A stretch of 64,000 bases of DNA from the NCBI RefSeq assembly GCF_024227435.1, contig NZ_CP100445.1, positions 3,717,369 to 3,781,368 on the forward strand, read 5' to 3'. A program made the position numbers and the translations under genes. This DNA comes from Natrinema caseinilyticum. Its GTDB lineage: Archaea; Halobacteriota; Halobacteria; Halobacteriales; Natrialbaceae. Under the pieces are notes generated by a model. That model had not been told where the DNA came from. It saw nothing but the letters and a program-made list of their open reading frames with translations, and made no database searches. Below are positions 1 through 64,000 of the stretch, one piece after another (positions within the stretch are counted from its first letter, which is position 1; every line of letters starts with the position of its first letter).

Positions 1-2
1 TC

Positions 3-662
3 TTCCCCGGCCACGGGCCCGCGTTCGAGGGGCCACAGCGGATCGTACAGAAGACGCGCGATCGGCTCGACGAACTGCTGGCGGAGACGCGGGAGGCGAC
101 CGCGGCGATCGAACCTGCGACGGCGCTCGCGATCACCGAACAGCGAACCGGCAGCATTCGCTATCATGCCCCGGTCCTCGACACGATCGGTGCTCTCGGC
201 TCGCTCGTGGACCGCGGGGCGCTCACGTTCGAGACGGAAGACGGTGTTCGATACTACGAGACATCGGAGGCGAGACGAACGATCGGAGACGGTGGAACGT
301 CGGAAGTGAACGGAACGGTCGGAGACGGTCGAAGCGGGAAACGGGAGGCGGATCCGCGTCAGTCAGTTCGTTTCGGTCAGTTCGCGTCGTCCTCGAGTCT
401 GTACTTCTGGACTTTCCCCGACGTCGTCCGGGGGAGTTCGTCGATGAACTCGATTTCGCGGGGGTGTTTATATCCCGCGACTTCGTCGAGACAGAACTCC
501 TTGATCTCCTCGGCCGTGACGTCCGCCCCGGGTTCGACGCCGGATGCGGGGACGACGAACGCTTTCGGGACCTCGTTGCGCCGTTCGTCGGGGATACCGA
601 CGATGGCCGCGTCCGCGACGGCCTCGTGCTCGAGCAGGAGGTTCTCGAGTTCACTGGGGTAG
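3..662 (+). CDS. MBL-fold hydrolase, C-terminal part (5' end outside window)
   Basis: The frame is open from the first bases and begins FPGHGPAFEG, the PGHG metal-ligand motif near the end of the metallo-beta-lactamase core. A helical stretch (RLDELLAETREATAAIEP) and a winged-helix-like segment ending EDGVRYYE follow, which is the architecture of LACTB2/glyoxalase II-like hydrolases with a C-terminal DNA-binding-like domain. The recognisable domain stops near base 265. The frame then stays open, through low-complexity sequence, to a TAG at 660-662, so its tail lies antisense to the last 286 bases of the acyl-CoA ligase gene. That tail may be real, or the true stop may have been lost by a small frameshift. 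The substrate cannot be told. The family is fairly secure; the 3' end is not. Confidence 0.6.
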   Translation, partial: FPGHGPAFEGPQRIVQKTRDRLDELLAETREATAAIEPATALAITEQRTGSIRYHAPVLDTIGALGSLVDRGALTFETEDGVRYYETSEARRTIGDGGTSEVNGTVGDGRSGKREADPRQSVRFGQFASSSSLYFWTFPDVVRGSSSMNSISRGCLYPATSSRQNSLISSAVTSAPGSTPDAGTTNAFGTSLRRSSGIPTMAASATASCSSRRFSSSLG

Positions 663-1954
663 ACGTTGTACCCGGCCGTGACGATGACGTGTTTCTTTCG
701 GTCGACGATCTCGTAGTAGTTGTTGCCGTCGCGGCGGGCGATGTCGCCGGTCCGGAAGTAGCCGTTTTCGGTGAAGGCGTCGTCGGTCGCGTCGGGGAGT
801 TGGTGGTAGCCCTTCATCACGTGAGGGCCGCGGACGAGGAGTTCACCGTCCTCGCCGGGCGCGACCTCGGCACCCGAATCGTCGACGATCTTGCAGTCGG
901 TCATCCGGAGCGGCTGTCCGATCGTCCCGTGTTTCAGGCCGAACGTCGACCCCATCTGCGTGTGGGTCGCGCCGTGGGTTTCCGTCAGTCCGTACCCCTC
1001 CGAGATGTCGACGCCCGCGGTTTCCTCGAATCGCTCCTGGACCGCCGTCGAGAGCTTCGCGCCGCCTTCGGAGGCGGACTCGAGGCTGCTCAAATCGTAC
1101 TCGCCGAAGTCGTCGGCTTCGACCATGTCGGCGTACATCGTCGTCACGCCGACGAAGTGCGTGATCTCCTCGTCCTCGATGAGTTGCATACACGCCTGGG
1201 CGTCCCACTCGAGCGCGCTGCGGAAGTAGAGCCGGCCGCCGCCGACCAGCGGCTGGAGGGCGGTGTGGGTGAAGCCGGTGATGTGGTACAGCGGGAGCCA
1301 GGTGAGGCTGCGCACGTCCTCGGGTTCGACGTCGACGTTCGACGCGGTCAGCGGCCACATCAACTGGGCTCTCGTGTTCTCGTGGGTGAGCTGGACGCCT
1401 TTCGGATCGCCGGTCGTTCCGGAGGTGTAGGGCAACAGGGCCACGTCGTCGTCGTCGCGCTCGACCAGCGCCGGCTCGCCGCGCAATTCCTCGAACGCGT
1501 GGTCGTCCGGATCGCGATCCCAGTCCTCGCTCCGGATGGTGATCACGTCGGGGTCCATCCCGGCGTCCGCGGTCGCCTGGTCGACGATCGGTCGCAGCGC
1601 CGGATGGGTCACGATCGCACCCGCGTCCGTGTCCTCGAGCTGGTAAGCCACCTCGCGGCGCTTGTACTGCGGGTTGACCGGCGAGATCACGACGCCCGCT
1701 TTGAACGCGCCGATCGAGGCGATCAGGTACTGCGGACAGTTCGGCAGAAAAAGCAGCATCCGGTCGCCGGGCTCGAGGCCGAGACCGTGGAGGCTCCCGG
1801 CTAACTCGGCGGTCCAGTCTCGTACGTCCGCGTGGGTCCAGCGTCGGCCGTGATGTTCCATCGCCTGTGCGTCACCGTGGTGGGCCGCCGTCTGGTCGAA
1901 GAGCTTCGCGACGTTCCCGTCTCGGGCGGATTGCGCTACCGCGTCCAGGTCCAT
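377..1954 (-). CDS. Long-chain acyl-CoA synthetase / AMP-dependent ligase
   Basis: A 525-residue member of the ANL adenylating family, which activates a carboxylic acid with ATP and then forms the CoA thioester. Visible motifs are the P-loop YTSGTTGDPKG near residue 176, the YGLTETHG motif in the middle, GYFRTGD and the hinge region VDRKKHVIVTAGYNVYP, and the C-terminal catalytic lysine motif PRTTSGKVQKY. Length and motif order fit medium- or long-chain fatty acyl-CoA ligases (FadD-like) rather than acetyl-CoA synthetase. The ATG at 1952-1954 is the natural start, and an AT-rich stretch just upstream (around 1978-1990) can serve as promoter. The gene stands alone, convergent with the partial hydrolase gene. 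The acid it activates is not determined; a fatty acid or aromatic acid is likely. Confidence 0.88.
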   Translation of the reverse strand: MDLDAVAQSARDGNVAKLFDQTAAHHGDAQAMEHHGRRWTHADVRDWTAELAGSLHGLGLEPGDRMLLFLPNCPQYLIASIGAFKAGVVISPVNPQYKRREVAYQLEDTDAGAIVTHPALRPIVDQATADAGMDPDVITIRSEDWDRDPDDHAFEELRGEPALVERDDDDVALLPYTSGTTGDPKGVQLTHENTRAQLMWPLTASNVDVEPEDVRSLTWLPLYHITGFTHTALQPLVGGGRLYFRSALEWDAQACMQLIEDEEITHFVGVTTMYADMVEADDFGEYDLSSLESASEGGAKLSTAVQERFEETAGVDISEGYGLTETHGATHTQMGSTFGLKHGTIGQPLRMTDCKIVDDSGAEVAPGEDGELLVRGPHVMKGYHQLPDATDDAFTENGYFRTGDIARRDGNNYYEIVDRKKHVIVTAGYNVYPSELENLLLEHEAVADAAIVGIPDERRNEVPKAFVVPASGVEPGADVTAEEIKEFCLDEVAGYKHPREIEFIDELPRTTSGKVQKYRLEDDAN

Positions 1955-2134
1955 GCATTGTGTTATCGATGGTCATGATATAAAATTATCTTTTCACACG
2001 GCCCGCGCCCGAGGGCGAACCGACCGAAGCCGCCGGTACGAGAACGGGTGATCGACGGCGACGATCCGTTCGAGGTTGGAACCCCTTACTCGTCCGTCAT
2101 ATTTAATATCTGCCCCGTCGACGATAAATCCACA

Positions 2135-2788
2135 GTGTTCGAGATCCGAGACCGGGTGCGCGAACGGCTCGCGGTGCGAGACCTCGCTCCGATCGCGATC
2201 CTCGGCGGCGCTCTCTGGCTGTTCGGATTCGAGGACACCGAAATCGGGACGGTCCTGTTTGCGATCGTGTTCGTCCCGCTCGCCGTCGATTGGCTCTCCG
2301 ACCTGGTGACCGTCGATATCGGCCCGGGCAGTGCCGAATTCCTTCTCGGTGCGCTCGCGGCCACCGCCGGTGTCCGTCAGCTCCGGAACGGCGATGGGTT
2401 GATCGGGGTGGCCTTCGTCGCGACGGGCTGTTGGCTCTGTCTGGACGGCATCGACCGGCGGCGACGGGAGAGTGACGACGCATCCTCGGCCGGTACTGGG
2501 GACGCGACGAAGGGGGAGGTCCACCTCGCCGGACTCCACAGCCGGTGGCTTCTCGAGGCCCTCCGCGAGGCCGATCGTCCGCTCACAAGGTCCGAAATCT
2601 GTGACCGAACGGGACTCATGGAAGACGATTTCGAGCGCCTGCTCGAGATTCACGGCGAGTCGGGCCCGATCGAACGGGTCGGAACCGGATACACGGTCGA
2701 CGAGAACGAGATCGGAGTCGGCGCGGTCGCCCGGTCGATCAGCAAGCGATTGCTCCGTCCGGTCCCCCTCTTTCGGACGCCCGGCTGA
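2135..2788 (+). CDS. Membrane protein with C-terminal winged-helix-like domain
   Basis: Unrecognised family. From the GTG at 2135 the product is 217 residues. A charged N-terminus (VFEIRDRVRERL) is followed by about four hydrophobic segments (IAILGGALWLFGF, VLFAIVFVPLAVDWL, FLLGALAATAGV, IGVAFVATGCWLCL), a charged linker, then a soluble domain (SRWLLEALREADRPLTRSEI...GYTVDENEIG) that looks like a winged helix. The frame is open further up to a GTG at 2048. I prefer 2135 because a TATA-like TATTTAATAT at 2098-2109 would start transcription at about 2130, giving a leaderless message. A membrane-anchored sensor or regulator is an inference only. Confidence 0.6.
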   Translation: MFEIRDRVRERLAVRDLAPIAILGGALWLFGFEDTEIGTVLFAIVFVPLAVDWLSDLVTVDIGPGSAEFLLGALAATAGVRQLRNGDGLIGVAFVATGCWLCLDGIDRRRRESDDASSAGTGDATKGEVHLAGLHSRWLLEALREADRPLTRSEICDRTGLMEDDFERLLEIHGESGPIERVGTGYTVDENEIGVGAVARSISKRLLRPVPLFRTPG

Positions 2789-2888
2789 GACGGACTACTG
2801 TAAGTCGTTGCCGGTGCAACCGCGACCGTCCTGCGATTGCACCGGGACATCGTTGCACCAGACCGTCTGAATCGTCCGGGCTCGACCC

Positions 2889-3443
2889 TCACTCCTCGCC
2901 GTCGGTTACTGACTCGACGCGTTTGCCCGTCTCCATGGGGATCACGCGCCGATCGGCGTCGGTCCACGTTCGTTCGAGTTCCCGTCCCTCGAACAAGCGG
3001 TCGAGAAAGACGGCGAGTCCTGCGACTTCGGAGTGCGGTTGGTTCGTGACGGCGACGTTCCAGTCAGCTTCCTCGTAGACGTCGAACGAGACCTTTTCGG
3101 AGCCGACGACCAGCAACAGCGCGTCGTCCTCGTCCGTGTGGGCGGCCCGAATGTCGGCTTCGACGTCCTGGACGCGTTCGCCGTACATCGTGAGGTGGAC
3201 GACTCGCCCCTCCCAGTTGCGGATGACGCCGTGGGGTGAGTCGGTACATTCGGCCGCGAACGGGCCGCCGAACCGGTCGGTGATGTCAGTCACCGTCTCG
3301 AGGGACTGGCCGGCGTTGTCGGGAAAGAGGACGCGGTCGGCACCGAGCGCGCGGGCGGTCAGGCCGACGTGCGTGGTCATCCGCTCGTCCCGACCGGGTC
3401 GGTGGCCGAGCCGGAGGACGGCCACCTCGCTATCGTCGTGCAT
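2889..3443 (-). CDS. trm56: tRNA (cytidine(56)-2'-O)-methyltransferase aTrm56
   Basis: A SPOUT-class methyltransferase that in archaea methylates the ribose of C56 in the T-loop of tRNA. The N-terminal block VAVLRLGHRPGRDERMTTHV and the following GLTARALGADRV are characteristic, as are the SAM-knot segment LLLVVGSEKVSFDVYEEADW and NVAVTNQPHSEVAGLAVFLD near the C-terminus. The ATG at 3443 gives 184 residues, the usual family length. A GTG at 3455 would add four residues and is less likely. It is convergent with the membrane protein gene and divergent from the cupin gene. Confidence 0.9.
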   Translation of the reverse strand: MHDDSEVAVLRLGHRPGRDERMTTHVGLTARALGADRVLFPDNAGQSLETVTDITDRFGGPFAAECTDSPHGVIRNWEGRVVHLTMYGERVQDVEADIRAAHTDEDDALLLVVGSEKVSFDVYEEADWNVAVTNQPHSEVAGLAVFLDRLFEGRELERTWTDADRRVIPMETGKRVESVTDGEE

Positions 3444-3545
3444 GCTCGAGTCCACTCTCGCGCGGGGTTAGGGGGTTTCGCTTTCCGCCGGTTCCCGAGT
3501 GAAACGGTACCGAACCATAATCACTCGAGGCGAACGAGACACCGT

Positions 3546-4022
3546 ATGAAGAAGACGAACGAATCGGCAGTCGAGTGGACGGAGTACGACCGCGAGGAGA
3601 CAGCATTCCGCCGAAAGGAACTCTCGAGTGCCGTCGACGCCGCGGACCTCGGGTGCAGCCTCTACGAACTTCCGCCGGGAATGCGGTCGTGGCCCTATCA
3701 CTATCACACGGCGAACGAGGAGGCGATCTACGTGCTCTCGGGCGACGGGAAACTCGAAACCGAGGACGGTCTCGAGGCGCTTTCGGCGGGCGACTACGTG
3801 ACCCTGCCGGCCGCCGAGAGCGGCGGTCACCGGATCGTCAACGACGGCGACGAGGCGCTTCGGTATCTGGCGATGTCGACGATGAACGAGCCGGACGTCA
3901 CCGTCTACCCAGAGATGGACAAATTCGGCGTCTTCGTCGGTTCGCCACCGGGCGGCCGCGACGAACGGACCGTCCACGGCTACTACAACATCGACGACGA
4001 GACGGCCTACTGGGACGAGTAA
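3546..4022 (+). CDS. Cupin domain protein
   Basis: A 158-residue protein with one double-stranded beta-helix (cupin) domain. Cupin motif 1 is visible as PYHYHTANEEAIYVLSGDG, with His-His-Glu metal ligands, and motif 2 as LSAGDYVTLPA...GGHRIVNDGDE. Small proteins of this type bind a metal and may act as isomerases, dioxygenases or ligand sensors; nothing here says which. The ATG at 3546 lies after AACCATAATCA (3523-3533), a plausible TATA region. The frame is open upstream into sequence antisense to trm56, which I do not include. Confidence 0.8.
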   Translation: MKKTNESAVEWTEYDREETAFRRKELSSAVDAADLGCSLYELPPGMRSWPYHYHTANEEAIYVLSGDGKLETEDGLEALSAGDYVTLPAAESGGHRIVNDGDEALRYLAMSTMNEPDVTVYPEMDKFGVFVGSPPGGRDERTVHGYYNIDDETAYWDE

Positions 4023-4112
4023 GCGGTCGGGAAACGTGACGAAACGCGCTCGAGTGTGCGACCCAGGGCGCCTCCGACAGGCTTTTTCAAGCCCCTGCGA
4101 AAGACCCACACA

Positions 4113-4148
4113 ATGGCCGATCTCAGGAGCCGGGTGACGGTTCGATGA
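4113..4148 (+). CDS. Possible 11-codon upstream ORF coupled to the next gene
   Basis: An ATG at 4113 opens MADLRSRVTVR and stops at a TGA (4146-4148) that overlaps the ATG of the downstream membrane-protein gene as ATGA. A T-rich box (CTTTTTC, about 4082-4088) lies some 26 bases before this ATG, so the peptide could be the first thing translated from a leaderless message, with the 73-residue protein made by termination-reinitiation. The product is too short to compare with families, so this may simply be a leader by chance. Confidence 0.3.
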   Translation: MADLRSRVTVR

Positions 4149-4366
4149 CGGGAGTTCGCGAGTGGCTCAAGACCGCACGCGAGGAGCGGTGGGGGATACT
4201 GACCGATCTGGCGTTCGCGGTCGTCTGGGTGACGACGGTCGATCTCGTCTTCCGCGTCCTCGACGGCCCGACCTGGGCGTATTACATGTTCATGCTCGCG
4301 GGAATCGCCGCGTATTTCGGACTCATCTGGAGCTTCAAACTCGCGACCGCCCAGCAAGAACAGTAG
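4145..4366 (+). CDS. Small two-helix membrane protein
   Basis: 73 residues. A basic amphipathic N-terminus (REWLKTAREERWG) is followed by two hydrophobic segments: LAFAVVWVTTVDLVFRVL, and YYMFMLAGIAAYFGLIW after a DGPTWA linker. The tail is short and charged. I recognise it as a haloarchaeal conserved small membrane protein of unknown function and cannot name a family with confidence. The ATG at 4145 overlaps the stop of an 11-codon reading frame. Neighbours (a cupin gene upstream, a universal stress protein gene convergent downstream) give no functional hint. Confidence 0.65.
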   Translation: MTGVREWLKTAREERWGILTDLAFAVVWVTTVDLVFRVLDGPTWAYYMFMLAGIAAYFGLIWSFKLATAQQEQ

Positions 4367-4443
4367 CCCAGCACCGCTCGTCGACCGGGCTGGCGCTCGA
4401 CGGACGACTGTCGCGAAAAATTCGAACCGTCGGCGGCGACCGA

Positions 4444-4902
4444 TCAGTCGTTCTCGACGTCGACCACGAGAACCGGCACGTGGGTCGATCGGAGCGTCCG
4501 TTCGGTGACGCTGCCGAGCAGCGCTCGTCTGATCCCCGAGCGGCCGTGCGATCCCATCACGACGAGATCGATATCGCTGTCCTCGATGTAGTTCGCGATT
4601 AGCGAGTGGGGTTTGCCCGCCGAAACGTGCTCGACGGTCTCGAGGCCGCGTTCCTCGGCGCGGTCGGCGACGTAGCCGGTCGCCTGATCGGCGTGCTCGC
4701 GTACCTCTTCCATCTCACCGTATCGGCCCTGTTCGATGCGGTCGAGTTGTTCGCCGCCGAGGGTGAGACTCATCGAATCCGTATCGACCACGTACAGGGC
4801 ATGAACGGTCGCCCCGTACTGATCGGCGAGATCGATCGCGTGGTCGACGGCCGCCTCGGCCGTTTCGCTGCCGTCCGTGGGAACGAGTATGTGTTCGTAC
4901 AT
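4444..4902 (-). CDS. Universal stress protein (UspA family)
   Basis: A 152-residue single-domain Usp. It begins MYEHILVPTDGSETAEAAVD, the typical first strand and ADP-binding loop, and carries the GSHGRSGIRRALLGSVTE block, whose G-2X-G-9X-G(S/T) pattern binds ATP in this family. It starts two bases after the symporter gene ends, so it is the last gene of an acs - DUF4212 - symporter - usp transcription unit. Usp proteins are often placed beside transporters in archaea; a regulatory link to acetate uptake or energy status is inferred from context only. Confidence 0.9.
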   Translation of the reverse strand: MYEHILVPTDGSETAEAAVDHAIDLADQYGATVHALYVVDTDSMSLTLGGEQLDRIEQGRYGEMEEVREHADQATGYVADRAEERGLETVEHVSAGKPHSLIANYIEDSDIDLVVMGSHGRSGIRRALLGSVTERTLRSTHVPVLVVDVEND

Positions 4903-4904
4903 TG

Positions 4905-6587
4905 TCAGTCATCCGAGGGGGTCTGGCCCCCGTCGGTAACGACGTCTTCGGCGGTCTGCTGGCGAGTCATCGGTTCGGGGCTGTGACACTGGCGGACGAT
5001 CTGTTTGGTCTCGAGGTCCGGTTCGTCCGTCATCATCGAGACGACGATGGTAACGGCGAAGACGATCGGGACCGCGATCAGGGCGGAGCCGATCGCCGGC
5101 ACCCACTGGGCGAGTACCGGAACGAACGGTCCTTCGGCGCCCACGTACGTCGGCAGCACTTCGTTGATCATCGGAATCGTCCAGATGGTAAGCCCGGTGA
5201 GCATGCCGGCGAGGGCCCCCTCGCGGTTCGTGTTCTCCCACCACATGCCGAGGAAGAACATCGGGAACAGCACGGAACCGGCGAGCGAGAACGCGTAGGA
5301 CACGAGCGCGGCGATGGGTGCCGCGGGGTTCAACGCGGCGAGCGTGGTCAGCAGACCCAGGAGGACGATGCTCAGGCGACCGACCAGCACCTGCTGGCGC
5401 TGGGTCGCGTCGGGGTTGACGATGTTCGTGTAGATGTCGTGCGAGATCGCCGACGACCCGGCGATGAACAGGCCGGCAACCGTGGCGATCGCCGCGGCGA
5501 TGCCGCCGGCCGCGACGAGGCCGACGAACCACTGCGGCAGTTCCGCCAACTGCGCCGCGAGGACGACGATCACGTCACCGGCGGCGCTGCTCATTCCGGG
5601 GTCGCCGTAGACCGCACCGATGTTCTCCGAGAAGAGGTCGGTGCCGAACGCGGCGAACGCGGGGGCGCTCCAGTACAGAAGGCAGATGAAGAACAGCCCC
5701 CAGACCGTGGACCATCGGGCGGTCCGCTCGCTTTCGACCGTGTAGAATCGAACCAGCACGTGCGGGAGCCCACACGTTCCGACGATCAACGAGAAACACG
5801 TCGCGATCCACAGGTAGTAGCTCCCGCTGGTGAAGGGTTCGCTGAACTCGGCGCCGAGCTGGCTGATCAACGTCCCGTACTCGAGCTGGGGAAGCAGCGT
5901 CGAGTACCCTTGCGTGAAGCCGACGACGTAGAGACCGAGGATGAACGCGGAGATGAGGATGACGTACTGCACGGCCATGTTCTTGGTCGCGCCCAGCATG
6001 CCCGAGATGGTGAGATAGCCGACCGTGATGGCCATCATGAACACGACCATCGACTGGTAGCCGGTCAGCCCCGGCAGCCCGATGTCGCCGAAGATGTAGA
6101 GACCGACCAGACCCATGCCGCGAGCCTGCCCGATCGAGTAGACGAACCCGATGAGGAACGTGGTGATCGCCGCGATCGCGCGTGCCGCATCGGAGTTGAA
6201 TCGGTCGCCGACGAAGTCCGGTGCGGTGTACTTCCCGAACCGGCGGAGTTGCGCCGCCATGAAGATCAGGAGGATGAAATACCCCGTCGTCCAGCCGACG
6301 ACGAACGCCAGGCCGTAAAAGCCCGACAGGGCGATCAGCGCCGCCATCCCGAGATAGGACGCGGCGGACATCCAGTTGGCACCGATCGCCATCCCGTTCT
6401 CGACGTTCCCGATGGATCGACCGGCGACCCACATGTCCTCGGTATCCGCGACGCGGAAGACGAACCCGATCGCGAGGAACAGAAGCAACATCCCGAGAAC
6501 CAGGATGGCCGGCGCGATTTTGAACGAGACGTTCAGGCCCTCCGGGAGGAGTCCGCTCTGCAACACGACGCTTGCGGCCCCAATCAT
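4905..6587 (-). CDS. Sodium:solute symporter, VC_2705/ActP-like (acetate-type)
   Basis: A 560-residue polytopic membrane protein of the sodium/solute symporter family, with about 13 hydrophobic segments. After an N-terminal helix it shows VADTEDMWVAGRSIGNVENG, the usual region following helix 1, then MSAASYLGMAALIALSGFYG. The C-terminal residues 525-560 are soluble and charged. The subgroup that is paired with a small DUF4212 subunit is associated with acetate or other monocarboxylate uptake. Here the DUF4212 gene precedes it with an ATGA overlap and an acetyl-CoA synthetase gene lies further upstream, which supports acetate as substrate. Substrate identity is inferred from context, not from binding residues. 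Confidence 0.88.
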   Translation of the reverse strand: MIGAASVVLQSGLLPEGLNVSFKIAPAILVLGMLLLFLAIGFVFRVADTEDMWVAGRSIGNVENGMAIGANWMSAASYLGMAALIALSGFYGLAFVVGWTTGYFILLIFMAAQLRRFGKYTAPDFVGDRFNSDAARAIAAITTFLIGFVYSIGQARGMGLVGLYIFGDIGLPGLTGYQSMVVFMMAITVGYLTISGMLGATKNMAVQYVILISAFILGLYVVGFTQGYSTLLPQLEYGTLISQLGAEFSEPFTSGSYYLWIATCFSLIVGTCGLPHVLVRFYTVESERTARWSTVWGLFFICLLYWSAPAFAAFGTDLFSENIGAVYGDPGMSSAAGDVIVVLAAQLAELPQWFVGLVAAGGIAAAIATVAGLFIAGSSAISHDIYTNIVNPDATQRQQVLVGRLSIVLLGLLTTLAALNPAAPIAALVSYAFSLAGSVLFPMFFLGMWWENTNREGALAGMLTGLTIWTIPMINEVLPTYVGAEGPFVPVLAQWVPAIGSALIAVPIVFAVTIVVSMMTDEPDLETKQIVRQCHSPEPMTRQQTAEDVVTDGGQTPSDD

Positions 6588-7045
6588 TCGTCGTCACCTC
6601 CCTCGGTCCGCTCTCCGCCGTCGGTCACGGCGGTTTCCCCGCCGCGACCGGTTTCTTCGGCGGTCGTGTGCTCGATACCGTACTTTCGATCCAGTGCGTC
6701 ACGCTTTCGCGCGTACCAGAACGAAAGAATCAGCGCGCCGGTCGGCGCGGCGAACGCGACGAGGAAGTAGTGCAGCGGGAAGCCGATCCCCGGAACTTGA
6801 CTCGTCATGAGTCCGGGCGCAAAGCGCGTCAGCGTCACCGGCCCGAAAACGATGACGAACCAGATCGCAAAGCCCGTCCAGACCACGCGCAGGTGATCGC
6901 GCATGAACAGCGTACTCGGCTTCAAGAGGTTTACTTCCGCGTTGAGATAGTCCGTATCTCGGTGGGCCTGGCCGGGTTGGCCGGCGACACCACCGTCGGT
7001 TGCGGTCCGTTTCTCGGTCGAATTGTGGTTGTTATTATCTGGCAT
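6584..7045 (-). CDS. DUF4212 small subunit of the sodium/solute symporter
   Basis: 153 residues. The family core runs from HRDTDYLNAEVNLLKPSTLF through two hydrophobic helices: LRVVWTGFAIWFVIVFGPVT, and FPLHYFLVAFAAPTGALILSF, which is followed by a YARKRDALDRKYG motif. These are the marks of the DUF4212 'putative solute:sodium symporter small subunit'. The N-terminal 30 residues and the C-terminal 25 (ETGRGGETAVTDGG...) are disordered and acidic, as is common in haloarchaea. Its stop overlaps the symporter start (ATGA), so translation is coupled. It sits 53 bases after the acs stop and is probably in the same operon. Confidence 0.9.
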   Translation of the reverse strand: MPDNNNHNSTEKRTATDGGVAGQPGQAHRDTDYLNAEVNLLKPSTLFMRDHLRVVWTGFAIWFVIVFGPVTLTRFAPGLMTSQVPGIGFPLHYFLVAFAAPTGALILSFWYARKRDALDRKYGIEHTTAEETGRGGETAVTDGGERTEGGDDE

Positions 7046-7098
7046 GTTATCGTGAATCGTGTGCGTTGGTTCGTGTGACTTCGAAAATCGAATGATGG

Positions 7099-9075
7099 TC
7101 AGTCGCTCGATACTTGATCTGCGATATCGTCGACGACCTCGGGGTTGCGCAGCGTCGACGTGTTACCGAGGTCGTTCCCGCTCGCGATGTCCTCGAGCAG
7201 GCGGCGCATGATCTTGCCCGATCGCGTCTTGGGGAGTTCGGGCGTAAAGATCACGCCCTCCGGTTTCGCGATCGGCCCGATGGAGTCGAGGACGCCGTCG
7301 ACGACGCGCTGTTGGAGGTCGTCGGTCGGCTCGTAGCCATCTTCGGGGATGGCGTAGACGTAGACGGCTTCGCCTTTGACCTCGTGTTCGCCGCCGACGA
7401 CGGCGGCTTCGGCGACCCCTTCGACACCGACGACGGCCGACTCGATCTCCATCGTCCCGAGGCGGTGGCCGGAGACGTTGATCACGTCGTCGACCCGTCC
7501 GAGGATGGTGATGTACCCGTCGTCGTCGATCTTCGCGCCGTCCTCGGGGAAGTAGACCCACTCGTCGGCCTCCTCGTCGGAGTACTCCTGCCAATACTCG
7601 TCGATGAACCGCTCGTCGTTGTTGTACAGCGTCCGGAGCATGCCGGGCCACGGGTTGTCGACCGTGACGTAGCCGGCCTGCCCGGCCTCGACTTCTTCAC
7701 CCTGCGCGTCGACGACGCGGGCGTCGATACCCGGCAACGGCGGACCGGCCGAACCCGGCTTCATGATGTTGATCCCCGGCAGCGTCGTGATCATCATGCC
7801 GCCGGTTTCCGTCTGCCACCAGGTGTCGACGATGGGACACTCCTCGTCGCCGATGTGCGTGTAATACCACTTCCAGGCGCGCGGGTTGATCGGCTCGCCG
7901 ACCGTCCCGAGCAAGCGGAGACTCGAGAGGTCGTGCTGGTCGGGATACTCCGAGCCCCACTTCATGAACGCGCGGATGGCCGTCGGCGCGGTGTAGAAGA
8001 TGTCGACGTCGTTTCTCTCGACGATCTCCCACAGCCGGTCCTTATCCGGGTAGTCGGGCGTCCCCTCGTACATCACCGTCGTCGTCCCGAGCGCCATCGG
8101 TCCGTAGACGATGTAGGAGTGGCCGGTGATCCAGCCGATGTCGGCCGAACACCAGTACGTGTCGTCGGCCTCGATGTCCAGGACGGCGTGGCTCGTCCAG
8201 GCTGTGTAGGCCAGGTAGCCGCCGGTCGTGTGTTTGACTCCCTTCGGCTGGCCGGTCGTCCCCGACGTGTACATCAGGAACAGCATGTCCTCGGCGTCCC
8301 GCGGGACGGGCTCAACCGACGAGCCCTCGTGGGCGGCCACCAGTTCGTCGTAGTCGTGCTGGTTGTCCGCGAGATCGTGCTCCAAGTCGTCGCCGAGCCG
8401 ATCGACGACCACGACGTCCGACACCTCGTGGTCGACGCCCTCGAGGCCCTCGTTCGTCTTGGAGATGTGATCGAGCGCGTCGCCGCGGCGATAGTACCCG
8501 TCGCAGGTGACCAGATACTCGCTCTCCGCCGAGTTCATCCGCGTCGCGAGCGCGTCGGCCGAGAAGCCGGCGAACACGACGCTGTGCGGTGCGCCGATGC
8601 GGGCGCAGGCGAGCATCGCGATCGGCAGTTCCGGGATCATCGGCATGTACAGCGTGACGACGTCGTCTTCCTCGACGCCGAGATCGCGCAGCGTCGCGGC
8701 GAAGTCCTCGACCTCGTCCAGCAACTCCGCGTAACTGTACGTTCGCGTTTCGCCGAGTTCACCCTCCCATTCGATCGCGGTACTGTCGCCGGCGCCGTCC
8801 TCTACGTGCCGGTCGAGACAGTTGTACGATGCGTTGATCCTCCCGCCGGTGAACCACTCGTAGAACGGTGCGTTTCCGTCCTCGAGGACGGTATCGTACG
8901 CTTGATCCCACGAGAGGAGATCGGCGGCACGCTCCCAACACTCCGGCCAATTCTCCTCGAACTCGTCGTAGATGCCCGGATCGGTGACGTTTGCCTGCTC
9001 GACGAACGACTCGGGAGGTTCGAAGGCCTCCTGTTCTTCGAGTCGCGCCTCGAGACTGGCGTCGTCCTGTGACAT
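7099..9075 (-). CDS. acs: Acetyl-CoA synthetase (first copy)
   Basis: A 658-residue AMP-forming acetate:CoA ligase, close to the usual 650. Motifs seen are YTSGTTGQPKGVKHTTGGYL, DTWWQTETGG, the ATP-binding GRVDDVINVSGHRLGTMEIE, and PKTRSGKIMRRLL with the lysine that protein acetylation targets in bacterial Acs. I start at MSQDDASLEARLEEQEAF (9075); an ATG four codons upstream (9087) is possible. It heads an operon with a DUF4212 subunit, a symporter and a Usp. A TATA-like CTTTACTA on the minus strand (9104-9111) fits a near-leaderless start, and a second, stronger AT-rich box lies at 9208-9225. Tandem 37-bp repeats lie further upstream. A second acs lies 2.8 kb away. Confidence 0.95.
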   Translation of the reverse strand: MSQDDASLEARLEEQEAFEPPESFVEQANVTDPGIYDEFEENWPECWERAADLLSWDQAYDTVLEDGNAPFYEWFTGGRINASYNCLDRHVEDGAGDSTAIEWEGELGETRTYSYAELLDEVEDFAATLRDLGVEEDDVVTLYMPMIPELPIAMLACARIGAPHSVVFAGFSADALATRMNSAESEYLVTCDGYYRRGDALDHISKTNEGLEGVDHEVSDVVVVDRLGDDLEHDLADNQHDYDELVAAHEGSSVEPVPRDAEDMLFLMYTSGTTGQPKGVKHTTGGYLAYTAWTSHAVLDIEADDTYWCSADIGWITGHSYIVYGPMALGTTTVMYEGTPDYPDKDRLWEIVERNDVDIFYTAPTAIRAFMKWGSEYPDQHDLSSLRLLGTVGEPINPRAWKWYYTHIGDEECPIVDTWWQTETGGMMITTLPGINIMKPGSAGPPLPGIDARVVDAQGEEVEAGQAGYVTVDNPWPGMLRTLYNNDERFIDEYWQEYSDEEADEWVYFPEDGAKIDDDGYITILGRVDDVINVSGHRLGTMEIESAVVGVEGVAEAAVVGGEHEVKGEAVYVYAIPEDGYEPTDDLQQRVVDGVLDSIGPIAKPEGVIFTPELPKTRSGKIMRRLLEDIASGNDLGNTSTLRNPEVVDDIADQVSSD

Positions 9076-9207
9076 GGTACACACCATCAGTCAACAACGA
9101 TCATAGTAAAGGCAGCCTCTAGCTGTGCAAAATCGATCCGATTCTCGCGGCTTTTCCTCGCAGATCGTGACTCTATTCGAACTTGATACGGAAATATTCC
9201 GAACCCA

Positions 9208-9225
9208 AATATATAAAATTAAATA
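9208..9225 (-). promoter_or_regulatory. AT-rich promoter box upstream of acs
   Basis: On the minus strand this reads as an AATTTTATATATTT run, the most AT-rich point of the whole acs upstream region and a good haloarchaeal TATA candidate. It would start transcription near 9188, leaving a leader of about 110 bases. The closer CTTTACTA box (9104-9111) would give an almost leaderless message, so two promoters are possible. Confidence 0.5.
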
Positions 9226-9293
9226 ATAATAGTATTGATTACTACTCGGCCGAGCCCGTTCCTATCACATGGCGAAGAGGATGGAACGGGGCA

Positions 9294-9367
9294 TCTAGAG
9301 ACCTAGTATCGAGGTAATCCATCGGAACGTTCTAGAGACCTAGTATCGGGGCAGTCCGCCGGAACGG
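9294..9367. repeat. Two tandem 37-bp direct repeats upstream of acs
   Basis: Copy 1 (9294-9330) and copy 2 (9331-9367) abut directly and agree at 31 of 37 positions. The first 18 bases, TCTAGAGACCTAGTATCG, are identical, and the shared end is CGGAACG. Five of the six differences are transitions. A further GGAACGGGGCA lies just before copy 1 and TCT follows copy 2, hinting at partial extra copies. The array sits in the 443-bp gap between the regulator gene and acs, 70-160 bp upstream of the strong TATA box, where activator sites are expected. I see no gene in this gap. Confidence 0.7.
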
Positions 9368-9518
9368 TCTCCGTCGCCGCTCGATCGTCCACGCTCGGCA
9401 CACGGCGGGCGTCGGGTGCGCGCTCGCCGCGACTCGCGAGTGCCGTAACCGCCGTGTGGCTGTGAGGCACCCGTCGCTGTGAGAACCGTGTCGCTACCGC
9501 TCGCGTCGTCACCGTGAG

Positions 9519-11789
9519 CTAGCCGTCCGGTTCGTCGAAGAACGTTCGAAGTAATTCGTGTTGGCCCTTTCGCAAGTGATTGTGCAACGTCGGCGATGAA
9601 ACCCCCATCGCGTCGGCGACCTCTTCGGCCGTACTCTCCCGCGGCCAGTCGTAGTAGCCGCCGAAGTAGGCCGCCCGGAGCGCCGCCTCCTGGCGGTCGG
9701 TCAACCGATCCTCGAGCCCTTCGCGGAATTCGCGTGCGGTCTGGACGGCCCGTTCGACGTCGCGTTTCCCGACCAGTTTCGAGTCGGGGAAGGCGGCGCG
9801 GAGGCCGTCGACGATGGTCCGGAGGTCGGCGTCGGCCGCGCAGTCACCGACGATGGTCGCCACACCGTCTTCGAAAACTGCCTCGTGGACCGTAACGCCG
9901 TACTCGCTGAGTGTAACGACCGGACAGGAGCCCTCGATGACGAACTCGACGCGCCAGCCGTCCTCGTCGGTCTCGACGAGCCGGCAGTCCACGATTCCCG
10001 GATCGTCTTCGGCCAGTTCGAAGACGTCCGCCGGCGACGCCCCCTCGAGACGCACGTAGTAGAGTTGCGTCGACTCTCCGAGCGGGACCAGCGAATCGAG
10101 TTCGAACCGGCAGTCGAGTTGGCGCGAGGCCGCGACGAAGAAGGAACGATCGTCGCGACAGGTGACCTCGAGTTCGGTTACTCGATCCGACAGCAGGAGG
10201 TTCCGACGGCGAACGGCCGCGATGGCGTAGCCGATCTGGTTGCCGATCGTCCGGAGCCACTCGCGCTCGTCGTCTTCGAACGCCCCACGGCGGTCGGTCG
10301 CGACCGAGAACGTCCCGTAGACGGTATCACCGTAGGCCAGGGGCGCCCGTGCGAGGGTCCCCTCGAACTCGTCGCCGTCGATCGTCGCCGTGACGTCCTC
10401 CGTGACGGTGACTGCCCGGCCTCGCTGTTCGGCGACGTCAGATATCGGTCGCTCCGTCGTCGGGGTTCCCGCACGGGGCTCGCCGTCACCGGTCGGGTTT
10501 CCCTCGAGCGAATCGACGTCGACGGACGGGACGCCCTCGGCCCACTCGTCGGGAACCACCTGCTCGACAGCGTCCGACTCGATCCCGCTCGACGCCCGCC
10601 GCTCCCGGCGTTGATGCACCACCGTCGCTCGGTCGATCCAGGCGAAATCGTAGGCCCGACCGTCGGCGAGCGCCGCACACGTCTTCGTCTCGATTTCCTC
10701 GTGATCGCTCGATTCGAGCACGGCGCGAGTGACGTCTCGGTGGCACCGGGCGACCGCGTACCGGTCCGCGAGTTCGTCACGTCGTTCGCGCGTGGCCTCG
10801 AGTTCTTCGTGTGCGGCCGTGACGTCGCGCACGAAGACGGCGAAGCCGCGGTGACGGCCCCGGTCGTCGCGAAGCGGCGAAATGACTTCGGTCGCACGAA
10901 ACAGCGAGCCGTCCTTGTGGACGCGCCAGCCGTCGGTTTCGGCGCCGGACTCTTCGAGGGCCGCCGAGAGGGCCCGTTCTGACTCACCCTCGGTCACTTC
11001 GTCCTCGGGATAAAACGCAGACACGTGCGTGCCGACGATTTCCCCCGCTCGATAGCCGAACATCGCGGCCGCGCTTCGATTCCACCGTTCGACGTAACCG
11101 TCGGGATCGAGACGCACGAGCGCGTACCGGTCACTGGCGGCGAGCAACAGCCGGACGACGCTATCGTCGCTCACCGCGGGACCGGATCGCGGTTCGCCGG
11201 AGCGGGGTCCGGCGGGGCGTTCGATGGCGTCGAAGGCCTCGACGATCTCGGTATCCGTCGGGTCCGCGAGGTAGGACTCGAGGGCTTCGAAGCTCCGCCA
11301 CCCACCCGACGCCTTCACGACGCGGGGGTTGACGTCGTGGTCGACCAGCGCTCTGTGAGCGAAGTACTGTCGGAGATCGCTGGTGGAGACGTCGGCGAGA
11401 TTCGGGTCGTCGAACAGATCGCTCGTCCGGTCGGCGACGTCAGAGACGAGCATCTGGAGTCGACGGGGCGTAACGGTGAAAATCGGGTCGTCGAGCGAGA
11501 GGTCGTTGCTACGGGCGTATCGCCGGAGTTCCCGTTCGACGCGGGTCGGCAGATACGCCGTCCGGTCTCGTCCGCCGTCACCGTCCGGAACCCGTACCAG
11601 GTATCGGGGCGGATCGATGCGAACCTGCTCTACGTGGCCGATCGTGAGTCGCGTTAGTTCGGGTGGTCTGAGCCCCACGTCCCCACAGAGCCGAAGCACC
11701 AGCGCCTCCCGGTAGGTTTCGGCGGCGTCGAGCAACGATTGGTACTCCCGCTGCGTCAGCGCCGACGCGTCGGCCCCCTCGAGGCTCAT
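9519..11789 (-). CDS. Bat-like transcriptional regulator with N-terminal integrase-like domain
   Basis: 756 residues in four parts. Residues 10-185 resemble the catalytic domain of tyrosine recombinases: GLRPPEL with Arg41, SDLRQYFAHRAL with Arg140, and SGGWRSFEALESYL with Tyr173. The HxxR histidine is Ser137, so it is probably inactive as a recombinase. Residues 205-330 are a PAS domain (YVERWNRSAAAMFGYRAGEI). Residues 340-540 look like a GAF domain. The rest is the bacterio-opsin activator region ending in HTH_10 (LTDRQEAALRAAYFGGYYDW...MGVSSPTLHNHLRKGQ). Lying between two acs genes, all on the same strand, it is a likely regulator of acetate activation. The ligand sensed is unknown. Confidence 0.85.
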   Translation of the reverse strand: MSLEGADASALTQREYQSLLDAAETYREALVLRLCGDVGLRPPELTRLTIGHVEQVRIDPPRYLVRVPDGDGGRDRTAYLPTRVERELRRYARSNDLSLDDPIFTVTPRRLQMLVSDVADRTSDLFDDPNLADVSTSDLRQYFAHRALVDHDVNPRVVKASGGWRSFEALESYLADPTDTEIVEAFDAIERPAGPRSGEPRSGPAVSDDSVVRLLLAASDRYALVRLDPDGYVERWNRSAAAMFGYRAGEIVGTHVSAFYPEDEVTEGESERALSAALEESGAETDGWRVHKDGSLFRATEVISPLRDDRGRHRGFAVFVRDVTAAHEELEATRERRDELADRYAVARCHRDVTRAVLESSDHEEIETKTCAALADGRAYDFAWIDRATVVHQRRERRASSGIESDAVEQVVPDEWAEGVPSVDVDSLEGNPTGDGEPRAGTPTTERPISDVAEQRGRAVTVTEDVTATIDGDEFEGTLARAPLAYGDTVYGTFSVATDRRGAFEDDEREWLRTIGNQIGYAIAAVRRRNLLLSDRVTELEVTCRDDRSFFVAASRQLDCRFELDSLVPLGESTQLYYVRLEGASPADVFELAEDDPGIVDCRLVETDEDGWRVEFVIEGSCPVVTLSEYGVTVHEAVFEDGVATIVGDCAADADLRTIVDGLRAAFPDSKLVGKRDVERAVQTAREFREGLEDRLTDRQEAALRAAYFGGYYDWPRESTAEEVADAMGVSSPTLHNHLRKGQHELLRTFFDEPDG

Positions 11790-11913
11790 GGTTCGCTCGT
11801 TCTGGAGACGCGAACATAACTGTATCGCCTCCGTGCGCGCTCCGTTAGAATTCCTCGGTTTGAACCCCGAATAGTGGCGGACGGTTCATTTCGCATTACT
11901 TGATCGAGCGAAA

Positions 11914-13908
11914 TCAGCTCCGTCGTCCGCCGGCCTCGCCTTCGATCTCGGCCTGGATTTCGCCGACGATTTCGGGATTCCGGAGCGCGCTCGTATCGCC
12001 GAGTTCCTCCCCGTTGGCGACGTCCTCGAGGAGGCGACGCATGATCTTCCCCGAGCGCGTCTTGGGGAGTTCGGGCGTGAAGACCACCGCTTCGGGTCTC
12101 GCGACCGGTCCGATCGCCGACTCGATGTTTTCGAAAATAGCTCGTCGAACGGCCGCGTTTGCCTCGCGGCTGCGCTCCGTACTCACGTACGCGTATATTT
12201 CGGTGTCGCCGGTCTCGCTCGAGCGACCGACGACCGCTGCCTCGGCGATGCCGTCGATGTCGGCGATCGCACTCTCGATTTCCATCGTTCCCAGGCGGTG
12301 GCCGGAGACGGTAATCACGTCGTCGACTCGACCGAGGACGGAGATGTACCCGTTCTCGTCGATCCGAGCCGTGTCGCCGCTGAAATAGCGCCACTCACCG
12401 GTATCGGGATCGGAGAACCGCTGCCAGTACTCCGCGACGAACCGCTCGTCGTTGTCGTACAGCGTTCTGGCCATGCCCGGCCACGGCCGGGTGATGGTGA
12501 GGTACCCTGCCTCCCCCGGCGCGACTTCCTCGCCAGCCTGGTCGACTATCTGAACGTCGATTCCCGGCAGGGCCGGACCGGCGGACCCGGGCTTCATGTC
12601 GTCGATCCCCGGCAGCGTCGAGATCGTCACCGCCCCGGTCTCGGTCTGCCACCAGGTATCGACCACGGGGCAGTCGCCGCCGCCGACGGTATCGCGGTAC
12701 CAGTTCCAGGGACGGGGACTGATCGGCTCGCCGACCGTCCCGAGCAAACGGAGACTCGAGAGGTCGTGCTGGTCGGGATACTCGGCGCCCCACTTCATGA
12801 ACGCGCGGATGGCCGTCGGCGCGGTGTAGAAGATGTCGACTGCGTTCCGGTCGACGATCTCCCAGAGCCGATCGCGGTCCGGGTAGTCCGGCGTTCCTTC
12901 GTACATCACGGTCGTCGTCCCGAGCGCGAGCGGACCGTACACGATGTAGGAGTGGCCGGTGATCCAGCCGATGTCGGCGGCACACCAGTACGTGTCGGCG
13001 GGCTTTACGTCGAGTACGGCATGACTCGTCCACGCAACGTGGGCGAGATAGCCGCCGGTCGCGTGGACGACGCCCTTCGGTTCGCCCGTCGTCCCCGACG
13101 TGTACATCAGAAACAGCATGTCCTCCGCCTCGCGGGAGACCGGCTCGACGGTTTCGCCCGCGAACTCGTCGCGAAGCTCGTGGTAGTCCCACTCGTCCTC
13201 GCCGAGGACGTGAGGCAGGTCGTCGCCGAGCCGATCGACGACGACCGTTCGGACGTCCTGCTCGAGGCCGATTCGGGCGTTGTCGGCCTTGCTCTTCTGG
13301 TTGAAGGCGTCCCCGCGGCGGTAATAGCCGTCGCAGGTGACGAGATACTCGCTGTCGGCGGCTTCCATTCGGGTCGCGAGCGCGTCGGCGGAGAGCCCGG
13401 CGAACACGACGCTGTGCGGTGCGCCGATGCGCGCGCAGGCCAGCATCGCGATCGGCAGTTCCGGGATCATCGGCAGGTAGACCGTAACGACGTCGTCTTC
13501 CTCGACGCCGAGTTCCCGCAGGGCTGCCGCGAATTCGTTCACCTCGACGTACAGATCCCGATAGGTGTAGGTCCGGCGCTCGCCTTGCTTTCCCTCCCAG
13601 CGGATCGCGGCGTGGTTCTTCCGGCCCGCCTCGAGGTGGCGATCCAGACAGTTGTACGCGGCGTTCAGCCGACCGTCGGGGAACCACCGGTAAAAGGGCG
13701 GGTCCGTGTCCTCGAGGACGGTTTCGTACTCGTCGTCCCACGAGAGGAGGTCGGCTGCTCGTCTCCAGCACGTCGGCCAGTTGTCCGCGAACGCCTCGTA
13801 GATGCCCGCATCACTCACGTTCGCCTGCTCGACGAACGACTGTGGCGGGCTGTGGGTGGACCCCGTCGACCGTGTGGTATCTCGGTCCCACCCGTTCCGA
13901 TCGTCCAT
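11914..13908 (-). CDS. acs: Acetyl-CoA synthetase (second copy)
   Basis: A 664-residue paralogue of the acs at 7.1-9.1 kb, with the same motifs: YTSGTTGEPKGVVHATGGYL, DTWWQTETGA, GRVDDVITVSGHRLGTMEIE and PKTRSGKIMRRLLEDVANGE. The catalytic lysine region is intact, so both copies look active. The N-terminus (MDDRNGWDRDTTRSTGSTH) differs completely from the first copy before they align at SPPQSFVEQANV. It lies just upstream of the Bat-like regulator gene on the same strand (124 bp apart). A TATA-like AATAAACG on the plus strand near 13937 may mark promoter DNA. Preference for another short acid, such as propionate, cannot be excluded. Confidence 0.93.
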   Translation of the reverse strand: MDDRNGWDRDTTRSTGSTHSPPQSFVEQANVSDAGIYEAFADNWPTCWRRAADLLSWDDEYETVLEDTDPPFYRWFPDGRLNAAYNCLDRHLEAGRKNHAAIRWEGKQGERRTYTYRDLYVEVNEFAAALRELGVEEDDVVTVYLPMIPELPIAMLACARIGAPHSVVFAGLSADALATRMEAADSEYLVTCDGYYRRGDAFNQKSKADNARIGLEQDVRTVVVDRLGDDLPHVLGEDEWDYHELRDEFAGETVEPVSREAEDMLFLMYTSGTTGEPKGVVHATGGYLAHVAWTSHAVLDVKPADTYWCAADIGWITGHSYIVYGPLALGTTTVMYEGTPDYPDRDRLWEIVDRNAVDIFYTAPTAIRAFMKWGAEYPDQHDLSSLRLLGTVGEPISPRPWNWYRDTVGGGDCPVVDTWWQTETGAVTISTLPGIDDMKPGSAGPALPGIDVQIVDQAGEEVAPGEAGYLTITRPWPGMARTLYDNDERFVAEYWQRFSDPDTGEWRYFSGDTARIDENGYISVLGRVDDVITVSGHRLGTMEIESAIADIDGIAEAAVVGRSSETGDTEIYAYVSTERSREANAAVRRAIFENIESAIGPVARPEAVVFTPELPKTRSGKIMRRLLEDVANGEELGDTSALRNPEIVGEIQAEIEGEAGGRRS

Positions 13909-14048
13909 ATTTCGTGCGAACCGTAGTCGGTCAACGGAATAAACGTTCCTCCAAATCGCCGTGCCGTGTGCGATTCGTGAGTACCGTCTGCGCCGCGAGG
14001 TGAGCCGTCCCCGTCCACCTCGACTGATCGCGCCGGTCGCTTGGACCG

Positions 14049-14549
14049 TTAGAGCTCATTTTGCGTCGAGTCGATATCGGTCAGCTCCGCCGGGTCGACG
14101 TCGTCGTCAGGTTCCCGAACCACGTAGACGTCGTAGCGCTGATCGTTCGCGACGGGGCTCCCGACGCTCGACTGGGGTGCGATGACCGACCCGGCGTTTT
14201 CCGAGCCGATGAAGACGACCGACGCGTCTATTTCGCCGGCGATCCGCCGGATCTCGCGGACGACGTTCGTCGTCGAGGTCGCAGTCGGCTCTTCCGAACT
14301 CACTCGCTCGACTCGAACGGTCGCCGCGGGCGCGACCTCGCTGGCGCGACGCTGCATTCCCTCGGCGATCGCTTCCGGATCGAACGGTTCGCCCTCGGTG
14401 ATCCAGCCTCGGTCCCGCGCGTACCCGGCGTCGTCCGGAACGACGGTCGCCACGACGACCTCCTCGTCGAGGAGGTCGCCGAACGTCGACGCCCGTTCCA
14501 GTGCTTGCGTCGCCAACTCCGAGCCGTCGAAGGGTACGAGGAGTGACAT
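14049..14549 (-). CDS. Universal stress protein (UspA family), divergent
   Basis: 166 residues. It begins MSLLVPFDGSELATQALERA, a normal first Usp strand, and ends VGSPVANDQRYDVYVVREPD, but the central glycine-rich ATP-binding block is altered (FIGSENAGSVIAPQSSVGSP), so nucleotide binding may be weak or lost. It lies between the second acs and another usp, both on the same strand. A start near 14550 without leader is suggested by a TATA-like region at 14571-14580. Two identical 26-bp repeats lie 65-130 bp upstream of its start. Confidence 0.85.
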   Translation of the reverse strand: MSLLVPFDGSELATQALERASTFGDLLDEEVVVATVVPDDAGYARDRGWITEGEPFDPEAIAEGMQRRASEVAPAATVRVERVSSEEPTATSTTNVVREIRRIAGEIDASVVFIGSENAGSVIAPQSSVGSPVANDQRYDVYVVREPDDDVDPAELTDIDSTQNEL

Positions 14550-14614
14550 ACGGCTAGCTCACACGACAGCGAAGGTAAGTGTTCTCCCTCCACCACCAGC
14601 CTGCCGTCCGTATC

Positions 14615-14676
14615 GGCAGTTTCCGCCGGTATCGTCCGTCACTCCGCACTGGCAGTTTCCGCCGGTATCGTCCGTC
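14615..14676. repeat. Pair of identical 26-bp direct repeats upstream of usp
   Basis: GGCAGTTTCCGCCGGTATCG followed by TCCGTC occurs at 14615-14640 and again at 14651-14676, identical over 26 bases with a 36-bp period. The position, about 65-130 bp upstream of the usp start at 14549 and past the end of the usp at 14752, suits a regulatory array. The repeat is not an obvious palindrome. Confidence 0.7.
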
Positions 14677-14751
14677 GTTCCGTGCCCGCTCTTCCCGCGG
14701 TTCCGCTCGGTTCTCCGTCGGTTCCTGACGGCCGCGTCCCGACCGCCGTTC

Positions 14752-15204
14752 TCAGTTCGCCCCGGAAGACGATCCGCTCGCGTCCCCGACGACCAGAACC
14801 GTGCGATCTGCGACCCTGACGACCCGGTCCACCGTACTCCCGAGCAGGGCGCCTCTGAACGACGACCGGCCGCGAGCGCCGACGACGATGACGTCGATGT
14901 CCGTCTCGGCGGCGTACTCGAGTATCTCTTCGTGGGGGACACCGGTCCGAATCGTCGTCTCGACGGCCAGGTCGGCATCCGCTGCCGCCGCCTCGAGGTC
15001 CGCGAGCCAGTCCGCTGCCTGCTCCCGGAGGTGTTGTTCGACCTCGTCGGGATCGACGATCCCCGTGTCGTAGGCGGTCCGGACGTCGACGACAGTGATC
15101 CCGTACAGGGCCGCGTCGAATCGCTTCGCGAGTTCGAGACCGTGTGTTACCGCCGTCTCGGCGGTCTCGCTCCCGTCGGTCGCGACCAGAATGGAATCGT
15201 ACAT
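14752..15204 (-). CDS. Universal stress protein (UspA family)
   Basis: 150 residues with the full Usp pattern. MYDSILVATDGSETAETAVT is the N-terminal strand and loop, and VVGARGRSSFRGALLGSTVD is the glycine-rich ATP-binding block. It is the canonical member of the three Usps in this window. It stands between the divergent usp and the molybdate/tungstate regulator, all on the same strand. The C-terminal GDASGSSSGAN tail is short and disordered. Its role is presumably a general stress or energy-status response; no partner can be read from the sequence. Confidence 0.9.
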   Translation of the reverse strand: MYDSILVATDGSETAETAVTHGLELAKRFDAALYGITVVDVRTAYDTGIVDPDEVEQHLREQAADWLADLEAAAADADLAVETTIRTGVPHEEILEYAAETDIDVIVVGARGRSSFRGALLGSTVDRVVRVADRTVLVVGDASGSSSGAN

Positions 15205-15443
15205 GCTCGCACGTATGGCCCGCCGCGAGAAAGAACTGTGCCCCGCCGGCGGGCGATCTGACCCGATCGCCGTCCCTCGAGCGGGACGCTCCCGGTGGCG
15301 TATAGCGCCTCAGCGACGGGCACGGAATCGTCACAGCGCTGGTTGGGCCCACAGCGCTGCCTGGAGCAGTGGGATCTCTGCGCGTGCGCAGTCGCGCGAG
15401 CGTTCGACGGACGATCGGCCCACGACCGAGTCGAAACTGACGG

Positions 15444-16178
15444 TCACCCGTCGACGTCGCGTCCGTCGTGGGCCTCGATCGCAACGCCGCGGGCCGCCGT
15501 CGCCTTCACCGAGGCGACGATCGACCGGCCGGCCTCGAGTCCCAGTGCCTCGACGCTCCGACGAGTGACCAGCGCCACGAGTTCCGGGACCGCTTCGCCG
15601 TCGGGATTCGATCCGTTTTCGAGCGCGATCCCCACTCGAGCGACGGCGTCGCCGGCCTCGAGCCAGGTGACGGTCCCGGGGAAACGGTTTCGCACGCTGG
15701 TTCCCCCGGCCGGCGGCGCGTCGCTGGGGGAGTGAAGGCTGACGGCGTCGGATCGAATCGTCACCCCGGCGGTCCGGGTGTCGGCGGGGACGACCGCGAG
15801 GATCGTCCCGACCGCGGTCTCGACGGTCGCGAGTTCGCCGTCCCGGTCGACGACCGGTCCCGAAAAGACCGTCTCGTCGACCCGAGCGACGCCCTCGTAG
15901 GCTGCGACCAACCGATCGAACCGCTCGAGGAGGCCCCAGGCGGCCTCCGTCAGGGAACTGCCGCCCCCGTCCGCCCCGCCGCGGGTGCGCTCGACCAGGG
16001 GCCCGATCGCCTCCTCGAGCGCCACCACGCGCTGCTGGAGACGCGGATACGAGCGCTCGAGCGCCTCGGCCGCACCGGACAGCGAGCCGCAATCGTCGAT
16101 CGCACGAAGCATCGCCGCGTCGCTGCGATCGACGGTCACGTCGTCGATTCGCAGGTAGGGGTCGAACTCCTTTTCCAT
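15444..16178 (-). CDS. ModE-like regulator with HTH and TOBE domain (tungstate/molybdate)
   Basis: 244 residues. The N-terminal 100 form a LysR/ModE-type winged helix (DAAMLRAIDDCGSLSGAAEA, SYPRLQQRVVALEEAIGPLV, RTRGGADGGGSSLTEAA). The C-terminal half carries a TOBE/Mop oxyanion-binding domain (TSVRNRFPGTVTWLEAGDAV and ELVALVTRRSVEALGLEAGR, then SIVASVKATA). This is the ModE architecture: it senses molybdate or tungstate and represses or activates the matching transporter. It is divergent from tupA across a 233-bp intergenic region, so it very likely controls the tup operon. Confidence 0.85.
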   Translation of the reverse strand: MEKEFDPYLRIDDVTVDRSDAAMLRAIDDCGSLSGAAEALERSYPRLQQRVVALEEAIGPLVERTRGGADGGGSSLTEAAWGLLERFDRLVAAYEGVARVDETVFSGPVVDRDGELATVETAVGTILAVVPADTRTAGVTIRSDAVSLHSPSDAPPAGGTSVRNRFPGTVTWLEAGDAVARVGIALENGSNPDGEAVPELVALVTRRSVEALGLEAGRSIVASVKATAARGVAIEAHDGRDVDG

Positions 16179-16411
16179 GGGGGTCTGTGGTCACGCGGCG
16201 AGTCGGGTCGCGGACGTGACCGATCGTGTTCCGGTTCGCGTCCGGACGGCAAGTTCGTTTGCATCGCGTCCGCCGTCTCGGCGGTGTCCATCGGTAGCGT
16301 CGTGTCCCAGCGCCTCTCTCTGCGTGTGGGCCTTCTTCGAGCGGTTTTCGGGATCGTCAGACGTTTCACCCGATCCAAAGCTATTTGTGAGGGCTTTCCA
16401 TCGATGTTCCC

Positions 16412-17341
16412 ATGGCGATACAACGACGACGGTTCGTTGCGGCTGTGGGAACGAGTGCGATTGCCGGTCTCGCCGGCTGTTTGAGCTTTTCGGGCAACGG
16501 CGACGACGAGGGGGCATCGGTCACCGGTGAGACGCTCACGTTGACGACCACGACGAGTACGTACGACACGGGGCTGCTGGGCGAACTCAACGTGCCGTTC
16601 CAGGACATGTACGGCGTGACGGTCGACTCGGTGGCACAGGGCACGGGGGCAGCCCTCGAGACCGCGCGAAACGGCGACTCGGACGTAGTGATGGTTCACG
16701 CGCGGTCGCTGGAGGACGAATTCATGCGCCAGGGATACGGCGTAAACCGTCGGGACCTCATGTTCAACGACTTCGTCATCGTCGGTCCGGCGGACGATCC
16801 GGCCGGTATCGAGGGCATGGATTCGGCGGCCGAGGCGTTCACGACGATCGCGGACTCGGAAGCAGCCTTCATCTCTCGAGGGGACAACTCCGGGACGCAC
16901 ACCAAGGAACTCATCATCTGGGAGCAAGCGGGCGTCGACCCGGGTGGCGACTGGTATCAGGAAACCGGGCAAGGAATGGGAGAGGTGCTGAACATCGCCA
17001 ATCAACAGAGCGGATACACCCTCTCGGATCGGGGGACGTACCTCTCGCAGCGATCGAAGATCGATCTCACGATCCTCGTCCAGGGGCCGATCGAGGGCGG
17101 GCCGGAACTCCTCGCCAATCCGTACGGGATCATCGCGGTCAACCCCGCGGTCCACGACAACGTCAACTACGACCTGGCGATGGCTTACATCGGGTACATC
17201 ACGAGCCCGCAGGCCCAGGACTTGATCGAGAACTACGAAGCGAACGGGGAGCAGTTGTTCTTCCCCCGCGCCCTCTCCGAGGAACCGGATTTCCAGCAGT
17301 ACGTTCCGGAAGGCTGGAGTGCGAATACGACCGATAGCTAA
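16412..17341 (+). CDS. tupA: Tungstate ABC transporter, substrate-binding lipoprotein
   Basis: 309 residues. The N-terminus [20 protein letters not shown] with LAGC at the lipobox marks a Tat-exported lipoprotein held at the outer face of the membrane. The mature part starts with the TupA-type oxyanion motif [17 protein letters not shown] and continues with [28 protein letters not shown] and [13 protein letters not shown], all typical of tungstate-binding TupA rather than ModA. It is first in a three-gene operon with permease and ATPase. It captures tungstate for tungsten cofactor enzymes such as aldehyde:ferredoxin oxidoreductases. Confidence 0.92.
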
Positions 17342-17343
17342 CC

Positions 17344-18063
17344 GTGTCCCTCGGTACGTTCACACCCGTCCTGACGCCGTTTCTCGTCGATTTCCCCTTC
17401 GATGCGGTGTACGTACGGAGCATTATCGCGGTCTCGCTGTACGTCAGCGTGATCGCCGTCCTCCTGAGCGCTAGCGTGAGCCTCCCGATTGCCCTCCTGA
17501 TGGGATTTACCAGCTTTCCCGGAAAGCGATTGCTCACCTCCGTCATCAACACCGGAATGGGATTTCCGAGCGTCGTCGTCGGGTTACTGGTCCTGTTCGT
17601 CGTCTCGAATCAGGGCCCCCTCGGCGAGTTCGAACTCGTATTCACGAAACGAGCGATGATCATGTCGCAGTTCGTCCTCGCGACGCCGCCGATAACGGCC
17701 ATCAGCCTCGCGGCCATCTCGGGCGTCGATCAGAACGTCCGTGACGCCGCCCACGCGCTCGGCGGGACCCGCATCGATGTCGCACTCGTGACGATCAAGG
17801 AGGCACGGTACGGAATCGCGACGGCTGTCCTCGCCGGATTCGGGCGCGCGATCAGCGAAGTCGGGTCCGTTCTCATCGTCGGCGGAAACATCGCCGGCGC
17901 GGAGGGCGTTTCGAAAACCCGGACGCTGACGACCGCCATCTCGCTCGAGGCCAGGCAGGGCCGATACGAGACGGCGATGGTCCTCGGCGGGATTCTGGTC
18001 GTCCTCGTCTTGCTCGTCAACGCCGTGGTCGTTCGACTCGGCGACAAGGGGGTGCAGCGGTAA
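17344..18063 (+). CDS. tupB: Tungstate ABC transporter, permease
   Basis: 239 residues with five to six membrane segments, starting at the GTG two bases after the tupA stop. The coupling-helix region [20 protein letters not shown], followed by [20 protein letters not shown], matches the EAA-loop motif of TupB/WtpB-type permeases. The dimer would form the pore that accepts tungstate from TupA. It overlaps tupC by one base (TAATG), so the three genes are translated as a tight operon. Confidence 0.92.
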
Positions 18064-18839
18064 TGGGCCTGGACGTTCTCAAAGCGACCGATGTGTCGCT
18101 CTCGTACGATCACGAACGGGTGTTGGGAGGTCTCTCGCTCTCGGTCGAACCCGGCGAGGTCGTCGCCGTTATCGGCCCGTCGGGCGTCGGAAAGACGACG
18201 TTGCTCAGGATCCTCGCGCTGTCGCTCAGACCGGACGAGGGGACCGTCGAATTCGACGGCAGGGACGCCTGGTCCGTCGACGACGCCGAGCGCCTGTCGA
18301 TGCGCCGGCGAATCGGGATGGTATTTCAGGACGCGAGCCTGTTCGACGCATCAGTCGAACGGAACGTCGAGTACGGGCTCCGAGTCCGACGATCCTGGTC
18401 CGCCCGGCTTCGCGACGAACTACGGTCTCTCGTTCGTTCGAACGGGACGGCCGACGCCGTTCGGGAGTCGCTCGAGGTCGTCGGATTGACGGACAAACTC
18501 GACCAGCGAACGTCCTCGCTGTCCGGCGGGGAAGCCCAGCGCGTGTCGTTTGCTCGAGCCCTGGCCTACGAACCGGACGTGCTCCTTCTCGACGAGCCCA
18601 CGTCCGATCTCGACCCGCGGAACACGGCGGTCATCGAGGACGCGATCGCCGAGGCACGGACGCAGGGAATCGGGATCGTCGTCGCGACCCACGATATGCA
18701 CCAGGCCGAGCGCGTTGCGGATCGGGTCGCGGTGTTACTCGACCACCGTCTCACCGAATTCGGCCCGACGGAGCGGATCTTCCAGAACCCGTCCGACGAT
18801 CGCACTCGAAAGTTCATCTCGGGCGAGCTGGTCTACTGA
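18063..18839 (+). CDS. tupC: Tungstate ABC transporter, ATP-binding protein
   Basis: 258 residues with the complete ABC ATPase set: Walker A GPSGVGKTT, Q-loop GMVFQDASLF, signature LSGGEAQRVSFARAL, Walker B VLLLDEPTSDLD and the H-loop ATHDMHQAERVADRV. There is no C-terminal TOBE domain, as is usual for TupC. It energises TupB. The start overlaps the tupB stop by one base. Downstream there are about 260 bases without a gene before a 48-residue protein. Confidence 0.92.
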   Translation: MGLDVLKATDVSLSYDHERVLGGLSLSVEPGEVVAVIGPSGVGKTTLLRILALSLRPDEGTVEFDGRDAWSVDDAERLSMRRRIGMVFQDASLFDASVERNVEYGLRVRRSWSARLRDELRSLVRSNGTADAVRESLEVVGLTDKLDQRTSSLSGGEAQRVSFARALAYEPDVLLLDEPTSDLDPRNTAVIEDAIAEARTQGIGIVVATHDMHQAERVADRVAVLLDHRLTEFGPTERIFQNPSDDRTRKFISGELVY

Positions 18840-19100
18840 AGTGGCGGGATCCATCGAGCGGTCGCCAGTCTCCCACCCCGACTTCGAAGCGGGGACGGGT
18901 TCCCGACCTCGACGACGCGTCCTCGGATCGAACAACTGTCGCTTCGTATCGGTCGAAAACAGTCGTTTTCGACCGTTTCGCGCCGGAAATAGTTCGCTAC
19001 CGGATCGAAACGGCGAGCGGGACGCACGTGGTTCGCGGCCAAGTCGTCCTCGCACGACGGTGTGACGACTTTTTTGCCACCCCGACCGATAGTACCCGCT

Positions 19101-19247
19101 ATGCGTGACGAAGACGAAATTCGAGAGCAGTACGAATTCCTCAAAGAGAACCTCGAAAGTGACGAAATGCGTCACGACGGCGTCGAACAGATGTTCACGT
19201 ACTATAAACGAGCGCTGGGTTGGGTGCTCGAGGAAGAACACATCTGA
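19101..19247 (+). CDS. 48-residue conserved-looking acidic protein
   Basis: MRDEDEIREQYEFLKENLES, followed by MRHDGVEQMFTYYKRALGWV and LEEEHI: a mostly helical, acidic peptide with no membrane segment. Codon use is typical of the genome. A T-rich box (CTTTTTTGCC, about 19067-19076) fits a start of transcription near 19097, right at the ATG. I recognise the style of haloarchaeal small conserved proteins but cannot assign a function. It lies about 110 bp upstream of the structured RNA candidate, on the same strand. Confidence 0.6.
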   Translation: MRDEDEIREQYEFLKENLESDEMRHDGVEQMFTYYKRALGWVLEEEHI

Positions 19248-19356
19248 TCGGACCGGTAACGACCCTCCCGGACCGGTAGACCGGCGTGCAGGACTCGTAC
19301 CGCCGCTGTGCTATCTCTTGTCGTTACCTTTAAGTCCTCGCAGCAGAATCTACCAC

Positions 19357-19450
19357 GTGACGCTTCGCTTGGAGGGCCGAAGCGTCAGCGGGGACCAATT
19401 CAGGGCGGCAAGCAATCGCGTGGCATTTTCCGTCACGCGATTTGCTTTCC
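19357..19450 (+). ncRNA. Candidate structured small RNA with two hairpins
   Basis: A TATA-like TTTAAG (19329-19334) predicts transcription from about 19357. Exactly there begins a perfect 10-bp stem, TGACGCTTCG at 19358-19367 with CGAAGCGTCA at 19378-19387, closing a 10-base loop. After 22 bases a second stem follows: AAGCAATCGCGTG at 19410-19422 pairs with CACGCGATTTGCTT at 19434-19447, 13 pairs with one bulged base, closing an 11-base loop. No open reading frame of convincing composition covers the region. The arrangement looks like a small RNA gene rather than a terminator of the 48-residue gene, whose stop is 110 bp upstream. It has no family that I recognise. Confidence 0.5.
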
Positions 19451-19690
19451 TGTTTCGACACTATTCATCCAACAGTAACGACTGGTTCAGACGGTATCGA
19501 TTACAGTCACGGCCGTTCCACGGGCAGTCAATGTAATTGTACCGAAACAAAAACCACGCACTGTAAACATGAACCACTCATTATGTGAGAATCGGCGCTC
19601 AATCCGTCATCGATGTTATGGGTCCTTCGAACTCGAAATGAGTCGTCTCGATGGTAATACCCCTGTTTCGATCGAAACAACCCGATAGCC

Positions 19691-19725
19691 TTATTAAAAT
19701 TCGACAGTAAGTACGCTTGGTACTT
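19691..19725 (+). promoter_or_regulatory. Promoter and operator-like palindrome of the PadR gene
   Basis: TTATTAAAAT (19691-19700) is a good haloarchaeal TATA box. Immediately downstream, spanning the predicted start of transcription (about 19722), AAGTAC (19709-19714) and GTACTT (19720-19725) form a perfect 6-5-6 palindrome. A dimeric winged-helix protein such as the PadR protein encoded next could bind here and block its own promoter. Confidence 0.55.
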
Positions 19726-19730
19726 TCCCA

Positions 19731-20006
19731 ATGTACGACCTGACAGGATTCCAGCGTGACTTGCTCTACGTCATCGCTGGCGAGGAGGAACCTCACGGAC
19801 TGGCGATCAAAGAGGAACTCGAACAGTACTACGAAAAGGAGATCCATCACGGCCGTCTCTACCCCAACCTCGATACCCTCGTCGACAAGGGACTCGTCGA
19901 GAAAGGCCGTCGGGATCGACGAACGAACTTCTACACGCTCACCCGCCGTGGCCGCCGTGAACTCGAGGCGCGCCGGGAATGGGAGGCGCAGTACGTCGAC
20001 CTGTAA
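19731..20006 (+). CDS. PadR-family transcriptional regulator
   Basis: 91 residues, essentially only the PadR winged-helix domain. Visible blocks are LTGFQRDLLYVIAGEEEPHG, LAIKEELEQYYEKEIHHGRL, YPNLDTLVDKGLVEKGRRDR and NFYTLTRRGRRELEARREWE. The YP-L--L---GL signature of PadR is present. Such proteins bind DNA as dimers, and in haloarchaea many short PadR proteins regulate themselves. A palindrome at its own predicted transcription start supports that here. Direct target genes cannot be told from the window. Confidence 0.88.
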   Translation: MYDLTGFQRDLLYVIAGEEEPHGLAIKEELEQYYEKEIHHGRLYPNLDTLVDKGLVEKGRRDRRTNFYTLTRRGRRELEARREWEAQYVDL

Positions 20007-20252
20007 CGGAACGCGGCGACCAGATCCGTCCGGTTCCGCGACTATCGGTAGATACCTCGTCACTCCCTCACTGTCACGTTTCTCTCTCTGTTCGACTCCG
20101 AAATCACGCTCGTCTCTCCGCTCGGCGAAGAAACCCGACCAGTGGTCGCTTCGGTCCCGCCGGAGTCGACGCCACGGCAGTCGAACCGCCTCCCTCGAGT
20201 GACGACCGCTCTCGGCGAGTTGCTTATATGCGGTCGCGATGAACCTGTTGAA

Positions 20253-21551
20253 GTGAACGAGGTCGCGCTGCAGGTCTCCGACGCGCCGCTCGACGAGACG
20301 GTCGTCCGTATGGCTCTAGCCGGCGCGCTGGGTATGTTCCTCGGACTCGAGCGCGAGTGGTCACAGAAATCAGCCGGCATCCGCACGTTCTCGCTCATCA
20401 GCCTCCTCGCGTCCGTCTTTACCGTGTTGGTCACCGAATCGGAGACCGCGATCGGGGAGAGTCTGCTCGTGCTGGGCGGCGTCCTCGTAATCGTCCAGGG
20501 CGTGTTGCTCGCGGTGCAGGGACTGCTCAGCGAGGAGGGCGCCGGTCTCTCGCTGACGACGTCCGTTTCCATGCTCGTCGCGTACGGGGTCGGCATTCTG
20601 GTCACCGTCGGTTTCATCCTCGAGGGGGTAACCGTCGCCGTCCTCTCGTCGCTGTTGCTCGTCCTGAAACGCGAACTCCACGAGTTCGCGTGGGGGCTCA
20701 CACACGAGGAGATGCGATCGACGTCGGAATTCGCCATCCTGGCGTTCGTCGTGTACCCGCTGTTGCCGGCCGAAACGACGGTCGAGTTCGCCGGACTGGC
20801 GATCCCGCTCGAGCCGAAGGTGATCTGGCTGATGGTCGTCGCCGTGGCGGGAATCGGCATCGCGAACTACGCGATCGTCACGACGTACGGCGGCCGCGGG
20901 ATCGCGATCACCGGCTTCTTCGGCGGACTCGCCTCCTCGACGGCGGTCGTCGGGACGATGCTCGATCACGTCGATCAGCGGCCGGAGGCCGCGTCCTACG
21001 CCGTCGCCGCCATCCTGCTCGCGAACGCCGCGATGGCCGCCCGGAATCTCGCGATCGCGGTCGGCTTCACCGCCGGCAGTGGCTCCGACATCCTCGTCGA
21101 GGCGATCGTCCCGCTCGGCGCCGTCATCGTCATCGCGTTCGTCGTCGCCGCGCTCACGGCCGACTGGACCGAGTCCGGCCCGATGGAACTCGAGAGTCCG
21201 TTCTCGCTGAAAAACGCCCTCGCGTTCGGAGCGGTCTTCCTCGTCGTCCTCGTCTTCGGGTCGCTGGCCGAGACGTGGTTCGGGACGCTCGGCTTCTACG
21301 CGACGGCGGTCGCGAGCGGTTTCGTCTCGAGTGCAGGCGCGACGACGTCGGCCGTCGTCCTCTACAGAGGCGGTCAACTCGGTCCGGCCGAGGCGACGAT
21401 CGCCATCCTCCTCGCGACGGTCTCGAGCATCGTTGTCAAGGCCCTGCTAGCGGCGACGTCGACGGACGACGGCTTCAGGAATCGGGTCGCGGCGTACAGC
21501 ACGATCCTCCTGGTCGGGGGCGCGCTGGCATCGGTTCTCGTCGTCGTATAG
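20253..21551 (+). CDS. MgtC/SapB plus DUF4010 membrane protein
   Basis: 432 residues and about 12 membrane segments. The N-terminal MgtC-like part has MALAGALGMFLGLEREWSQK and AGIRTFSLISLLASVFTVLV. The C-terminal half matches DUF4010 proteins (GFFGGLASSTAVVGTMLDHV, and GFVSSAGATTSAVVLYRGGQ near the end). I start at the GTG at 20253 because TTATAT (20224-20229) lies about 26 bases before it, giving a leaderless message; the frame is open further upstream. MgtC relatives influence magnesium homeostasis and membrane ATPases, but the function of the DUF4010 form is unknown. Confidence 0.85.
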   Translation: MNEVALQVSDAPLDETVVRMALAGALGMFLGLEREWSQKSAGIRTFSLISLLASVFTVLVTESETAIGESLLVLGGVLVIVQGVLLAVQGLLSEEGAGLSLTTSVSMLVAYGVGILVTVGFILEGVTVAVLSSLLLVLKRELHEFAWGLTHEEMRSTSEFAILAFVVYPLLPAETTVEFAGLAIPLEPKVIWLMVVAVAGIGIANYAIVTTYGGRGIAITGFFGGLASSTAVVGTMLDHVDQRPEAASYAVAAILLANAAMAARNLAIAVGFTAGSGSDILVEAIVPLGAVIVIAFVVAALTADWTESGPMELESPFSLKNALAFGAVFLVVLVFGSLAETWFGTLGFYATAVASGFVSSAGATTSAVVLYRGGQLGPAEATIAILLATVSSIVVKALLAATSTDDGFRNRVAAYSTILLVGGALASVLVVV

Positions 21552-21589
21552 CGGACAGTAACTTTATCCTAGGCGATGCAAGTCCCTGT

Positions 21590-22945
21590 ATGGACCGTGC
21601 TACGGCAGTCCCTCGCGTGGACTCGCTTCCAGGCGATCGCGCAGTCGAGTGGGCCGATTACCACCATCGGCTCGCCGCCCCGAGTACGTACGTCTACGAG
21701 TTCGTCTGGGACGCGACCGGCGAGGCGGTCGGCCCGTTCTGTACCGACGTCGACGGGAACGTGTTACTGGATTTCACGAGCCACGTCGCCGCCGCACCGC
21801 TCGGATACAACAATCCTGCCCTCCTCGATCGTCTCCGTGCGTTCGATGCCGTCGATCCGCTCAAAATTGCGGGACAGGACTTCTACGTCAGCGGGGGTGG
21901 GCCGCCCGACGACCCCGAGTTTCCGGGGCCGACGCAACTGATGGATCGACTGGTCGCGATGACCGACCATTACGACATGGACCGGGTCTTCCTGTCGAAT
22001 TCCGGCGCCGAAGCGATCGAGAACGCCATCAAAATCTGTTACGCGAGGGGCGGCCACCGCGCGTTCACCTTCGACGGCGCGTTCCACGGCCGAACGCTGG
22101 GTGCGCTCTCGCTCAATCGCTCCAAAACCGTCCACCGAAGCGGGTTCCCGGAGATTCCGGGCGTCGTCAGCGTCCCGTATCCCACGACCGACCGGGAATA
22201 CGAAACCCGCTGGCGAACCGACGGCCCCGGTGGCAACGTCGTCGCCGACGCGCTCGACCCCGACCGCGGCGTGATCGACCCCGAGGAAGTCGCATACCTG
22301 ATCCTCGAGCCGATCCAGGGCGAGGGCGGCTATCGCGTCGCCCACCCGGAGTTCGCGCGGGATCTCGAGGCGCTGCGCGAGCGCCACGACCTCGCCGTCA
22401 TCGCCGACGAGATCCAGTCGGGCGTCGGCCGCACGGGCGAACTGTGGGCCGTCGACCACCTCGACCTCACGCCGGACGTCATCGCGAGCGGCAAGGGGCT
22501 CCGCGTGGGCGCGACGATATCGCGGGCCGACGTCTTCCCGACCGAACGAGGTCGGCTCTCCTCGACGTGGGGTGCCGGGGACCTGATCGCCGCCATGCAG
22601 GGCGTTCTCACGATCGACGTCATCCACGAGGAGAATCTCCTGGCGAACGTCCGCGATCGAGGCGAGCAGTTCCGATCCGGACTCGAGGACGCCGTCGCCG
22701 ACGGCGATGCCCCCGGCGTGATCGACATCAGGGGTCGAGGTCTCATGCTCGGTCTCGAATTCGACACGAAACGTCGTCGAGACGCCGTGCTCGAGGCCGC
22801 GTTCCAGCGCGGTCTGTTGACCCTCGGCTGCGGGTACAAGACGCTTCGATTGCTACCGCCGCTCGACGTGACCGAGCGCGAGATCGATCTCGGGTTGGGC
22901 TTGTTACTCGAGACGATCGACGACGTCGCGGCCGAAACCGCGTAA
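21590..22945 (+). CDS. Class III aminotransferase (acetylornithine/GABA-type)
   Basis: A 451-residue PLP enzyme of fold type I. Visible are NSGAEAIENAIKICYARGGH, FDGAFHGRTLGALSLNRSK, LEPIQGEGGYRVAHPEFARD, the cofactor aspartate in VIADEIQSGVGRTG and the Schiff-base lysine in PDVIASGKGLRVGA. The order and length fit 4-aminobutyrate or related omega-amino acid aminotransferases. An ATG at 21590 follows TTTATCC (21563-21569) by about 26 bases, another leaderless start. The amino donor cannot be told from the sequence, and no pathway partner lies beside it. Confidence 0.88.
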   Translation: MDRATAVPRVDSLPGDRAVEWADYHHRLAAPSTYVYEFVWDATGEAVGPFCTDVDGNVLLDFTSHVAAAPLGYNNPALLDRLRAFDAVDPLKIAGQDFYVSGGGPPDDPEFPGPTQLMDRLVAMTDHYDMDRVFLSNSGAEAIENAIKICYARGGHRAFTFDGAFHGRTLGALSLNRSKTVHRSGFPEIPGVVSVPYPTTDREYETRWRTDGPGGNVVADALDPDRGVIDPEEVAYLILEPIQGEGGYRVAHPEFARDLEALRERHDLAVIADEIQSGVGRTGELWAVDHLDLTPDVIASGKGLRVGATISRADVFPTERGRLSSTWGAGDLIAAMQGVLTIDVIHEENLLANVRDRGEQFRSGLEDAVADGDAPGVIDIRGRGLMLGLEFDTKRRRDAVLEAAFQRGLLTLGCGYKTLRLLPPLDVTEREIDLGLGLLLETIDDVAAETA

Positions 22946-23047
22946 CGTCCCCGCCACGTCCGGCGCTCGCGGCCGTCGATCGGTCGTTCTCGGGTGGCAT
23001 CGGGTACCACGACCGGAGAACCGAGAAGAGAACGCTGCGTCTGGACG

Positions 23048-24340
23048 TTACTCGCCGCGGAGTTCGTTCACGTGGTCGATCCGGCGCTGGACGAGGTCCG
23101 CTTTGCCGATGTCGTGGCGCACGTGCAGTCCCTCCTCGCCGGCGACGGCGAGCGCGTCCTCGGCGATCGCTTCGGCCTCGCCGATCGAGTCCGCGACGCC
23201 CACGAGCGCAAACGACCGCGAGGTCGTCGTATAGATGCCGTCGTCGCGCTGGTCGACGCTCGCGTAGTACAGGAGGGCGTCGCCGGCGCTCTCCTCGTCG
23301 ACCTGCACTTTGGCACCTGCTTCGGGGTCAGTCGGGTACCCTGCCGGGACGGCGTATTTACAAACCGTCGCTCGCTCGGCGAACTCGAGTTCGGGCGGCG
23401 CGTCGCCGTCGCGGGCCGTGGTGAGGATCTCGAGAAAGTCGGTCTCGAGGACCGGCAGCGTGTTCATCGCCTCGGGGTCGCCGAAGCGAGCGTTGAACTC
23501 GATCACCTTCGGTCCCTCGGCCGTCAGCATGAACTGGCCGTAGAGGATGCCCCGATAGTCATCGAGGGCGTCGACGGTGGCCTCGATGATCGAGACGGCG
23601 TCGTCGTAGTCTTCCTCGGTCATGAACGGGAGTTCGTTCGTCGCGTCGGAGTAGCTCCCCATCCCGCCGGTGTTGGGGCCCTCGTCGCCCTCGTAGGCGC
23701 GCTTGTGGTCCTGAACCGCCGGGGCAGTCCTGAACTCGCCGTTGGCGACGAACGCCTGAACCGTAAACTCCTCGCCGATCAGCCGCTCCTCTAACACGAT
23801 CCGGTCGTAGTCGGACTCCCGGATGTACGCTTTGCCCTCCTCGGCGGTTACCTGGTCGCCGACGACCTTGACGCCCTTGCCGCCGGTGAGACCCGCCGGC
23901 TTGATCGCCAGATCGCCGCCGTACTCGTCGATGAAGGTACAGGCTGCTTCCGCGTCGTCGAACGTTTCGAAATCCGGATTTCCCGGAACCTCGTGGTCCC
24001 GCATGAATCGCCGCTGGAAGGCCTTGTCCGTCTCGATGCGCGCGTCGTCTCGTTTCGGCCCGAAGGGGTACACACCCGCGGCTTCGAGCGCGTCAGAGAT
24101 TCCCGCCTCGAGCGGCGCTTCGGGACCGACGACGGCGATCGTCGCATCGACCGACTCGGCATACTCGACGACGGCCTCCGGATCGGTCGTCTCGACGGTC
24201 TCGAAGTCGGCCGCGATACGGGCGATGCCGGGGTTCTTGTTGCCGGCACAGGCGTAGAGTTCTGCCTCGCTGTCCTCGAGTGCGCGGGCGATGGCGTGTT
24301 CGCGGCCGCCACCCCCGATAAGCAGGACGTGTTCTCGCAT
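23048..24340 (-). CDS. purD: Phosphoribosylamine-glycine ligase (GAR synthetase)
   Basis: 430 residues, full length for PurD. The N-terminal MREHVLLIGGGGREHAIARA loop, AGNKNPGIARIAADFE, the ATP-grasp domain (IKPAGLTGGKGVKVV, IVLEERLIGEEFTVQAFVA, GPNTGGMGSYSD) and VIEFNARFGDPEAMNTLPVL are all present. It ligates glycine to 5-phosphoribosylamine in purine biosynthesis, using ATP. It is a single gene, convergent with the aminotransferase. Confidence 0.96.
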   Translation of the reverse strand: MREHVLLIGGGGREHAIARALEDSEAELYACAGNKNPGIARIAADFETVETTDPEAVVEYAESVDATIAVVGPEAPLEAGISDALEAAGVYPFGPKRDDARIETDKAFQRRFMRDHEVPGNPDFETFDDAEAACTFIDEYGGDLAIKPAGLTGGKGVKVVGDQVTAEEGKAYIRESDYDRIVLEERLIGEEFTVQAFVANGEFRTAPAVQDHKRAYEGDEGPNTGGMGSYSDATNELPFMTEEDYDDAVSIIEATVDALDDYRGILYGQFMLTAEGPKVIEFNARFGDPEAMNTLPVLETDFLEILTTARDGDAPPELEFAERATVCKYAVPAGYPTDPEAGAKVQVDEESAGDALLYYASVDQRDDGIYTTTSRSFALVGVADSIGEAEAIAEDALAVAGEEGLHVRHDIGKADLVQRRIDHVNELRGE

Positions 24341-24472
24341 ACTCGAAAGCGGAACGCACGAACCTGTAAACGTTGCTCTTCGCTCGGCTGAAAGTACGCA
24401 CGTTCGTGCAGTGTGCGACTGTGTGGCGGCGAGCGGGCGCAGTCGACGACGCGGTTCGTTCCGCGTGGGCGC

Positions 24473-25297
24473 TCACTGACCGTCCGTCCTGAGTAACTCG
24501 TCGTCGAATGTGAGACTGTCCTCGTCGACGGCGTCGAACTCGACCGCCACGAGGTTCCCGGCCGGATCGAACAGTTCTGATTCGTCTCGCATCACGTACA
24601 ACTGTCCCGTCTCGGTCCGGGCACCCTCCTGTGCGAACAGGAGGAATCGGCGGTTCGAGCCGAGGTACGTGGCGTGGACGGTGTTGTAATCGGTGAACAG
24701 TCCGCTCTGCTCGACGTCCTGCGGGATCCATCCTTGCGCTCCCGACGTAATCTCGAAGAGGGCCCTCGAGTAGAAGTCGTCCGGGCGAACGGCGGCCTCA
24801 CCGCCGTTGTTCTCGACGATCTCGAAGTCCTCCTCCTCATCGTATTCGAAGGGCAGCCCTTCCTGCTGTATCGGCCGGTATTCGACCCGAACGAGGTTCT
24901 CAGCGGCTAGCTCTTCGTCCGTCGGCGACGATATCATATCGTCGAAGACGTACACCTCTCCCTGCTCGATCTGAGCGTTCGGCGGGACGAACAGGTAGAG
25001 CTCCTCGTTCGTGTTGAAGTACTCGATGATTCGAACGCCGTAGTTTCGCACCACCTCAGCGTCGACCGGTGCGTCCTCGAGTTGCGGCGAGGCGACCCGA
25101 AAGATCGCTCCCGAGGTGAACTCGTTGGTGGTGGTGATCGCCTCCTGAAATCGCCCTTCGTCCGCGTCGCTGCCGCCTTCGGTCGACGTTTCCTGTGCGG
25201 TCGCGCTCCCGGTCGCACCGAGTGTCAGCGCACCCGTGGTCGCGCCGACCGCGTTCAGAAACCGGCGCCGTGACTCGTGGCTGAATGGTTCGCTCAT
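24473..25297 (-). CDS. Tat-exported protein of unknown function
   Basis: 274 residues from the ATG at 25297. It starts MSEPFSHESRRRFLNAVGAT, followed by ALTLGATGSATAQE: a classic Tat signal with a likely cleavage after TAQ. No lipobox. The mature part is acidic and contains two similar stretches, FTSGAIFRVASPQLEDAP...EYFNTNEELYLFVPPNAQIE and YSRALFEITSGAQGWIPQDV...YLGSNRRFLLFAQEGARTE, so it looks like an internal duplication of a beta-rich domain. Each is followed by a similar strand (GEVYVFDDMI / GQLYVMRDES). I recognise no enzyme. It stands alone between purD and membrane genes. Confidence 0.75.
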   Translation of the reverse strand: MSEPFSHESRRRFLNAVGATTGALTLGATGSATAQETSTEGGSDADEGRFQEAITTTNEFTSGAIFRVASPQLEDAPVDAEVVRNYGVRIIEYFNTNEELYLFVPPNAQIEQGEVYVFDDMISSPTDEELAAENLVRVEYRPIQQEGLPFEYDEEEDFEIVENNGGEAAVRPDDFYSRALFEITSGAQGWIPQDVEQSGLFTDYNTVHATYLGSNRRFLLFAQEGARTETGQLYVMRDESELFDPAGNLVAVEFDAVDEDSLTFDDELLRTDGQ

Positions 25298-25408
25298 ATG
25301 GAATCGGCACCCGTCTCCAGATACCGTTCGTTCGCAGATAGTACACCGGCTGGACTTTGCAACCGCCCCGAACGGGGCGGAGCGACGTACGGTCGCCACC
25401 CGTCCCGT

Positions 25409-26026
25409 CTACCCGTTCGAGTCGGACCGAATGCGGTTCCGGAAGAATCCGACGAGTTCGCCGACGGAGTCGGTTCCCCAGAGCGCGACGATCACCGCGC
25501 CGACCGCGTTGAACACGAAATCGGTGACGATGTCGTCGATCCCGTACACGGTGACGACCGTCCCGCCGAGCGCGAACTCGAGGACCTCCCAGAAGACGCC
25601 GGTCGCGAGGACGAAGACGACGACGAACGCGGATCGAAACGACGGCGGGACGTCGATTTCGTCGGAGTGGAGTTCGAAGGCCCGGAACGAGGCGTACCCC
25701 AGCCCCGCGACGACGGTGGCCGAAACGGTGTGAGCGATCTCGTCGTACCACTGATACCATTGATACAGGCCGAGCGAGCCGATCGTGTGGAGGACCACGG
25801 CGACGGTGATCCAGAGGACGAGTCCGGCGTCCATCGAGTATCCGTACTCTCGACGCAGCCACGCGGGCAAGAGCGTGATTCCGAGTGCGAGGCCCGTCGT
25901 GCCCGAAACTGCGAACTGGAACGTCACCACTCCGTACCCGAGAAGCGCGAGGAGCACGAGTTGGAGCCCTCGAACGATGGTGCGCTCCTGGAAATCCGAC
26001 AGCCCCAGCGCCTCTCCGAGGGTCAT
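25409..26026 (-). CDS. Polytopic membrane protein, DUF2238/YjdF-like
   Basis: 205 residues with about six hydrophobic segments. The middle block HTIGSLGLYQWYQWYDEIAH, followed by TVSATVVAGLGYASFRA, with an acidic YDEIAH motif, resembles DUF2238 (YjdF) membrane proteins. Later FVLATGVFWEVLEFALGGTV and DIVTDFVFNAVGAVIVALWG fit the same family, which has no assigned activity. The start ATG (26024-26026) overlaps the stop of the upstream membrane gene (ATGA), so the two are translationally coupled. They probably act together in the membrane; that is inferred. Confidence 0.75.
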   Translation of the reverse strand: MTLGEALGLSDFQERTIVRGLQLVLLALLGYGVVTFQFAVSGTTGLALGITLLPAWLRREYGYSMDAGLVLWITVAVVLHTIGSLGLYQWYQWYDEIAHTVSATVVAGLGYASFRAFELHSDEIDVPPSFRSAFVVVFVLATGVFWEVLEFALGGTVVTVYGIDDIVTDFVFNAVGAVIVALWGTDSVGELVGFFRNRIRSDSNG

Positions 26027-26610
26027 GGTGGTCCCGCACCGTTCGTCGTTCGGCTGACGGCACCGGCCGGTTCGACCCGCGCGAAGTACCACTGAAAGAG
26101 CCCGCCCAGCACCAGTGCCACGGCGGTAACGATGACGAAATCCCACTGGAGTTCCGTCTGCGTGCGCAGATAGTCCGTCCCGAACCACTGATCCGAGTAA
26201 AACTGCGCGATGGTCCAGAGCGCCTGCAGGGCCATCGTCGTCAGAACCGCAAAGAAGAGGGCGAACCGACGGCTCAACTCGACCGACGAGAACGCCTCGA
26301 GTTCGGCGACCGCGACGAGCGCGAGCGTCGCCACGGCGAGATACGCTGCGGTTTCGGACGGGAATCCGGAACCGCCCGCAATCGTGGCGAGTGCGGCGAC
26401 CGAAAGCAACGGCCACGAAACGATTGCGGTCCAGTCGCGGGCCGCCACTGCCGGCGCTGCTGCCACGGCCGCGACGAGGAGTTCGAATCCACCCCAGAAC
26501 GGAACGTCCGTGAACAGGCTCTCGAGACCGTCCACTGCCACGGTACCGGTCAGTAGCCACGCGATGACGGCGTTCGTCTGCTCGTCGTGAACGAGCCCTT
26601 CGAGCACCAT
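26023..26610 (-). CDS. Polytopic membrane protein, partner of the downstream gene
   Basis: 195 residues with roughly six hydrophobic segments (AVIAWLLTGTVAVDGLESLF, FELLVAAVAAAPAVAARDW, YLAVATLALVAVAELEAF, LFFAVLTTMALQALWTIAQF, FVIVTAVALVLGGLFQWYF). It also shows the phrase QALWTIAQFYSDQWFGTDYL, reminiscent of the YjdF-like neighbour, and may be a diverged homologue of it. It overlaps the next gene by four bases. Function unknown. Confidence 0.7.
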   Translation of the reverse strand: MVLEGLVHDEQTNAVIAWLLTGTVAVDGLESLFTDVPFWGGFELLVAAVAAAPAVAARDWTAIVSWPLLSVAALATIAGGSGFPSETAAYLAVATLALVAVAELEAFSSVELSRRFALFFAVLTTMALQALWTIAQFYSDQWFGTDYLRTQTELQWDFVIVTAVALVLGGLFQWYFARVEPAGAVSRTTNGAGPP

Positions 26611-26889
26611 CCGAACACTAGTGACTGGGCCACTAAAATCCGTAGCTCTCCGTTCAGCCGAGACGGGTCGGCGGCGCTCGGGTCGTGTCGGTCGACAATC
26701 GCCGCCACTGACGCGTTTCCCTCGACCGGTTTCCGCCAGTCTCGTTCAGAGACGTGCCACGATAGTCCTCCAAACGCACGTAGTTCCAGTCACGGCGGCG
26801 GCATCTAACCCAACGAGTTGGGTATCGATATTCGAATTAATTATTTTCTGATGCTAATATCTACGTCCGATCGAGTACTATCACACCCC

Positions 26890-27585
26890 ATGAAACGGCG
26901 TGACATCCTCGTCGGTAGCGGCCCGTTCGTGATCGGCACCGTTGCTGGCTGTGTCAGCAGTATTCGACCGACCGGCACTCACGGTGAAGCAGCGCGTGTC
27001 CACTTCGAAGAAATAGCGGGCGAGTACGTCGTTTCGATTCGGAACGAACTGACAGTAGCAGTAACTGCGGCGGTCGTCGTGACTGCTGCAAACGGGCAGA
27101 CGGCGGAAGAGACCGTCTCGGCCGAACCAGATGGCGAGACGCCGGTCAGGGGCTTGTTCACGACGGGGCCGGAACCGTACACCGTGTCAGTGTCGGCCGA
27201 CGGGACGACGACGGAACGGACACTGCGGCCGAGGGAGTCACCGCACGACGAGTTTCGGTACACGATCGCGTCGGACGGGATCGGTTTTCAGTCGGGATAC
27301 AGACCGACATCCGATATCGTGATCTCGAACGATAGCGACGAGCGCGTCGACGTCCGAGTGACGATCAGCGATCCCGAAGACAGCGGTGACGTCTACGATC
27401 TCATCACCGTTCCGCCCGACGACGTCGTGAGCTTCCGGGACGTCTTCGCGACTGGGAGGGAGTACGGCGTCTCCGTCCGGGCCAACGGGATGAAAAAATC
27501 GACCACACACCCAAATTCGGACACCAACTCTCTCTGGATCGACGTCGAGAGACACGATCTCCGCCTCTCGTTGGCAGAACGGTGA
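26890..27585 (+). CDS. Putative lipoprotein with two Ig-like beta domains
   Basis: 231 residues from the ATG at 26890. MKRRDILVGSGPFVIGTVAG, followed at once by C, gives a Tat-like n-region (KRRD) and a lipobox (VAGC), so it is a likely lipid-anchored surface protein. The mature part repeats a beta pattern twice: EYVVSIRNELTVAVTAAVVV...PYTVSVSADGTTTERT and DIVISNDSDERVDVRVTISD...EYGVSVRANGMKKSTT. A longer start at 26872 (MLISTSDR) is less likely because it buries the signal. The AT-rich block GAATTAATTATTTTC (26834-26848) is probably the promoter. Function unknown. Confidence 0.7.
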   Translation: MKRRDILVGSGPFVIGTVAGCVSSIRPTGTHGEAARVHFEEIAGEYVVSIRNELTVAVTAAVVVTAANGQTAEETVSAEPDGETPVRGLFTTGPEPYTVSVSADGTTTERTLRPRESPHDEFRYTIASDGIGFQSGYRPTSDIVISNDSDERVDVRVTISDPEDSGDVYDLITVPPDDVVSFRDVFATGREYGVSVRANGMKKSTTHPNSDTNSLWIDVERHDLRLSLAER

Positions 27586-27681
27586 GTCCGAAGACTGCGG
27601 TCCCGTCGTCGCTCCTGTTGCCGGTGTGATGGGTTCCGGATGGTGCGTTATTATAGTCGTTCGGTCGCTACAGTTCGGGCA

Positions 27682-28698
27682 ATGGAACAGTACCTCGAGC
27701 TCGTCGACGCGGTCCTCTCGACTGGGACTTACAAGCCGAACCGGACCGGGGTCGACACGATTTCATCGTTCAGCGAACACTACGAGGTCGACTTACAGGA
27801 GGGGTATCCGCTGCTCACGACGAAGGAGATGGACGGCTACCGCTGGAACTCGATGCTCCACGAGGTCTGCTGGTATCTCTCCGGTGAGGAACACATTCGG
27901 AGTCTTCGCGACGAGACGAAGATCTGGGACGCCTGGGCCGACGACGAAGGCCGACTGGAGACGGCCTACGGTCGCTTCTGGAGACGGTTTCCGGTCCCGG
28001 AGGGGAGCGCCAGACTCGAGGGGGAGTCCTGGCCCGACGAGAGCAACCGGTGGGTCACCGAGGAGGCCGACGGCCGCCGAACCTTCGATCAGTTGCAGTA
28101 CGTGATCGACACGTTGTCCGATTCGCCGAACTCGCGCCGCCTCGTCGTCAACGCCTGGCACCCCGCGAACGCGGCCGATTCGACGCTGCCGCCGTGTCAC
28201 TACACCTTCGTCTTCAACGTCCAGGGCGACCGGCTGAACTGTCACCTCACGCAACGATCGGGAGATACCGCGCTCGGGATTCCGTTCAATATCGCAGCGT
28301 ATTCGCTGCTGACGAAAGTGATCGCCCAGCAGACCGGCTTCGAACCCGGCACGTTCGCTCACACCGTCGTCGACGCGCACGTCTACTGCGGTCGCGGCGC
28401 GCGCGGTGAGTGGTACGCGGACAATCTTTCCGCCTTGCAGTCCCGGCTCGCCGACGTCGACGACCGGTCAGATTATCTCGACGTGCGCGCGTGGCTCGAG
28501 TCCGAAGTCCCGGCCGAAGCCGACGGCGACGAACGGCTCGATCACGTCCCCGGATTGCTCGAACAGCTCTCGCGGGATCCGCTGTCGCGTCCGACGCTCG
28601 ACGTGGCCGACGTGTCGATCGACGAGTTGGCCTACGAGGACGTCGAGCTACGGGACTACGAGTCCCACGAGGGAATCGAGTTTTCGGTGGCCGAATGA
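27682..28698 (+). CDS. thyA: Thymidylate synthase
   Basis: 338 residues. It makes dTMP from dUMP with methylenetetrahydrofolate. Catalytic cysteine region STLPPCHYTFVFNVQGDRL is clear, as are the phosphate-binding arginine regions (NRTGVDTISSF, SPNSRRLVVNAWHPAN) and the QRSGDTALGIPFNIAAYSLL block. It is longer than the bacterial enzyme because of acidic insertions, the usual halophile pattern. The ATG at 27682 is about 30 bases after TTATTATAG (27648-27656), so it is leaderless. It overlaps the dihydrofolate reductase start (ATGA), forming the thyA-folA operon known from Haloferax. Confidence 0.95.
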   Translation: MEQYLELVDAVLSTGTYKPNRTGVDTISSFSEHYEVDLQEGYPLLTTKEMDGYRWNSMLHEVCWYLSGEEHIRSLRDETKIWDAWADDEGRLETAYGRFWRRFPVPEGSARLEGESWPDESNRWVTEEADGRRTFDQLQYVIDTLSDSPNSRRLVVNAWHPANAADSTLPPCHYTFVFNVQGDRLNCHLTQRSGDTALGIPFNIAAYSLLTKVIAQQTGFEPGTFAHTVVDAHVYCGRGARGEWYADNLSALQSRLADVDDRSDYLDVRAWLESEVPAEADGDERLDHVPGLLEQLSRDPLSRPTLDVADVSIDELAYEDVELRDYESHEGIEFSVAE

Positions 28699-29234
28699 CC
28701 GACGGCGACGCGCCCGTTTCGCCCCCCGGCCGCGAACTCGTCGGCATCGTCGCCGTAGCCGACAACGGCGTCATCGGCGCCGACGGCGAGATGCCCTGGC
28801 ATCTCCCCGCGGATCTCGAGCACTTCAAGGAGACCACGATGAATCACCCCGTCATCATGGGACGAGTGACCTACGAGGGGATCCTCGAAGCCCTCGGTAC
28901 CCCGCTGCCGGGACGGACGACGGTCGTGTTGACGAGCCGCGACCTCGAGACGCCCGACGACGTCGTGGTGGCCCACGACGTCGAGGACGCAATCGAGGCC
29001 GCCGAAACGGCCGCTCGAGAGCGCCACGAGGGGACGGATCGCATCTTCGTCGCTGGCGGGGCGACCGTCTACGAGCAGTTCCTGCCCGCGATCGACCGCC
29101 TGATCGTCACCGAGGTCCACGACGAACCCGAGGGCGATACGCAGTTCCCGGACTGGGATCGGGACACGTGGGCGGAGACGGCTCGAGACGAACGGAACGG
29201 ATTCACGTTCGTGGAATATGTTCGTTCGCGGTGA
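28695..29234 (+). CDS. folA: Dihydrofolate reductase
   Basis: 179 residues from the ATG that overlaps the thyA stop. The N-terminal IVAVADNGVIGADGEMPWHL, then KETTMNHPVIMGRVTYEGI, PLPGRTTVVLTSRD, RIFVAGGATVYEQFLPAIDR and LIVTEVHDEPEGDTQFPDWD are textbook DHFR motifs, with the active-site acidic residue in MPWHLPADLEHFK. It regenerates tetrahydrofolate oxidised by thymidylate synthase, so coupling of the two genes makes metabolic sense. Confidence 0.95.
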   Translation: MTDGDAPVSPPGRELVGIVAVADNGVIGADGEMPWHLPADLEHFKETTMNHPVIMGRVTYEGILEALGTPLPGRTTVVLTSRDLETPDDVVVAHDVEDAIEAAETAARERHEGTDRIFVAGGATVYEQFLPAIDRLIVTEVHDEPEGDTQFPDWDRDTWAETARDERNGFTFVEYVRSR

Positions 29235-29670
29235 CTCGAGCAACCCACGATCGAACGTCACGCCCAAGTATCACTTCCGACGACAATCGCGAATCGAGAC
29301 GACTGACCGCTGCATCGTATTTGCCGGACTGTTCGGAGAAATCACCTGTTTTCCGGACAGAAACGTTCAGACTATGGGCGGTCTGAGGGTGAAACCGTCC
29401 GATAAACGCGCTCGAGGCCCAATTGACCGTCTCCGGGCTCGAGGAGAAAATCCGGTCCGGCGGTTCAGTCAATATCCGTTATTTTCTCTCGTTGTCTCCG
29501 GCCAAATGGGTTGATACCCGGTCCCGGTGCTGTCGTTTCGTGCGAGTAACGGCCGGTTCCGGTAACAGGCGGAGCGACTGGTTGATATCCACGATTTCGC
29601 CGGTCTATGGCCTGAAAGCCGTTATTTATGGCGGATAGATCACCGTAGATGGTGAAACGATCGCAGTCAC
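29235..29670. other. Gene-free stretch before the paralogue cluster
   Basis: No reading frame of convincing haloarchaeal composition covers these 436 bases on either strand. Inverted CTCGAGG/CCGGG patches and an AT-rich CGTTATTTATGG (29621-29632) are present. The latter could be a promoter for a longer form of the next gene starting at the ATG at 29649, but a box closer to the conserved leader hairpin (29671-29680) is a better match to the paralogue. Confidence 0.4.
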
Positions 29671-29700
29671 TTTTACGACAATTCGGCCAACGGTCATGTG

Positions 29701-29713
29701 CCCCGAAGAGGGG
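29701..29713 (+). promoter_or_regulatory. Leader hairpin upstream of paralogue 1
   Basis: CCCC-GAAGA-GGGG, a 4-bp stem with a 5-base loop. It lies about 29 bases after a TATA-like TTTTACGACA (29671-29680), so it would be at the very 5' end of the message, 16 bases before the ATG at 29730. The same stem, spacing and downstream AGTGAGAGACATGAC occur before paralogue 2. Confidence 0.55.
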
Positions 29714-29729
29714 ATACCGAGTGAGAGAC

Positions 29730-30278
29730 ATGACAGACGAAAGCTACGAAAGCGGACGATCAGACGATTCGCGTCGCTCGTTCATGAAGAAGGGAGCAGC
29801 CGCTGCGAGCGCAGTCGCGCTTGGCACGGCAGCTACCGCTGGAACGGCGACTGCACAGGACAATAACCAGGCTCTGGTGTTCTCCTACGACTACTTCCCC
29901 AACAGCGACTTCACGGTCGTCTCCCAGCTTCAGCAGAGCACGACGGTCGATGTCCTGCAGGTCGACGAAGAAACGGTGTCTGAAATCTCCCAGCCCGACG
30001 ATTACACCGGTTACGTTATCCGGTACGACCAGGGAGGCGACACCGCTGGCGTGACGACGTTCCTCTTCATGAGGAACGGAGGAATGAGCACGGGCGACAG
30101 CGGAACGCTCGGCACCGATGCCTCGATGTTCAGTTCCGAGTTGAACCTGCTCGAGACGACGACTGACGGCGGTAACGGCGGAGACGGCGGAATGGACGAC
30201 GGCGGTAACGGCGGCGGTAATGGCGGCGGTAACGGCGGCGGTAACGGCGGAGACGGTGGTAACGGCGGCGGTAACTGA
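29730..30278 (+). CDS. Tat-exported small protein, paralogue 1 (glycine-rich tail)
   Basis: 182 residues. A Tat signal (SRRSFMKKGAAAASAVALGT, ending TATAQ) precedes a domain of about 95 residues, ALVFSYDYFPNSDFTVVSQL ... VSEISQPDDYTGYVIRYDQ ... MFSSELNLLET. A Gly/Asn tail (GGNGGGNGGG type, residues 150-182) follows. The core is predicted beta-rich; I know no named family. Two homologues follow downstream. The ATG at 29649 would give a 27-residue N-terminal extension, but conservation with paralogue 2 begins in the leader and at this ATG. The tail is coded by a repeated GGCGGTAAC unit, a good substrate for slippage. Probable role: secreted or wall-associated; inferred. Confidence 0.75.
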   Translation: MTDESYESGRSDDSRRSFMKKGAAAASAVALGTAATAGTATAQDNNQALVFSYDYFPNSDFTVVSQLQQSTTVDVLQVDEETVSEISQPDDYTGYVIRYDQGGDTAGVTTFLFMRNGGMSTGDSGTLGTDASMFSSELNLLETTTDGGNGGDGGMDDGGNGGGNGGGNGGGNGGDGGNGGGN

Positions 30279-30564
30279 TCCACCGCTAGACCGCTGACTC
30301 TGCAGGCCGATCGAAACGGCTTATTCTTCCTTTTCGCGCTGGACGATCGAGCGCTCGAACGCCGATCCGACGGTAATAGTCGAGGCCCCGGTTGGGCGTC
30401 GATTAGCCAATCGGCAGTACGAACCATCGGGCCCTCACGACCGTTCAGTGCGGTGAATTCAGGAGAATCCACGGTTCGTCACCGTCCTCTGATTGCCGCT
30501 CGCGATCCGTTCAAAATCGGTACTTCTCGAGCGTCGCTTCGCGAGCTGTGCTGAGTCACGGATG
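30279..30564. other. Intergenic DNA between paralogue 1 and the transposon
   Basis: 286 bases with no gene I can support. TTATTCTTCCTTTT (30320-30333) just after the paralogue 1 stop is a T-rich stretch of the kind that ends transcription in haloarchaea. The rest is GC-rich without repeats worth listing. Confidence 0.4.
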
Positions 30565-32053
30565 ACCGGAGTAAACGCTGGTGTGATAGATGAGTGAAGG
30601 AGAAATAGAGTTCACAGATGGAGAGAACCGAACCGAGAAAGCTGAGATACGCCGTTCTAGGCGAATGCTGCTGCTCGTCAGGTCCCGCCCAAAGCCGCGG
30701 GCTGGGGTCCGTCCGAGGCCGATGCGTACGTTTCTGGCACACCGACGCCGTTCATCTTAATCTCCCAACTCCGCTCTAGCTCTTCCTCTAATGCGTGTCT
30801 AATCCAGTCAGAGAAGGTCTTGAACGTGAATTCCTCGGGCAGGTCGCGCCCGCCCCGCCGTGGGCGGGCGACGACCGCCCATCGAAGCACAAGCCAGAGG
30901 TTCTCCAACAAGAATCCAACCAAGACGAACGCAAAGCGGATGACTGGTTCCTGTGTCGTTGTTATTACCTGCGCTTGGCGGAATACACAGTAGCTCGTCT
31001 CGATCGCCGATCGTTTCCGATAGAATCGTTCGACCTGCTTGGGTGTGCAATCGGCCAGATCGCACGCCACATACCCTCGCACAACCTCCCCGTTTTTCCC
31101 TCGATCTCCGGCGTGATAGGACACAACGACCGCGTGCGGGAATTTTAGTTCCTGCTCGCGGTCTTTGTACATCCGATAGCTCGTCATGTACGAGCGCTGC
31201 GTGTCCAGTTTCTCTTTCATGCGTTTCCCCTTCTTTTGGACAGGAACGGCAGTAGCAGCAATTTCCCGAGAACGACGCAGGATACGTTCGTTGTAGAAAC
31301 CACGATCAGCCAAGAGAAGCTCTATCTCGAAGGGATAGGCTTCGACGCGCTCGAGAACACGCTTGACCGCGTCGGCCACCTTCTCATCACTGCGGGCGTA
31401 CGCCATGGCCAGCGTCACTGGCTTGCCGTTCGAGACGAGATACGTTGTATACCGGTGACACGTCGTCGTCCCGTCTTTGGCGTACATACGGCAGAGTTCG
31501 CCTTTGTCGTCGGCGTAGGTGCCATCCATGATAGGGGTTATCGACGAAGTCGATAGAGACGGTCCTCGACCGGTCAGGGTCGAGGATCGTCATCGCTAAC
31601 TCTTGGAGAAGACGGCTAGCAATGCGTTCAAACCACTATCGGTTGAGCGTATGTAGCCAGTCCATGGCAGTATCGTCACAGACAGCGTTATCGTTACGTT
31701 TGCACGTCTCCCAGATGGAGGTCTGATTGACTGCTCCAAGAATGACGACCGCCCAGATATCGCCGGAATCGAGGGGCGGAGTGATCGAGGTTTGGTTTGA
31801 ATACTCGTTTCGGAAGCGTTCGCTCGAGTTGCCGGATTCGAATAGCGTACCGACGCAGCCACGATTCAGAAGTGACGCAGACCACTCGAGCCCTCGATCC
31901 CCGGCAAGGGGAGTTGGCAGATGACGTCTTCCGCTACATCCTTCACGTCCGAGTCCGAAAGAGCGCCGTCTGGTTGAGGGGTTTTGAACACATTCACTTA
32001 ACCAGCCATATTCCATATCAGATCAACGCTTTAGCACCAGCTCTCATACCGGT
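30565..32053 (-). mobile_element. Degenerate ISH-type insertion sequence
   Basis: The element contains a DDE transposase gene broken by a stop and a frameshift. Candidate ends: ACCGG-7-GCTGGTG at 30565-30583 and its imperfect inverse CACCAGC-7-CCGGT at 32035-32053, matching at 14 of 19 positions, would make a 1489-bp element. I find no flanking target duplication, so the ends are tentative; a decayed element may have lost it. It sits between two members of a three-gene paralogue family and leaves the promoter region of the second (about 32138 onward) intact. Confidence 0.5.
30678..32016 (-). pseudogene. Transposase pseudogene (DDE, ISH3-like / IS4 superfamily)
   Basis: Three pieces read as one protein. 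Bases 32016-31639 give an N-terminal part ending DDTAMDWLHTLNR, then TAG (31636-31638). The same frame resumes WFERIASRLLQELAMTILD and DRSRTVSIDFVDNPYHG. The next piece, in another frame, continues TYADDKGELCRMYAKDGTTT to the end (283 residues, from 31529). At the junction the DNA reads CATGGATGGCACC; removing one ATGG restores PYHGTYADD, so a 4-bp tandem duplication caused the shift. The C-terminal part is well preserved (LLLADRGFYNERILRRSREI, RKRSAIETSYCVFRQAQ, the DDE-type core). Not functional as it stands. Confidence 0.75.
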
Positions 32054-32172
32054 TGGGAAGTACCGAAAATACGGATTACCGTCTGACTCCGTTCCGTTCC
32101 CGAGGGAAGGGGCGCATAAAGAGGTGGAACGATCGAGATTGCTTATTGACGCGGCACCGATACATTCCATCG

Positions 32173-32185
32173 CCCCAGTACGGGG
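32173..32185 (+). promoter_or_regulatory. Leader hairpin upstream of paralogue 2
   Basis: CCCC-AGTAC-GGGG, 14 bases before the ATG at 32200 and about 30 bases after a TATA-like CTTATTGAC (32140-32148). Placement and downstream AGTGAGAGACATGAC match the leader of paralogue 1, although stem-loop bases and spacer differ. Conservation of the stem while the loop changes suggests the structure matters. Confidence 0.55.
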
Positions 32186-32199
32186 ACAGAGTGAGAGAC

Positions 32200-32646
32200 A
32201 TGACGGACGAAAATTATGACGGCGAGAACGATAGAACCGAACAGTCGCTCCTAAAGAAGGGAACGATAGCCGCGGGCACGGCCGGTATCGCTACAGTCGG
32301 AGCGGCCGCAACTGCCACCGCACAGGATGACGACGATGACGACGGGCTGGTGTTCGCCTACAATTATTTTCCAGGAGAGAGCTGCGAAATCATCTCCTTG
32401 CTCCAGCAAAGCGCGACAGTCGACATCCTGCGAGTCGATGGGGATACGGTGTCGGAAATCTCCCAGCCCGACGATTATACCGGTTACGTGATCCGCTACG
32501 ACAGGGGCGATGGCGATTCGTCCGGAACGACGACGTTCCTCTTTACGAGAGGGGACGATTTGAGCGAGGGCGATTCCGTGGAGATCGGCGAAGAAGCCGA
32601 GATGTTCAGCCCCGAACTCAACCTTCTCGGCGCAGACCTGGACTGA
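32200..32646 (+). CDS. Paralogue 2 of the small secreted-type family, Tat motif lost
   Basis: 148 residues. Homologous throughout to paralogue 1: GLVFAYNYFPGESCEIISLL, SATVDILRVDGDTVSEISQP, DDYTGYVIRYDRG and MFSPELNLLG. Its N-terminus aligns with the Tat signal of paralogue 1 (TEQSLLKKGTIAAGTAGIAT against SRRSFMKKGAAAASAVALGT), but the twin arginine is replaced by Glu-Gln, so Tat export should fail, while the hydrophobic h-region and TATAQD end remain. An acidic DDDDDD replaces part of the mature N-terminus and there is no glycine-rich tail. Promoter and leader hairpin are intact. Either it stays in the cell, uses Sec, or is decaying. Confidence 0.7.
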   Translation: MTDENYDGENDRTEQSLLKKGTIAAGTAGIATVGAAATATAQDDDDDDGLVFAYNYFPGESCEIISLLQQSATVDILRVDGDTVSEISQPDDYTGYVIRYDRGDGDSSGTTTFLFTRGDDLSEGDSVEIGEEAEMFSPELNLLGADLD

Positions 32647-32789
32647 GATCCAACCGCTCGTCCAACATTTATCTGTCACGTAGTCCATCGGGAGAATGCT
32701 TCGGCGGGACCGCCTCTCCACGGAATCGCTCGTGAAATTGTCCCGCTTGAGGGTGAGCAACTTCCACGGATTGTCCCGGGTGAAACGGC

Positions 32790-33362
32790 GTGAATTCCAA
32801 CGAACGTGAAGCGCGGACACGTGAAGCGCGGACGACCGACTGCGATGGTCCGGAATCGCCCCGTCGATCGAAAACTGTTACCGCTCCGCCGGCACCGAAT
32901 ACGATAGCGATCGAATCGACGCCCGGGTACGGACTCGGATTCGGACCGAGCGAGAATCTCGAAACGGCCGGACGAGAACCAGCGGTACAATCGGAAGCGG
33001 ATGCCGACGAGCCCGTTTTGGTTCCCATTCGATCCTACCGACCCGATACTCGGTTTCGGGTCGTCGGCGCACTCCCCCAATCGCTGACCGTTCAGTTGCT
33101 CCGATTGCCGTCCGGTGGAACAGTCTCCGTTCTTACCCGACCCGACGAGTACAGCGGATACGTTACCCGTTCGACGGTCGGTGATAGGATCACCAGTTCT
33201 TTCTTACTCGTTTTCACGAAGGGGTCACTCGAGTCCAGCGCGGTGTACAGGTTCGGTTCGGACGGACTAATGTTTAGCACCAGGTTGAACCTCATTCAGA
33301 CGTCCGTCCGCCGCGTCAGCATCGCTGGCCAGGGATCGGCCGGCGGGTTGTCTGACATCTAA
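32790..33362 (+). CDS. Paralogue 3 of the small secreted-type family, no signal
   Basis: 190 residues from a GTG at 32790. The C-terminal 100 residues match the family core in a diverged form: VLVPIRSYRPDTRFRVVGAL, SLTVQLLRLPSGGTVSVLTR, PDEYSGYVTRSTVGD and LMFSTRLNLIQTS. The N-terminal 70 residues are unrelated, contain no signal peptide and open with a REART-REART repeat caused by a 15-bp exact tandem duplication (32804-32833). The first 60 residues are low in hydrophobics and may be disordered. There is no leader hairpin like those of paralogues 1 and 2. It is a probable cytoplasmic or decaying copy; the start is uncertain. Confidence 0.55.
   Translation: MNSNEREARTREARTTDCDGPESPRRSKTVTAPPAPNTIAIESTPGYGLGFGPSENLETAGREPAVQSEADADEPVLVPIRSYRPDTRFRVVGALPQSLTVQLLRLPSGGTVSVLTRPDEYSGYVTRSTVGDRITSSFLLVFTKGSLESSAVYRFGSDGLMFSTRLNLIQTSVRRVSIAGQGSAGGLSDI
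32804..32833 (+). repeat. Exact 15-bp tandem duplication in paralogue 3
   Basis: ACGTGAAGCGCGGAC occurs twice in a row. In frame it encodes REART twice near the N-terminus. The two copies are identical, which points to a recent slippage event. Confidence 0.8.
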
Positions 33363-33575
33363 CAATAACGGACGGTCCCGACCAGCTAACCGAGCAAAGG
33401 TAAGGGTCATGCACGGTCGGTGCGGGCAATGCGGGCAATACACATCCCCGTGGCGTGAGCTCACAGAATAGTCGGTAGAACGCCCCGAGAGCTCCTGTCC
33501 GACAAATGAAGGGTATTGATGGGGTCTATGCCCTATTCTCGACGGTTTCAAAACCCCCGGGTCCCAAGTCAAGTT

Positions 33576-36308
<2,733 letters not shown>

Positions 36309-36440
36309 GCGGACGGAGACGGACTCGAGGGACGCGGTTTATTTTCGGACTCGAAGGGTTTGGAAAACGACGATCGTTTTATATCCGAAGGAACTATCGT
36401 CCGTGTCGATAACACTCGGTCCTTCGAATCAAGCGGGCCC

Positions 36441-36836
36441 TCAGTACTCCTCGACGTCCACGATCGCCTTCGTTTTCTTGTGAGTGAGATCGCCGTCGCC
36501 GGAGACGATCGGCGCATCGAGTTCGCGTCCGACCGCAGCGATCAGCGCGTCTGGACCGTCCAGATACGGCCCACCTGGTTCGATTTTATCTGCGATCCGT
36601 CCCGCCGTGGCTGCCGTTCGCTGGTCGACGGGGTGAACGTCTGTCCACGCCAGGTCCGCACGGGCGTCATCGACATCTCCGTTCGGAAGATTGCCCTCTC
36701 CGACGAGGACCTCCGCGAGTGCTGGAACCGGGACGATCCATCGAATCTCGTCGCCGCCGTTCTCTTCGTAGAACGCGTGTGTCGCCTCGACGCCGTCGAG
36801 ATAGTCGATCAGAAACGTCGCGTCGAGGACCTTCAT
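36441..36836 (-). CDS. vapC: VapC-type PIN-domain toxin
   Basis: 131 residues. PIN-domain acidic residues are in place: MKVLDATFLIDYLDG (Asp5), ALAEVLVGEG (Glu42), YLDGPDALIAAVGREL (Asp93, Asp96) and IVSGDGDLTHKK. PIN toxins are Mg-dependent RNases that cut specific RNAs when the partner is lost. The gene overlaps the antitoxin gene upstream by four bases, the normal vapBC layout. Its target RNA is not predictable. Confidence 0.88.
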   Translation of the reverse strand: MKVLDATFLIDYLDGVEATHAFYEENGGDEIRWIVPVPALAEVLVGEGNLPNGDVDDARADLAWTDVHPVDQRTAATAGRIADKIEPGGPYLDGPDALIAAVGRELDAPIVSGDGDLTHKKTKAIVDVEEY

Positions 36837-37081
36837 GAACCGTCATTTGCGCGCTCGCGCATTCGTTGCTTCCGCTTTTCTTTCGATTTTCGGCGCCGTT
36901 CACGGACCTGGTCGGCCTCCTCGTCCGACCACCGTCCGAACCCGTCGTAAAAGTCTCCGGTATCCGTCTCGTCGAGAATTCGCTCGAGGGCGTCGTTATA
37001 ACTCTCATCGGCCCGCTGACGCCGTTCGATCTTTCGCTTCACCGACTTGCTCACTCGGATCTGTTCGTCTGCGACTCCCAT
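36833..37081 (-). CDS. vapB: VapB-type antitoxin
   Basis: 82 residues. The N-terminal EQIRVSKSVKRKIERRQRAD, with SYNDALERILDETDTGD after it, is a short DNA-binding segment of the RHH or AbrB-like kind common in haloarchaeal VapB, followed by a highly charged tail (QVRERRRKSKEKRKQRMRER) which would wrap the toxin. It overlaps vapC by ATGA. The complex would repress its own promoter upstream (37082-37130). Confidence 0.8.
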   Translation of the reverse strand: MGVADEQIRVSKSVKRKIERRQRADESYNDALERILDETDTGDFYDGFGRWSDEEADQVRERRRKSKEKRKQRMRERANDGS

Positions 37082-37272
37082 CGCGTTGACGTTGGCGTTG
37101 ACGCTACTTTTTCCTTTGGTTCACGGGGCAGAACGGCCGTCGGCACATGTCTTCATACTACTATCACGGAATCCCGTATAGTCTCCATCGTCGACGTCTG
37201 GTTCGCTTCGTTTCCGGGGAGAGCGGTACCTGATTCGAGGCCGATGTCACCGAGGACTACCGGCCACATGAG

Positions 37273-37476
37273 TCACCCGTCGGTCGACCTCGAAATCCTG
37301 CGAGTAGCACGGTCATCTGCTTCTAATCGTTCGTACGCCTCGAGCGTCTCCGCTATGTTCCGAATCGCCGGCTCGAGCGACAGCGGCTCGACGAGGTGGC
37401 CGTCGGTCGTCCGAACGGCGACGAGGAGGTCCTCGAGGCGGACGCGCGTGTGGTAGTCTGCGTCCGCCGTCACGCC
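37273..37476 (-). CDS. Possible small protein of unknown function
   Basis: The stretch VTADADYHTRVRLEDLLVAV, RTTDGHLVEPLSLEPAIRNI and AETLEAYERLEADDRATRRI reads like a real acidic haloarchaeal protein: hydrophobics alternate with charges and a helical ending is likely. The frame is open up to an ATG at 37596, but the upstream part (VLAQDNENSTANIRNGFGRT) is less convincing, so I place the start near the GTG at 37474-37476. No family is recognised. The strand and position give no operon partner. The 190 bases before it (37082-37272) hold the vapB promoter and nothing else that I can support. Confidence 0.35.
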   Translation of the reverse strand, partial: GVTADADYHTRVRLEDLLVAVRTTDGHLVEPLSLEPAIRNIAETLEAYERLEADDRATRRISRSTDG

Positions 37477-37739
37477 TGATCGGCCTCCGTGTGGTGACTC
37501 GAGTTGGCGGTCGTCTGTGCGTCCGAAACCGTTTCGTATGTTTGCGGTCGAATTCTCATTGTCCTGAGCAAGGACACAGGTCGGGTGCTCTACCACCCGG
37601 CCGAGTACCGTTTCGCACGGTATTTCTGTGCCCTATTTCGAAGTACACGTTACCCTTCTTCAAACTTTCTAATAACGCTAGAAAATACTCTCGGATAGAA
37701 TTTTTTAATAATGTTATTGATAACACCCTTGGTAACGTG

Positions 37740-37973
37740 GTGAGTATCGCTTCACAACCGGCGATGAACGAAGCGTACGATCCGACAACGAACGAAGAGG
37801 ATGTCCTCGAAATTCTCGAGGAGGGGCGGGCAACGCCGAAGTATCTCAAAGAACGGACGAATCTCAACGACCAACAGATCAACTACGCTCTCAACCAATT
37901 GATCGCCGCCGGATGGGTAAATAAGGTCACGACCGGTCTGTACGAACTCGAAGGCGATCCACGAAACGAGTGA
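37740..37973 (+). CDS. Small winged-helix DNA-binding protein, copy 1
   Basis: 77 residues, almost only a winged helix: DVLEILEEGRATPKYLKERT, NLNDQQINYALNQLIAAGWV and NKVTTGLYELEGDPRNE. The start GTG at 37740 is about 26 bases after TTTTTTAATAATG (37710-37722), so it is probably leaderless; the ATG at 37764 is the alternative. A homologue lies 114 bp downstream on the same strand. These tiny haloarchaeal wHTH proteins are transcription regulators by inference; no target is evident. Confidence 0.65.
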   Translation: MSIASQPAMNEAYDPTTNEEDVLEILEEGRATPKYLKERTNLNDQQINYALNQLIAAGWVNKVTTGLYELEGDPRNE

Positions 37974-38087
37974 CCAGAGCGATTTTTCGAGGCTCGATCG
38001 CTGTTCGCACCCTCTCTGTGTGAGTGATCCACAGCGTACCCGATACGGGTCAACCATGCGCCCCGGTTGAATACGAGACGACTGGAC

Positions 38088-38333
38088 ATGGTCAACGAGC
38101 AATATACGCCGACCGAGAAGGACGAGCAAATTCTCGAGGCACTGAAAGGCGGCCGCGATCGCGGCGACCCGTGGGGCCGTGCGAACCCCCGGTGGTTGAT
38201 GGACGAAACCGGACTTTCGAAGAGTAACGTCGAATTCTGCCTTCGGAGTCTCCGAGACGCCGGATGGATCCACCGACCCTCGAGGGGACTCTACGAACTC
38301 GTCGAGGATCCGAGAGAGGAAAACCCAAACTGA
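38088..38333 (+). CDS. Small winged-helix DNA-binding protein, copy 2
   Basis: 81 residues. It aligns with the copy upstream: EQILEALKGGRDRGDPWGRA, WLMDETGLSKSNVEFCLRSL, RDAGWIHRPSRGLYELVEDP and REE, ending in the same GLYELxxDPR motif. A ten-residue insert (RDRGDPWGRA) extends the first turn. The ATG at 38088 is used; the frame is open upstream to 38067. Probably a regulator, perhaps paired with copy 1. A TATA-like stretch is not obvious, so it may be cotranscribed. Confidence 0.6.
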   Translation: MVNEQYTPTEKDEQILEALKGGRDRGDPWGRANPRWLMDETGLSKSNVEFCLRSLRDAGWIHRPSRGLYELVEDPREENPN

Positions 38334-38424
38334 AAGACATTTTCAAAGGTGGGTTGTTTCCACATGTATAATTAGTTGAAAATAGGAAACCAATCACGAT
38401 GCCTGTCTTCGAGGTCTCACGGTG

Positions 38425-38449
38425 ACTCACTAAAATAATTTTTGTGAGT
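38425..38449 (+). promoter_or_regulatory. Inverted repeat flanking the TATA box of the 109-residue gene
   Basis: ACTCAC (38425-38430) and GTGAGT (38444-38449) form a perfect inverted repeat whose 13-base spacer TAAAATAATTTTT is the TATA box of the next gene. A dimer bound here would cover the promoter. The two small winged-helix proteins encoded just upstream are candidate ligands, by proximity only. Confidence 0.5.
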
Positions 38450-38468
38450 GCGCGTGAAATATACAGCT

Positions 38469-38798
38469 ATGGAGCCGAATGTTCTGACAGCCACCTACAT
38501 CGTCCTCCCCGCGTTCGCCATTCTGTACCTCTGCTACATGGTTTTGCGATACGACCCGGAAGAGAAAGACAGGTGGCGGTTCGGTATCTCTATTCTGTTA
38601 GTATTGTCTACCTCGATGATCGTATCAGATGAATTGTCTATCCTGCTGTTCGACGGTGGCGGTGCTCTCGGACGACTCGACCGGATCGGGGTCGTCAGCG
38701 CCGGAATCTACTGGCTCTCCGTCTTCGGCTTTGTGCTCTTGAGTGGCCATCGGCTACTGGTGGGAAACGGCAATGACAGCACCGAGCACCGGGGCTGA
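38469..38798 (+). CDS. Three-helix membrane protein of unknown function
   Basis: 109 residues from the ATG at 38469. Hydrophobic segments ATYIVLPAFAILYLCYMVLR, FGISILLVLSTSMIVSDELS and GIYWLSVFGFVLLSGHRLLV are separated by charged loops (YDPEEKDRW, GGGALGRLDRI). An earlier ATG-like start at 38448 is not needed: the TATA box at 38431-38443 gives a start of transcription at about 38465. No family is recognised. It ends 163 bp before the DUF255 gene. Confidence 0.6.
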   Translation: MEPNVLTATYIVLPAFAILYLCYMVLRYDPEEKDRWRFGISILLVLSTSMIVSDELSILLFDGGGALGRLDRIGVVSAGIYWLSVFGFVLLSGHRLLVGNGNDSTEHRG

Positions 38799-38961
38799 CA
38801 GTGCCGTACTCGTCGGTCCGAGGGTGGTCTCGCCGTCGACACCGTGGGGAGTTGTTTCCCCGTGCTCGAGGGAACGATACCCTTCGAAAATCTCCACGCA
38901 GAGGTCGGATCGGGAGCGGTCGGACATCGACCTTTTACAACCACCACCCGTACACACGCAC

Positions 38962-41148
38962 ATGACCGACCCCACGTCACGCAATCGGCTCGAGGAGGAG
39001 CAGAGTCCCTACCTGCGCCAGCACGCCGACAATCCGGTCAACTGGCAGCCGTGGGACGAGCAGGCCCTCGAGGCAGCGAGGGAACGGGACGTGCCAATCT
39101 TCCTCTCGATCGGCTACTCGGCGTGTCACTGGTGTCACGTCATGGAAGCGGAGAGTTTCGCCGACGAGGAGATCGCCGAGGTGCTAAACGAGAACTTCGT
39201 GCCGATCAAGGTCGACCGCGAGGAGCGCCCGGACGTCGACAGCATCTACATGGCCGTGTGCCAGTTGGTCCGCGGGCAGGGCGGCTGGCCGCTTTCCGCG
39301 TGGCTCACCCCCGAGGGCAAGCCGTTTTTCGTCGGGACCTACTTCCCGAAGGAGGGCCAGCGCGGCCAGCCCGGCTTTCGCGACCTGCTCTCTCGCATCA
39401 GCGACTCCTGGGCGAGCGAGGACGACCGCGAGGAGATGGAACACCGCGCCGAGCAGTGGACCGAGGCGGCGAGAGACCGACTCGAGGAGACGCCCGACGC
39501 CGCGGACGCAGCGACCGGCGGGAGCGCGGAGCCGCCTTCGAGCGAGGTCCTCGAGACGGCCGCGGACGCGAGCGTGCGAAGCGCCGATCCGGAGTTCGGC
39601 GGGTTCGGCTCCGGCGGTCCGAAGTTCCCACAGCCTTCCCGCCTCCGGGTACTGGCGCGGGCGTCCGATCGAATCGGTGACGACGAGTACCTCGATGTCC
39701 TCGAGCACGCCCTCGACGCGATGGCCGCGGGCGGCCTCTACGACCACGTCGGCGGCGGCTTCCACCGCTACTGCGTCGATCGGGACTGGACGGTCCCCCA
39801 CTTCGAGAAGATGCTCTACGACAACGCCGAAATCCCGCGGGCGTTCCTCGCCGGCTACCAGTTGACCGGCGACGATCGCTACGCCGAGGTGGTCGCGAAC
39901 ACCCTGACGTTCGTCGAGCGCGAACTGACCCACGACGAGGGCGGCTTCTTCAGCACCCTCGACGCCCAGAGCGAGTCTCCGGAGACCGGCGAGCGCGAGG
40001 AGGGGGCGTTCTACGTCTGGACCCCCGACGAGGTCGAGGACGTCCTCGAGGACGAGACGGACGCCGCGCTCTTTTGCAAGCGATACGACATCACCCGGTC
40101 GGGGAATTTCGAGGGGCGAAACCAGCCCAACCGCGTGACCCCGGTTTCGGAACTCGCCGTCGGATTCGAACTCGAGGAGAGCGACGTTCTGAAACGGCTC
40201 GAGTCCGCCCGAGCGCGACTGTTCGAGGCCCGAGAGGAGCGCCCGCGGCCGAACCGCGACGAGAAGGTGCTCGCGGGCTGGAACGGGCTGATGATTTCGA
40301 CCTACGCCGAGGCGGCGCTGGTGCTCGGCGACGACGACTACGCCGAGACGGCCGTCGACGCCCTCGAGTTCGTCCGAAGTCGGCTCTGGGACGACGACGA
40401 GCGGCACCTCTCGCGACGGTACAAGGACGACGACGTCGCGATCGACGGCTATCTCGAGGACTACGCCTTCCTCGCGCGGGGTGCGCTCGATTGTTATCAG
40501 GCCACCGGCGACGTCGACCACCTCGCGTTCGCGCTCGAACTGGCCCGCGTCATCGAGGCCGAGTTCTGGGACGACGATCGAGGCACCCTCTACTTCACTC
40601 CCGAGAGCGGCGAGTCGCTCGTCACGCGACCCCAGGAACTCGGCGATCAGTCGACGCCCTCCGCGGCCGGCGTCGCGGTCGAGACGCTGCTCGCGCTCGA
40701 CGAGTTTGCGACGGAGGAGTTCGAAGATCTAGCCGCCACCGTCCTCGAAACCCACGCGAACCGAATCGAAGCGAACGCGCTCGAACACGCGACCCTGTGT
40801 CTCGCCGCCGACCGCCTTCAGTCCGGCGCGCTCGAGGTGACGGTGGCCGCAACGGCCCTCCCGAACGAGTGGCGCGATCGATTCGCCTCGCGGTACTACC
40901 CCGATCGGCTCTTCGCGCTCCGGCCGCCGACCGAGGACGGACTCGCGGACTGGCTCGACCGACTGGACTTAGAGGAGGCGCCGCCGATCTGGGCGGGGCG
41001 GGAGGCCCGCGACGGAGAACCGACGCTGTACGTCTGTCGGGATCGAACGTGCTCGCCGCCGACCCACGACGCGGCCGAGGCGCTCGAGTGGCTCGGAGAT
41101 GCGGACGAAGAGTCGGGGACGGGAGACGCGGCGGACGCTCCGTTCTGA
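38962..41148 (+). CDS. DUF255 thioredoxin-fold protein (YyaL/SSP411-like)
   Basis: 728 residues. The N-terminal 165 form the DUF255 thioredoxin-like domain: SPYLRQHADNPVNWQPWDEQ, IFLSIGYSACHWCHVMEAES (CxxC-type site CHWC), VKVDREERPDVDSIYM-like context and GGWPLSAWLTPEGKPFFVGT. The remainder is a glucosidase/(alpha/alpha)6-barrel-like region (YDHVGGGFHRYCVDRDWTVP, HFEKMLYDNAEIPRAF, EKVLAGWNGLMISTYAEAAL). Homologues occur in bacteria and animals; the biochemical role is not known. It stands alone with a start at MTDPTSRNRLEEEQ. Confidence 0.9.
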   Translation: MTDPTSRNRLEEEQSPYLRQHADNPVNWQPWDEQALEAARERDVPIFLSIGYSACHWCHVMEAESFADEEIAEVLNENFVPIKVDREERPDVDSIYMAVCQLVRGQGGWPLSAWLTPEGKPFFVGTYFPKEGQRGQPGFRDLLSRISDSWASEDDREEMEHRAEQWTEAARDRLEETPDAADAATGGSAEPPSSEVLETAADASVRSADPEFGGFGSGGPKFPQPSRLRVLARASDRIGDDEYLDVLEHALDAMAAGGLYDHVGGGFHRYCVDRDWTVPHFEKMLYDNAEIPRAFLAGYQLTGDDRYAEVVANTLTFVERELTHDEGGFFSTLDAQSESPETGEREEGAFYVWTPDEVEDVLEDETDAALFCKRYDITRSGNFEGRNQPNRVTPVSELAVGFELEESDVLKRLESARARLFEAREERPRPNRDEKVLAGWNGLMISTYAEAALVLGDDDYAETAVDALEFVRSRLWDDDERHLSRRYKDDDVAIDGYLEDYAFLARGALDCYQATGDVDHLAFALELARVIEAEFWDDDRGTLYFTPESGESLVTRPQELGDQSTPSAAGVAVETLLALDEFATEEFEDLAATVLETHANRIEANALEHATLCLAADRLQSGALEVTVAATALPNEWRDRFASRYYPDRLFALRPPTEDGLADWLDRLDLEEAPPIWAGREARDGEPTLYVCRDRTCSPPTHDAAEALEWLGDADEESGTGDAADAPF

Positions 41149-41288
41149 AATCGGTCGGGTGGCCGTCCCGGTCGGACGCGGTTCCGTCACGCTGTGACGT
41201 TACGATGGAAGGGGCCCGGACGGATTTCCCACAAAATGTTACCGCTTCGTGGGATTTATTGACCATCGTTTTCCAACTCTGAGGGAGT

Positions 41289-41504
41289 ATGACTATCACG
41301 CACGACGAGCGGCCGATCGGTGACGCGAACGACTCCCGCGCCGACCGGCCGGAGAACGTGAGCCGCCGGGGCGGTGAGACCGGCTCCTCGATGCGGATCT
41401 GGGATGCGGCCTCGAGCCACGAGACGCAGGTCGGAACCGGGAGCGCGAGACCCGTGACGATCGACGTGCGGACGGGCCACCGACGCGAGGCGCACCTCGA
41501 ATGA
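41289..41504 (+). CDS. Small protein coupled to the carboxyltransferase gene
   Basis: 71 residues, ATG at 41289, just downstream of ATTTATTGAC (41251-41260), a good TATA box. The stop overlaps the carboxyltransferase start (ATGA), so the pair is translated together. Composition is charged (RADRPENVSRRGGETGSSMR, HETQVGTGSARPVTIDVRTG) and looks disordered, without the features of a biotin carrier. Haloarchaeal propionyl-CoA carboxylase is known to need a small extra subunit (PccX), and coupling with a carboxyltransferase makes such a role possible here; sequence similarity cannot be judged without a search. Confidence 0.55.
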   Translation: MTITHDERPIGDANDSRADRPENVSRRGGETGSSMRIWDAASSHETQVGTGSARPVTIDVRTGHRREAHLE

Positions 41505-43066
41505 CGGACGACCCCTTCGAGGAGGTCGCCGAAGCGAAGCGAACGGTTTCCGACGACGCGCGCGAGGAGGCCGTCGCACGCCAGCACGAACTCGGCAAGC
41601 TGACCGCCCGCGAGCGTATCGACTACGTGCTCGACGACGGCACGTTCGAGGAGATCGGCCGTCTCGCATCGCCGATGCCGACGACGCCGGAAACGACCGA
41701 CTGGGAGCGCGAGGACGCTCCCGCGGATGGTGTCGTCACGGGTTACGGCGAGATCGACGGCCGCTCGGTCGCGCTCTTCGCCACCGACTTCACGGTCAAG
41801 GGCGGTTCGATCGGGCACGCCGGCGGCCGGAAGATGGCGCGGGTCGCCAACCGCGCCCTCGACCGGGGGCTGCCGCTGATCATGCTTCACGACGGGGGCG
41901 GCCACCGCATCCAGGAGGGCCTCGACGCGGCGCCGTTCGCCCGCGGTGACAACGGTTTCTCGAAGCTCCAGACGGCCCTCTCCGGCTGGGTTCCCGTCGT
42001 CTCCGCGATGATGGGGCCGGCCTTCGCCGCGCCGACGAATTTCGCGGCCCTGTCGGACTTCGTCCCGATCGTCGAGGGCACGGGAACGATGGGCGTCGCC
42101 GGCCCGTCGCTCGTCGAGGCCGCCCTCGGCGTCGACGGCACCAAAGAGGAACTCGGCAGCGCGCGGTTCCAGACGACCGAAACCGGTATGGCCGATCTCG
42201 CGTGCGAGGACGACGAGGCCTGTCTCGACGCGATCCGACGGTTCCTCTCGTACCTGCCCCGAAACGCCAGACGGGAGCCCCCGACCATCGACTCGCGACC
42301 GCCGGCCGTCGACGGCGAGCGGTTGCGTGAGATCGTCCCCTCGAGCCCGCGGAAGGGATACGACATCGACGCGATCATCGAGGGAATCGTCGACCGGGCC
42401 TCGGTGTTCGAACTCAAACCGACCTACGCTCGGAACGTGGTCACCGCGTTCGCTCGCCTCGAGGGCGAGCCGATCGGCGTCGTCGCCAACAATCCGCGGA
42501 TCAAGGCGGGGACGATCGACACGGGCGCGTCGGAGAAAGCCGCTCACTTCGCGGCGGTCTGCGACGCGTACGGGCTCCCGATCGTGACGCTGGCCGACGT
42601 GCCCGGGATCCTGCCCGGTCCCGACTCGGAGCGCGAGGGTATCGCCCGACACTCCGCGAAACTCCCCTTCGAACTCGCGCGCGCGACGGTTCCGATCGCC
42701 AGCGTCGTCCTCCGACGCGGCTACGGGTTCGGCTACGTGGCGATGGGCGGCGGTCGGTCGATCGACTCGGAGCTTTCGGTGCTGTGGCCGACGGCCGAGG
42801 TCGCGGCCATGGGCATCGAAGGCGCCGTCGACATCGCCTACCGCCGAGAGATCGAAGCCGCCGACGACCCCGAAACCCGACGCTCGGAGCTGATCGAGAA
42901 ATTCAAAGACAGGACCGACGCCGTCCGCGCGTCCTCTCGCGTCGGGACCGACGGCGTCGTCCAGCCCGAAGACACCCGCGAGCGGATCGTTCGCGCGTTC
43001 GCTCGAGCGGACGAGCCGCGCGAGAACGACTGGCCGCCCAAGAAACGACCGATCGATCCGATCTGA
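41501..43066 (+). CDS. Acyl-CoA carboxylase, carboxyltransferase (beta) subunit
   Basis: 521 residues, the size of propionyl-/acetyl-CoA carboxylase beta subunits. The two crotonase-like halves are visible: GVVTGYGEIDGRSVALFATD, FTVKGGSIGHAGGRKMARVA and GGHRIQEG in the first, EGEPIGVVANNPRIKAGTID and LADVPGILPGPDSEREGIAR in the second. It transfers carboxyl from carboxybiotin to an acyl-CoA. No biotin carboxylase or biotin carrier lies in this window, so the partners must be elsewhere. The first half has GGHRIQEG where classical enzymes read GGARIQEG, and the second half ends with an intact oxyanion-hole region. Acyl specificity cannot be told. Confidence 0.88.
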   Translation: MTDDPFEEVAEAKRTVSDDAREEAVARQHELGKLTARERIDYVLDDGTFEEIGRLASPMPTTPETTDWEREDAPADGVVTGYGEIDGRSVALFATDFTVKGGSIGHAGGRKMARVANRALDRGLPLIMLHDGGGHRIQEGLDAAPFARGDNGFSKLQTALSGWVPVVSAMMGPAFAAPTNFAALSDFVPIVEGTGTMGVAGPSLVEAALGVDGTKEELGSARFQTTETGMADLACEDDEACLDAIRRFLSYLPRNARREPPTIDSRPPAVDGERLREIVPSSPRKGYDIDAIIEGIVDRASVFELKPTYARNVVTAFARLEGEPIGVVANNPRIKAGTIDTGASEKAAHFAAVCDAYGLPIVTLADVPGILPGPDSEREGIARHSAKLPFELARATVPIASVVLRRGYGFGYVAMGGGRSIDSELSVLWPTAEVAAMGIEGAVDIAYRREIEAADDPETRRSELIEKFKDRTDAVRASSRVGTDGVVQPEDTRERIVRAFARADEPRENDWPPKKRPIDPI

Positions 43067-43110
43067 GCGACGACTCCACCGGCCGATTCGGGGTTCCGGA
43101 CGAGTCCGAC

Positions 43111-43491
43111 TTACGCCGTCTCGAGCGCGGCGTCGATCTGGTCGGCCAACCAGACCGCCGGCGGAACGGGTTCCTCCTCGACGAATCGGGTGATCTCCTC
43201 GCCGTCGTCGGTTTCGACGACCACGGTCGGGATGAACTCGACGTCGTACTCCTCGACGCCGGGACCCTGCTTGTCCTCGTCCAGCGCGTACTCCTCGATT
43301 CGCTCGCTCGGAATCCCGGCCGCCTCGAGCGCGGCGCCGAGATCGGGAAGCAGCGCGCGGCAGTCCTTGCACCAGTCGCCGCCCCAGATCTTGTACACCA
43401 GTTCGTCGTCGTGCGCTGCGAGCGTGTCGACCGCGTCCCCGTAGGAGGCCGCGTCCCAGGTCGGGTTCGGCCGCATGGTTTCGAGACTCAT
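43111..43491 (-). CDS. Thioredoxin-fold protein with GGDWCKDC motif
   Basis: 126 residues. A thioredoxin-like fold is supported by VYKIWGGDWCKDCRALLPDL (active site CKDC) and the cis-proline strand VEFIPTVVVETDDGEEITRF. The typical WCGPC is replaced by WCKDC, as in several haloarchaeal thioredoxin-family proteins, so its redox potential may differ. The ATG at 43491 is used; the frame is open further upstream. It is convergent with the carboxyltransferase and divergent from cysteine synthase. Confidence 0.82.
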   Translation of the reverse strand: MSLETMRPNPTWDAASYGDAVDTLAAHDDELVYKIWGGDWCKDCRALLPDLGAALEAAGIPSERIEEYALDEDKQGPGVEEYDVEFIPTVVVETDDGEEITRFVEEEPVPPAVWLADQIDAALETA

Positions 43492-43711
43492 ACGCACGGC
43501 TTGCGCCTCCGCGGGCTTAACCGCGGTGTTTCTGACAACGCGTTCGCTCGAGCGTCCGTCCACCACCGCTCGCACTCGGCCGACCAACCGCCGCCGGGCG
43601 GGGTAGTTGCGGTTCCGTGATACACACCGCAGGAGGAGACACGAATGGTTAGCCGGCACGTCCTGCCTGTGTCCAGCACGCGTTTACGTCTGGGATCCCT
43701 ACGCGAGTGCA

Positions 43712-44695
43712 ATGAAAGGGAGCATTCTGGACACCATCGGCTCGCCGCTCGTCCAGGTCGATTCGCCCGAGGGCGCGACGGTCGCCGCGAAGATCGAATC
43801 GTTCAACCCCGGCGGCTCGGCCAAAGACCGGCCGGCTCGCGAGATGATCCGGGCCGCCGAACGCGACGGGGTGATCGAACCCGGCGACTGGCTCGTCGAA
43901 CCGACCAGCGGAAACACCGGTATCGGGCTCGCACTGGTCGCGGCCGCACGCGGCTACGATCTGACGATCGTCATGCCGGCGTCGAAATCCAAGGAGCGCC
44001 GACAGATCATGGCCGCGTACGGGGCCGACCTCGAGCTGGTCGAGGGCGAGATGGAAGACGCCCGCGCCCGCGCCGACGAACTCGAGTCGGAGGGTGCGAT
44101 CCAGCTGGGGCAGTTCGAAAATCCCGCGAACCCCGAGGCCCACTACAAGACGACGGGCGAGGAAATCGTCGAGCAGGTCGGCGACCGCGAGGTCGACGCG
44201 TTCGTGGCCGGCGTCGGGACCGGCGGAACGCTCTCGGGAACCGGTCGCCGCCTCCGCGAGGAGTTTCCGGAGATGGACATCGTCGCCGTCGAACCGGCCA
44301 GAAACCCGGTCCTCTCGACCGGCGAGGCGGGTCACGACGAGTTCCAGGGGATGGGGCCGGGATTCGTCAGCGACAACCTCGACGTCGACCTGATCGACCG
44401 CGTCGAAACGGTGACACTCGAGGACGCCGAAGCGGAGTGTCGCCGACTCGCGCGCGAGGAAGGGGTTCTCGTCGGTCAGTCGAGCGGCGCGACGAGTCTG
44501 GCCTCGCAGCGGGTCGCCCGCGAGATCGCCGATCCCGAAGTCGTCTGTCCGGACGTGCCGACCGCCTTCGACGACGTGGGACAGCCGGCTTCGCAGGAAA
44601 CCGATGGTGGACGGACGGCTGACGACTGCCCGCTCGTCGTCACGGTCTTCTGGGATAGCGGCGAACGGTACCTCTCGACCGGGTTGTTCGACTGA
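43712..44695 (+). CDS. cysK: Cysteine synthase (O-acetylserine sulfhydrylase)
   Basis: A 327-residue fold-type II PLP enzyme. The PLP lysine is in FNPGGSAKDRPAREMIRAAE, the substrate loop is PTSGNTGIGLALVAAARGYD and the phosphate loop is VAGVGTGGTLSGTGRRL. ATG at 43712, about 80 bases past the thioredoxin-like gene start on the other strand. It makes cysteine from an activated serine and sulfide. Cystathionine beta-synthase-like activity cannot be ruled out by eye, but there are no CBS domains. Confidence 0.92.
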   Translation: MKGSILDTIGSPLVQVDSPEGATVAAKIESFNPGGSAKDRPAREMIRAAERDGVIEPGDWLVEPTSGNTGIGLALVAAARGYDLTIVMPASKSKERRQIMAAYGADLELVEGEMEDARARADELESEGAIQLGQFENPANPEAHYKTTGEEIVEQVGDREVDAFVAGVGTGGTLSGTGRRLREEFPEMDIVAVEPARNPVLSTGEAGHDEFQGMGPGFVSDNLDVDLIDRVETVTLEDAEAECRRLAREEGVLVGQSSGATSLASQRVAREIADPEVVCPDVPTAFDDVGQPASQETDGGRTADDCPLVVTVFWDSGERYLSTGLFD

Positions 44696-44837
44696 CTGTC
44701 GACCGGTCTTCGAGAGCCCTCGTCGGCCGATCGTCGACCGAATCGCCCGCCTCGGGAACGGGTCAAACAGGTCGGCGAAAAGAGATTTTTTACCTAGGCG
44801 AACCCCCTTTACCCGGACCTTCGTACGTCGAGGTGCG

Positions 44838-45545
44838 ATGACACATCCCTCCAGACGCAGTCTGTTGTGTAGTACTGCCTCGATCGTGGCGCTCTCTGCC
44901 GGGTGTATCGCGGACGATCCCGGGAGCGCGTCGAACGGCGACGGCGGCAGCGGTGGCGACGGTGGCAGTGATGGTGACGGGAGTAACGACGGCGATAACG
45001 GAAACGAGACGGACGGAACCGACGGCTCCCCGGAGAACGGAGCGGGCGACGAACTGGCCGACTGTGAGACACGGCCGTTTCAGTACCCAGAACGGTCTGA
45101 GTCGCCAGACGTGGCACTCTTGTTGGATCAAACCGACGGGGACCACTGGCTCGCCGAACGGGAACCGCAACCGGACGCGGTCACCGAGTTTATCGATGCG
45201 ACGGACTTCGAGGCGTCGGTCATCGTCGCCCTCGAGGCCGGCGCGCCCAATCCGTGCTACGGATTGGTGATCGACGAACTCGATATCGACGACGGCGATG
45301 CGAACACCGAGGACGACGACGCGCTCTCGATCGACGCGGCGGTCCGCGGCACGTCCGACGAATCCCGGGCCTGTACCCAGCAGATCGTGACCGTCGGGCG
45401 ACTCGTCCGGGCGACCTTCGAGTCCGAGCCGCTAACGCGAGTCTCCGCGTCGGTCGTCGATCAGAACGGCCAGGAACACGGAATCGGCATCGCGAGCGAA
45501 AGCGCGTCGGCGAGCGACGGCAGCGGATCCTCGTCGGGCAACTGA
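44838..45545 (+). CDS. Tat lipoprotein of unknown function
   Basis: 235 residues. MTHPSRRSLLCSTASIVALS, then AGC at the lipobox: twin arginine and lipobox, so a lipid-anchored surface protein. A low-complexity Gly/Asp/Asn linker of about 45 residues (SNGDGGSGGDGGSDGDGSN type) leads to a folded part (ETRPFQYPERSESPDVALLL, HWLAEREPQPDAVTEFIDAT, FEASVIVALEAGAPNPCYGL, VRATFESEPLTRVSASVVDQ). The frame is open upstream but the Tat start is compelling. Haloarchaea code many such proteins; function unknown. Confidence 0.75.
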   Translation: MTHPSRRSLLCSTASIVALSAGCIADDPGSASNGDGGSGGDGGSDGDGSNDGDNGNETDGTDGSPENGAGDELADCETRPFQYPERSESPDVALLLDQTDGDHWLAEREPQPDAVTEFIDATDFEASVIVALEAGAPNPCYGLVIDELDIDDGDANTEDDDALSIDAAVRGTSDESRACTQQIVTVGRLVRATFESEPLTRVSASVVDQNGQEHGIGIASESASASDGSGSSSGN

Positions 45546-45569
45546 AGCGACGGTCGATCCGACGACTCC

Positions 45570-45773
45570 TCACGCGAAATTCACGAAGCCGAGCCTGACC
45601 GTTCCGAATTCCTCGCCGGAGAGGTGGCCGGTGACCCCGAGAATCGCTAGTCCGAGGCTCGAGGCCGCGAGCAGATCCGCCGCGTTTTGCGAGCGCTTTG
45701 CGGACCGGCGCACTGATATCCGCTTTCGCTTCGGGAGGCCGGGTCTGCCACTACCGGAGCAGCGAGCACCCAC
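45570..45773 (-). CDS. Doubtful small ORF
   Basis: 67 residues. The C-terminal half, AADLLAASSLGLAILGVTGH and LSGEEFGTVRLGFVNFA, is hydrophobic and protein-like, and the N-terminal half (RSAKRSQN) is basic, so it could be a short membrane peptide. No homologue, promoter or ribosome site is evident. The 258-base gap 45546-45803 holds nothing else that I can support. Confidence 0.25.
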   Translation of the reverse strand: MGARCSGSGRPGLPKRKRISVRRSAKRSQNAADLLAASSLGLAILGVTGHLSGEEFGTVRLGFVNFA

Positions 45774-45803
45774 TTGTTCTGCCGTTTGTTTCGGCCACGG
45801 CTG

Positions 45804-46217
45804 TCACGTACCGTGGCGGCTCTCCGAATTCACCGCCTCGCCCGTCCAGGGTGGTCGGTCTCCGTCGTCGGTGAGCTCTTCGAGGACGCTCGAGCCCGAC
45901 CCCGACTTCGACTCCCACGTCCACTCCTCGTGAAGCCGGAGGCGACCGTCTTCCAACTGCTCGATCCGGTCGACCGAGTGACCGGTCGCGGTGTCGCCAT
46001 CGACGGTCACGTGTGCATAGCGGAAGTCGAGCGAGTCCCCGAGATGGTGTCCGACGAGGTGTCCCAATCTGACCGTTCCGCCCCGGTACCGAGCGTGAAT
46101 TAACTCCGACGTTTGATCGAACCGAAAATACGTTTCACCGTCGACGTCCCCGTCACCGTCGTTTGCGATCGACTTGAATACGCGCCCGTCGACGGACCTC
46201 GCGTCACCTGCGTTCAT
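45804..46217 (-). CDS. Small conserved protein (often mis-annotated N-acetylglutamate synthase)
   Basis: 137 residues from the ATG at 46217. The core VFKSIANDGDGDVDGETYFR, HARYRGGTVRLGHLVGHHLG, DFRYAHVTVDGDTATGHSVD and EDGRLRLHEEWTWESKSGSG resembles a family of small beta proteins seen in Bacillus and Bacteroides under the name N-acetylglutamate synthase, a label not backed by biochemistry. No acetyltransferase (GNAT) motif is visible. It is followed on the same strand by no partner; a DUF5804-type gene lies 120 bp upstream. Confidence 0.6.
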   Translation of the reverse strand: MNAGDARSVDGRVFKSIANDGDGDVDGETYFRFDQTSELIHARYRGGTVRLGHLVGHHLGDSLDFRYAHVTVDGDTATGHSVDRIEQLEDGRLRLHEEWTWESKSGSGSSVLEELTDDGDRPPWTGEAVNSESRHGT

Positions 46218-46336
46218 CGTACTCGTCTCTTCCCCGTCTCGAGTTAAAATCCAGTCGACCCTTGAGACCGGGGCGTCGCCGGTTCGCCTCGTCGTCCGCC
46301 GGCCGAGAGTCCTCTGGACGGTCACACGAAGCTCCG

Positions 46337-46966
46337 TCACGGGGTGTACTCGGCTTCCGTCAGTCGGACGACGAGGGTCTTCTCGACGTCCCGGAGATCG
46401 TATTCGGGCAGGTCGCCGTCGATTCGGCGGACGAACAGCGGTTCGACGAGTCGGTACGTCGGTTCGGCCGTCCCGGACCGGTCCCCCTCGCTCGAGTCGT
46501 CCGATCCGACTACGTCCGCGCCCTCGTCCGCACTCGAGGCGTCTGTCGCAGCGGTTCGACCGCCGCCCGCGTTCGAACTCGAGTCGGCGTCTCCGGAGTC
46601 GTCGTCGGACGACGGATCGTACTCGGCGTCGACCCGCTCTACGCCGTAGACCTTGCAGAACTCGGCCGTTGCCTCGGGTTCGACCGTCCCGTTTCGGAGC
46701 TGACGGGCCAGGGGTCGCGAGAGCCACTCGTCCGTGCTGACGCTGGGTTCCTGGACGAGCGCCTCCTCGACGAACCTGGTGAGATACCAGTTGAGGTCGT
46801 TCAGAAGCGAGACGGCGGCGCCCACGCTGACCGTCCGGACCGCGAGCGAGTTCTCGAACGGCCGCTCCAGGTCGTACGTCGAAAGCGCATCGCGGGCCGT
46901 TTCCCGCGAGAGCAACTCGTACTGGAGGGAGCTCCCGTCATCGCCGATGAGACAGACGCGGGTCAC
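46337..46966 (-). CDS. DUF5804-type haloarchaeal protein
   Basis: 209 residues. MTRVCLIGDDGSSLQYELLS, then AVSLLNDLNWYLTRFVEEAL and LRDVEKTLVVRLTEAEYTP, bracket an acidic Ser/Asp-rich region (about residues 118-165) that must be disordered. The outer parts match a haloarchaeal family that I associate with DUF5804, known only as a conserved hypothetical. No catalytic motif is seen. It lies between thiI and the small conserved gene, all on the minus strand. Confidence 0.6.
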   Translation of the reverse strand: MTRVCLIGDDGSSLQYELLSRETARDALSTYDLERPFENSLAVRTVSVGAAVSLLNDLNWYLTRFVEEALVQEPSVSTDEWLSRPLARQLRNGTVEPEATAEFCKVYGVERVDAEYDPSSDDDSGDADSSSNAGGGRTAATDASSADEGADVVGSDDSSEGDRSGTAEPTYRLVEPLFVRRIDGDLPEYDLRDVEKTLVVRLTEAEYTP

Positions 46967-47092
46967 TACGCTGTGGTGCGTGCGGTTGCGTAATGTCGGT
47001 TTCGGCTTCGTCGTGCCGCCTTCGCCACGCCCGACCGTGAGTCGGTTTCTCCAGCCGTCGACGAGCGGGGAAACGGGAGCGCGAATGCCGAT

Positions 47093-48271
47093 TCAGGGCT
47101 CGACCAGGACGGCGTTCGTCGCTGCGTCCTCGGCGCGCTCGAGCAGGTCGTCCGGTTCGGCCGCGAGCAGCGGCTCGAGGCGGGCGTTGGTTTCGACGCG
47201 GTCGGGGGTGACGCGGTTGCAGCCCGCGTCGATCGTCGAATCGGTGAACGTACCGATTTCGCGCGCCGTCGCGACGATGTCCTGTTTGTCCCAGGTCAGC
47301 AGCGGGCGATGGATCGGAAGGCGGGTCGCGCGGCTCGTGACGCCGAGATTTCGAACGGTCTGACTGGACTTTTGGCCCGCGGCCTCGCCCGTGACGATCC
47401 CGTTCGCGTCGATGCGCTCGGCCAACTTCTCGGCCGCGCGATAGAAGAACCGGCGCAAGGAGAGCATTCGGCCCTGTTCCATCTCCCGGACCAGCAGGTC
47501 GACCGCCTCGCCGCCCGGAATCCGGTACACCTGCATGTCGAAGTTCGGCGCGTATTCCGAGAGAATTCGGACGGTCTCCATCGCGCGCGCCTCGTGGTCG
47601 ATGCCGCCGTAGTCGCCCAGATCGACGTAGGCCGGGACGATCGGGGCCCCCCGTCTCATCATCTCGTAGGCGGCGACCGGCGAGTCGATTCCGCCGCTGA
47701 CCAGCGCGATCACCGACTCCTGGGACCCGAGGGGGAGCCCGCCCGGTCCGGGGACCGTCTCGAGGTAGATGAACGCCAGATCCTCGCGCACTTCGACGCC
47801 GAACGTGAGGTCGGGGTCGTCGAGGTCGACCTCGGGTTCGAATTCGTCTTCGACGGCTTCCCAGATCGCGGTGCCGCCCTCGCGGGCCAGTTCTTCGCTC
47901 TCGTACGGGAGGGTCTTGTCCGCACGGCGCGCGTCGACCGCGAACGCTCCGCCGTCGTAGCAGGCCCGTGCGGTCTCGGCCAGGGCGTCGAGAATCCGTT
48001 CTTTTTCCGTGCCGACGGTCAGCGCGGGACTGGCCGAGACGACGCCGAACGTGTCGGTCGCGGCCGCGGTCGCGTCTCGAACGGCGTCCTCGCTCGTGTG
48101 AACGAGCGGCCGATTCCATCGCCGTTCGACCGTCCCCGGAATCGCCCGCTCCTCGAGAAGGGCCTCGAGATTTTCGACGAGGAGCCCCTCCATGTACCGC
48201 TTGACGGCGTTGCTTTTCGTGTTGACGTCCCCGTGGCGAACGAGGACGGTCTCCGCTCCCGGAGGGTGCAT
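47093..48271 (-). CDS. thiI: tRNA 4-thiouridine synthetase
   Basis: 392 residues. An N-terminal ferredoxin-like/THUMP region (VLVRHGDVNTKSNAVKRYME, RDATAAATDTFGVVSASPAL) precedes the PP-loop ATPase domain with ALVSGGIDSPVAAYEMMRRG and GEAAGQKSSQTVRNLGVTSR. It adenylates tRNA U8 for sulfur transfer and is shared with thiazole synthesis in some organisms. The C-terminal rhodanese domain of bacterial ThiI is absent, as in archaeal forms. ATG at 48271, 78 bases from the end of the S-adenosylmethionine synthetase gene. Confidence 0.93.
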   Translation of the reverse strand: MHPPGAETVLVRHGDVNTKSNAVKRYMEGLLVENLEALLEERAIPGTVERRWNRPLVHTSEDAVRDATAAATDTFGVVSASPALTVGTEKERILDALAETARACYDGGAFAVDARRADKTLPYESEELAREGGTAIWEAVEDEFEPEVDLDDPDLTFGVEVREDLAFIYLETVPGPGGLPLGSQESVIALVSGGIDSPVAAYEMMRRGAPIVPAYVDLGDYGGIDHEARAMETVRILSEYAPNFDMQVYRIPGGEAVDLLVREMEQGRMLSLRRFFYRAAEKLAERIDANGIVTGEAAGQKSSQTVRNLGVTSRATRLPIHRPLLTWDKQDIVATAREIGTFTDSTIDAGCNRVTPDRVETNARLEPLLAAEPDDLLERAEDAATNAVLVEP

Positions 48272-48348
48272 GGCACGTGATAGACGGCCGGTGCTATAAG
48301 GGAATTGCGAGACTGCGCCGGACTCGAAAGGGCGGGCGGACGAGCGCC

Positions 48349-49569
48349 TCAGAACGTCGAGAGTTCGCCGTCGATCACGCGACGGGTGATTTCGGTGACG
48401 TCGGCGAGTTCCCGATCGACGATCGGTTCGACGTCGCTCCGGACGTCCGAAACCGCGACGTCGTCGTCAGTCACGAGTTGCACGTCGGCGACGTGGGGCT
48501 GGTCGATGGGACGACCGATTTGAGAGAGCAAGCGTACTCGCAGGTCGCGAATGCCGTCGACCTCGGCGACGACTTCCTCGGCGATTTCCGTCGAGAGCAG
48601 GTTGTAGATCTTTCCGATGTGGTTGACCGGGTTCTTCCCGCTCGTCGCTTCCATCGACATCGAGCGATTGGGGGTGATGAGCCCGTTCGCGCGGTTCCCT
48701 CGACCGACGGAACCGTCGTCGCCCTGTTCGGCGGACGTGCCGGTCACGGTCAGGTAGATCGACCCCTGGTCGTAGTCGTCGGCCGTGTTGACGTGGACCG
48801 CGACCTCGCGATCGGTGTGGTCCCGCGCGACGCCGTCGACGAACTCCCTGACGGACTCGACCGCGTCGACGTACGCGTCGAGATCCGCGATGTGCTCGTC
48901 GACCATCGCCACCGCGACGGTGACGTCGATTTTGTCGCCCTCACGTTTGCCCATAATCTTCACGTCCGGTCCCAGTTCGGGATTTGCCGCCGCGTACTCG
49001 CCGTTCAGTTGCCGCTCGGCCTCGAGGACGATCCGCTCCGTTTCGGTAAGCGGCGCGTGTCCGACGCCGAAACTGGTGTCGTTAGCCATCGGGACGCCGA
49101 CAGGGCTCGTTTCTTCCCCGTCCTCGCTGAAGACCTCCTGGAGGTCGCCGCTTCCCTCCCCGAGTTTGACGTCGACGACGATGTCCTCGTCGACGTTCAG
49201 TTGGGGGATTTCCGACTCGAGGTACTCGCGCGCGGCCCGCAGCGCGATGGGTTCGGCGGGAATGGTCTGGCCCTCGTAGTGTTTGGTCGCGCGGCCGACG
49301 ATCAAGAGGTAGATCGGATCGACGACTTCACCGCCACCGAAGGCGGGTGCGGCTTCGCCCGCGACGAGTTGCGTTTCGTCGGTGTTGAAGTGGAGCACTT
49401 CGCCGACGCGCTCGACGTACTCCCGAGCGAGTGCCCCGGCGACGCTCTCGGCGATTCCGTCGCAGATGGAGTCGGGGTGGCCGATCCCCTTTCGCTCGAC
49501 GATTTCGACGTCCTGGTCCTCGACCGCCTGGCGGTCGATCGATTCGATTCGAATGTTCCGCTCGCTCAT
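48349..49569 (-). CDS. mat: Archaeal S-adenosylmethionine synthetase
   Basis: 406 residues of the archaeal-type methionine adenosyltransferase, unrelated in sequence to bacterial Met[61 protein letters not shown] and [20 protein letters not shown]. It makes S-adenosylmethionine from methionine and ATP for all methylation. The start [16 protein letters not shown] is at an ATG with AACTTGCGG-type upstream sequence. A single gene. Confidence 0.94.
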
Positions 49570-49695
49570 TGCCGGCTATAAACAGAGCGTGGTCGTATAA
49601 CTTGCGGATATGATTGAGGAGTTGCATCATAACTGCCGTGAGTTATCTCTCCCCCTCCTGGCAGTCGCTCGCCGAACCGGGCGAAACGGGACCGA

Positions 49696-50238
49696 TCAGG
49701 ATTCCAACAGTAGCTCGAGGTACGAGGTCCGTTCCTGCTCGTCGGGATCGAGGCCCAGTCGCTCGAGGACGTCGTAGGCACCGTCCCGGGCGGATTCCAG
49801 TTCGGGTTCGCGCTCGATTTCCGTTTCGACTTCGACGTACTCGCCGACGTCGTCGACCGCGTCGAGCGTGACCGTGTACCCCTCGAACGCGAATCGGTCC
49901 CGCTCCTTGCGGACGGTCGCGGCGGGCTGGAACTCGAGGGTCGTCAGGATCGCGTCGAGTTTCTCGCCGTCTCGAACGACGGTCTCGATTTCCGTCCGGG
50001 TCTTCGACTCGTCGTCGACGAGCGGCCCCTTGTAGGTGAGCGTGGCCGCGTCGGATCCGTCGGCGGGCGCTTCCTCGCGGATCCGAAGCGCCTCGTCGGT
50101 GTCGGGGAACGAGCGGTGGGGCGCGTCGTAGTAGGTGTCGACCTGGACGACCGCCCCGCGAGACGTCGCACCGAGGTCCACGAGGCGGTCGCGGACGGCC
50201 TCGAGATCGGCTGGAACCTTCACTTCGACCTCGTACAT
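49696..50238 (-). CDS. CYTH-domain protein (CyaB-like, class IV adenylyl cyclase family)
   Basis: 180 residues. The CYTH signature ExExK is at the N-terminus (MYEVEVKVPADLEAVRDRLV), followed by YYDAPHRSFPDTDEALRIRE, LTYKGPLVDDESKTRTEIET and RFAFEGYTVTLDAVDDVGEY. The fold is a beta tunnel acting on triphosphates. Despite the CyaB name, archaeal members may hydrolyse thiamine triphosphate, RNA 5'-triphosphates or other triphosphates; I cannot choose. It is divergent from the FKBP gene. Confidence 0.85.
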   Translation of the reverse strand: MYEVEVKVPADLEAVRDRLVDLGATSRGAVVQVDTYYDAPHRSFPDTDEALRIREEAPADGSDAATLTYKGPLVDDESKTRTEIETVVRDGEKLDAILTTLEFQPAATVRKERDRFAFEGYTVTLDAVDDVGEYVEVETEIEREPELESARDGAYDVLERLGLDPDEQERTSYLELLLES

Positions 50239-50326
50239 ACGCCACGAAACGGACGGCGGTCGTAAGTATCGGTCGCCTTCGGCGCAAAGCGTCGTCCTTA
50301 AATGTAGACGGCGGGACGTACAACGT

Positions 50327-51316
50327 ATGACCGAGGATCAGGAGGCCGATCTCGAAGCGCAGGCCGATGACGTCGACGAAGAAGTAGCCGACGAGACCGC
50401 CGAGGAAGCCGACGGGCTGCAGGAAGGCGACTTCGTCGAGATCGAGTACACCGCGTACACCGTCGAGGACGAACAGCTAGTGGATACGACCGACCCCGAG
50501 GTCGCCGAAGAAGAGGGCGTCGACGATCAGGGCCAGGAGTTCAAACCGCGAACGATTGTCCTGGGCGAGGGCCACATTTTCGAGGGCGTCGAAGACGCCA
50601 TCGTCGGCTCCGACGTCGGCACGTCCGGCTCGGTGACGATTCCCGCGGAAGACGCGTTCGGGGAGTACGACCCCGATGACGTCCAGACCGTCAGCGCCGA
50701 AAAGATCGACGAGGACGACCGCTATCCCGGTGCGAACGTGCAGATCGATGGCCAGCAGGGCTACATCAGCACGATCATCGGCGGTCGGGCCCGCGTCGAC
50801 TTCAACCACCCGCTCGCAGGCGACGACGTGGAATACGAGTACACGGTCCTCGACGAGGTCGACGACCGCGAGCAGCAGGCGGCCGGCCTGTTCGAGATGT
50901 ACCTCGGGATGGAGCCCGACCTCTGGATCGAGACCGACGAAGTCGAAGAGGAAGTTCCCGTCGAACCCGACGAGGAAGAAGAGGCCGAAGAGGCGGAAGA
51001 CGAAGAACCCGCCGAACCGGAGTTCGAGACGGAGATCGTCGAGAAGGAAACGCTCTACCTCGAGGCCACGCCCCAGATGACGATGAACCAGCAGTGGATG
51101 ATGGGCAAACAGCAGATCGGTCAGGACATCATCGAGAAGGTCGGCGTCGACCGCGTCATCGTCCAGGAAGTCATCGAGGGCATGGGTGGCATGGGAATGG
51201 GCGGTATGATGGGCGGCATGGGCGACATGGGCGGCGGCGACATCGAGGAAGCCCTCGAGGACGCCGACGTCGATGCCGACGAGATCGTCGACGAACTCGA
51301 AGGCGCCGACGAGTAA
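50327..51316 (+). CDS. FKBP-type peptidyl-prolyl isomerase with Met-rich tail
   Basis: 329 residues. An acidic N-terminal extension leads to the FKBP domain (GDFVEIEYTAYTVEDEQLVD, IVLGEGHIFEGVEDAIVGSD, AEDAFGEYDPDDVQTVSAEK) with a SlyD-like inserted-in-flap layout, then a glutamate-rich linker (EEEAEEAEDEEPAEPEFETE) and a helical part (QWMMGKQQIGQDIIEKVGVD). It ends in a methionine/glycine run (GMGGMGMGGMMGGMGDMGGG, about residues 285-305) and an acidic end. SlyD proteins use His-rich tails to bind metals; here the tail is methionine-rich, which could favour soft metal ions. That is inference. Confidence 0.85.
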   Translation: MTEDQEADLEAQADDVDEEVADETAEEADGLQEGDFVEIEYTAYTVEDEQLVDTTDPEVAEEEGVDDQGQEFKPRTIVLGEGHIFEGVEDAIVGSDVGTSGSVTIPAEDAFGEYDPDDVQTVSAEKIDEDDRYPGANVQIDGQQGYISTIIGGRARVDFNHPLAGDDVEYEYTVLDEVDDREQQAAGLFEMYLGMEPDLWIETDEVEEEVPVEPDEEEEAEEAEDEEPAEPEFETEIVEKETLYLEATPQMTMNQQWMMGKQQIGQDIIEKVGVDRVIVQEVIEGMGGMGMGGMMGGMGDMGGGDIEEALEDADVDADEIVDELEGADE

Positions 51317-51397
51317 GCACGGCGAGAGCCGATTCCGAGGGGATTTTTACTCGCGAACGAGTTTCGAGTCCGTGACCGGAATCGATCGCGGGCGGCC

Positions 51398-51604
51398 GTG
51401 ACGGGCGACGCGTTCTCCCACGAAGATGCGCGGAGCGGATCTTTCGCCGATGCGCCGTACGGGCATCGGGAACGATGGTCGACCGCGCGCGAACCGGACA
51501 TCTTCCCGCTCTGGGTGTCCTTTTCGGACGCCCTGCGGATCGTGACGGTCACCGAACGGACCGTTACGATCACACCGTTTACCACACCGGAGCGTGAGGA
51601 GTGA
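51398..51604 (+). CDS. Small unrecognised protein
   Basis: 68 residues from a GTG at 51398: FSHEDARSGSFADAPYGHRE, then EPDIFPLWVSFSDALRIVTV and TERTVTITPFTTPEREE. The second half is beta-like and hydrophobic enough to fold. Support is only composition and frame; a promoter is not obvious. It ends just before the convergent RecA-like gene. Confidence 0.35.
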   Translation: MTGDAFSHEDARSGSFADAPYGHRERWSTAREPDIFPLWVSFSDALRIVTVTERTVTITPFTTPEREE

Positions 51605-51636
51605 CCGTCCTCACGCGGACTCGTCACCGCGATCGA

Positions 51637-52260
51637 TCAGGCGATGTCGCGGCTCGTGTCGATCGCCACTTCCTCGGTTAGTTCGAGTTTGATCGCATCG
51701 GTGGGTTGGCTGCCGCCCCGGAACTTCGGGATCGTCAGATGGTTCTCGAGTTCGGTGCCCGCGATTTCGGTACGGAGATCGAAGACGGCATCGGCGGCGT
51801 GAACGGTTCGGGTGCGGTTCGCCGGTTCGTTCCCTCTCAGACAGTGTAACACGGCGATGCTTCCGGTTTCGAGCATCTGAGATTTGAGGTCGTTGAGAAA
51901 GCGAACGTACTCCTTCGAATCACACCGTTCGAGGGAATCCATCGTGTCGATGATGAGGTTGGCACCGTTCGGGAGCGCCCCGATGAGCCGCGTCGTCTCC
52001 TCGAGCGGGGTGTCGGCGGCGACGTGTCTGACCGTCGGACTGCCGACGGCGGACGGCGACGACTCGATGGCGTGGCGGACGGCGTCGTCGGAGCGTTCGG
52101 TCGAGAGGTAGAGCGTGCCTCGAGCGGCCGTCAGTTCGTAGAGGAGGAGTTCGGACTGGCTGGCCGGCTCGGCGGAGAACGCGACGATACACCCCGGTGG
52201 AAGCCCGCCCTCGAGCTTTCGATCGAGCACGTCGATTCCGGTATCCAGCCGACCGACCAT
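51637..52260 (-). CDS. RecA/KaiC-like protein with degenerate Walker A
   Basis: 207 residues from ATG 52260 (MVGRLDTGIDVLDRKLEGGL, PPGCIVAFSAEPASQSELLL). The position of the P-loop is occupied by AEPASQSE, without the GKT/GKS lysine, so ATP binding is doubtful. A Walker B-like NLIIDTMDSLERCDSKEYVR and later LEETTRLIGALPNGA still align with RadA/KaiC-type proteins. Haloarchaea have many such decayed KaiC-like proteins, thought to be regulatory. The frame extends upstream to 52407, but the region before 52260 contains a likely promoter. Confidence 0.7.
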   Translation of the reverse strand: MVGRLDTGIDVLDRKLEGGLPPGCIVAFSAEPASQSELLLYELTAARGTLYLSTERSDDAVRHAIESSPSAVGSPTVRHVAADTPLEETTRLIGALPNGANLIIDTMDSLERCDSKEYVRFLNDLKSQMLETGSIAVLHCLRGNEPANRTRTVHAADAVFDLRTEIAGTELENHLTIPKFRGGSQPTDAIKLELTEEVAIDTSRDIA

Positions 52261-52421
52261 ACAAGTAGGATCAATTACTGCAGAGACTGTATAACTCTTT
52301 GCCCTAGGGGAACGACTATCGACATGACGTAGCAGCGACACCCGATCGGACGACGGCCGCGCCGACGGTCGTCGCATCGAAGGGAGAGATTCAAGAGGCA
52401 CGCACAAGCCTACACGAACGA

Positions 52422-53384
52422 ATGCGCCACGATCACCTCATCACGAGCAAACAACTCTCGCGGGCGGACATCGAGTCTGTCCTCGACTACGCGTCCGAGA
52501 TCGCTGCCGATCCGTCGGCGGTCGCCGACAAACACGCCGGTCAGTTGCTCGGATTGCTCTTTTTCGAGCCGAGCACTCGGACGAAAATGAGCTTCGAAAC
52601 CGCCATGAAACGCCTCGGCGGCGACGTCGTCGACATGGGATCGGTCGAGTCCTCGAGCGTGAAGAAAGGAGAGACCCTCGCCGACACCGTCCGGGTCATC
52701 GAGGGCTACGCCGACGCGATCGTCCTGCGCCATCCGAAGCAAGGATCGGCGACGATGGCGAGCGAGTTCGTCGACGTCCCGCTTTTGAACGCCGGTGACG
52801 GGGCGGGCCATCACCCGACGCAGACGCTGCTGGATCTCTACACGATCCGCGAAAACGCGGGACTCGACGACTTGACGATCGGAATCATGGGTGACCTGAA
52901 GTACGGTCGGACCGTCCACTCGCTCGCGTACGCGCTGACGAACTTCGACACTCGCCAGCACTTCATCAGCCCCGAGAGCCTCCGATTGCCCCGCGAGGTC
53001 GTCTACGACCTTCACCAACAACAGGACGGGACGGGAATCCGCGAACACGAGTCCCTGGAGGAGATACTCCCCTCGCTGGACGTCCTTTACGTGACGCGCA
53101 TTCAACGCGAGCGGTTTCCCGACGAAAACGAGTACCAGGCGGTCGCCGGCGAGTATCAGATCGACGTCGAGACGCTCGAGGACGCACGCGAGGACCTGAC
53201 GGTGATGCATCCGCTGCCGCGGGTCGACGAGATCGCCCCCGAAATCGACCGGACCGATCACGCGGCCTACTTCGAGCAAGCGCACAACGCCGTCCCCGTC
53301 CGGATGGCGCTGCTGGATCTCCTATTGAGCGACCACGAGGCAGACGAGGACGGCGAAACGGGCGACGGTGGTCACGATGAGTAA
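52422..53384 (+). CDS. pyrB: Aspartate carbamoyltransferase, catalytic subunit
   Basis: 320 residues. The carbamoyl phosphate site [20 protein letters not shown] is clear, with the [57 protein letters not shown] and [15 protein letters not shown] blocks. First committed step of pyrimidine synthesis. Overlaps pyrI by eight bases (ATGAGTAA). The C-terminal tail ([14 protein letters not shown]) is a short acidic extension, about ten residues longer than bacterial forms. Confidence 0.96.
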
Positions 53385-53862
53385 CGATCACGACCCACAC
53401 GGGAACGACGATCACGAACTGCGAGTCAGCAAGATCCGCGACGGGACCGTCATCGATCACGTCCGCGGCGGACAGGCGTTGAACGTCCTCGCGATCCTGG
53501 GAATCGACGGGACCAGAGGCGAGGAGCTCTCGATCGGGATGAACGTCCCCTCGGATCGGCTCGCTCGCAAGGACATCGTCAAGGTCGAGGGCCGCGAACT
53601 GAGCCAGGACGAGGTCGACGTCCTCTCGCTGATCGCGCCGGATGCCACGATCAACATCGTGCGAGACTACGACGTCGTGGAAAAACACCGCGTGGAACGT
53701 CCCGACGTCGTCGAGGGCGTCCTGTCGTGTCCGAACGCCAGTTGTATCACGACCGGCAACGAACCGGTGACGTCCCGATTTTCGGTCCTCGAGGACGGCG
53801 TCCGGTGTTCGTACTGCGAGACGATCGTCCGCGAGGACATCGCGTCGCTGATCGATACCTGA
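53377..53862 (+). CDS. pyrI: Aspartate carbamoyltransferase, regulatory subunit
   Basis: 161 residues. The allosteric domain ([40 protein letters not shown]) is followed by the zinc domain with four cysteines, two in [12 protein letters not shown] and two in [13 protein letters not shown]. It binds nucleotides and, through zinc, holds the PyrB trimers together. The ATG at 53377 is inside the last codons of pyrB. Eleven N-terminal residues ([14 protein letters not shown]) are a charged extension. Confidence 0.95.
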
Positions 53863-53973
53863 CCGGATCGTCGCTCCGCGGGCGGGCGCTCTCGTCGTCG
53901 CGACGGGTCTGATTCTCTCTGAGAGGACTATCCAGAATACCTAAGTGATTCCCAGCCGAACATCTAGACGTAC

Positions 53974-54087
53974 ATGTCACGTACCGTCAAGATCATACTC
54001 GCCCTGTTCATCGTCGCCGTCCTCTGGAAGGTCGCCTTCAGCGGCTCGTCGGACGTCGAAGTCGACTACGAACCTCCCGAAGCATAA
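53974..54087 (+). CDS. 37-residue membrane peptide
   Basis: MSRTVKIILALFIVAVLWKV followed by AFSGSSDVEVDYEPPEA: a positive N-terminus, one 15-20 residue hydrophobic helix and an acidic tail. This is a textbook small membrane protein with inside-positive topology. It lies in the 270-base space after pyrI and ends 46 bases before the next gene. I think it is a real gene because composition, topology and clean termination agree; function unknown. Confidence 0.55.
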   Translation: MSRTVKIILALFIVAVLWKVAFSGSSDVEVDYEPPEA

Positions 54088-54133
54088 TACGCGAATCCGA
54101 ACCCCTTACGAGGCTGGCGCCGTACCCTGAGTT

Positions 54134-54979
54134 ATGTACGGCGTCGTCACCCGTAACGCCGAAGAAGTACGGTGGCCGGAGTTCGATCACGGATTCTACG
54201 AAGTCAAAGACGTGACCGGCAGGTCCGCCGACCCGATCGCAGACGGAGTGAACATGGTCTCCTGTTTCGGCGACAACGCCGCCGCCGACGCCGACCCGTC
54301 GCTGGTACCCGTCGACGACATGGGCCGGCCGGCCGATCGGAGGCGGTCGTACTTCGACTGGGCGTACATCTGTCCCTCCCGCAGCGACTATCGGGAGGGC
54401 CTGTTCGAGATCATCGACGATTGCGTCGCCGAAAACGAAGACGTCCGCCTGGACGACATCGGCTTTCCTCGCGCGGAGTACTGTCGATGTGGCGTCTGTG
54501 AGACGGCATTCGAGGAGAGCGAGTACGACGATCGGATGGCCTGGCGAGCCTCCGTCATCACGTCGTTCGTCGAAGCGGCCACCGACCGCATTCCGGGCAC
54601 GGTCTACATGACGCTTTACCCAGATCCCTACCCCGGTCACCTCTACGAGCGCGCCGGCATCGACCTCGCGGCCATCGAGGAACACGTCGACGAGTTCGTC
54701 GTCCCGCTGTACGATACGGCCTACGGGACGACCTACTGGCTCGAGACGATCGCGAAGGGGTTCGAGAGCGCGCTCGAGACGCCGTTTAATATCGAATTGT
54801 ACGCCGTAAACGTCGACGTCGACGACCTCATCCACGCCACAGAGGTGGCCGACGCGTACGCCAACGACGTCTATTTCGGCTACGAGGCGAGCAACGCGCG
54901 CGCTGCGTTACGGCGGATGCGAGCCGACGACCGCGAGGGGGTAACACACGGCACACCGGGTTCCGACTCCGAGTCCTGA
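54134..54979 (+). CDS. Conserved haloarchaeal protein, possible glycosidase-like barrel
   Basis: 281 residues. Blocks include MYGVVTRNAEEVRWPEFDHG, RRSYFDWAYICPSRSDYREG, LDDIGFPRAEYCRCGVCETA, TVYMTLYPDPYPGHLYERAG and EFVVPLYDTAYGTTYWLETI. The pattern of strands ending in acidic and aromatic residues (GFPRAEY, MTLYPDP, VPLYDTAY) resembles TIM-barrel glycosidase-like proteins. Three cysteines in EYCRCGVCE might bind metal. Start ATG at 54134. A cytoplasmic enzyme of unknown substrate is likely; the assignment is tentative. Confidence 0.6.
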   Translation: MYGVVTRNAEEVRWPEFDHGFYEVKDVTGRSADPIADGVNMVSCFGDNAAADADPSLVPVDDMGRPADRRRSYFDWAYICPSRSDYREGLFEIIDDCVAENEDVRLDDIGFPRAEYCRCGVCETAFEESEYDDRMAWRASVITSFVEAATDRIPGTVYMTLYPDPYPGHLYERAGIDLAAIEEHVDEFVVPLYDTAYGTTYWLETIAKGFESALETPFNIELYAVNVDVDDLIHATEVADAYANDVYFGYEASNARAALRRMRADDREGVTHGTPGSDSES

Positions 54980-55251
54980 GCGGACGCCGACGTTCAGATT
55001 CGAACCTCTCGTCCGTCTGCTTCCGTATTCAAGGGCGAATTACGTCGTTGTACGGGATGATTATCGCGTCGTCGACGCGGGACAGCGTGCCCGCCCGTCA
55101 CACCGGACGCGGTCCCGCCAGCGATCGTTTACGGGCGATTGGGTTCGTGCTTCCGGACGGAACTGACGCTGCCCTTTATCTGCGTCTCGGTTGCGTCCAG
55201 TCGTGAACCGGGGATCGGCTGACGGTGATCCGATATCCCCAGGTGAATCTC

Positions 55252-56250
55252 ATGAGACGGAATCAATCTCCGCAATCGACAGACCCGGAGCAGATGGCAG
55301 AGTCGACGATGAATCAGGGCCAGCAAGCGATGGAACAACTGATCGATCTCCAGCGCAACATGGCTCAAATGACTCTGAGCGCGCTCAAATGGCAGGAGAG
55401 CGCCCAGAAACAGAGCTTCGAAATAACGAAGTCGATGCTCGAGAACGCGATGGGCCAGCAGTTGACGGAGTCGATGATGCAGAGTTACCTGCAGGGCGTC
55501 GAGGCCATGATGCCCGAAATGGAGCAGATGATGGAGGAAGGCTTCGAGGCCGCCGCCCAGCCGCAGATGAATCAGATGGAACGGATGGGGGATCAAATGG
55601 GGCGAATCGGCAGTCAGTTCGCGGAGAGCGGACGGCAGATGCAGCAGGGGAGTCCGTCGGGTCAACGGGAGATCTCCCCGGGGCGGGGAGAGTTGGACAC
55701 GGAACGGCGAGAGAGAGCCCAGCAGAGCCAGCGAGAGACCGCCCAGGGGATGACGAGCGGGCGAGAAGGGATCCGCTCCCAGGAACGGCGCCGGGAGACG
55801 ACCCGGGGCCGACCGTCAGAATTTTCGCCGACCGGCCGGGAAGGGGCCACGCAAGGACTCGGACAGCAAACGGGGACGCCGGCGGGGCAACGACGGGCAC
55901 CGCAGACCGGCGGGCAACCGAGGCCGAGCGATCGGTCGCGGCCCCAACAGTACGAGGAAACGGGCGAGTGGGTCGCGCCCGAGCGGTACTCCCAGCGCAC
56001 CGCGCCCGACCGTGAGACAGCGGGTCGACAGGACCAGCCGATCTCGCAGACTCAGCAGGGGGAGGGCACACAGCCGTCCATGCGTCGCGCCAGAACTGAA
56101 CAGAGCGGGGGCCGCGACCGGAATCGCGGGACGACCCGTCGAACCGACGAGATGGCGGCGATGGAGGAGATGAACCTCACGTCCGACCGATCGAGTCGAC
56201 GACCCACCGAGCGCCGCACGGACGAGGAGCGGCGATCGGAACAGCAGTAA
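55252..56250 (+). CDS. Phasin-like coiled-coil protein with long disordered Q/R-rich tail
   Basis: 332 residues from ATG 55252, preceded by AGGTG as a possible ribosome site and, 70 bases up, by CCTTTATC (55171-55178), a TATA box; a GTG at 55225 is the alternative. Residues 20-120 are helical and amphipathic (QGQQAMEQLIDLQRNMAQMT, LSALKWQESAQKQSFEITKS, MLENAMGQQLTESMMQSYLQ), the style of PHA granule-associated phasins, and rich in methionine. From residue 125 the chain is Q/R/G/E/S-rich and disordered. No other PHA gene is in the window, although a crotonase-fold enzyme gene lies 0.7 kb on. The phasin role is inferred from composition. Confidence 0.55.
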   Translation: MRRNQSPQSTDPEQMAESTMNQGQQAMEQLIDLQRNMAQMTLSALKWQESAQKQSFEITKSMLENAMGQQLTESMMQSYLQGVEAMMPEMEQMMEEGFEAAAQPQMNQMERMGDQMGRIGSQFAESGRQMQQGSPSGQREISPGRGELDTERRERAQQSQRETAQGMTSGREGIRSQERRRETTRGRPSEFSPTGREGATQGLGQQTGTPAGQRRAPQTGGQPRPSDRSRPQQYEETGEWVAPERYSQRTAPDRETAGRQDQPISQTQQGEGTQPSMRRARTEQSGGRDRNRGTTRRTDEMAAMEEMNLTSDRSSRRPTERRTDEERRSEQQ

Positions 56251-56427
56251 GGTGAAGCGAGGCGAGGTCCTCAGACGCCACCGGTCCGTCGGAGAACCGC
56301 CCGGAGTCGTCGCTGAAGCGGGCTGAAAGTCCTGTCTAACCGTCGCGAAACAGCGCGGGCCCGAGGACGCAGCGTTCGTCACCCGCGACACTGTCGCGGC
56401 GATCGAAAACGAAACCGTCGATCCGTG

Positions 56428-56823
56428 TTACCGCCGTCGGTCGTCGTCGTCGCCGAGGAGTCCCTCCTCGTCGCCGGTTCCACTGATGTCGTTTTCGTCC
56501 CGATCGATACCGCGATCGCGGTTCGTTCCGGTCGTCTCGGTCGTCTCGGTACCCCGTGTTCCACCGGTCGTGCCAGCACCGGACAGATCGCTCTCGAGGC
56601 GGACCTCGTCGTCCGTTACTCGAGCGACTGCCTCGTCCTGCAGCGGATAGGTGTCCTCGTCAGTTCCGCTCCAGCCGAGCTTCGCCTTTATCGTGTCCGT
56701 GATCCCGGGATCGGGCTCCACGTGGGCCGTTCCGTGTTCGACGTCAGCGACGATTCCGATCTGGTCGCCGGCGGCGTTGATGACGCGCTTGCCAGTGTCG
56801 TCGTCGGAAAACTGTGGAGACAT
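56428..56823 (-). CDS. PRC-barrel domain protein with disordered tail
   Basis: 131 residues. A PRC-barrel (DDDTGKRVINAAGDQIGIVA, DVEHGTAHVEPDPG) at the N-terminus is followed by DTYPLQDEAVARVTDDEVRL and a Gly/Thr-rich, then acidic tail (TGGTRGTETTETTGTN, TGDEEGLLGDDDDRRR). PRC-barrels occur as small stand-alone proteins in haloarchaea; some act in cell division (CdpB-type), but this short form is of unknown role. Start at ATG 56823; the frame is open upstream but with poor composition. Confidence 0.7.
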   Translation of the reverse strand: MSPQFSDDDTGKRVINAAGDQIGIVADVEHGTAHVEPDPGITDTIKAKLGWSGTDEDTYPLQDEAVARVTDDEVRLESDLSGAGTTGGTRGTETTETTGTNRDRGIDRDENDISGTGDEEGLLGDDDDRRR

Positions 56824-56915
56824 TGCAGTTTCAATAACACCGGGTTCACGAAAGGACGTGGTGCTTGCTGGCGCATGCGGTTCGGACGGAAGATTCGAGC
56901 ACCCACTGTCCGTCG

Positions 56916-57680
56916 CTACTCGAATTCCGGCTCCCGATCCTCCAGGAACGCAGTGACCCCTTCCTCGTGTGCGGCCGAGGTCCGTGCCTGGGCCTGAAGC
57001 AGGTTCTCGTAGTCGAGTGCCTCGTCCCACGGCCGACTCATGTTCTCATGCATCGCCCGTTTCATCATCCCGATGGTAGCCGTGGGACCGCTCGCGATCC
57101 GCTCGACTGTTTCGGCGACCCGGTCGTCGAGTTCGTCGGCGGGAACCGCCTCGTTGATCAGTTCGAGGTCGGCCGCCCGGTCGGCATCGAAGAACTCGCC
57201 GGTGAACGCGAGTCGTTTCGCGGCCCGCAGACCGACGACGTGCGGGAGCATGAACGTGCCGCCGGTGTCGGGAATGAGCCCGACTCTGACGAAGGCACAG
57301 GAGAACGTCGCATCGGCCGTCGCGAACGCGAGGTCCGAAAGCGCGACGATCGAGAGGCCGGCCCCGATCGCGTCGCCGTTTACTTTCGCGACGATCGGCA
57401 CGGGACACTCGAGCATCGCTTCGACGACGCGTCCGAACGTTTCTGTGACTCGCTCGTAGGACTTCCGCGACGAGTCGGGCGTTTTCGCCAACGACTCGAG
57501 GTCGCCACCGGCGCTGAAGGCGTCGCCCGCCCCGGTGATCACGATCGCGTCGTACTCGTCGGTGGCGGCGTCTTCGATCGCGTCCGCCAGTTCGTTTGCC
57601 GTCTCCATCGTGAGGGCGTTGAGCGCCTCCGGCCGATCGAACGTTAGCCGTAACACACCGTCGTCGCTGTTGATATCCAT
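56916..57680 (-). CDS. Enoyl-CoA hydratase/isomerase family protein
   Basis: A 254-residue crotonase. N-terminal LRLTFDRPEALNALTMETAN, oxyanion-hole strand IVITGAGDAFSAGGDLESLA, VPIVAKVNGDAIGAGLSIVA, then FVRVGLIPDTGGTFMLPHVV and ELINEAVPADELDDRVAE. One usual acidic hydratase residue position reads PDTGG, the other is not obvious (FVRVGLI), so isomerase or hydratase activity cannot be separated. Role in fatty acid or aromatic acid breakdown is likely. It neighbours the phasin-like gene, which fits PHA or fatty acid metabolism. Confidence 0.88.
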   Translation of the reverse strand: MDINSDDGVLRLTFDRPEALNALTMETANELADAIEDAATDEYDAIVITGAGDAFSAGGDLESLAKTPDSSRKSYERVTETFGRVVEAMLECPVPIVAKVNGDAIGAGLSIVALSDLAFATADATFSCAFVRVGLIPDTGGTFMLPHVVGLRAAKRLAFTGEFFDADRAADLELINEAVPADELDDRVAETVERIASGPTATIGMMKRAMHENMSRPWDEALDYENLLQAQARTSAAHEEGVTAFLEDREPEFE

Positions 57681-57892
57681 GTTGCGAGCGTCGCGGGCCG
57701 GACTCTTAACAGTGGGCGGTTGACGATCGGTGTCGGCCCCGTGACACCGGTCGGTCAGAACGGGTGCACTCGAGCGAGAGGACGGCGTGGAGGCTCGTCA
57801 CTCGTCACTACTGAGAACGATCGGCCGGTGAAAAGCATCGAGCCGGGCCGTTGGACCGGACACCTGACGTCGCCCGTATCGAGCGATCGGCC

Positions 57893-58561
57893 TCAATTCG
57901 ATGGAACGGCCGGTGCCGCAGTCTCCTCGTCCGTCACGTTGAGTTCGGACGTGACGAGCGCGCGGTAGGCCCGACGCAGGCGCTCGGAGAGCGCCTGGTG
58001 GGAGATATCGAGTTCCTCCGAGAGCTCCTGCATCGAGACCTCGCGGGGGATCTCGAAGTAGCCGTGATCGATCGCCGCGACCAGGGTTTGGTACTGACGA
58101 GTCGTGAGCCCGCACTGGGAGTGCGTTTCCTCGGCCAGGTCGAACAGTCTGACGATCGTCGGCGTGACACCGGTTTCGTCGAGGCGGTCGTACAGCGTGC
58201 TTACGCTTTCGCGGTCCACGACCCGGATACTGAGCAGCCACGTCCCGTTCGAGGCGGACGCGCTGAGCACCGTTCCGCCCTCCTCGAGGACGATCTCGAA
58301 CGGGTCGACCGCGTCCGGCTCGAACTCGATGTCGTACAACCAGCGATCTTCGTCGCTGCTGATCTGGGAATACGGACCGATCGCCGAGGCTTCGTCGAGG
58401 GCCGTCTCGATCTCGGATTGCGATGGCCCCGACAGCCAGAGCCCGTGCCCGCTCGAGGCGATCACTCGTTCCATCTCGCAGGAGAGTGATGGAACGGCCT
58501 CGAACAGTTCTTCGGTTCCGGTTCCGTCGGCCGAAATCTCGATGTCTGCGATGGATGTCAT
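57893..58561 (-). CDS. Bat-type HTH_10 transcriptional regulator
   Basis: 222 residues. An N-terminal sensory domain of about 155 residues (SIADIEISADGTGTEELFEA, RWLYDIEFEPDAVDPFEIVL) precedes the C-terminal HTH_10: LTTRQYQTLVAAIDHGYFEI, PREVSMQELSEELDISHQAL and SERLRRAYRALV. This is the haloarchaeal bacterio-opsin activator class. Start at MTSIADIEISADG (58561). It is divergent from nothing nearby and its targets are unknown. It has no PAS or GAF domain, unlike the regulator at 9.5-11.8 kb. Confidence 0.87.
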   Translation of the reverse strand: MTSIADIEISADGTGTEELFEAVPSLSCEMERVIASSGHGLWLSGPSQSEIETALDEASAIGPYSQISSDEDRWLYDIEFEPDAVDPFEIVLEEGGTVLSASASNGTWLLSIRVVDRESVSTLYDRLDETGVTPTIVRLFDLAEETHSQCGLTTRQYQTLVAAIDHGYFEIPREVSMQELSEELDISHQALSERLRRAYRALVTSELNVTDEETAAPAVPSN

Positions 58562-58802
58562 GATTCTCGTTCGTGAATAGTACGACGACGTCCATAACCC
58601 CACTTCCAAACCACTTAGAAAAGGTCTGAGTGACTTTCACGCGTTCTGATCGGTATCGTGGGGGCGAACTGCGGAACCGCTATAGCGCTCGAGTTCCCCG
58701 CGGGGCGTTCCGATCGGCACCCGCCCAGCGATGACAGCGATTTCTCGCGGCGAGGGCCGGCGTCGTCCGCCTCGAGTCCCTGTGAACGAGGGAACGACGG
58801 AA

Positions 58803-59468
58803 TCAGAACAGTTCGACCCGAATCCCGTCGGCCTCGAGATCGTCCGCGAACGCCACCTCGTCCGTTTCGATCGGCTCGAACGTATCGTAGTGTTCCGGCA
58901 GGACGAGTGCCGGATCGAGGCTTCGGGCGAAGTCGGCGGCCTCGTGGCGATCCATCGTGAAGTGCCCGCCGATCGGGGGGACAAACACGTCCGCGGACAT
59001 CGACTCGTGGTGCGGGAGGAAATCCGTATCCGACGGGACGAAGATCGTCGTCCCTTCGATGGTCAACACGAGCCCGATCACTTCGCCGTCGGCGTGATAC
59101 GGGTTGCCATCGTCGTCGACGTGTTCCCCGTCGGGATCGTTGTAGGCGGGAACCGACCGGACATCGATTCCCTCGACGGACGTCTCGCCCTCGTACGGCA
59201 GGTCGACGACGTCGAAGCCGAGCCCGCTGGTATCGACCGCCTCGTAAACGGCGACCGTCGCGTCCGGGCCGGCGACCGCCTCGATCGCGTCCGGGTCGTA
59301 GTGATCGTAGTCGTCGTGCGTGACGAACACGATATCACCGTCTCTCGGTTCGTCCGCGAGGACCTCTCCCCAGGGGTCGACGTAGACGACGGTTCCGTCC
59401 TCGGTCGCGATGCGAACGCTCGCGTGCCCGAGTCGCTCGAACGTGATTCCTTCGTAATCGACGGACAT
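58803..59468 (-). CDS. MBL-fold metal-dependent hydrolase
   Basis: 221 residues. MBL core: ITFERLGHASVRIATEDGTV, YVDPWGEVLADEPRDGDIVF and THDDYDHYDPDAIEAVAG, where the usual HxHxDH reads THDDYDHYD, then FVPSDTDFLPHHE and VFVPPIGGHFTMDRHEAADF. The metal histidines are partly shifted, as in the UlaG-like subgroup of small L-ascorbate-type hydrolases. Start at ATG 59468; the frame extends upstream but without support. Substrate unknown. Confidence 0.85.
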   Translation of the reverse strand: MSVDYEGITFERLGHASVRIATEDGTVVYVDPWGEVLADEPRDGDIVFVTHDDYDHYDPDAIEAVAGPDATVAVYEAVDTSGLGFDVVDLPYEGETSVEGIDVRSVPAYNDPDGEHVDDDGNPYHADGEVIGLVLTIEGTTIFVPSDTDFLPHHESMSADVFVPPIGGHFTMDRHEAADFARSLDPALVLPEHYDTFEPIETDEVAFADDLEADGIRVELF

Positions 59469-59747
59469 GGTCGCTCGAGCGTATGTCGACGCTCGCTTTA
59501 TAGCTCGGGGTATCGGTACCTCGTGGAAATCCGGGCCGGCGTATCCGTCCGCCACCGGACGCCGACGGAAGAGCGAACCACACTCCGCGACAAACCACAA
59601 TCCAGCCTCGATCCGTCGGAACGAGAGCGCCGAATACGGCCGATCGACTCGCAGTCCGGCACTGAAAGATGGGCCCGATTTCACCGGACCGAGCACCCGT
59701 GTCGAGCGACGCACGGACGCTCCCGATCGGGTGACTCGGGCCCGCAC

Positions 59748-61034
59748 TCACTCGTCCCACACACCGGCTGTCACGTCGATGGCGTCGTTGAACGAGGCGA
59801 CGAGCACGGTCACCGCGAGGTCGCCCAGGACGTTGACCATCGTGCGAAGCCGGTCTAGAATCGGGTCCACACCCGCGACGAAACCGACGACTTCCAGGGG
59901 CAATCCGAGCTGGGTCAGTACCAGCGTGAGCATGACGAGTCCGGCACTGGGAATCCCGGGGGTGCCGATGCTCGCGAGAACCGCGAGGAACACGACGGTG
60001 ATCTGTTCGCCGACCGAGAGCTGAACCCCCGCCAGGTTCGCGGCGAAGATGGCGACGATACCCTGGTACATCACCGTTCCGTCCATGTTGATCGTCGCGC
60101 CAATTGGCAGCGAGAAACCGTAGACGCTCTTGTCCACGCACAGGCGCTCCTGGGCGTTGCGCATCGTCACCGGCAGCGTCGCGCTGCTCGAGGAGCTACT
60201 GAGCGCGGTTACCAGCGCCGTCCGGCTTCCGTTGAGAAAGGAAAGCGGCGAGCAGTGGACGATCATCAGCATGATACCAAGGAGGTACACGACGGTGACG
60301 TGGAGGACTACGGCCGCTGTGAGCGTCCCCATCAGAACGGCAAACGGGAGAATCGCATCGGCCCCGACTCGATCGAACACCGAGGCCATGAGCGCGAAGA
60401 CACCGACCACGCCGTACTCGAGGACGCCCCAGACGATCACGAACATCGCTTCGGCCCCGGCTTCGCTGCTATCGCGAATGGCTGTGACGCCGTCGCGGAC
60501 GGCCGCCGACTCCGTCCGCTCCGCCACCAGCAATAGCGCCAGGCCGAACACGACGACGAAGAAGATGATCGCGACGATATCGGCGTCCGCGATCGCACCG
60601 AACGGGTTCGTCGGCACGATGCCGAGGAGGACCTCTGTCAGCGTCGGCGGTTCGACGGACGCCGTCTCAGTCGACGTCGCCGCAGCCTCCTCGAGTTCGA
60701 ACCCCGCGCCCGGGTCGACCAGGTTTGCGACGCCGAGTCCGATCACGACTGCGATCGTCGACGTCACCGCGTAGATGGCCACGACCTGGCCGCCGATGCG
60801 ACCGAGCGTTTCCGGGCGCAGTTGTTGCAGGCCCGTCAAGAGCGTGAATACGACGGTCGGGACCACCAGCATACTGAGCAGGCGGACGAAGAGGTCACCC
60901 AGCGGCGCGAGCGCCGTCGCGGGCTCGCCGACTGCGAGGCCGACGACCGAGCCGAGGACGAACGCGGCTCCGATCCGATAGACGAGCGCGACGGCGCGAT
61001 ATCGTTTCCAGAGGGATCGTATCATCGCGATCAT
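59748..61034 (-). CDS. Dicarboxylate/amino acid:cation symporter (DAACS family)
   Basis: 428 residues with the family marks: the serine-rich SSSSSATLPVTMRNAQE hairpin, GATINMDGTVMYQGIVAIFA and IGTPGIPSAGLVMLTLVLTQ. These belong to GltP/DctA-like carriers that take up C4-dicarboxylates or glutamate/aspartate with sodium or protons. Eight helices and two re-entrant hairpins are expected. Start ATG 61034; MIRSLWKRY at 61025 is the alternative. A single gene facing a gene-free region. Confidence 0.9.
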   Translation of the reverse strand: MIAMIRSLWKRYRAVALVYRIGAAFVLGSVVGLAVGEPATALAPLGDLFVRLLSMLVVPTVVFTLLTGLQQLRPETLGRIGGQVVAIYAVTSTIAVVIGLGVANLVDPGAGFELEEAAATSTETASVEPPTLTEVLLGIVPTNPFGAIADADIVAIIFFVVVFGLALLLVAERTESAAVRDGVTAIRDSSEAGAEAMFVIVWGVLEYGVVGVFALMASVFDRVGADAILPFAVLMGTLTAAVVLHVTVVYLLGIMLMIVHCSPLSFLNGSRTALVTALSSSSSSATLPVTMRNAQERLCVDKSVYGFSLPIGATINMDGTVMYQGIVAIFAANLAGVQLSVGEQITVVFLAVLASIGTPGIPSAGLVMLTLVLTQLGLPLEVVGFVAGVDPILDRLRTMVNVLGDLAVTVLVASFNDAIDVTAGVWDE

Positions 61035-61827
61035 TCTCGTAAGCGCGCACGGTCCCTACCGTGGCGGACGGGAAAAATACCGACACCGGGCGACGCCACG
61101 CTGGCCGGCGATGGATGGGGTGCAGATAGCACGTTACGGTGCGACGCGTCTCGAGGCATCCTCTCGATTCAGTCTCGTCACGTCAGCCGCGAGTCCGTGG
61201 CGACCCGGATCGACCGCACCCGACGACCGGCTGGGGCCGCGTCGTCCGGCGACCACTGGGGTGGTGACGTCGGCCGTCGGTCGGCGTGTGGACGTCACCG
61301 TGCTCGCGTGTCTCACCTCACTCGAGCGGCGACTTCGACACACTGGCGGCGCGTCGACGGACGATCTCGGCGCGATTCGCTCGAGCGATCGCGTGGTGGC
61401 GCTCGACGACTCCGGATCGCGTTGCCACACCGTTGACACCGACGTTCGGTGTCTCGGCCACCGGACTTGTCCCGTTGTCGAACGACGTGGCTCCCGACCG
61501 TTCTTTTTCGCAGCCACTCGCGAACCGGCTGCGATTCCGGGCCGACGACGCCTCTTCGTCTCGAGACGCGAGTTGGTTCGACAGAAATTGAGTCGTCACA
61601 GACTCGAGTTCGAACCTGTGGCTCGGTCAAGAAGATCGCACTCTCCCTGTGTTCGAATCCGAGTTCTGTCACTCATCACTGCTGAACGGTGTTCCCCCAG
61701 AAACGCCGGCCGGGCGCGATTTGAACACACGGTCGGACGTGCTCACTTCGTTGCGCCGACCTCCCTGCGATTCGAATCGTGCCTGCCGGTTCACTCCCGA
61801 TTCGCTCCGCTCATCAGGTCGTTTCAC
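61035..61827. other. Gene-free region with tRNA-like fragments
   Basis: No credible protein gene lies in these 793 bases; the open frames have poor composition and run into the tRNA. The right 220 bases contain T-arm-like pieces: GTTCGAACC (61608-61616), GTTCGAATCC (61651-61660) and GATTCGAATC (61769-61778), the last two inside a shared CTCCCTG-N-G context, plus a copy of the 3' end of the adjacent tRNA-Lys. Confidence 0.5.
61708..61728 (-). repeat. Copy of the tRNA-Lys 3' end (att-like scar)
   Basis: GGCCGGGCGCGATTTGAACA followed by C occurs here and, identically over 21 bases, inside the tRNA-Lys gene at 61829-61849, 121 bp apart. The shared block is the acceptor 3' half and T-arm end, the usual crossover site of integrative elements. 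The DNA between is only about 100 bp, so any element is gone. Confidence 0.65.
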
Positions 61828-61900
61828 GGGCCGGGCGCGATTTGAACACGCGACCGTCTGATTAAGAGTCAGACGCTCTGCCTAACTGAGCTACCGGCCC
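61828..61900 (-). tRNA. tRNA-Lys (anticodon CTT)
   Basis: 73 bases on the minus strand. Acceptor stem GGGCCGG pairs with the 3' end CCGGCCC, the D-arm has AGCTCAGTTAGGCAGAGC, the anticodon stem GTCTGA-CTCTTAA-TCAGAC carries CTT (reads AAG, lysine), and the T-arm CGCGTGTTCAAATCGCG is normal. CCA is not encoded. It is transcribed away from the DHH gene. Confidence 0.95.
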
Positions 61901-62064
61901 TACACCTCCGACTTTCAGTCGGCCGGTAAAATACGTTTCCCTTGGCGCCTCCCGTGGCAGAGATCCACGTGCGGAATTCCCGGGCCCTAGACCGGTCGTA
62001 TCGGCCGTCAGTATTTGCTACTCTTCGGGACCGTTAAGTGCGACCGGTCCGACCACTCGGGCAT

Positions 62065-63522
62065 ATGAGCACGGGGGTTACGATCTCGTCGATCTCTGAC
62101 TACGCTATTTTGGGCTGTGGGAGCGTGGGATACGCTGTCGCGGAAGAGCTCGTCGAGCAGGGGAAAGACGTCCTGATCATCGACCGCGACGAGAACCGCG
62201 TCGAATCGCTCCGAGATCAGGATTTGGACGCCCGGACGGCCGACATCCGCGAATCCGGCGTCGCCGAACTGGTCGCCGACCGCGACGTCGTCCTCATCCT
62301 CGCCTCGGACGTCGAGTCCAACAAACAGGCCGTCGAACACATCCGCGAGAGTACGAACGATCAGTTCGTCGTCGCACGCGCCAGCGATCCCGTCTCCGGC
62401 GACGAACTCTCCGAACTCGGGGCCGATATCGTCATCAACCCCTCCTCGGTCATCGCCGAATCGGCCCTCAGGGCGCTCGAGTCGGGCGAACTCGAGTACA
62501 ACGCGGGCAAACTCGCCGCGCTCGTCGAGGAGACGTCGTCGCACCTCGCCATCGTCACGCAGGACAGCCCGGATCCGGACTCGATCGCCAGTGCGGCCGC
62601 CCTCCAGGCGGTCGCCGACCACCTCGGGATCGAATCCGACATCATCTATCTCGGTGACGTGGGCCACCAGGAGAACCGGGCGTTCGTCAATTTGCTCGGG
62701 ATCGATCTGGTCCAGTGGGACGAAATCGAGGATCACTCGATCTACGACACCGTCGCGCTCGTCGATCACGCGACCTCGAGCGAGATGGAACTCCCGGTCG
62801 ACATCGTCATCGACCACCTCGAAACGGAGTCGGAGACGGGATTCGAACCCGAGTTCGTCGATATTCGGCCGAACATGTCCTCGACGTCGACGATCATGAC
62901 GAAGTACATCCAGGAGTTCGATATGAACGTCTCCGAGGAGGTCGCAACGGCCCTGCTCTACGGCATCCGAGCGGAGACGCTCGATTTCAAACGCGACACG
63001 ACCCCCGCCGACCTCACCGCCGCCGCCTACCTCTATCCGTTCGCGAATCACGACACGCTCGAGCAAGTCGAGTCGCCGTCGATGTCGCCCGAGACGCTGG
63101 ACGTCCTCGCGGAAGCGATCACGAATCGCGACGTTCAGGGCAGCCATCTCGTCTCCAACGCCGGGTTCGTCCGCGACCGCGAGGCGCTCACGCAGGCCGC
63201 AAGTCACCTGCTGAATCTCGAGGGCGTGACGACGACCGCCGTCTTCGGAATCGCCGACGAGACGATCTTTCTCGCCGGTCGCTCGAAGGATATCCGCATC
63301 AACATCGGGAAAGTGCTCGACGACGCCTACGGCGAGATCGGCGAGACGGCCGGCCACTCGACGCAGGCGAGCGCGGAGATTCCGCTCGGCATCTTCACGG
63401 GGATCGAAATCTCTGAGGACACGCGGGATACGCTGCTCGAGTTGACCGAAGAAGCCGTCAAGCGAACGCTGTTCGACGCGATGGGTGTCGAAGGCGGGAG
63501 CGAAGGGTCGAACGGGAGCTGA
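62065..63522 (+). CDS. TrkA-N/DHH-DHHA1 phosphoesterase fusion
   Basis: 485 residues. An N-terminal Rossmann TrkA-N domain (AILGCGSVGYAVAEELVEQG, IIDRDENRVESLRDQDLDA) binds NAD or another nucleotide. From residue 155 a DHH phosphoesterase follows: VTQDSPDPDSIASAAALQAV, IIYLGDVGHQENRAFVNLLG, TVALVDHATSSEMELPVDIV with the DHA-type metal motif, and a DHHA1-like end (GVTTTAVFGIADETIFLAGR). Such archaeal fusions are thought to cleave cyclic dinucleotides or nanoRNA; this specific role is inferred. Start ATG 62065, 160 bases from the tRNA gene on the other strand. Confidence 0.9.
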   Translation: MSTGVTISSISDYAILGCGSVGYAVAEELVEQGKDVLIIDRDENRVESLRDQDLDARTADIRESGVAELVADRDVVLILASDVESNKQAVEHIRESTNDQFVVARASDPVSGDELSELGADIVINPSSVIAESALRALESGELEYNAGKLAALVEETSSHLAIVTQDSPDPDSIASAAALQAVADHLGIESDIIYLGDVGHQENRAFVNLLGIDLVQWDEIEDHSIYDTVALVDHATSSEMELPVDIVIDHLETESETGFEPEFVDIRPNMSSTSTIMTKYIQEFDMNVSEEVATALLYGIRAETLDFKRDTTPADLTAAAYLYPFANHDTLEQVESPSMSPETLDVLAEAITNRDVQGSHLVSNAGFVRDREALTQAASHLLNLEGVTTTAVFGIADETIFLAGRSKDIRINIGKVLDDAYGEIGETAGHSTQASAEIPLGIFTGIEISEDTRDTLLELTEEAVKRTLFDAMGVEGGSEGSNGS

Positions 63523-63539
63523 AAGGCTCGGAGAGTCTC

Positions 63540-63833
63540 CTAGACCAGCAGTTCGTCTTCTTCGTCGTCGGGTTCGCGAACGCGCTCGACGACGTCGTTG
63601 ATGAGGACGATATCGCCGACGGATCGGACCCAGCGGTAGGGAACGATGATACCCTGACCCCTGCGGGCTTCCTCCGCGAACAGTTCGCTGTTTAGATTCG
63701 CCAGGGCGAGGCCGGTGACGGCTTCGCCGTCGATGTTGAGACGGAGGTCCTCGACTTCGCCCACGAAGACGCCGTTGTTCGAGTACACCTCGCGGCCGAC
63801 GAGCGACGTGATCTCTTGGGAAGTGTCGTCCAT
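63540..63833 (-). CDS. PRC-barrel domain protein (CdpB-like size)
   Basis: 97 residues from ATG 63833 (MDDTSQEITSLVGREVYSNN). The PRC-barrel runs to VVERVREPDDEEDELLV, with GVFVGEVEDLRLNIDGEAVT and GIIVPYRWVRSVGDIVLIND. Haloarchaeal stand-alone PRC-barrels include cell-division partners (CdpB1/CdpB2), which have this size, so a division role is possible. A TATA-like CTTAATTC near 63853-63860 predicts transcription from about 63836 and supports this start over the ATG at 63845. Confidence 0.78.
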   Translation of the reverse strand: MDDTSQEITSLVGREVYSNNGVFVGEVEDLRLNIDGEAVTGLALANLNSELFAEEARRGQGIIVPYRWVRSVGDIVLINDVVERVREPDDEEDELLV

Positions 63834-63962
63834 GACTGGCTTCATGCGTGGCGGACTCTTAATTCTTAGTCAGACGTGACAGTCACCGAGACGGACGCGA
63901 CAGTCCCACCGCCGGTGACGACGCGTCTGCGAGTCGGCCGGCGATCCGGGGACGCGGTCGCG

Positions 63963-64000
63963 TCACTCGTAGACCGGATCGCGCCCCTCACGGAACGCGG
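63963..64000 (-). CDS. Possible C-terminus of a gene running out of the window
   Basis: Read on the minus strand from 64000, one frame gives AFREGRDPVYE and a stop TGA (63963-63965). A plus-strand frame beginning at a GTG at 63876 is also open to the end (VTVTETDATVPPPVTTRLRV). Neither can be settled from the 150 bases visible. Confidence 0.2.
   Translation of the reverse strand, partial: AFREGRDPVYE

Follow-up and report, generated by a model that had tools for sequence, protein, structure and literature searches.

A near-universal haloarchaeal small RNA with a putative hairpin guide and predicted tandem target sites in 3′UTRs

Trans-acting sRNAs of haloarchaea such as sRNA132 are stand-alone, intergenic genes with a promoter of their own, and an action on mRNAs has been proposed for them; the RNA described here is predicted to be of the same kind. 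Most of the sRNAs tested in Haloferax volcanii, sRNA132 included, have no homologues elsewhere (PMC3956466). The sRNA hts10 (HVO_2213s) of the same organism is located between HVO_2213 and HVO_2214 (Heyer 2012; PMC3956466, Tables 1 and 5). It was detected by sequencing, is conserved in 18 other haloarchaea and has a mild deletion phenotype, with neither mechanism nor targets given (PMC3956466). In H. volcanii, 72% of the detected protein-coding transcription start sites (TSSs) are leaderless, and 3′UTR-based mechanisms might, as the authors suggested, prevail where sRNAs act on leaderless mRNAs (PMC4983044).

The locus lies in a 64,000-nt stretch of the Natrinema caseinilyticum genome (hereafter the window). 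On comparative evidence, it is a genuine sRNA gene and near-universal in haloarchaea.

The RNA gene and its hairpins

The features are, in window coordinates:

19101–19247, plus strand: 48-aa ORF (codons at 19101–19244), not part of the sRNA; syntenic, upstream of the sRNA in examined relatives with the copy found here (copy A)
19320–19334, plus strand: promoter with BRE-like GTCGTTA and TATA box TTTAAG (19329–19334), conserved in relatives
19358–19455, plus strand: sRNA gene of ~98 nt (covariance model; conservation from 19358 on); predicted TSS 19357–19359, predicted 3′ end ~19450–19456
19358–19387, plus strand: hairpin 1, 10/10 pairs, loop CTTGGAGGGC
19358–19367, plus strand: 5′ arm of hairpin 1, TGACGCTTCG, the strand covering guide block 2 (fold and conservation)
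19370–19376, plus strand: guide block 1, loop segment UGGAGGG (sRNA nt 13–19), invariant in the distinct 5′ domains
19378–19387, plus strand: 3′ arm of hairpin 1, CGAAGCGTCA (fold and conservation)
19381–19396, plus strand: guide block 2, AGCGUCAGCGGGGACC (sRNA nt 24–39), spanning the last part of the 3′ arm and the adjoining linker, near-invariant
19397–19409, plus strand: linker AATTCAGGGCGGC, conserved in most families, variable in divergent paralogues
19410–19447, plus strand: hairpin 2, terminator-like with one bulge (covariation); U-rich loop ATTTTCC at 19425–19431
19446–19455, plus strand: pyrimidine-rich 3′ end TTTCCTGTTT, a conserved stretch and presumed termination site
19731–20006, plus strand: PadR-family regulator (Pfam PF03551, E 4e-18), a neighbour outside the sRNA with a conserved promoter of its own

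A covariance model detected the element in 383 of 392 Halobacteriales genomes (343 of the 345 good ones); it was absent only from three small families of the order, and essentially no copies were found elsewhere in the phylum. A match outside the order (G514, E 0.002) was discarded as a chance-like hairpin only. In a DNA search the element was present in 56 of 61 relatives, and it was also present in 77 of 80 named loci that had been fetched solely through the neighbouring 48-aa ORF. The closest named relative for the locus is Natrinema gelatinilyticum, with 98% identity over the element. For the 5′ 42 nt only 30 versions exist among 196 copies; two of these (93 and 55 copies) differ by a single loop U. 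Rfam covariance models, including those of archaeal C/D and H/ACA guide RNAs and of riboswitches, gave nothing at the gathering score or at E ≤ 5, and a literature search for the core sequence returned no match.

A small RNA gene had been proposed here in an earlier note, with a TATA-like TTTAAG and a start at about 19357. The motif is indeed present at 19329–19334, upstream of stem 1; its distance fits a start at 19357–19359, and conservation begins at the first base of the stem. BRE and TATA box are kept at a fixed distance across relatives: in 163 distinct upstream regions the TATA box occupies −29 to −24, CG at −36/−35 is conserved in 91%, A at −32 in 98% and the TTTA positions (−29 to −26) in 81–99%, with TTTA or TTAA correctly placed in 94%. 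At the other end, the element extends to ~19455, beyond the 19450 proposed earlier; of 164 distinct copies, 86% close with a run of pyrimidines resembling CTTTCC.

The folding energy of the 122-nt region is −52.5 kcal/mol, compared with −37.2 ± 3.6 when dinucleotides are shuffled (z −4.27), and one shuffle in 200 folded as well. The perfect 10-bp stem and the singly bulged second stem of the earlier note were both recovered, the first as 19358–19367 paired with 19378–19387 and the second within ~19410–19447, with one bulged U; the linker AATTCAGGGCGGC pairs with the base of hairpin 2. The covariation that the note had asked for in both stems, and whose absence would have refuted it, is strong in stem 2, whereas stem 1 is almost invariant. 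Across 30 distinct 5′ domains 96.9% of the pair cells of stem 1 are kept, and both partners of a single pair are substituted, in two divergent paralogues. Stem 2 differs in sequence almost everywhere while its pairing is kept: computed on a length-homogeneous subset of copies (21 relatives), 100% of pair cells are kept and 6 pairs are changed on both sides, a covariation score reached by none of 500 shuffles. Hairpin 2 has a mean z of −4.9 over 138 distinct 3′ parts, with strong folding in 97%.

Antisense sites in the 3′UTRs of two gene families

Weak secondary matches of the DNA search clustered on one part of the sRNA, and reading them revealed reverse complements of the sRNA after stop codons. 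The loop UGGAGGG and the 3′-arm/linker segment CGUCAGCGGGGAC are complementary to one to five tandem copies of CCCCGCUGACGC-n-CCCUCCAC at these positions. The bipartite antisense pattern CCCGCTGACGN{2,12}CCTCCA had 98 matches in 61 genomes, 58 of them the sRNA genes and 40 elsewhere; the 40 compare with 4 for the reversed pattern. About four of the 40 lie inside genes, and almost all of the remainder come after a stop codon. As a site, the perfect 12-nt complement ATTGGTCCCCGC was tried and rejected, as it retrieved almost only the sRNA genes themselves; it misses the sites because these stop before AAU.

The matches outside the sRNA genes are dominated by two unrelated gene families. Family 1 is a small membrane protein ending in SVSALGVPGA; family 2 is a secreted protein with a Tat signal, beta-helix-like by eye and without a Pfam match. 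Orthologues of both were fetched by protein similarity with the motif unused, and sites were present in 30/30 of family 2 and 24/27 of family 1; of these orthologues 25 and 13, respectively, had at least two copies. Background 3′UTR-like windows contained the motif in 2/187, 4/177 and 8/153 cases (1–5%), the 5% being partly due to windows that overlap sRNA genes. Per UTR, the two families contain 2.2 and 1.7 core motifs compared with ~0.03 in dinucleotide shuffles; the 2.2 sites per UTR stand against 0.027 in shuffles (~80-fold) and 0.03 on the opposite strand. The five commonest 8-mers of both UTR sets, ranked without reference to the sRNA, are antisense to it.

When the sRNA was scanned in 7-nt steps, complementarity peaked only at nt 13–19 (loop) and ~nt 24–38 (3′ arm and linker), and these two peaks coincide with its evolutionarily frozen segments. 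CCCTCCA, the complement of block 1, is found in 26 of the 57 target 3′UTRs (2.4 expected) and the 7-mer complements of block 2 in up to 54 of the 57 (1–6 expected). The site logo reads CCCCGCTGACGC, ~4 nt, CCCTCCAC; ~37% of the sites have no clear CCTCC block. Predicted duplexes clearly exceed those of shuffled and reversed controls in strength (−43.6 compared with −31.8 kcal/mol), and the net cofolding energy is −21.0 compared with −10.7 for shuffled sites. The complementary sites are hence conserved and occur beyond chance, as for a base-pairing sRNA. Some lie further from the stop codon than the 40 nt of an average haloarchaeal 3′UTR (PMC3956466).

At one locus (L372, G039:C1:622600-624000) the stop codon is itself part of the motif: the upstream gene ends with the TGA of GCTGACG. 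At another (L373, G040:C1:1040400-1041900) a longer degenerate array follows the stop, with CCGCTGACGC and then CACTAACGCCTTCGTTCGACT repeats, which suggests that site arrays may grow by tandem duplication.

In N. caseinilyticum a strong site lies 32 nt past the stop codon of the family 2 gene (G000:C1:945808-946590), and the family 1 gene has a degenerate one. No further 3′UTR site was found in the 464 kb of this genome that were examined, so its targets are probably few. The two large families are known from Natrialbaceae only, and the guide is invariant order-wide; outside Natrialbaceae the candidates are a handful of single genes, including secreted LolA-like and alpha/beta-hydrolase-like proteins, and 400 kb of a Haloferax-like genome contained no target sites. 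A membrane and export theme among the targets is suggestive only. As for ribosomal RNA, pairing with 16S was no better than shuffles and no long shared complement was found in 23S; the Shine-Dalgarno-like GGAGG of the loop was considered as the main reading and dropped.

Proposed mechanism and alternative explanations

We propose that the 5′ hairpin holds both guide blocks, UGGAGGG in the loop and CGUCAGCGGGGAC in the 3′ arm and linker, with part of block 2 sequestered by the 5′ arm. Targets would present CCCCGCUGACGC-n(about 4)-CCCUCCAC just past the stop codon, often in 2–5 tandem copies, and would enter at the free linker and the loop. The UGACGC of the target is part of the sRNA 5′ arm and could therefore replace that arm in the stem, mimicking and displacing it; such a need for replacement would explain the sequence invariance of stem 1. 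A bipartite duplex of ~11–13 plus 7–8 bp would then form in the 3′UTR, hairpin 2 would end and stabilise the RNA, and the outcome might be decay of the mRNA or control of its translation through the 3′UTR, perhaps with Lsm. A stand-alone, haloarchaea-wide, trans-acting sRNA of ~98 nt that pairs with repeated 3′UTR sites is our main reading, with a probability of about 0.8. Transcription in N. caseinilyticum, the actual pairing and its regulatory outcome are what we infer from sequence comparison.

The several tandem copies per UTR would also suit sponges, which would titrate the sRNA instead of being regulated by it, the 5′ hairpin then serving mainly in protein binding or housekeeping; an order-wide invariant 5′ domain, despite the small number of targets in some genomes, fits this explanation as well. 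We consider it unlikely: the sites follow the same two genes in ~30 genomes with differing copy number and spacing, as would fit selection acting on these two genes, whereas sponges need not stay put. It is quite improbable that the UTR motif acts at the level of DNA or protein, e.g. as a 3′-end-forming signal, and is complementary to the sRNA by chance. The sites are C-rich and near stop codons, where 3′-end signals lie, but the motif is missing from the 3′ ends of other genes, and the motif is complementary only to those two blocks of one sRNA that are accessible and most conserved, in an order suited to one duplex.

The genomic context bears on a further explanation. As the earlier note had described, the sRNA lies between a 48-residue gene and a PadR regulator, and the usual gene order is 48-aa ORF, sRNA, PadR and an MgtC-like gene. 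The 48-aa ORF, without a Pfam or NCBIfam match, is 70–98% identical across haloarchaea and adjoins the sRNA in most genomes. With about 85–100% identity over most of the order, the PadR protein is unusually conserved, and among Natrinema-related loci the element CCGATAGCCTTATTAAAATTCGACAGTAAGT upstream of its gene and the start context TGGTACTTTCCCAATG hardly vary (window 19671–20006), which suggests that PadR may be a key, perhaps autoregulated, regulator. Further upstream, an operon for a tungstate-type (TupA-like) ABC transporter (window 16412–18839) is found here only in the closest relatives. Because a terminator-like hairpin follows a conserved domain and PadR lies downstream at most loci, the element could be taken for a cis-acting leader (riboswitch or attenuator) of PadR in which hairpin 2 is a terminator switch. 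This is very improbable since the distance to PadR varies about five-fold (about 190 to 1060 nt), PadR is missing at some loci and otherwise has its own conserved upstream element (TTATTAAAA), and the divergent second copies read in several genera of Haloferacaceae have neither the 48-aa ORF nor PadR nearby. With its own promoter and terminator, and separable from its neighbours, the sRNA appears to be an independent transcription unit. Near-negligible, lastly, is a short leaderless mRNA (GTG at 19357) for a micropeptide, since indels of +1 and +2 nt in the hairpin 1 loop shift the frame between otherwise invariant flanks, so that no peptide is conserved, even though an NTG occupies −1 to +2 in most copies and one frame is open.

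The second copy of Haloferacaceae and known systems

Most Haloferacaceae genomes contain two copies of the sRNA, and some contain 3–4, with divergent extras (L226-L229, L230, L240); one of these (L230) is a remnant, hairpin 1 without the linker guide, beside a tRNA-like sequence. In one genus (g67, loci L175/L177) the second copy, copy B, is flanked by a DUF5813-like gene and a chemotaxis transducer gene, four genes after an orphan E1-alpha gene, and adjoins the gene of a 78-aa protein. This gene order matches that of H. volcanii from HVO_2209 (E1-alpha, oadhA4) through HVO_2212 (78 aa), as it should at the hts10 locus, and the genus would be Haloferax or close to it. Judged from synteny and gene numbering, copy B of Haloferacaceae is very probably hts10, which occupies chromosome 2078656-2078816 of H. 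volcanii and is listed at 161 nt (PMC3956466) compared with the ~100-nt unit found here. HVO_2908s is unlikely to be copy A, as the expected COG0565 gene (HVO_2906) was not recognised among the ORFs there. H225.2R (HVO_1727s2, 96 nt) was rejected as the H. volcanii counterpart because its listed place seems to fit the neighbourhood of neither copy; HVO_1727 is a TBP gene.

The small RNA gene of the earlier note is thus backed by its near-universal distribution, promoter, stem 2 covariation, non-coding nature and paralogues without the neighbours. That it was undescribed stands as far as Rfam is concerned but not for the Haloferacaceae paralogue, very probably hts10, which sequencing had already revealed (PMC3956466). 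The novel part is the likely target system, hts10 itself having been seen by sequencing, and hts10 gains a concrete mechanism hypothesis with named target genes. We regard the RNA as a new sRNA family and putative base-pairing regulator of unusual architecture, combining an invariant hairpin guide with repeated 3′UTR sites.

Unlike sRNA132, the sRNA occurs almost throughout the order and comes with tandem 3′UTR sites, and its distribution runs counter to the reported poor conservation of haloarchaeal sRNAs (PMC3956466). The sites suggest that it may control a few mRNAs via their 3′ ends in a microRNA-like manner. With some reservation, we favour a wider reading as a microRNA-like archaeal system, in which a near-universal Halobacteriales sRNA with an invariant bipartite guide would act on tandem 3′UTR arrays, several of them on mRNAs of exported or membrane proteins, and so regulate leaderless mRNAs that have no 5′UTR. 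Most mRNAs of haloarchaea are leaderless, which raises the question of how sRNAs act on them, and conserved tandem 3′UTR sites make this question directly testable.

Bacterial toehold-type sRNAs carry short seeds in loop and linker, and eukaryotic microRNAs often have multiple sites within one 3′UTR. The sRNA resembles the former in its putative loop and linker seeds and the latter in its several sites per 3′UTR, a likeness in the way of working between unrelated systems. For the archaeal sRNA we know of no Hfq or Argonaute partner. Unlike in toehold-type sRNAs and microRNAs, its guide overlaps the 3′ arm of its own hairpin.
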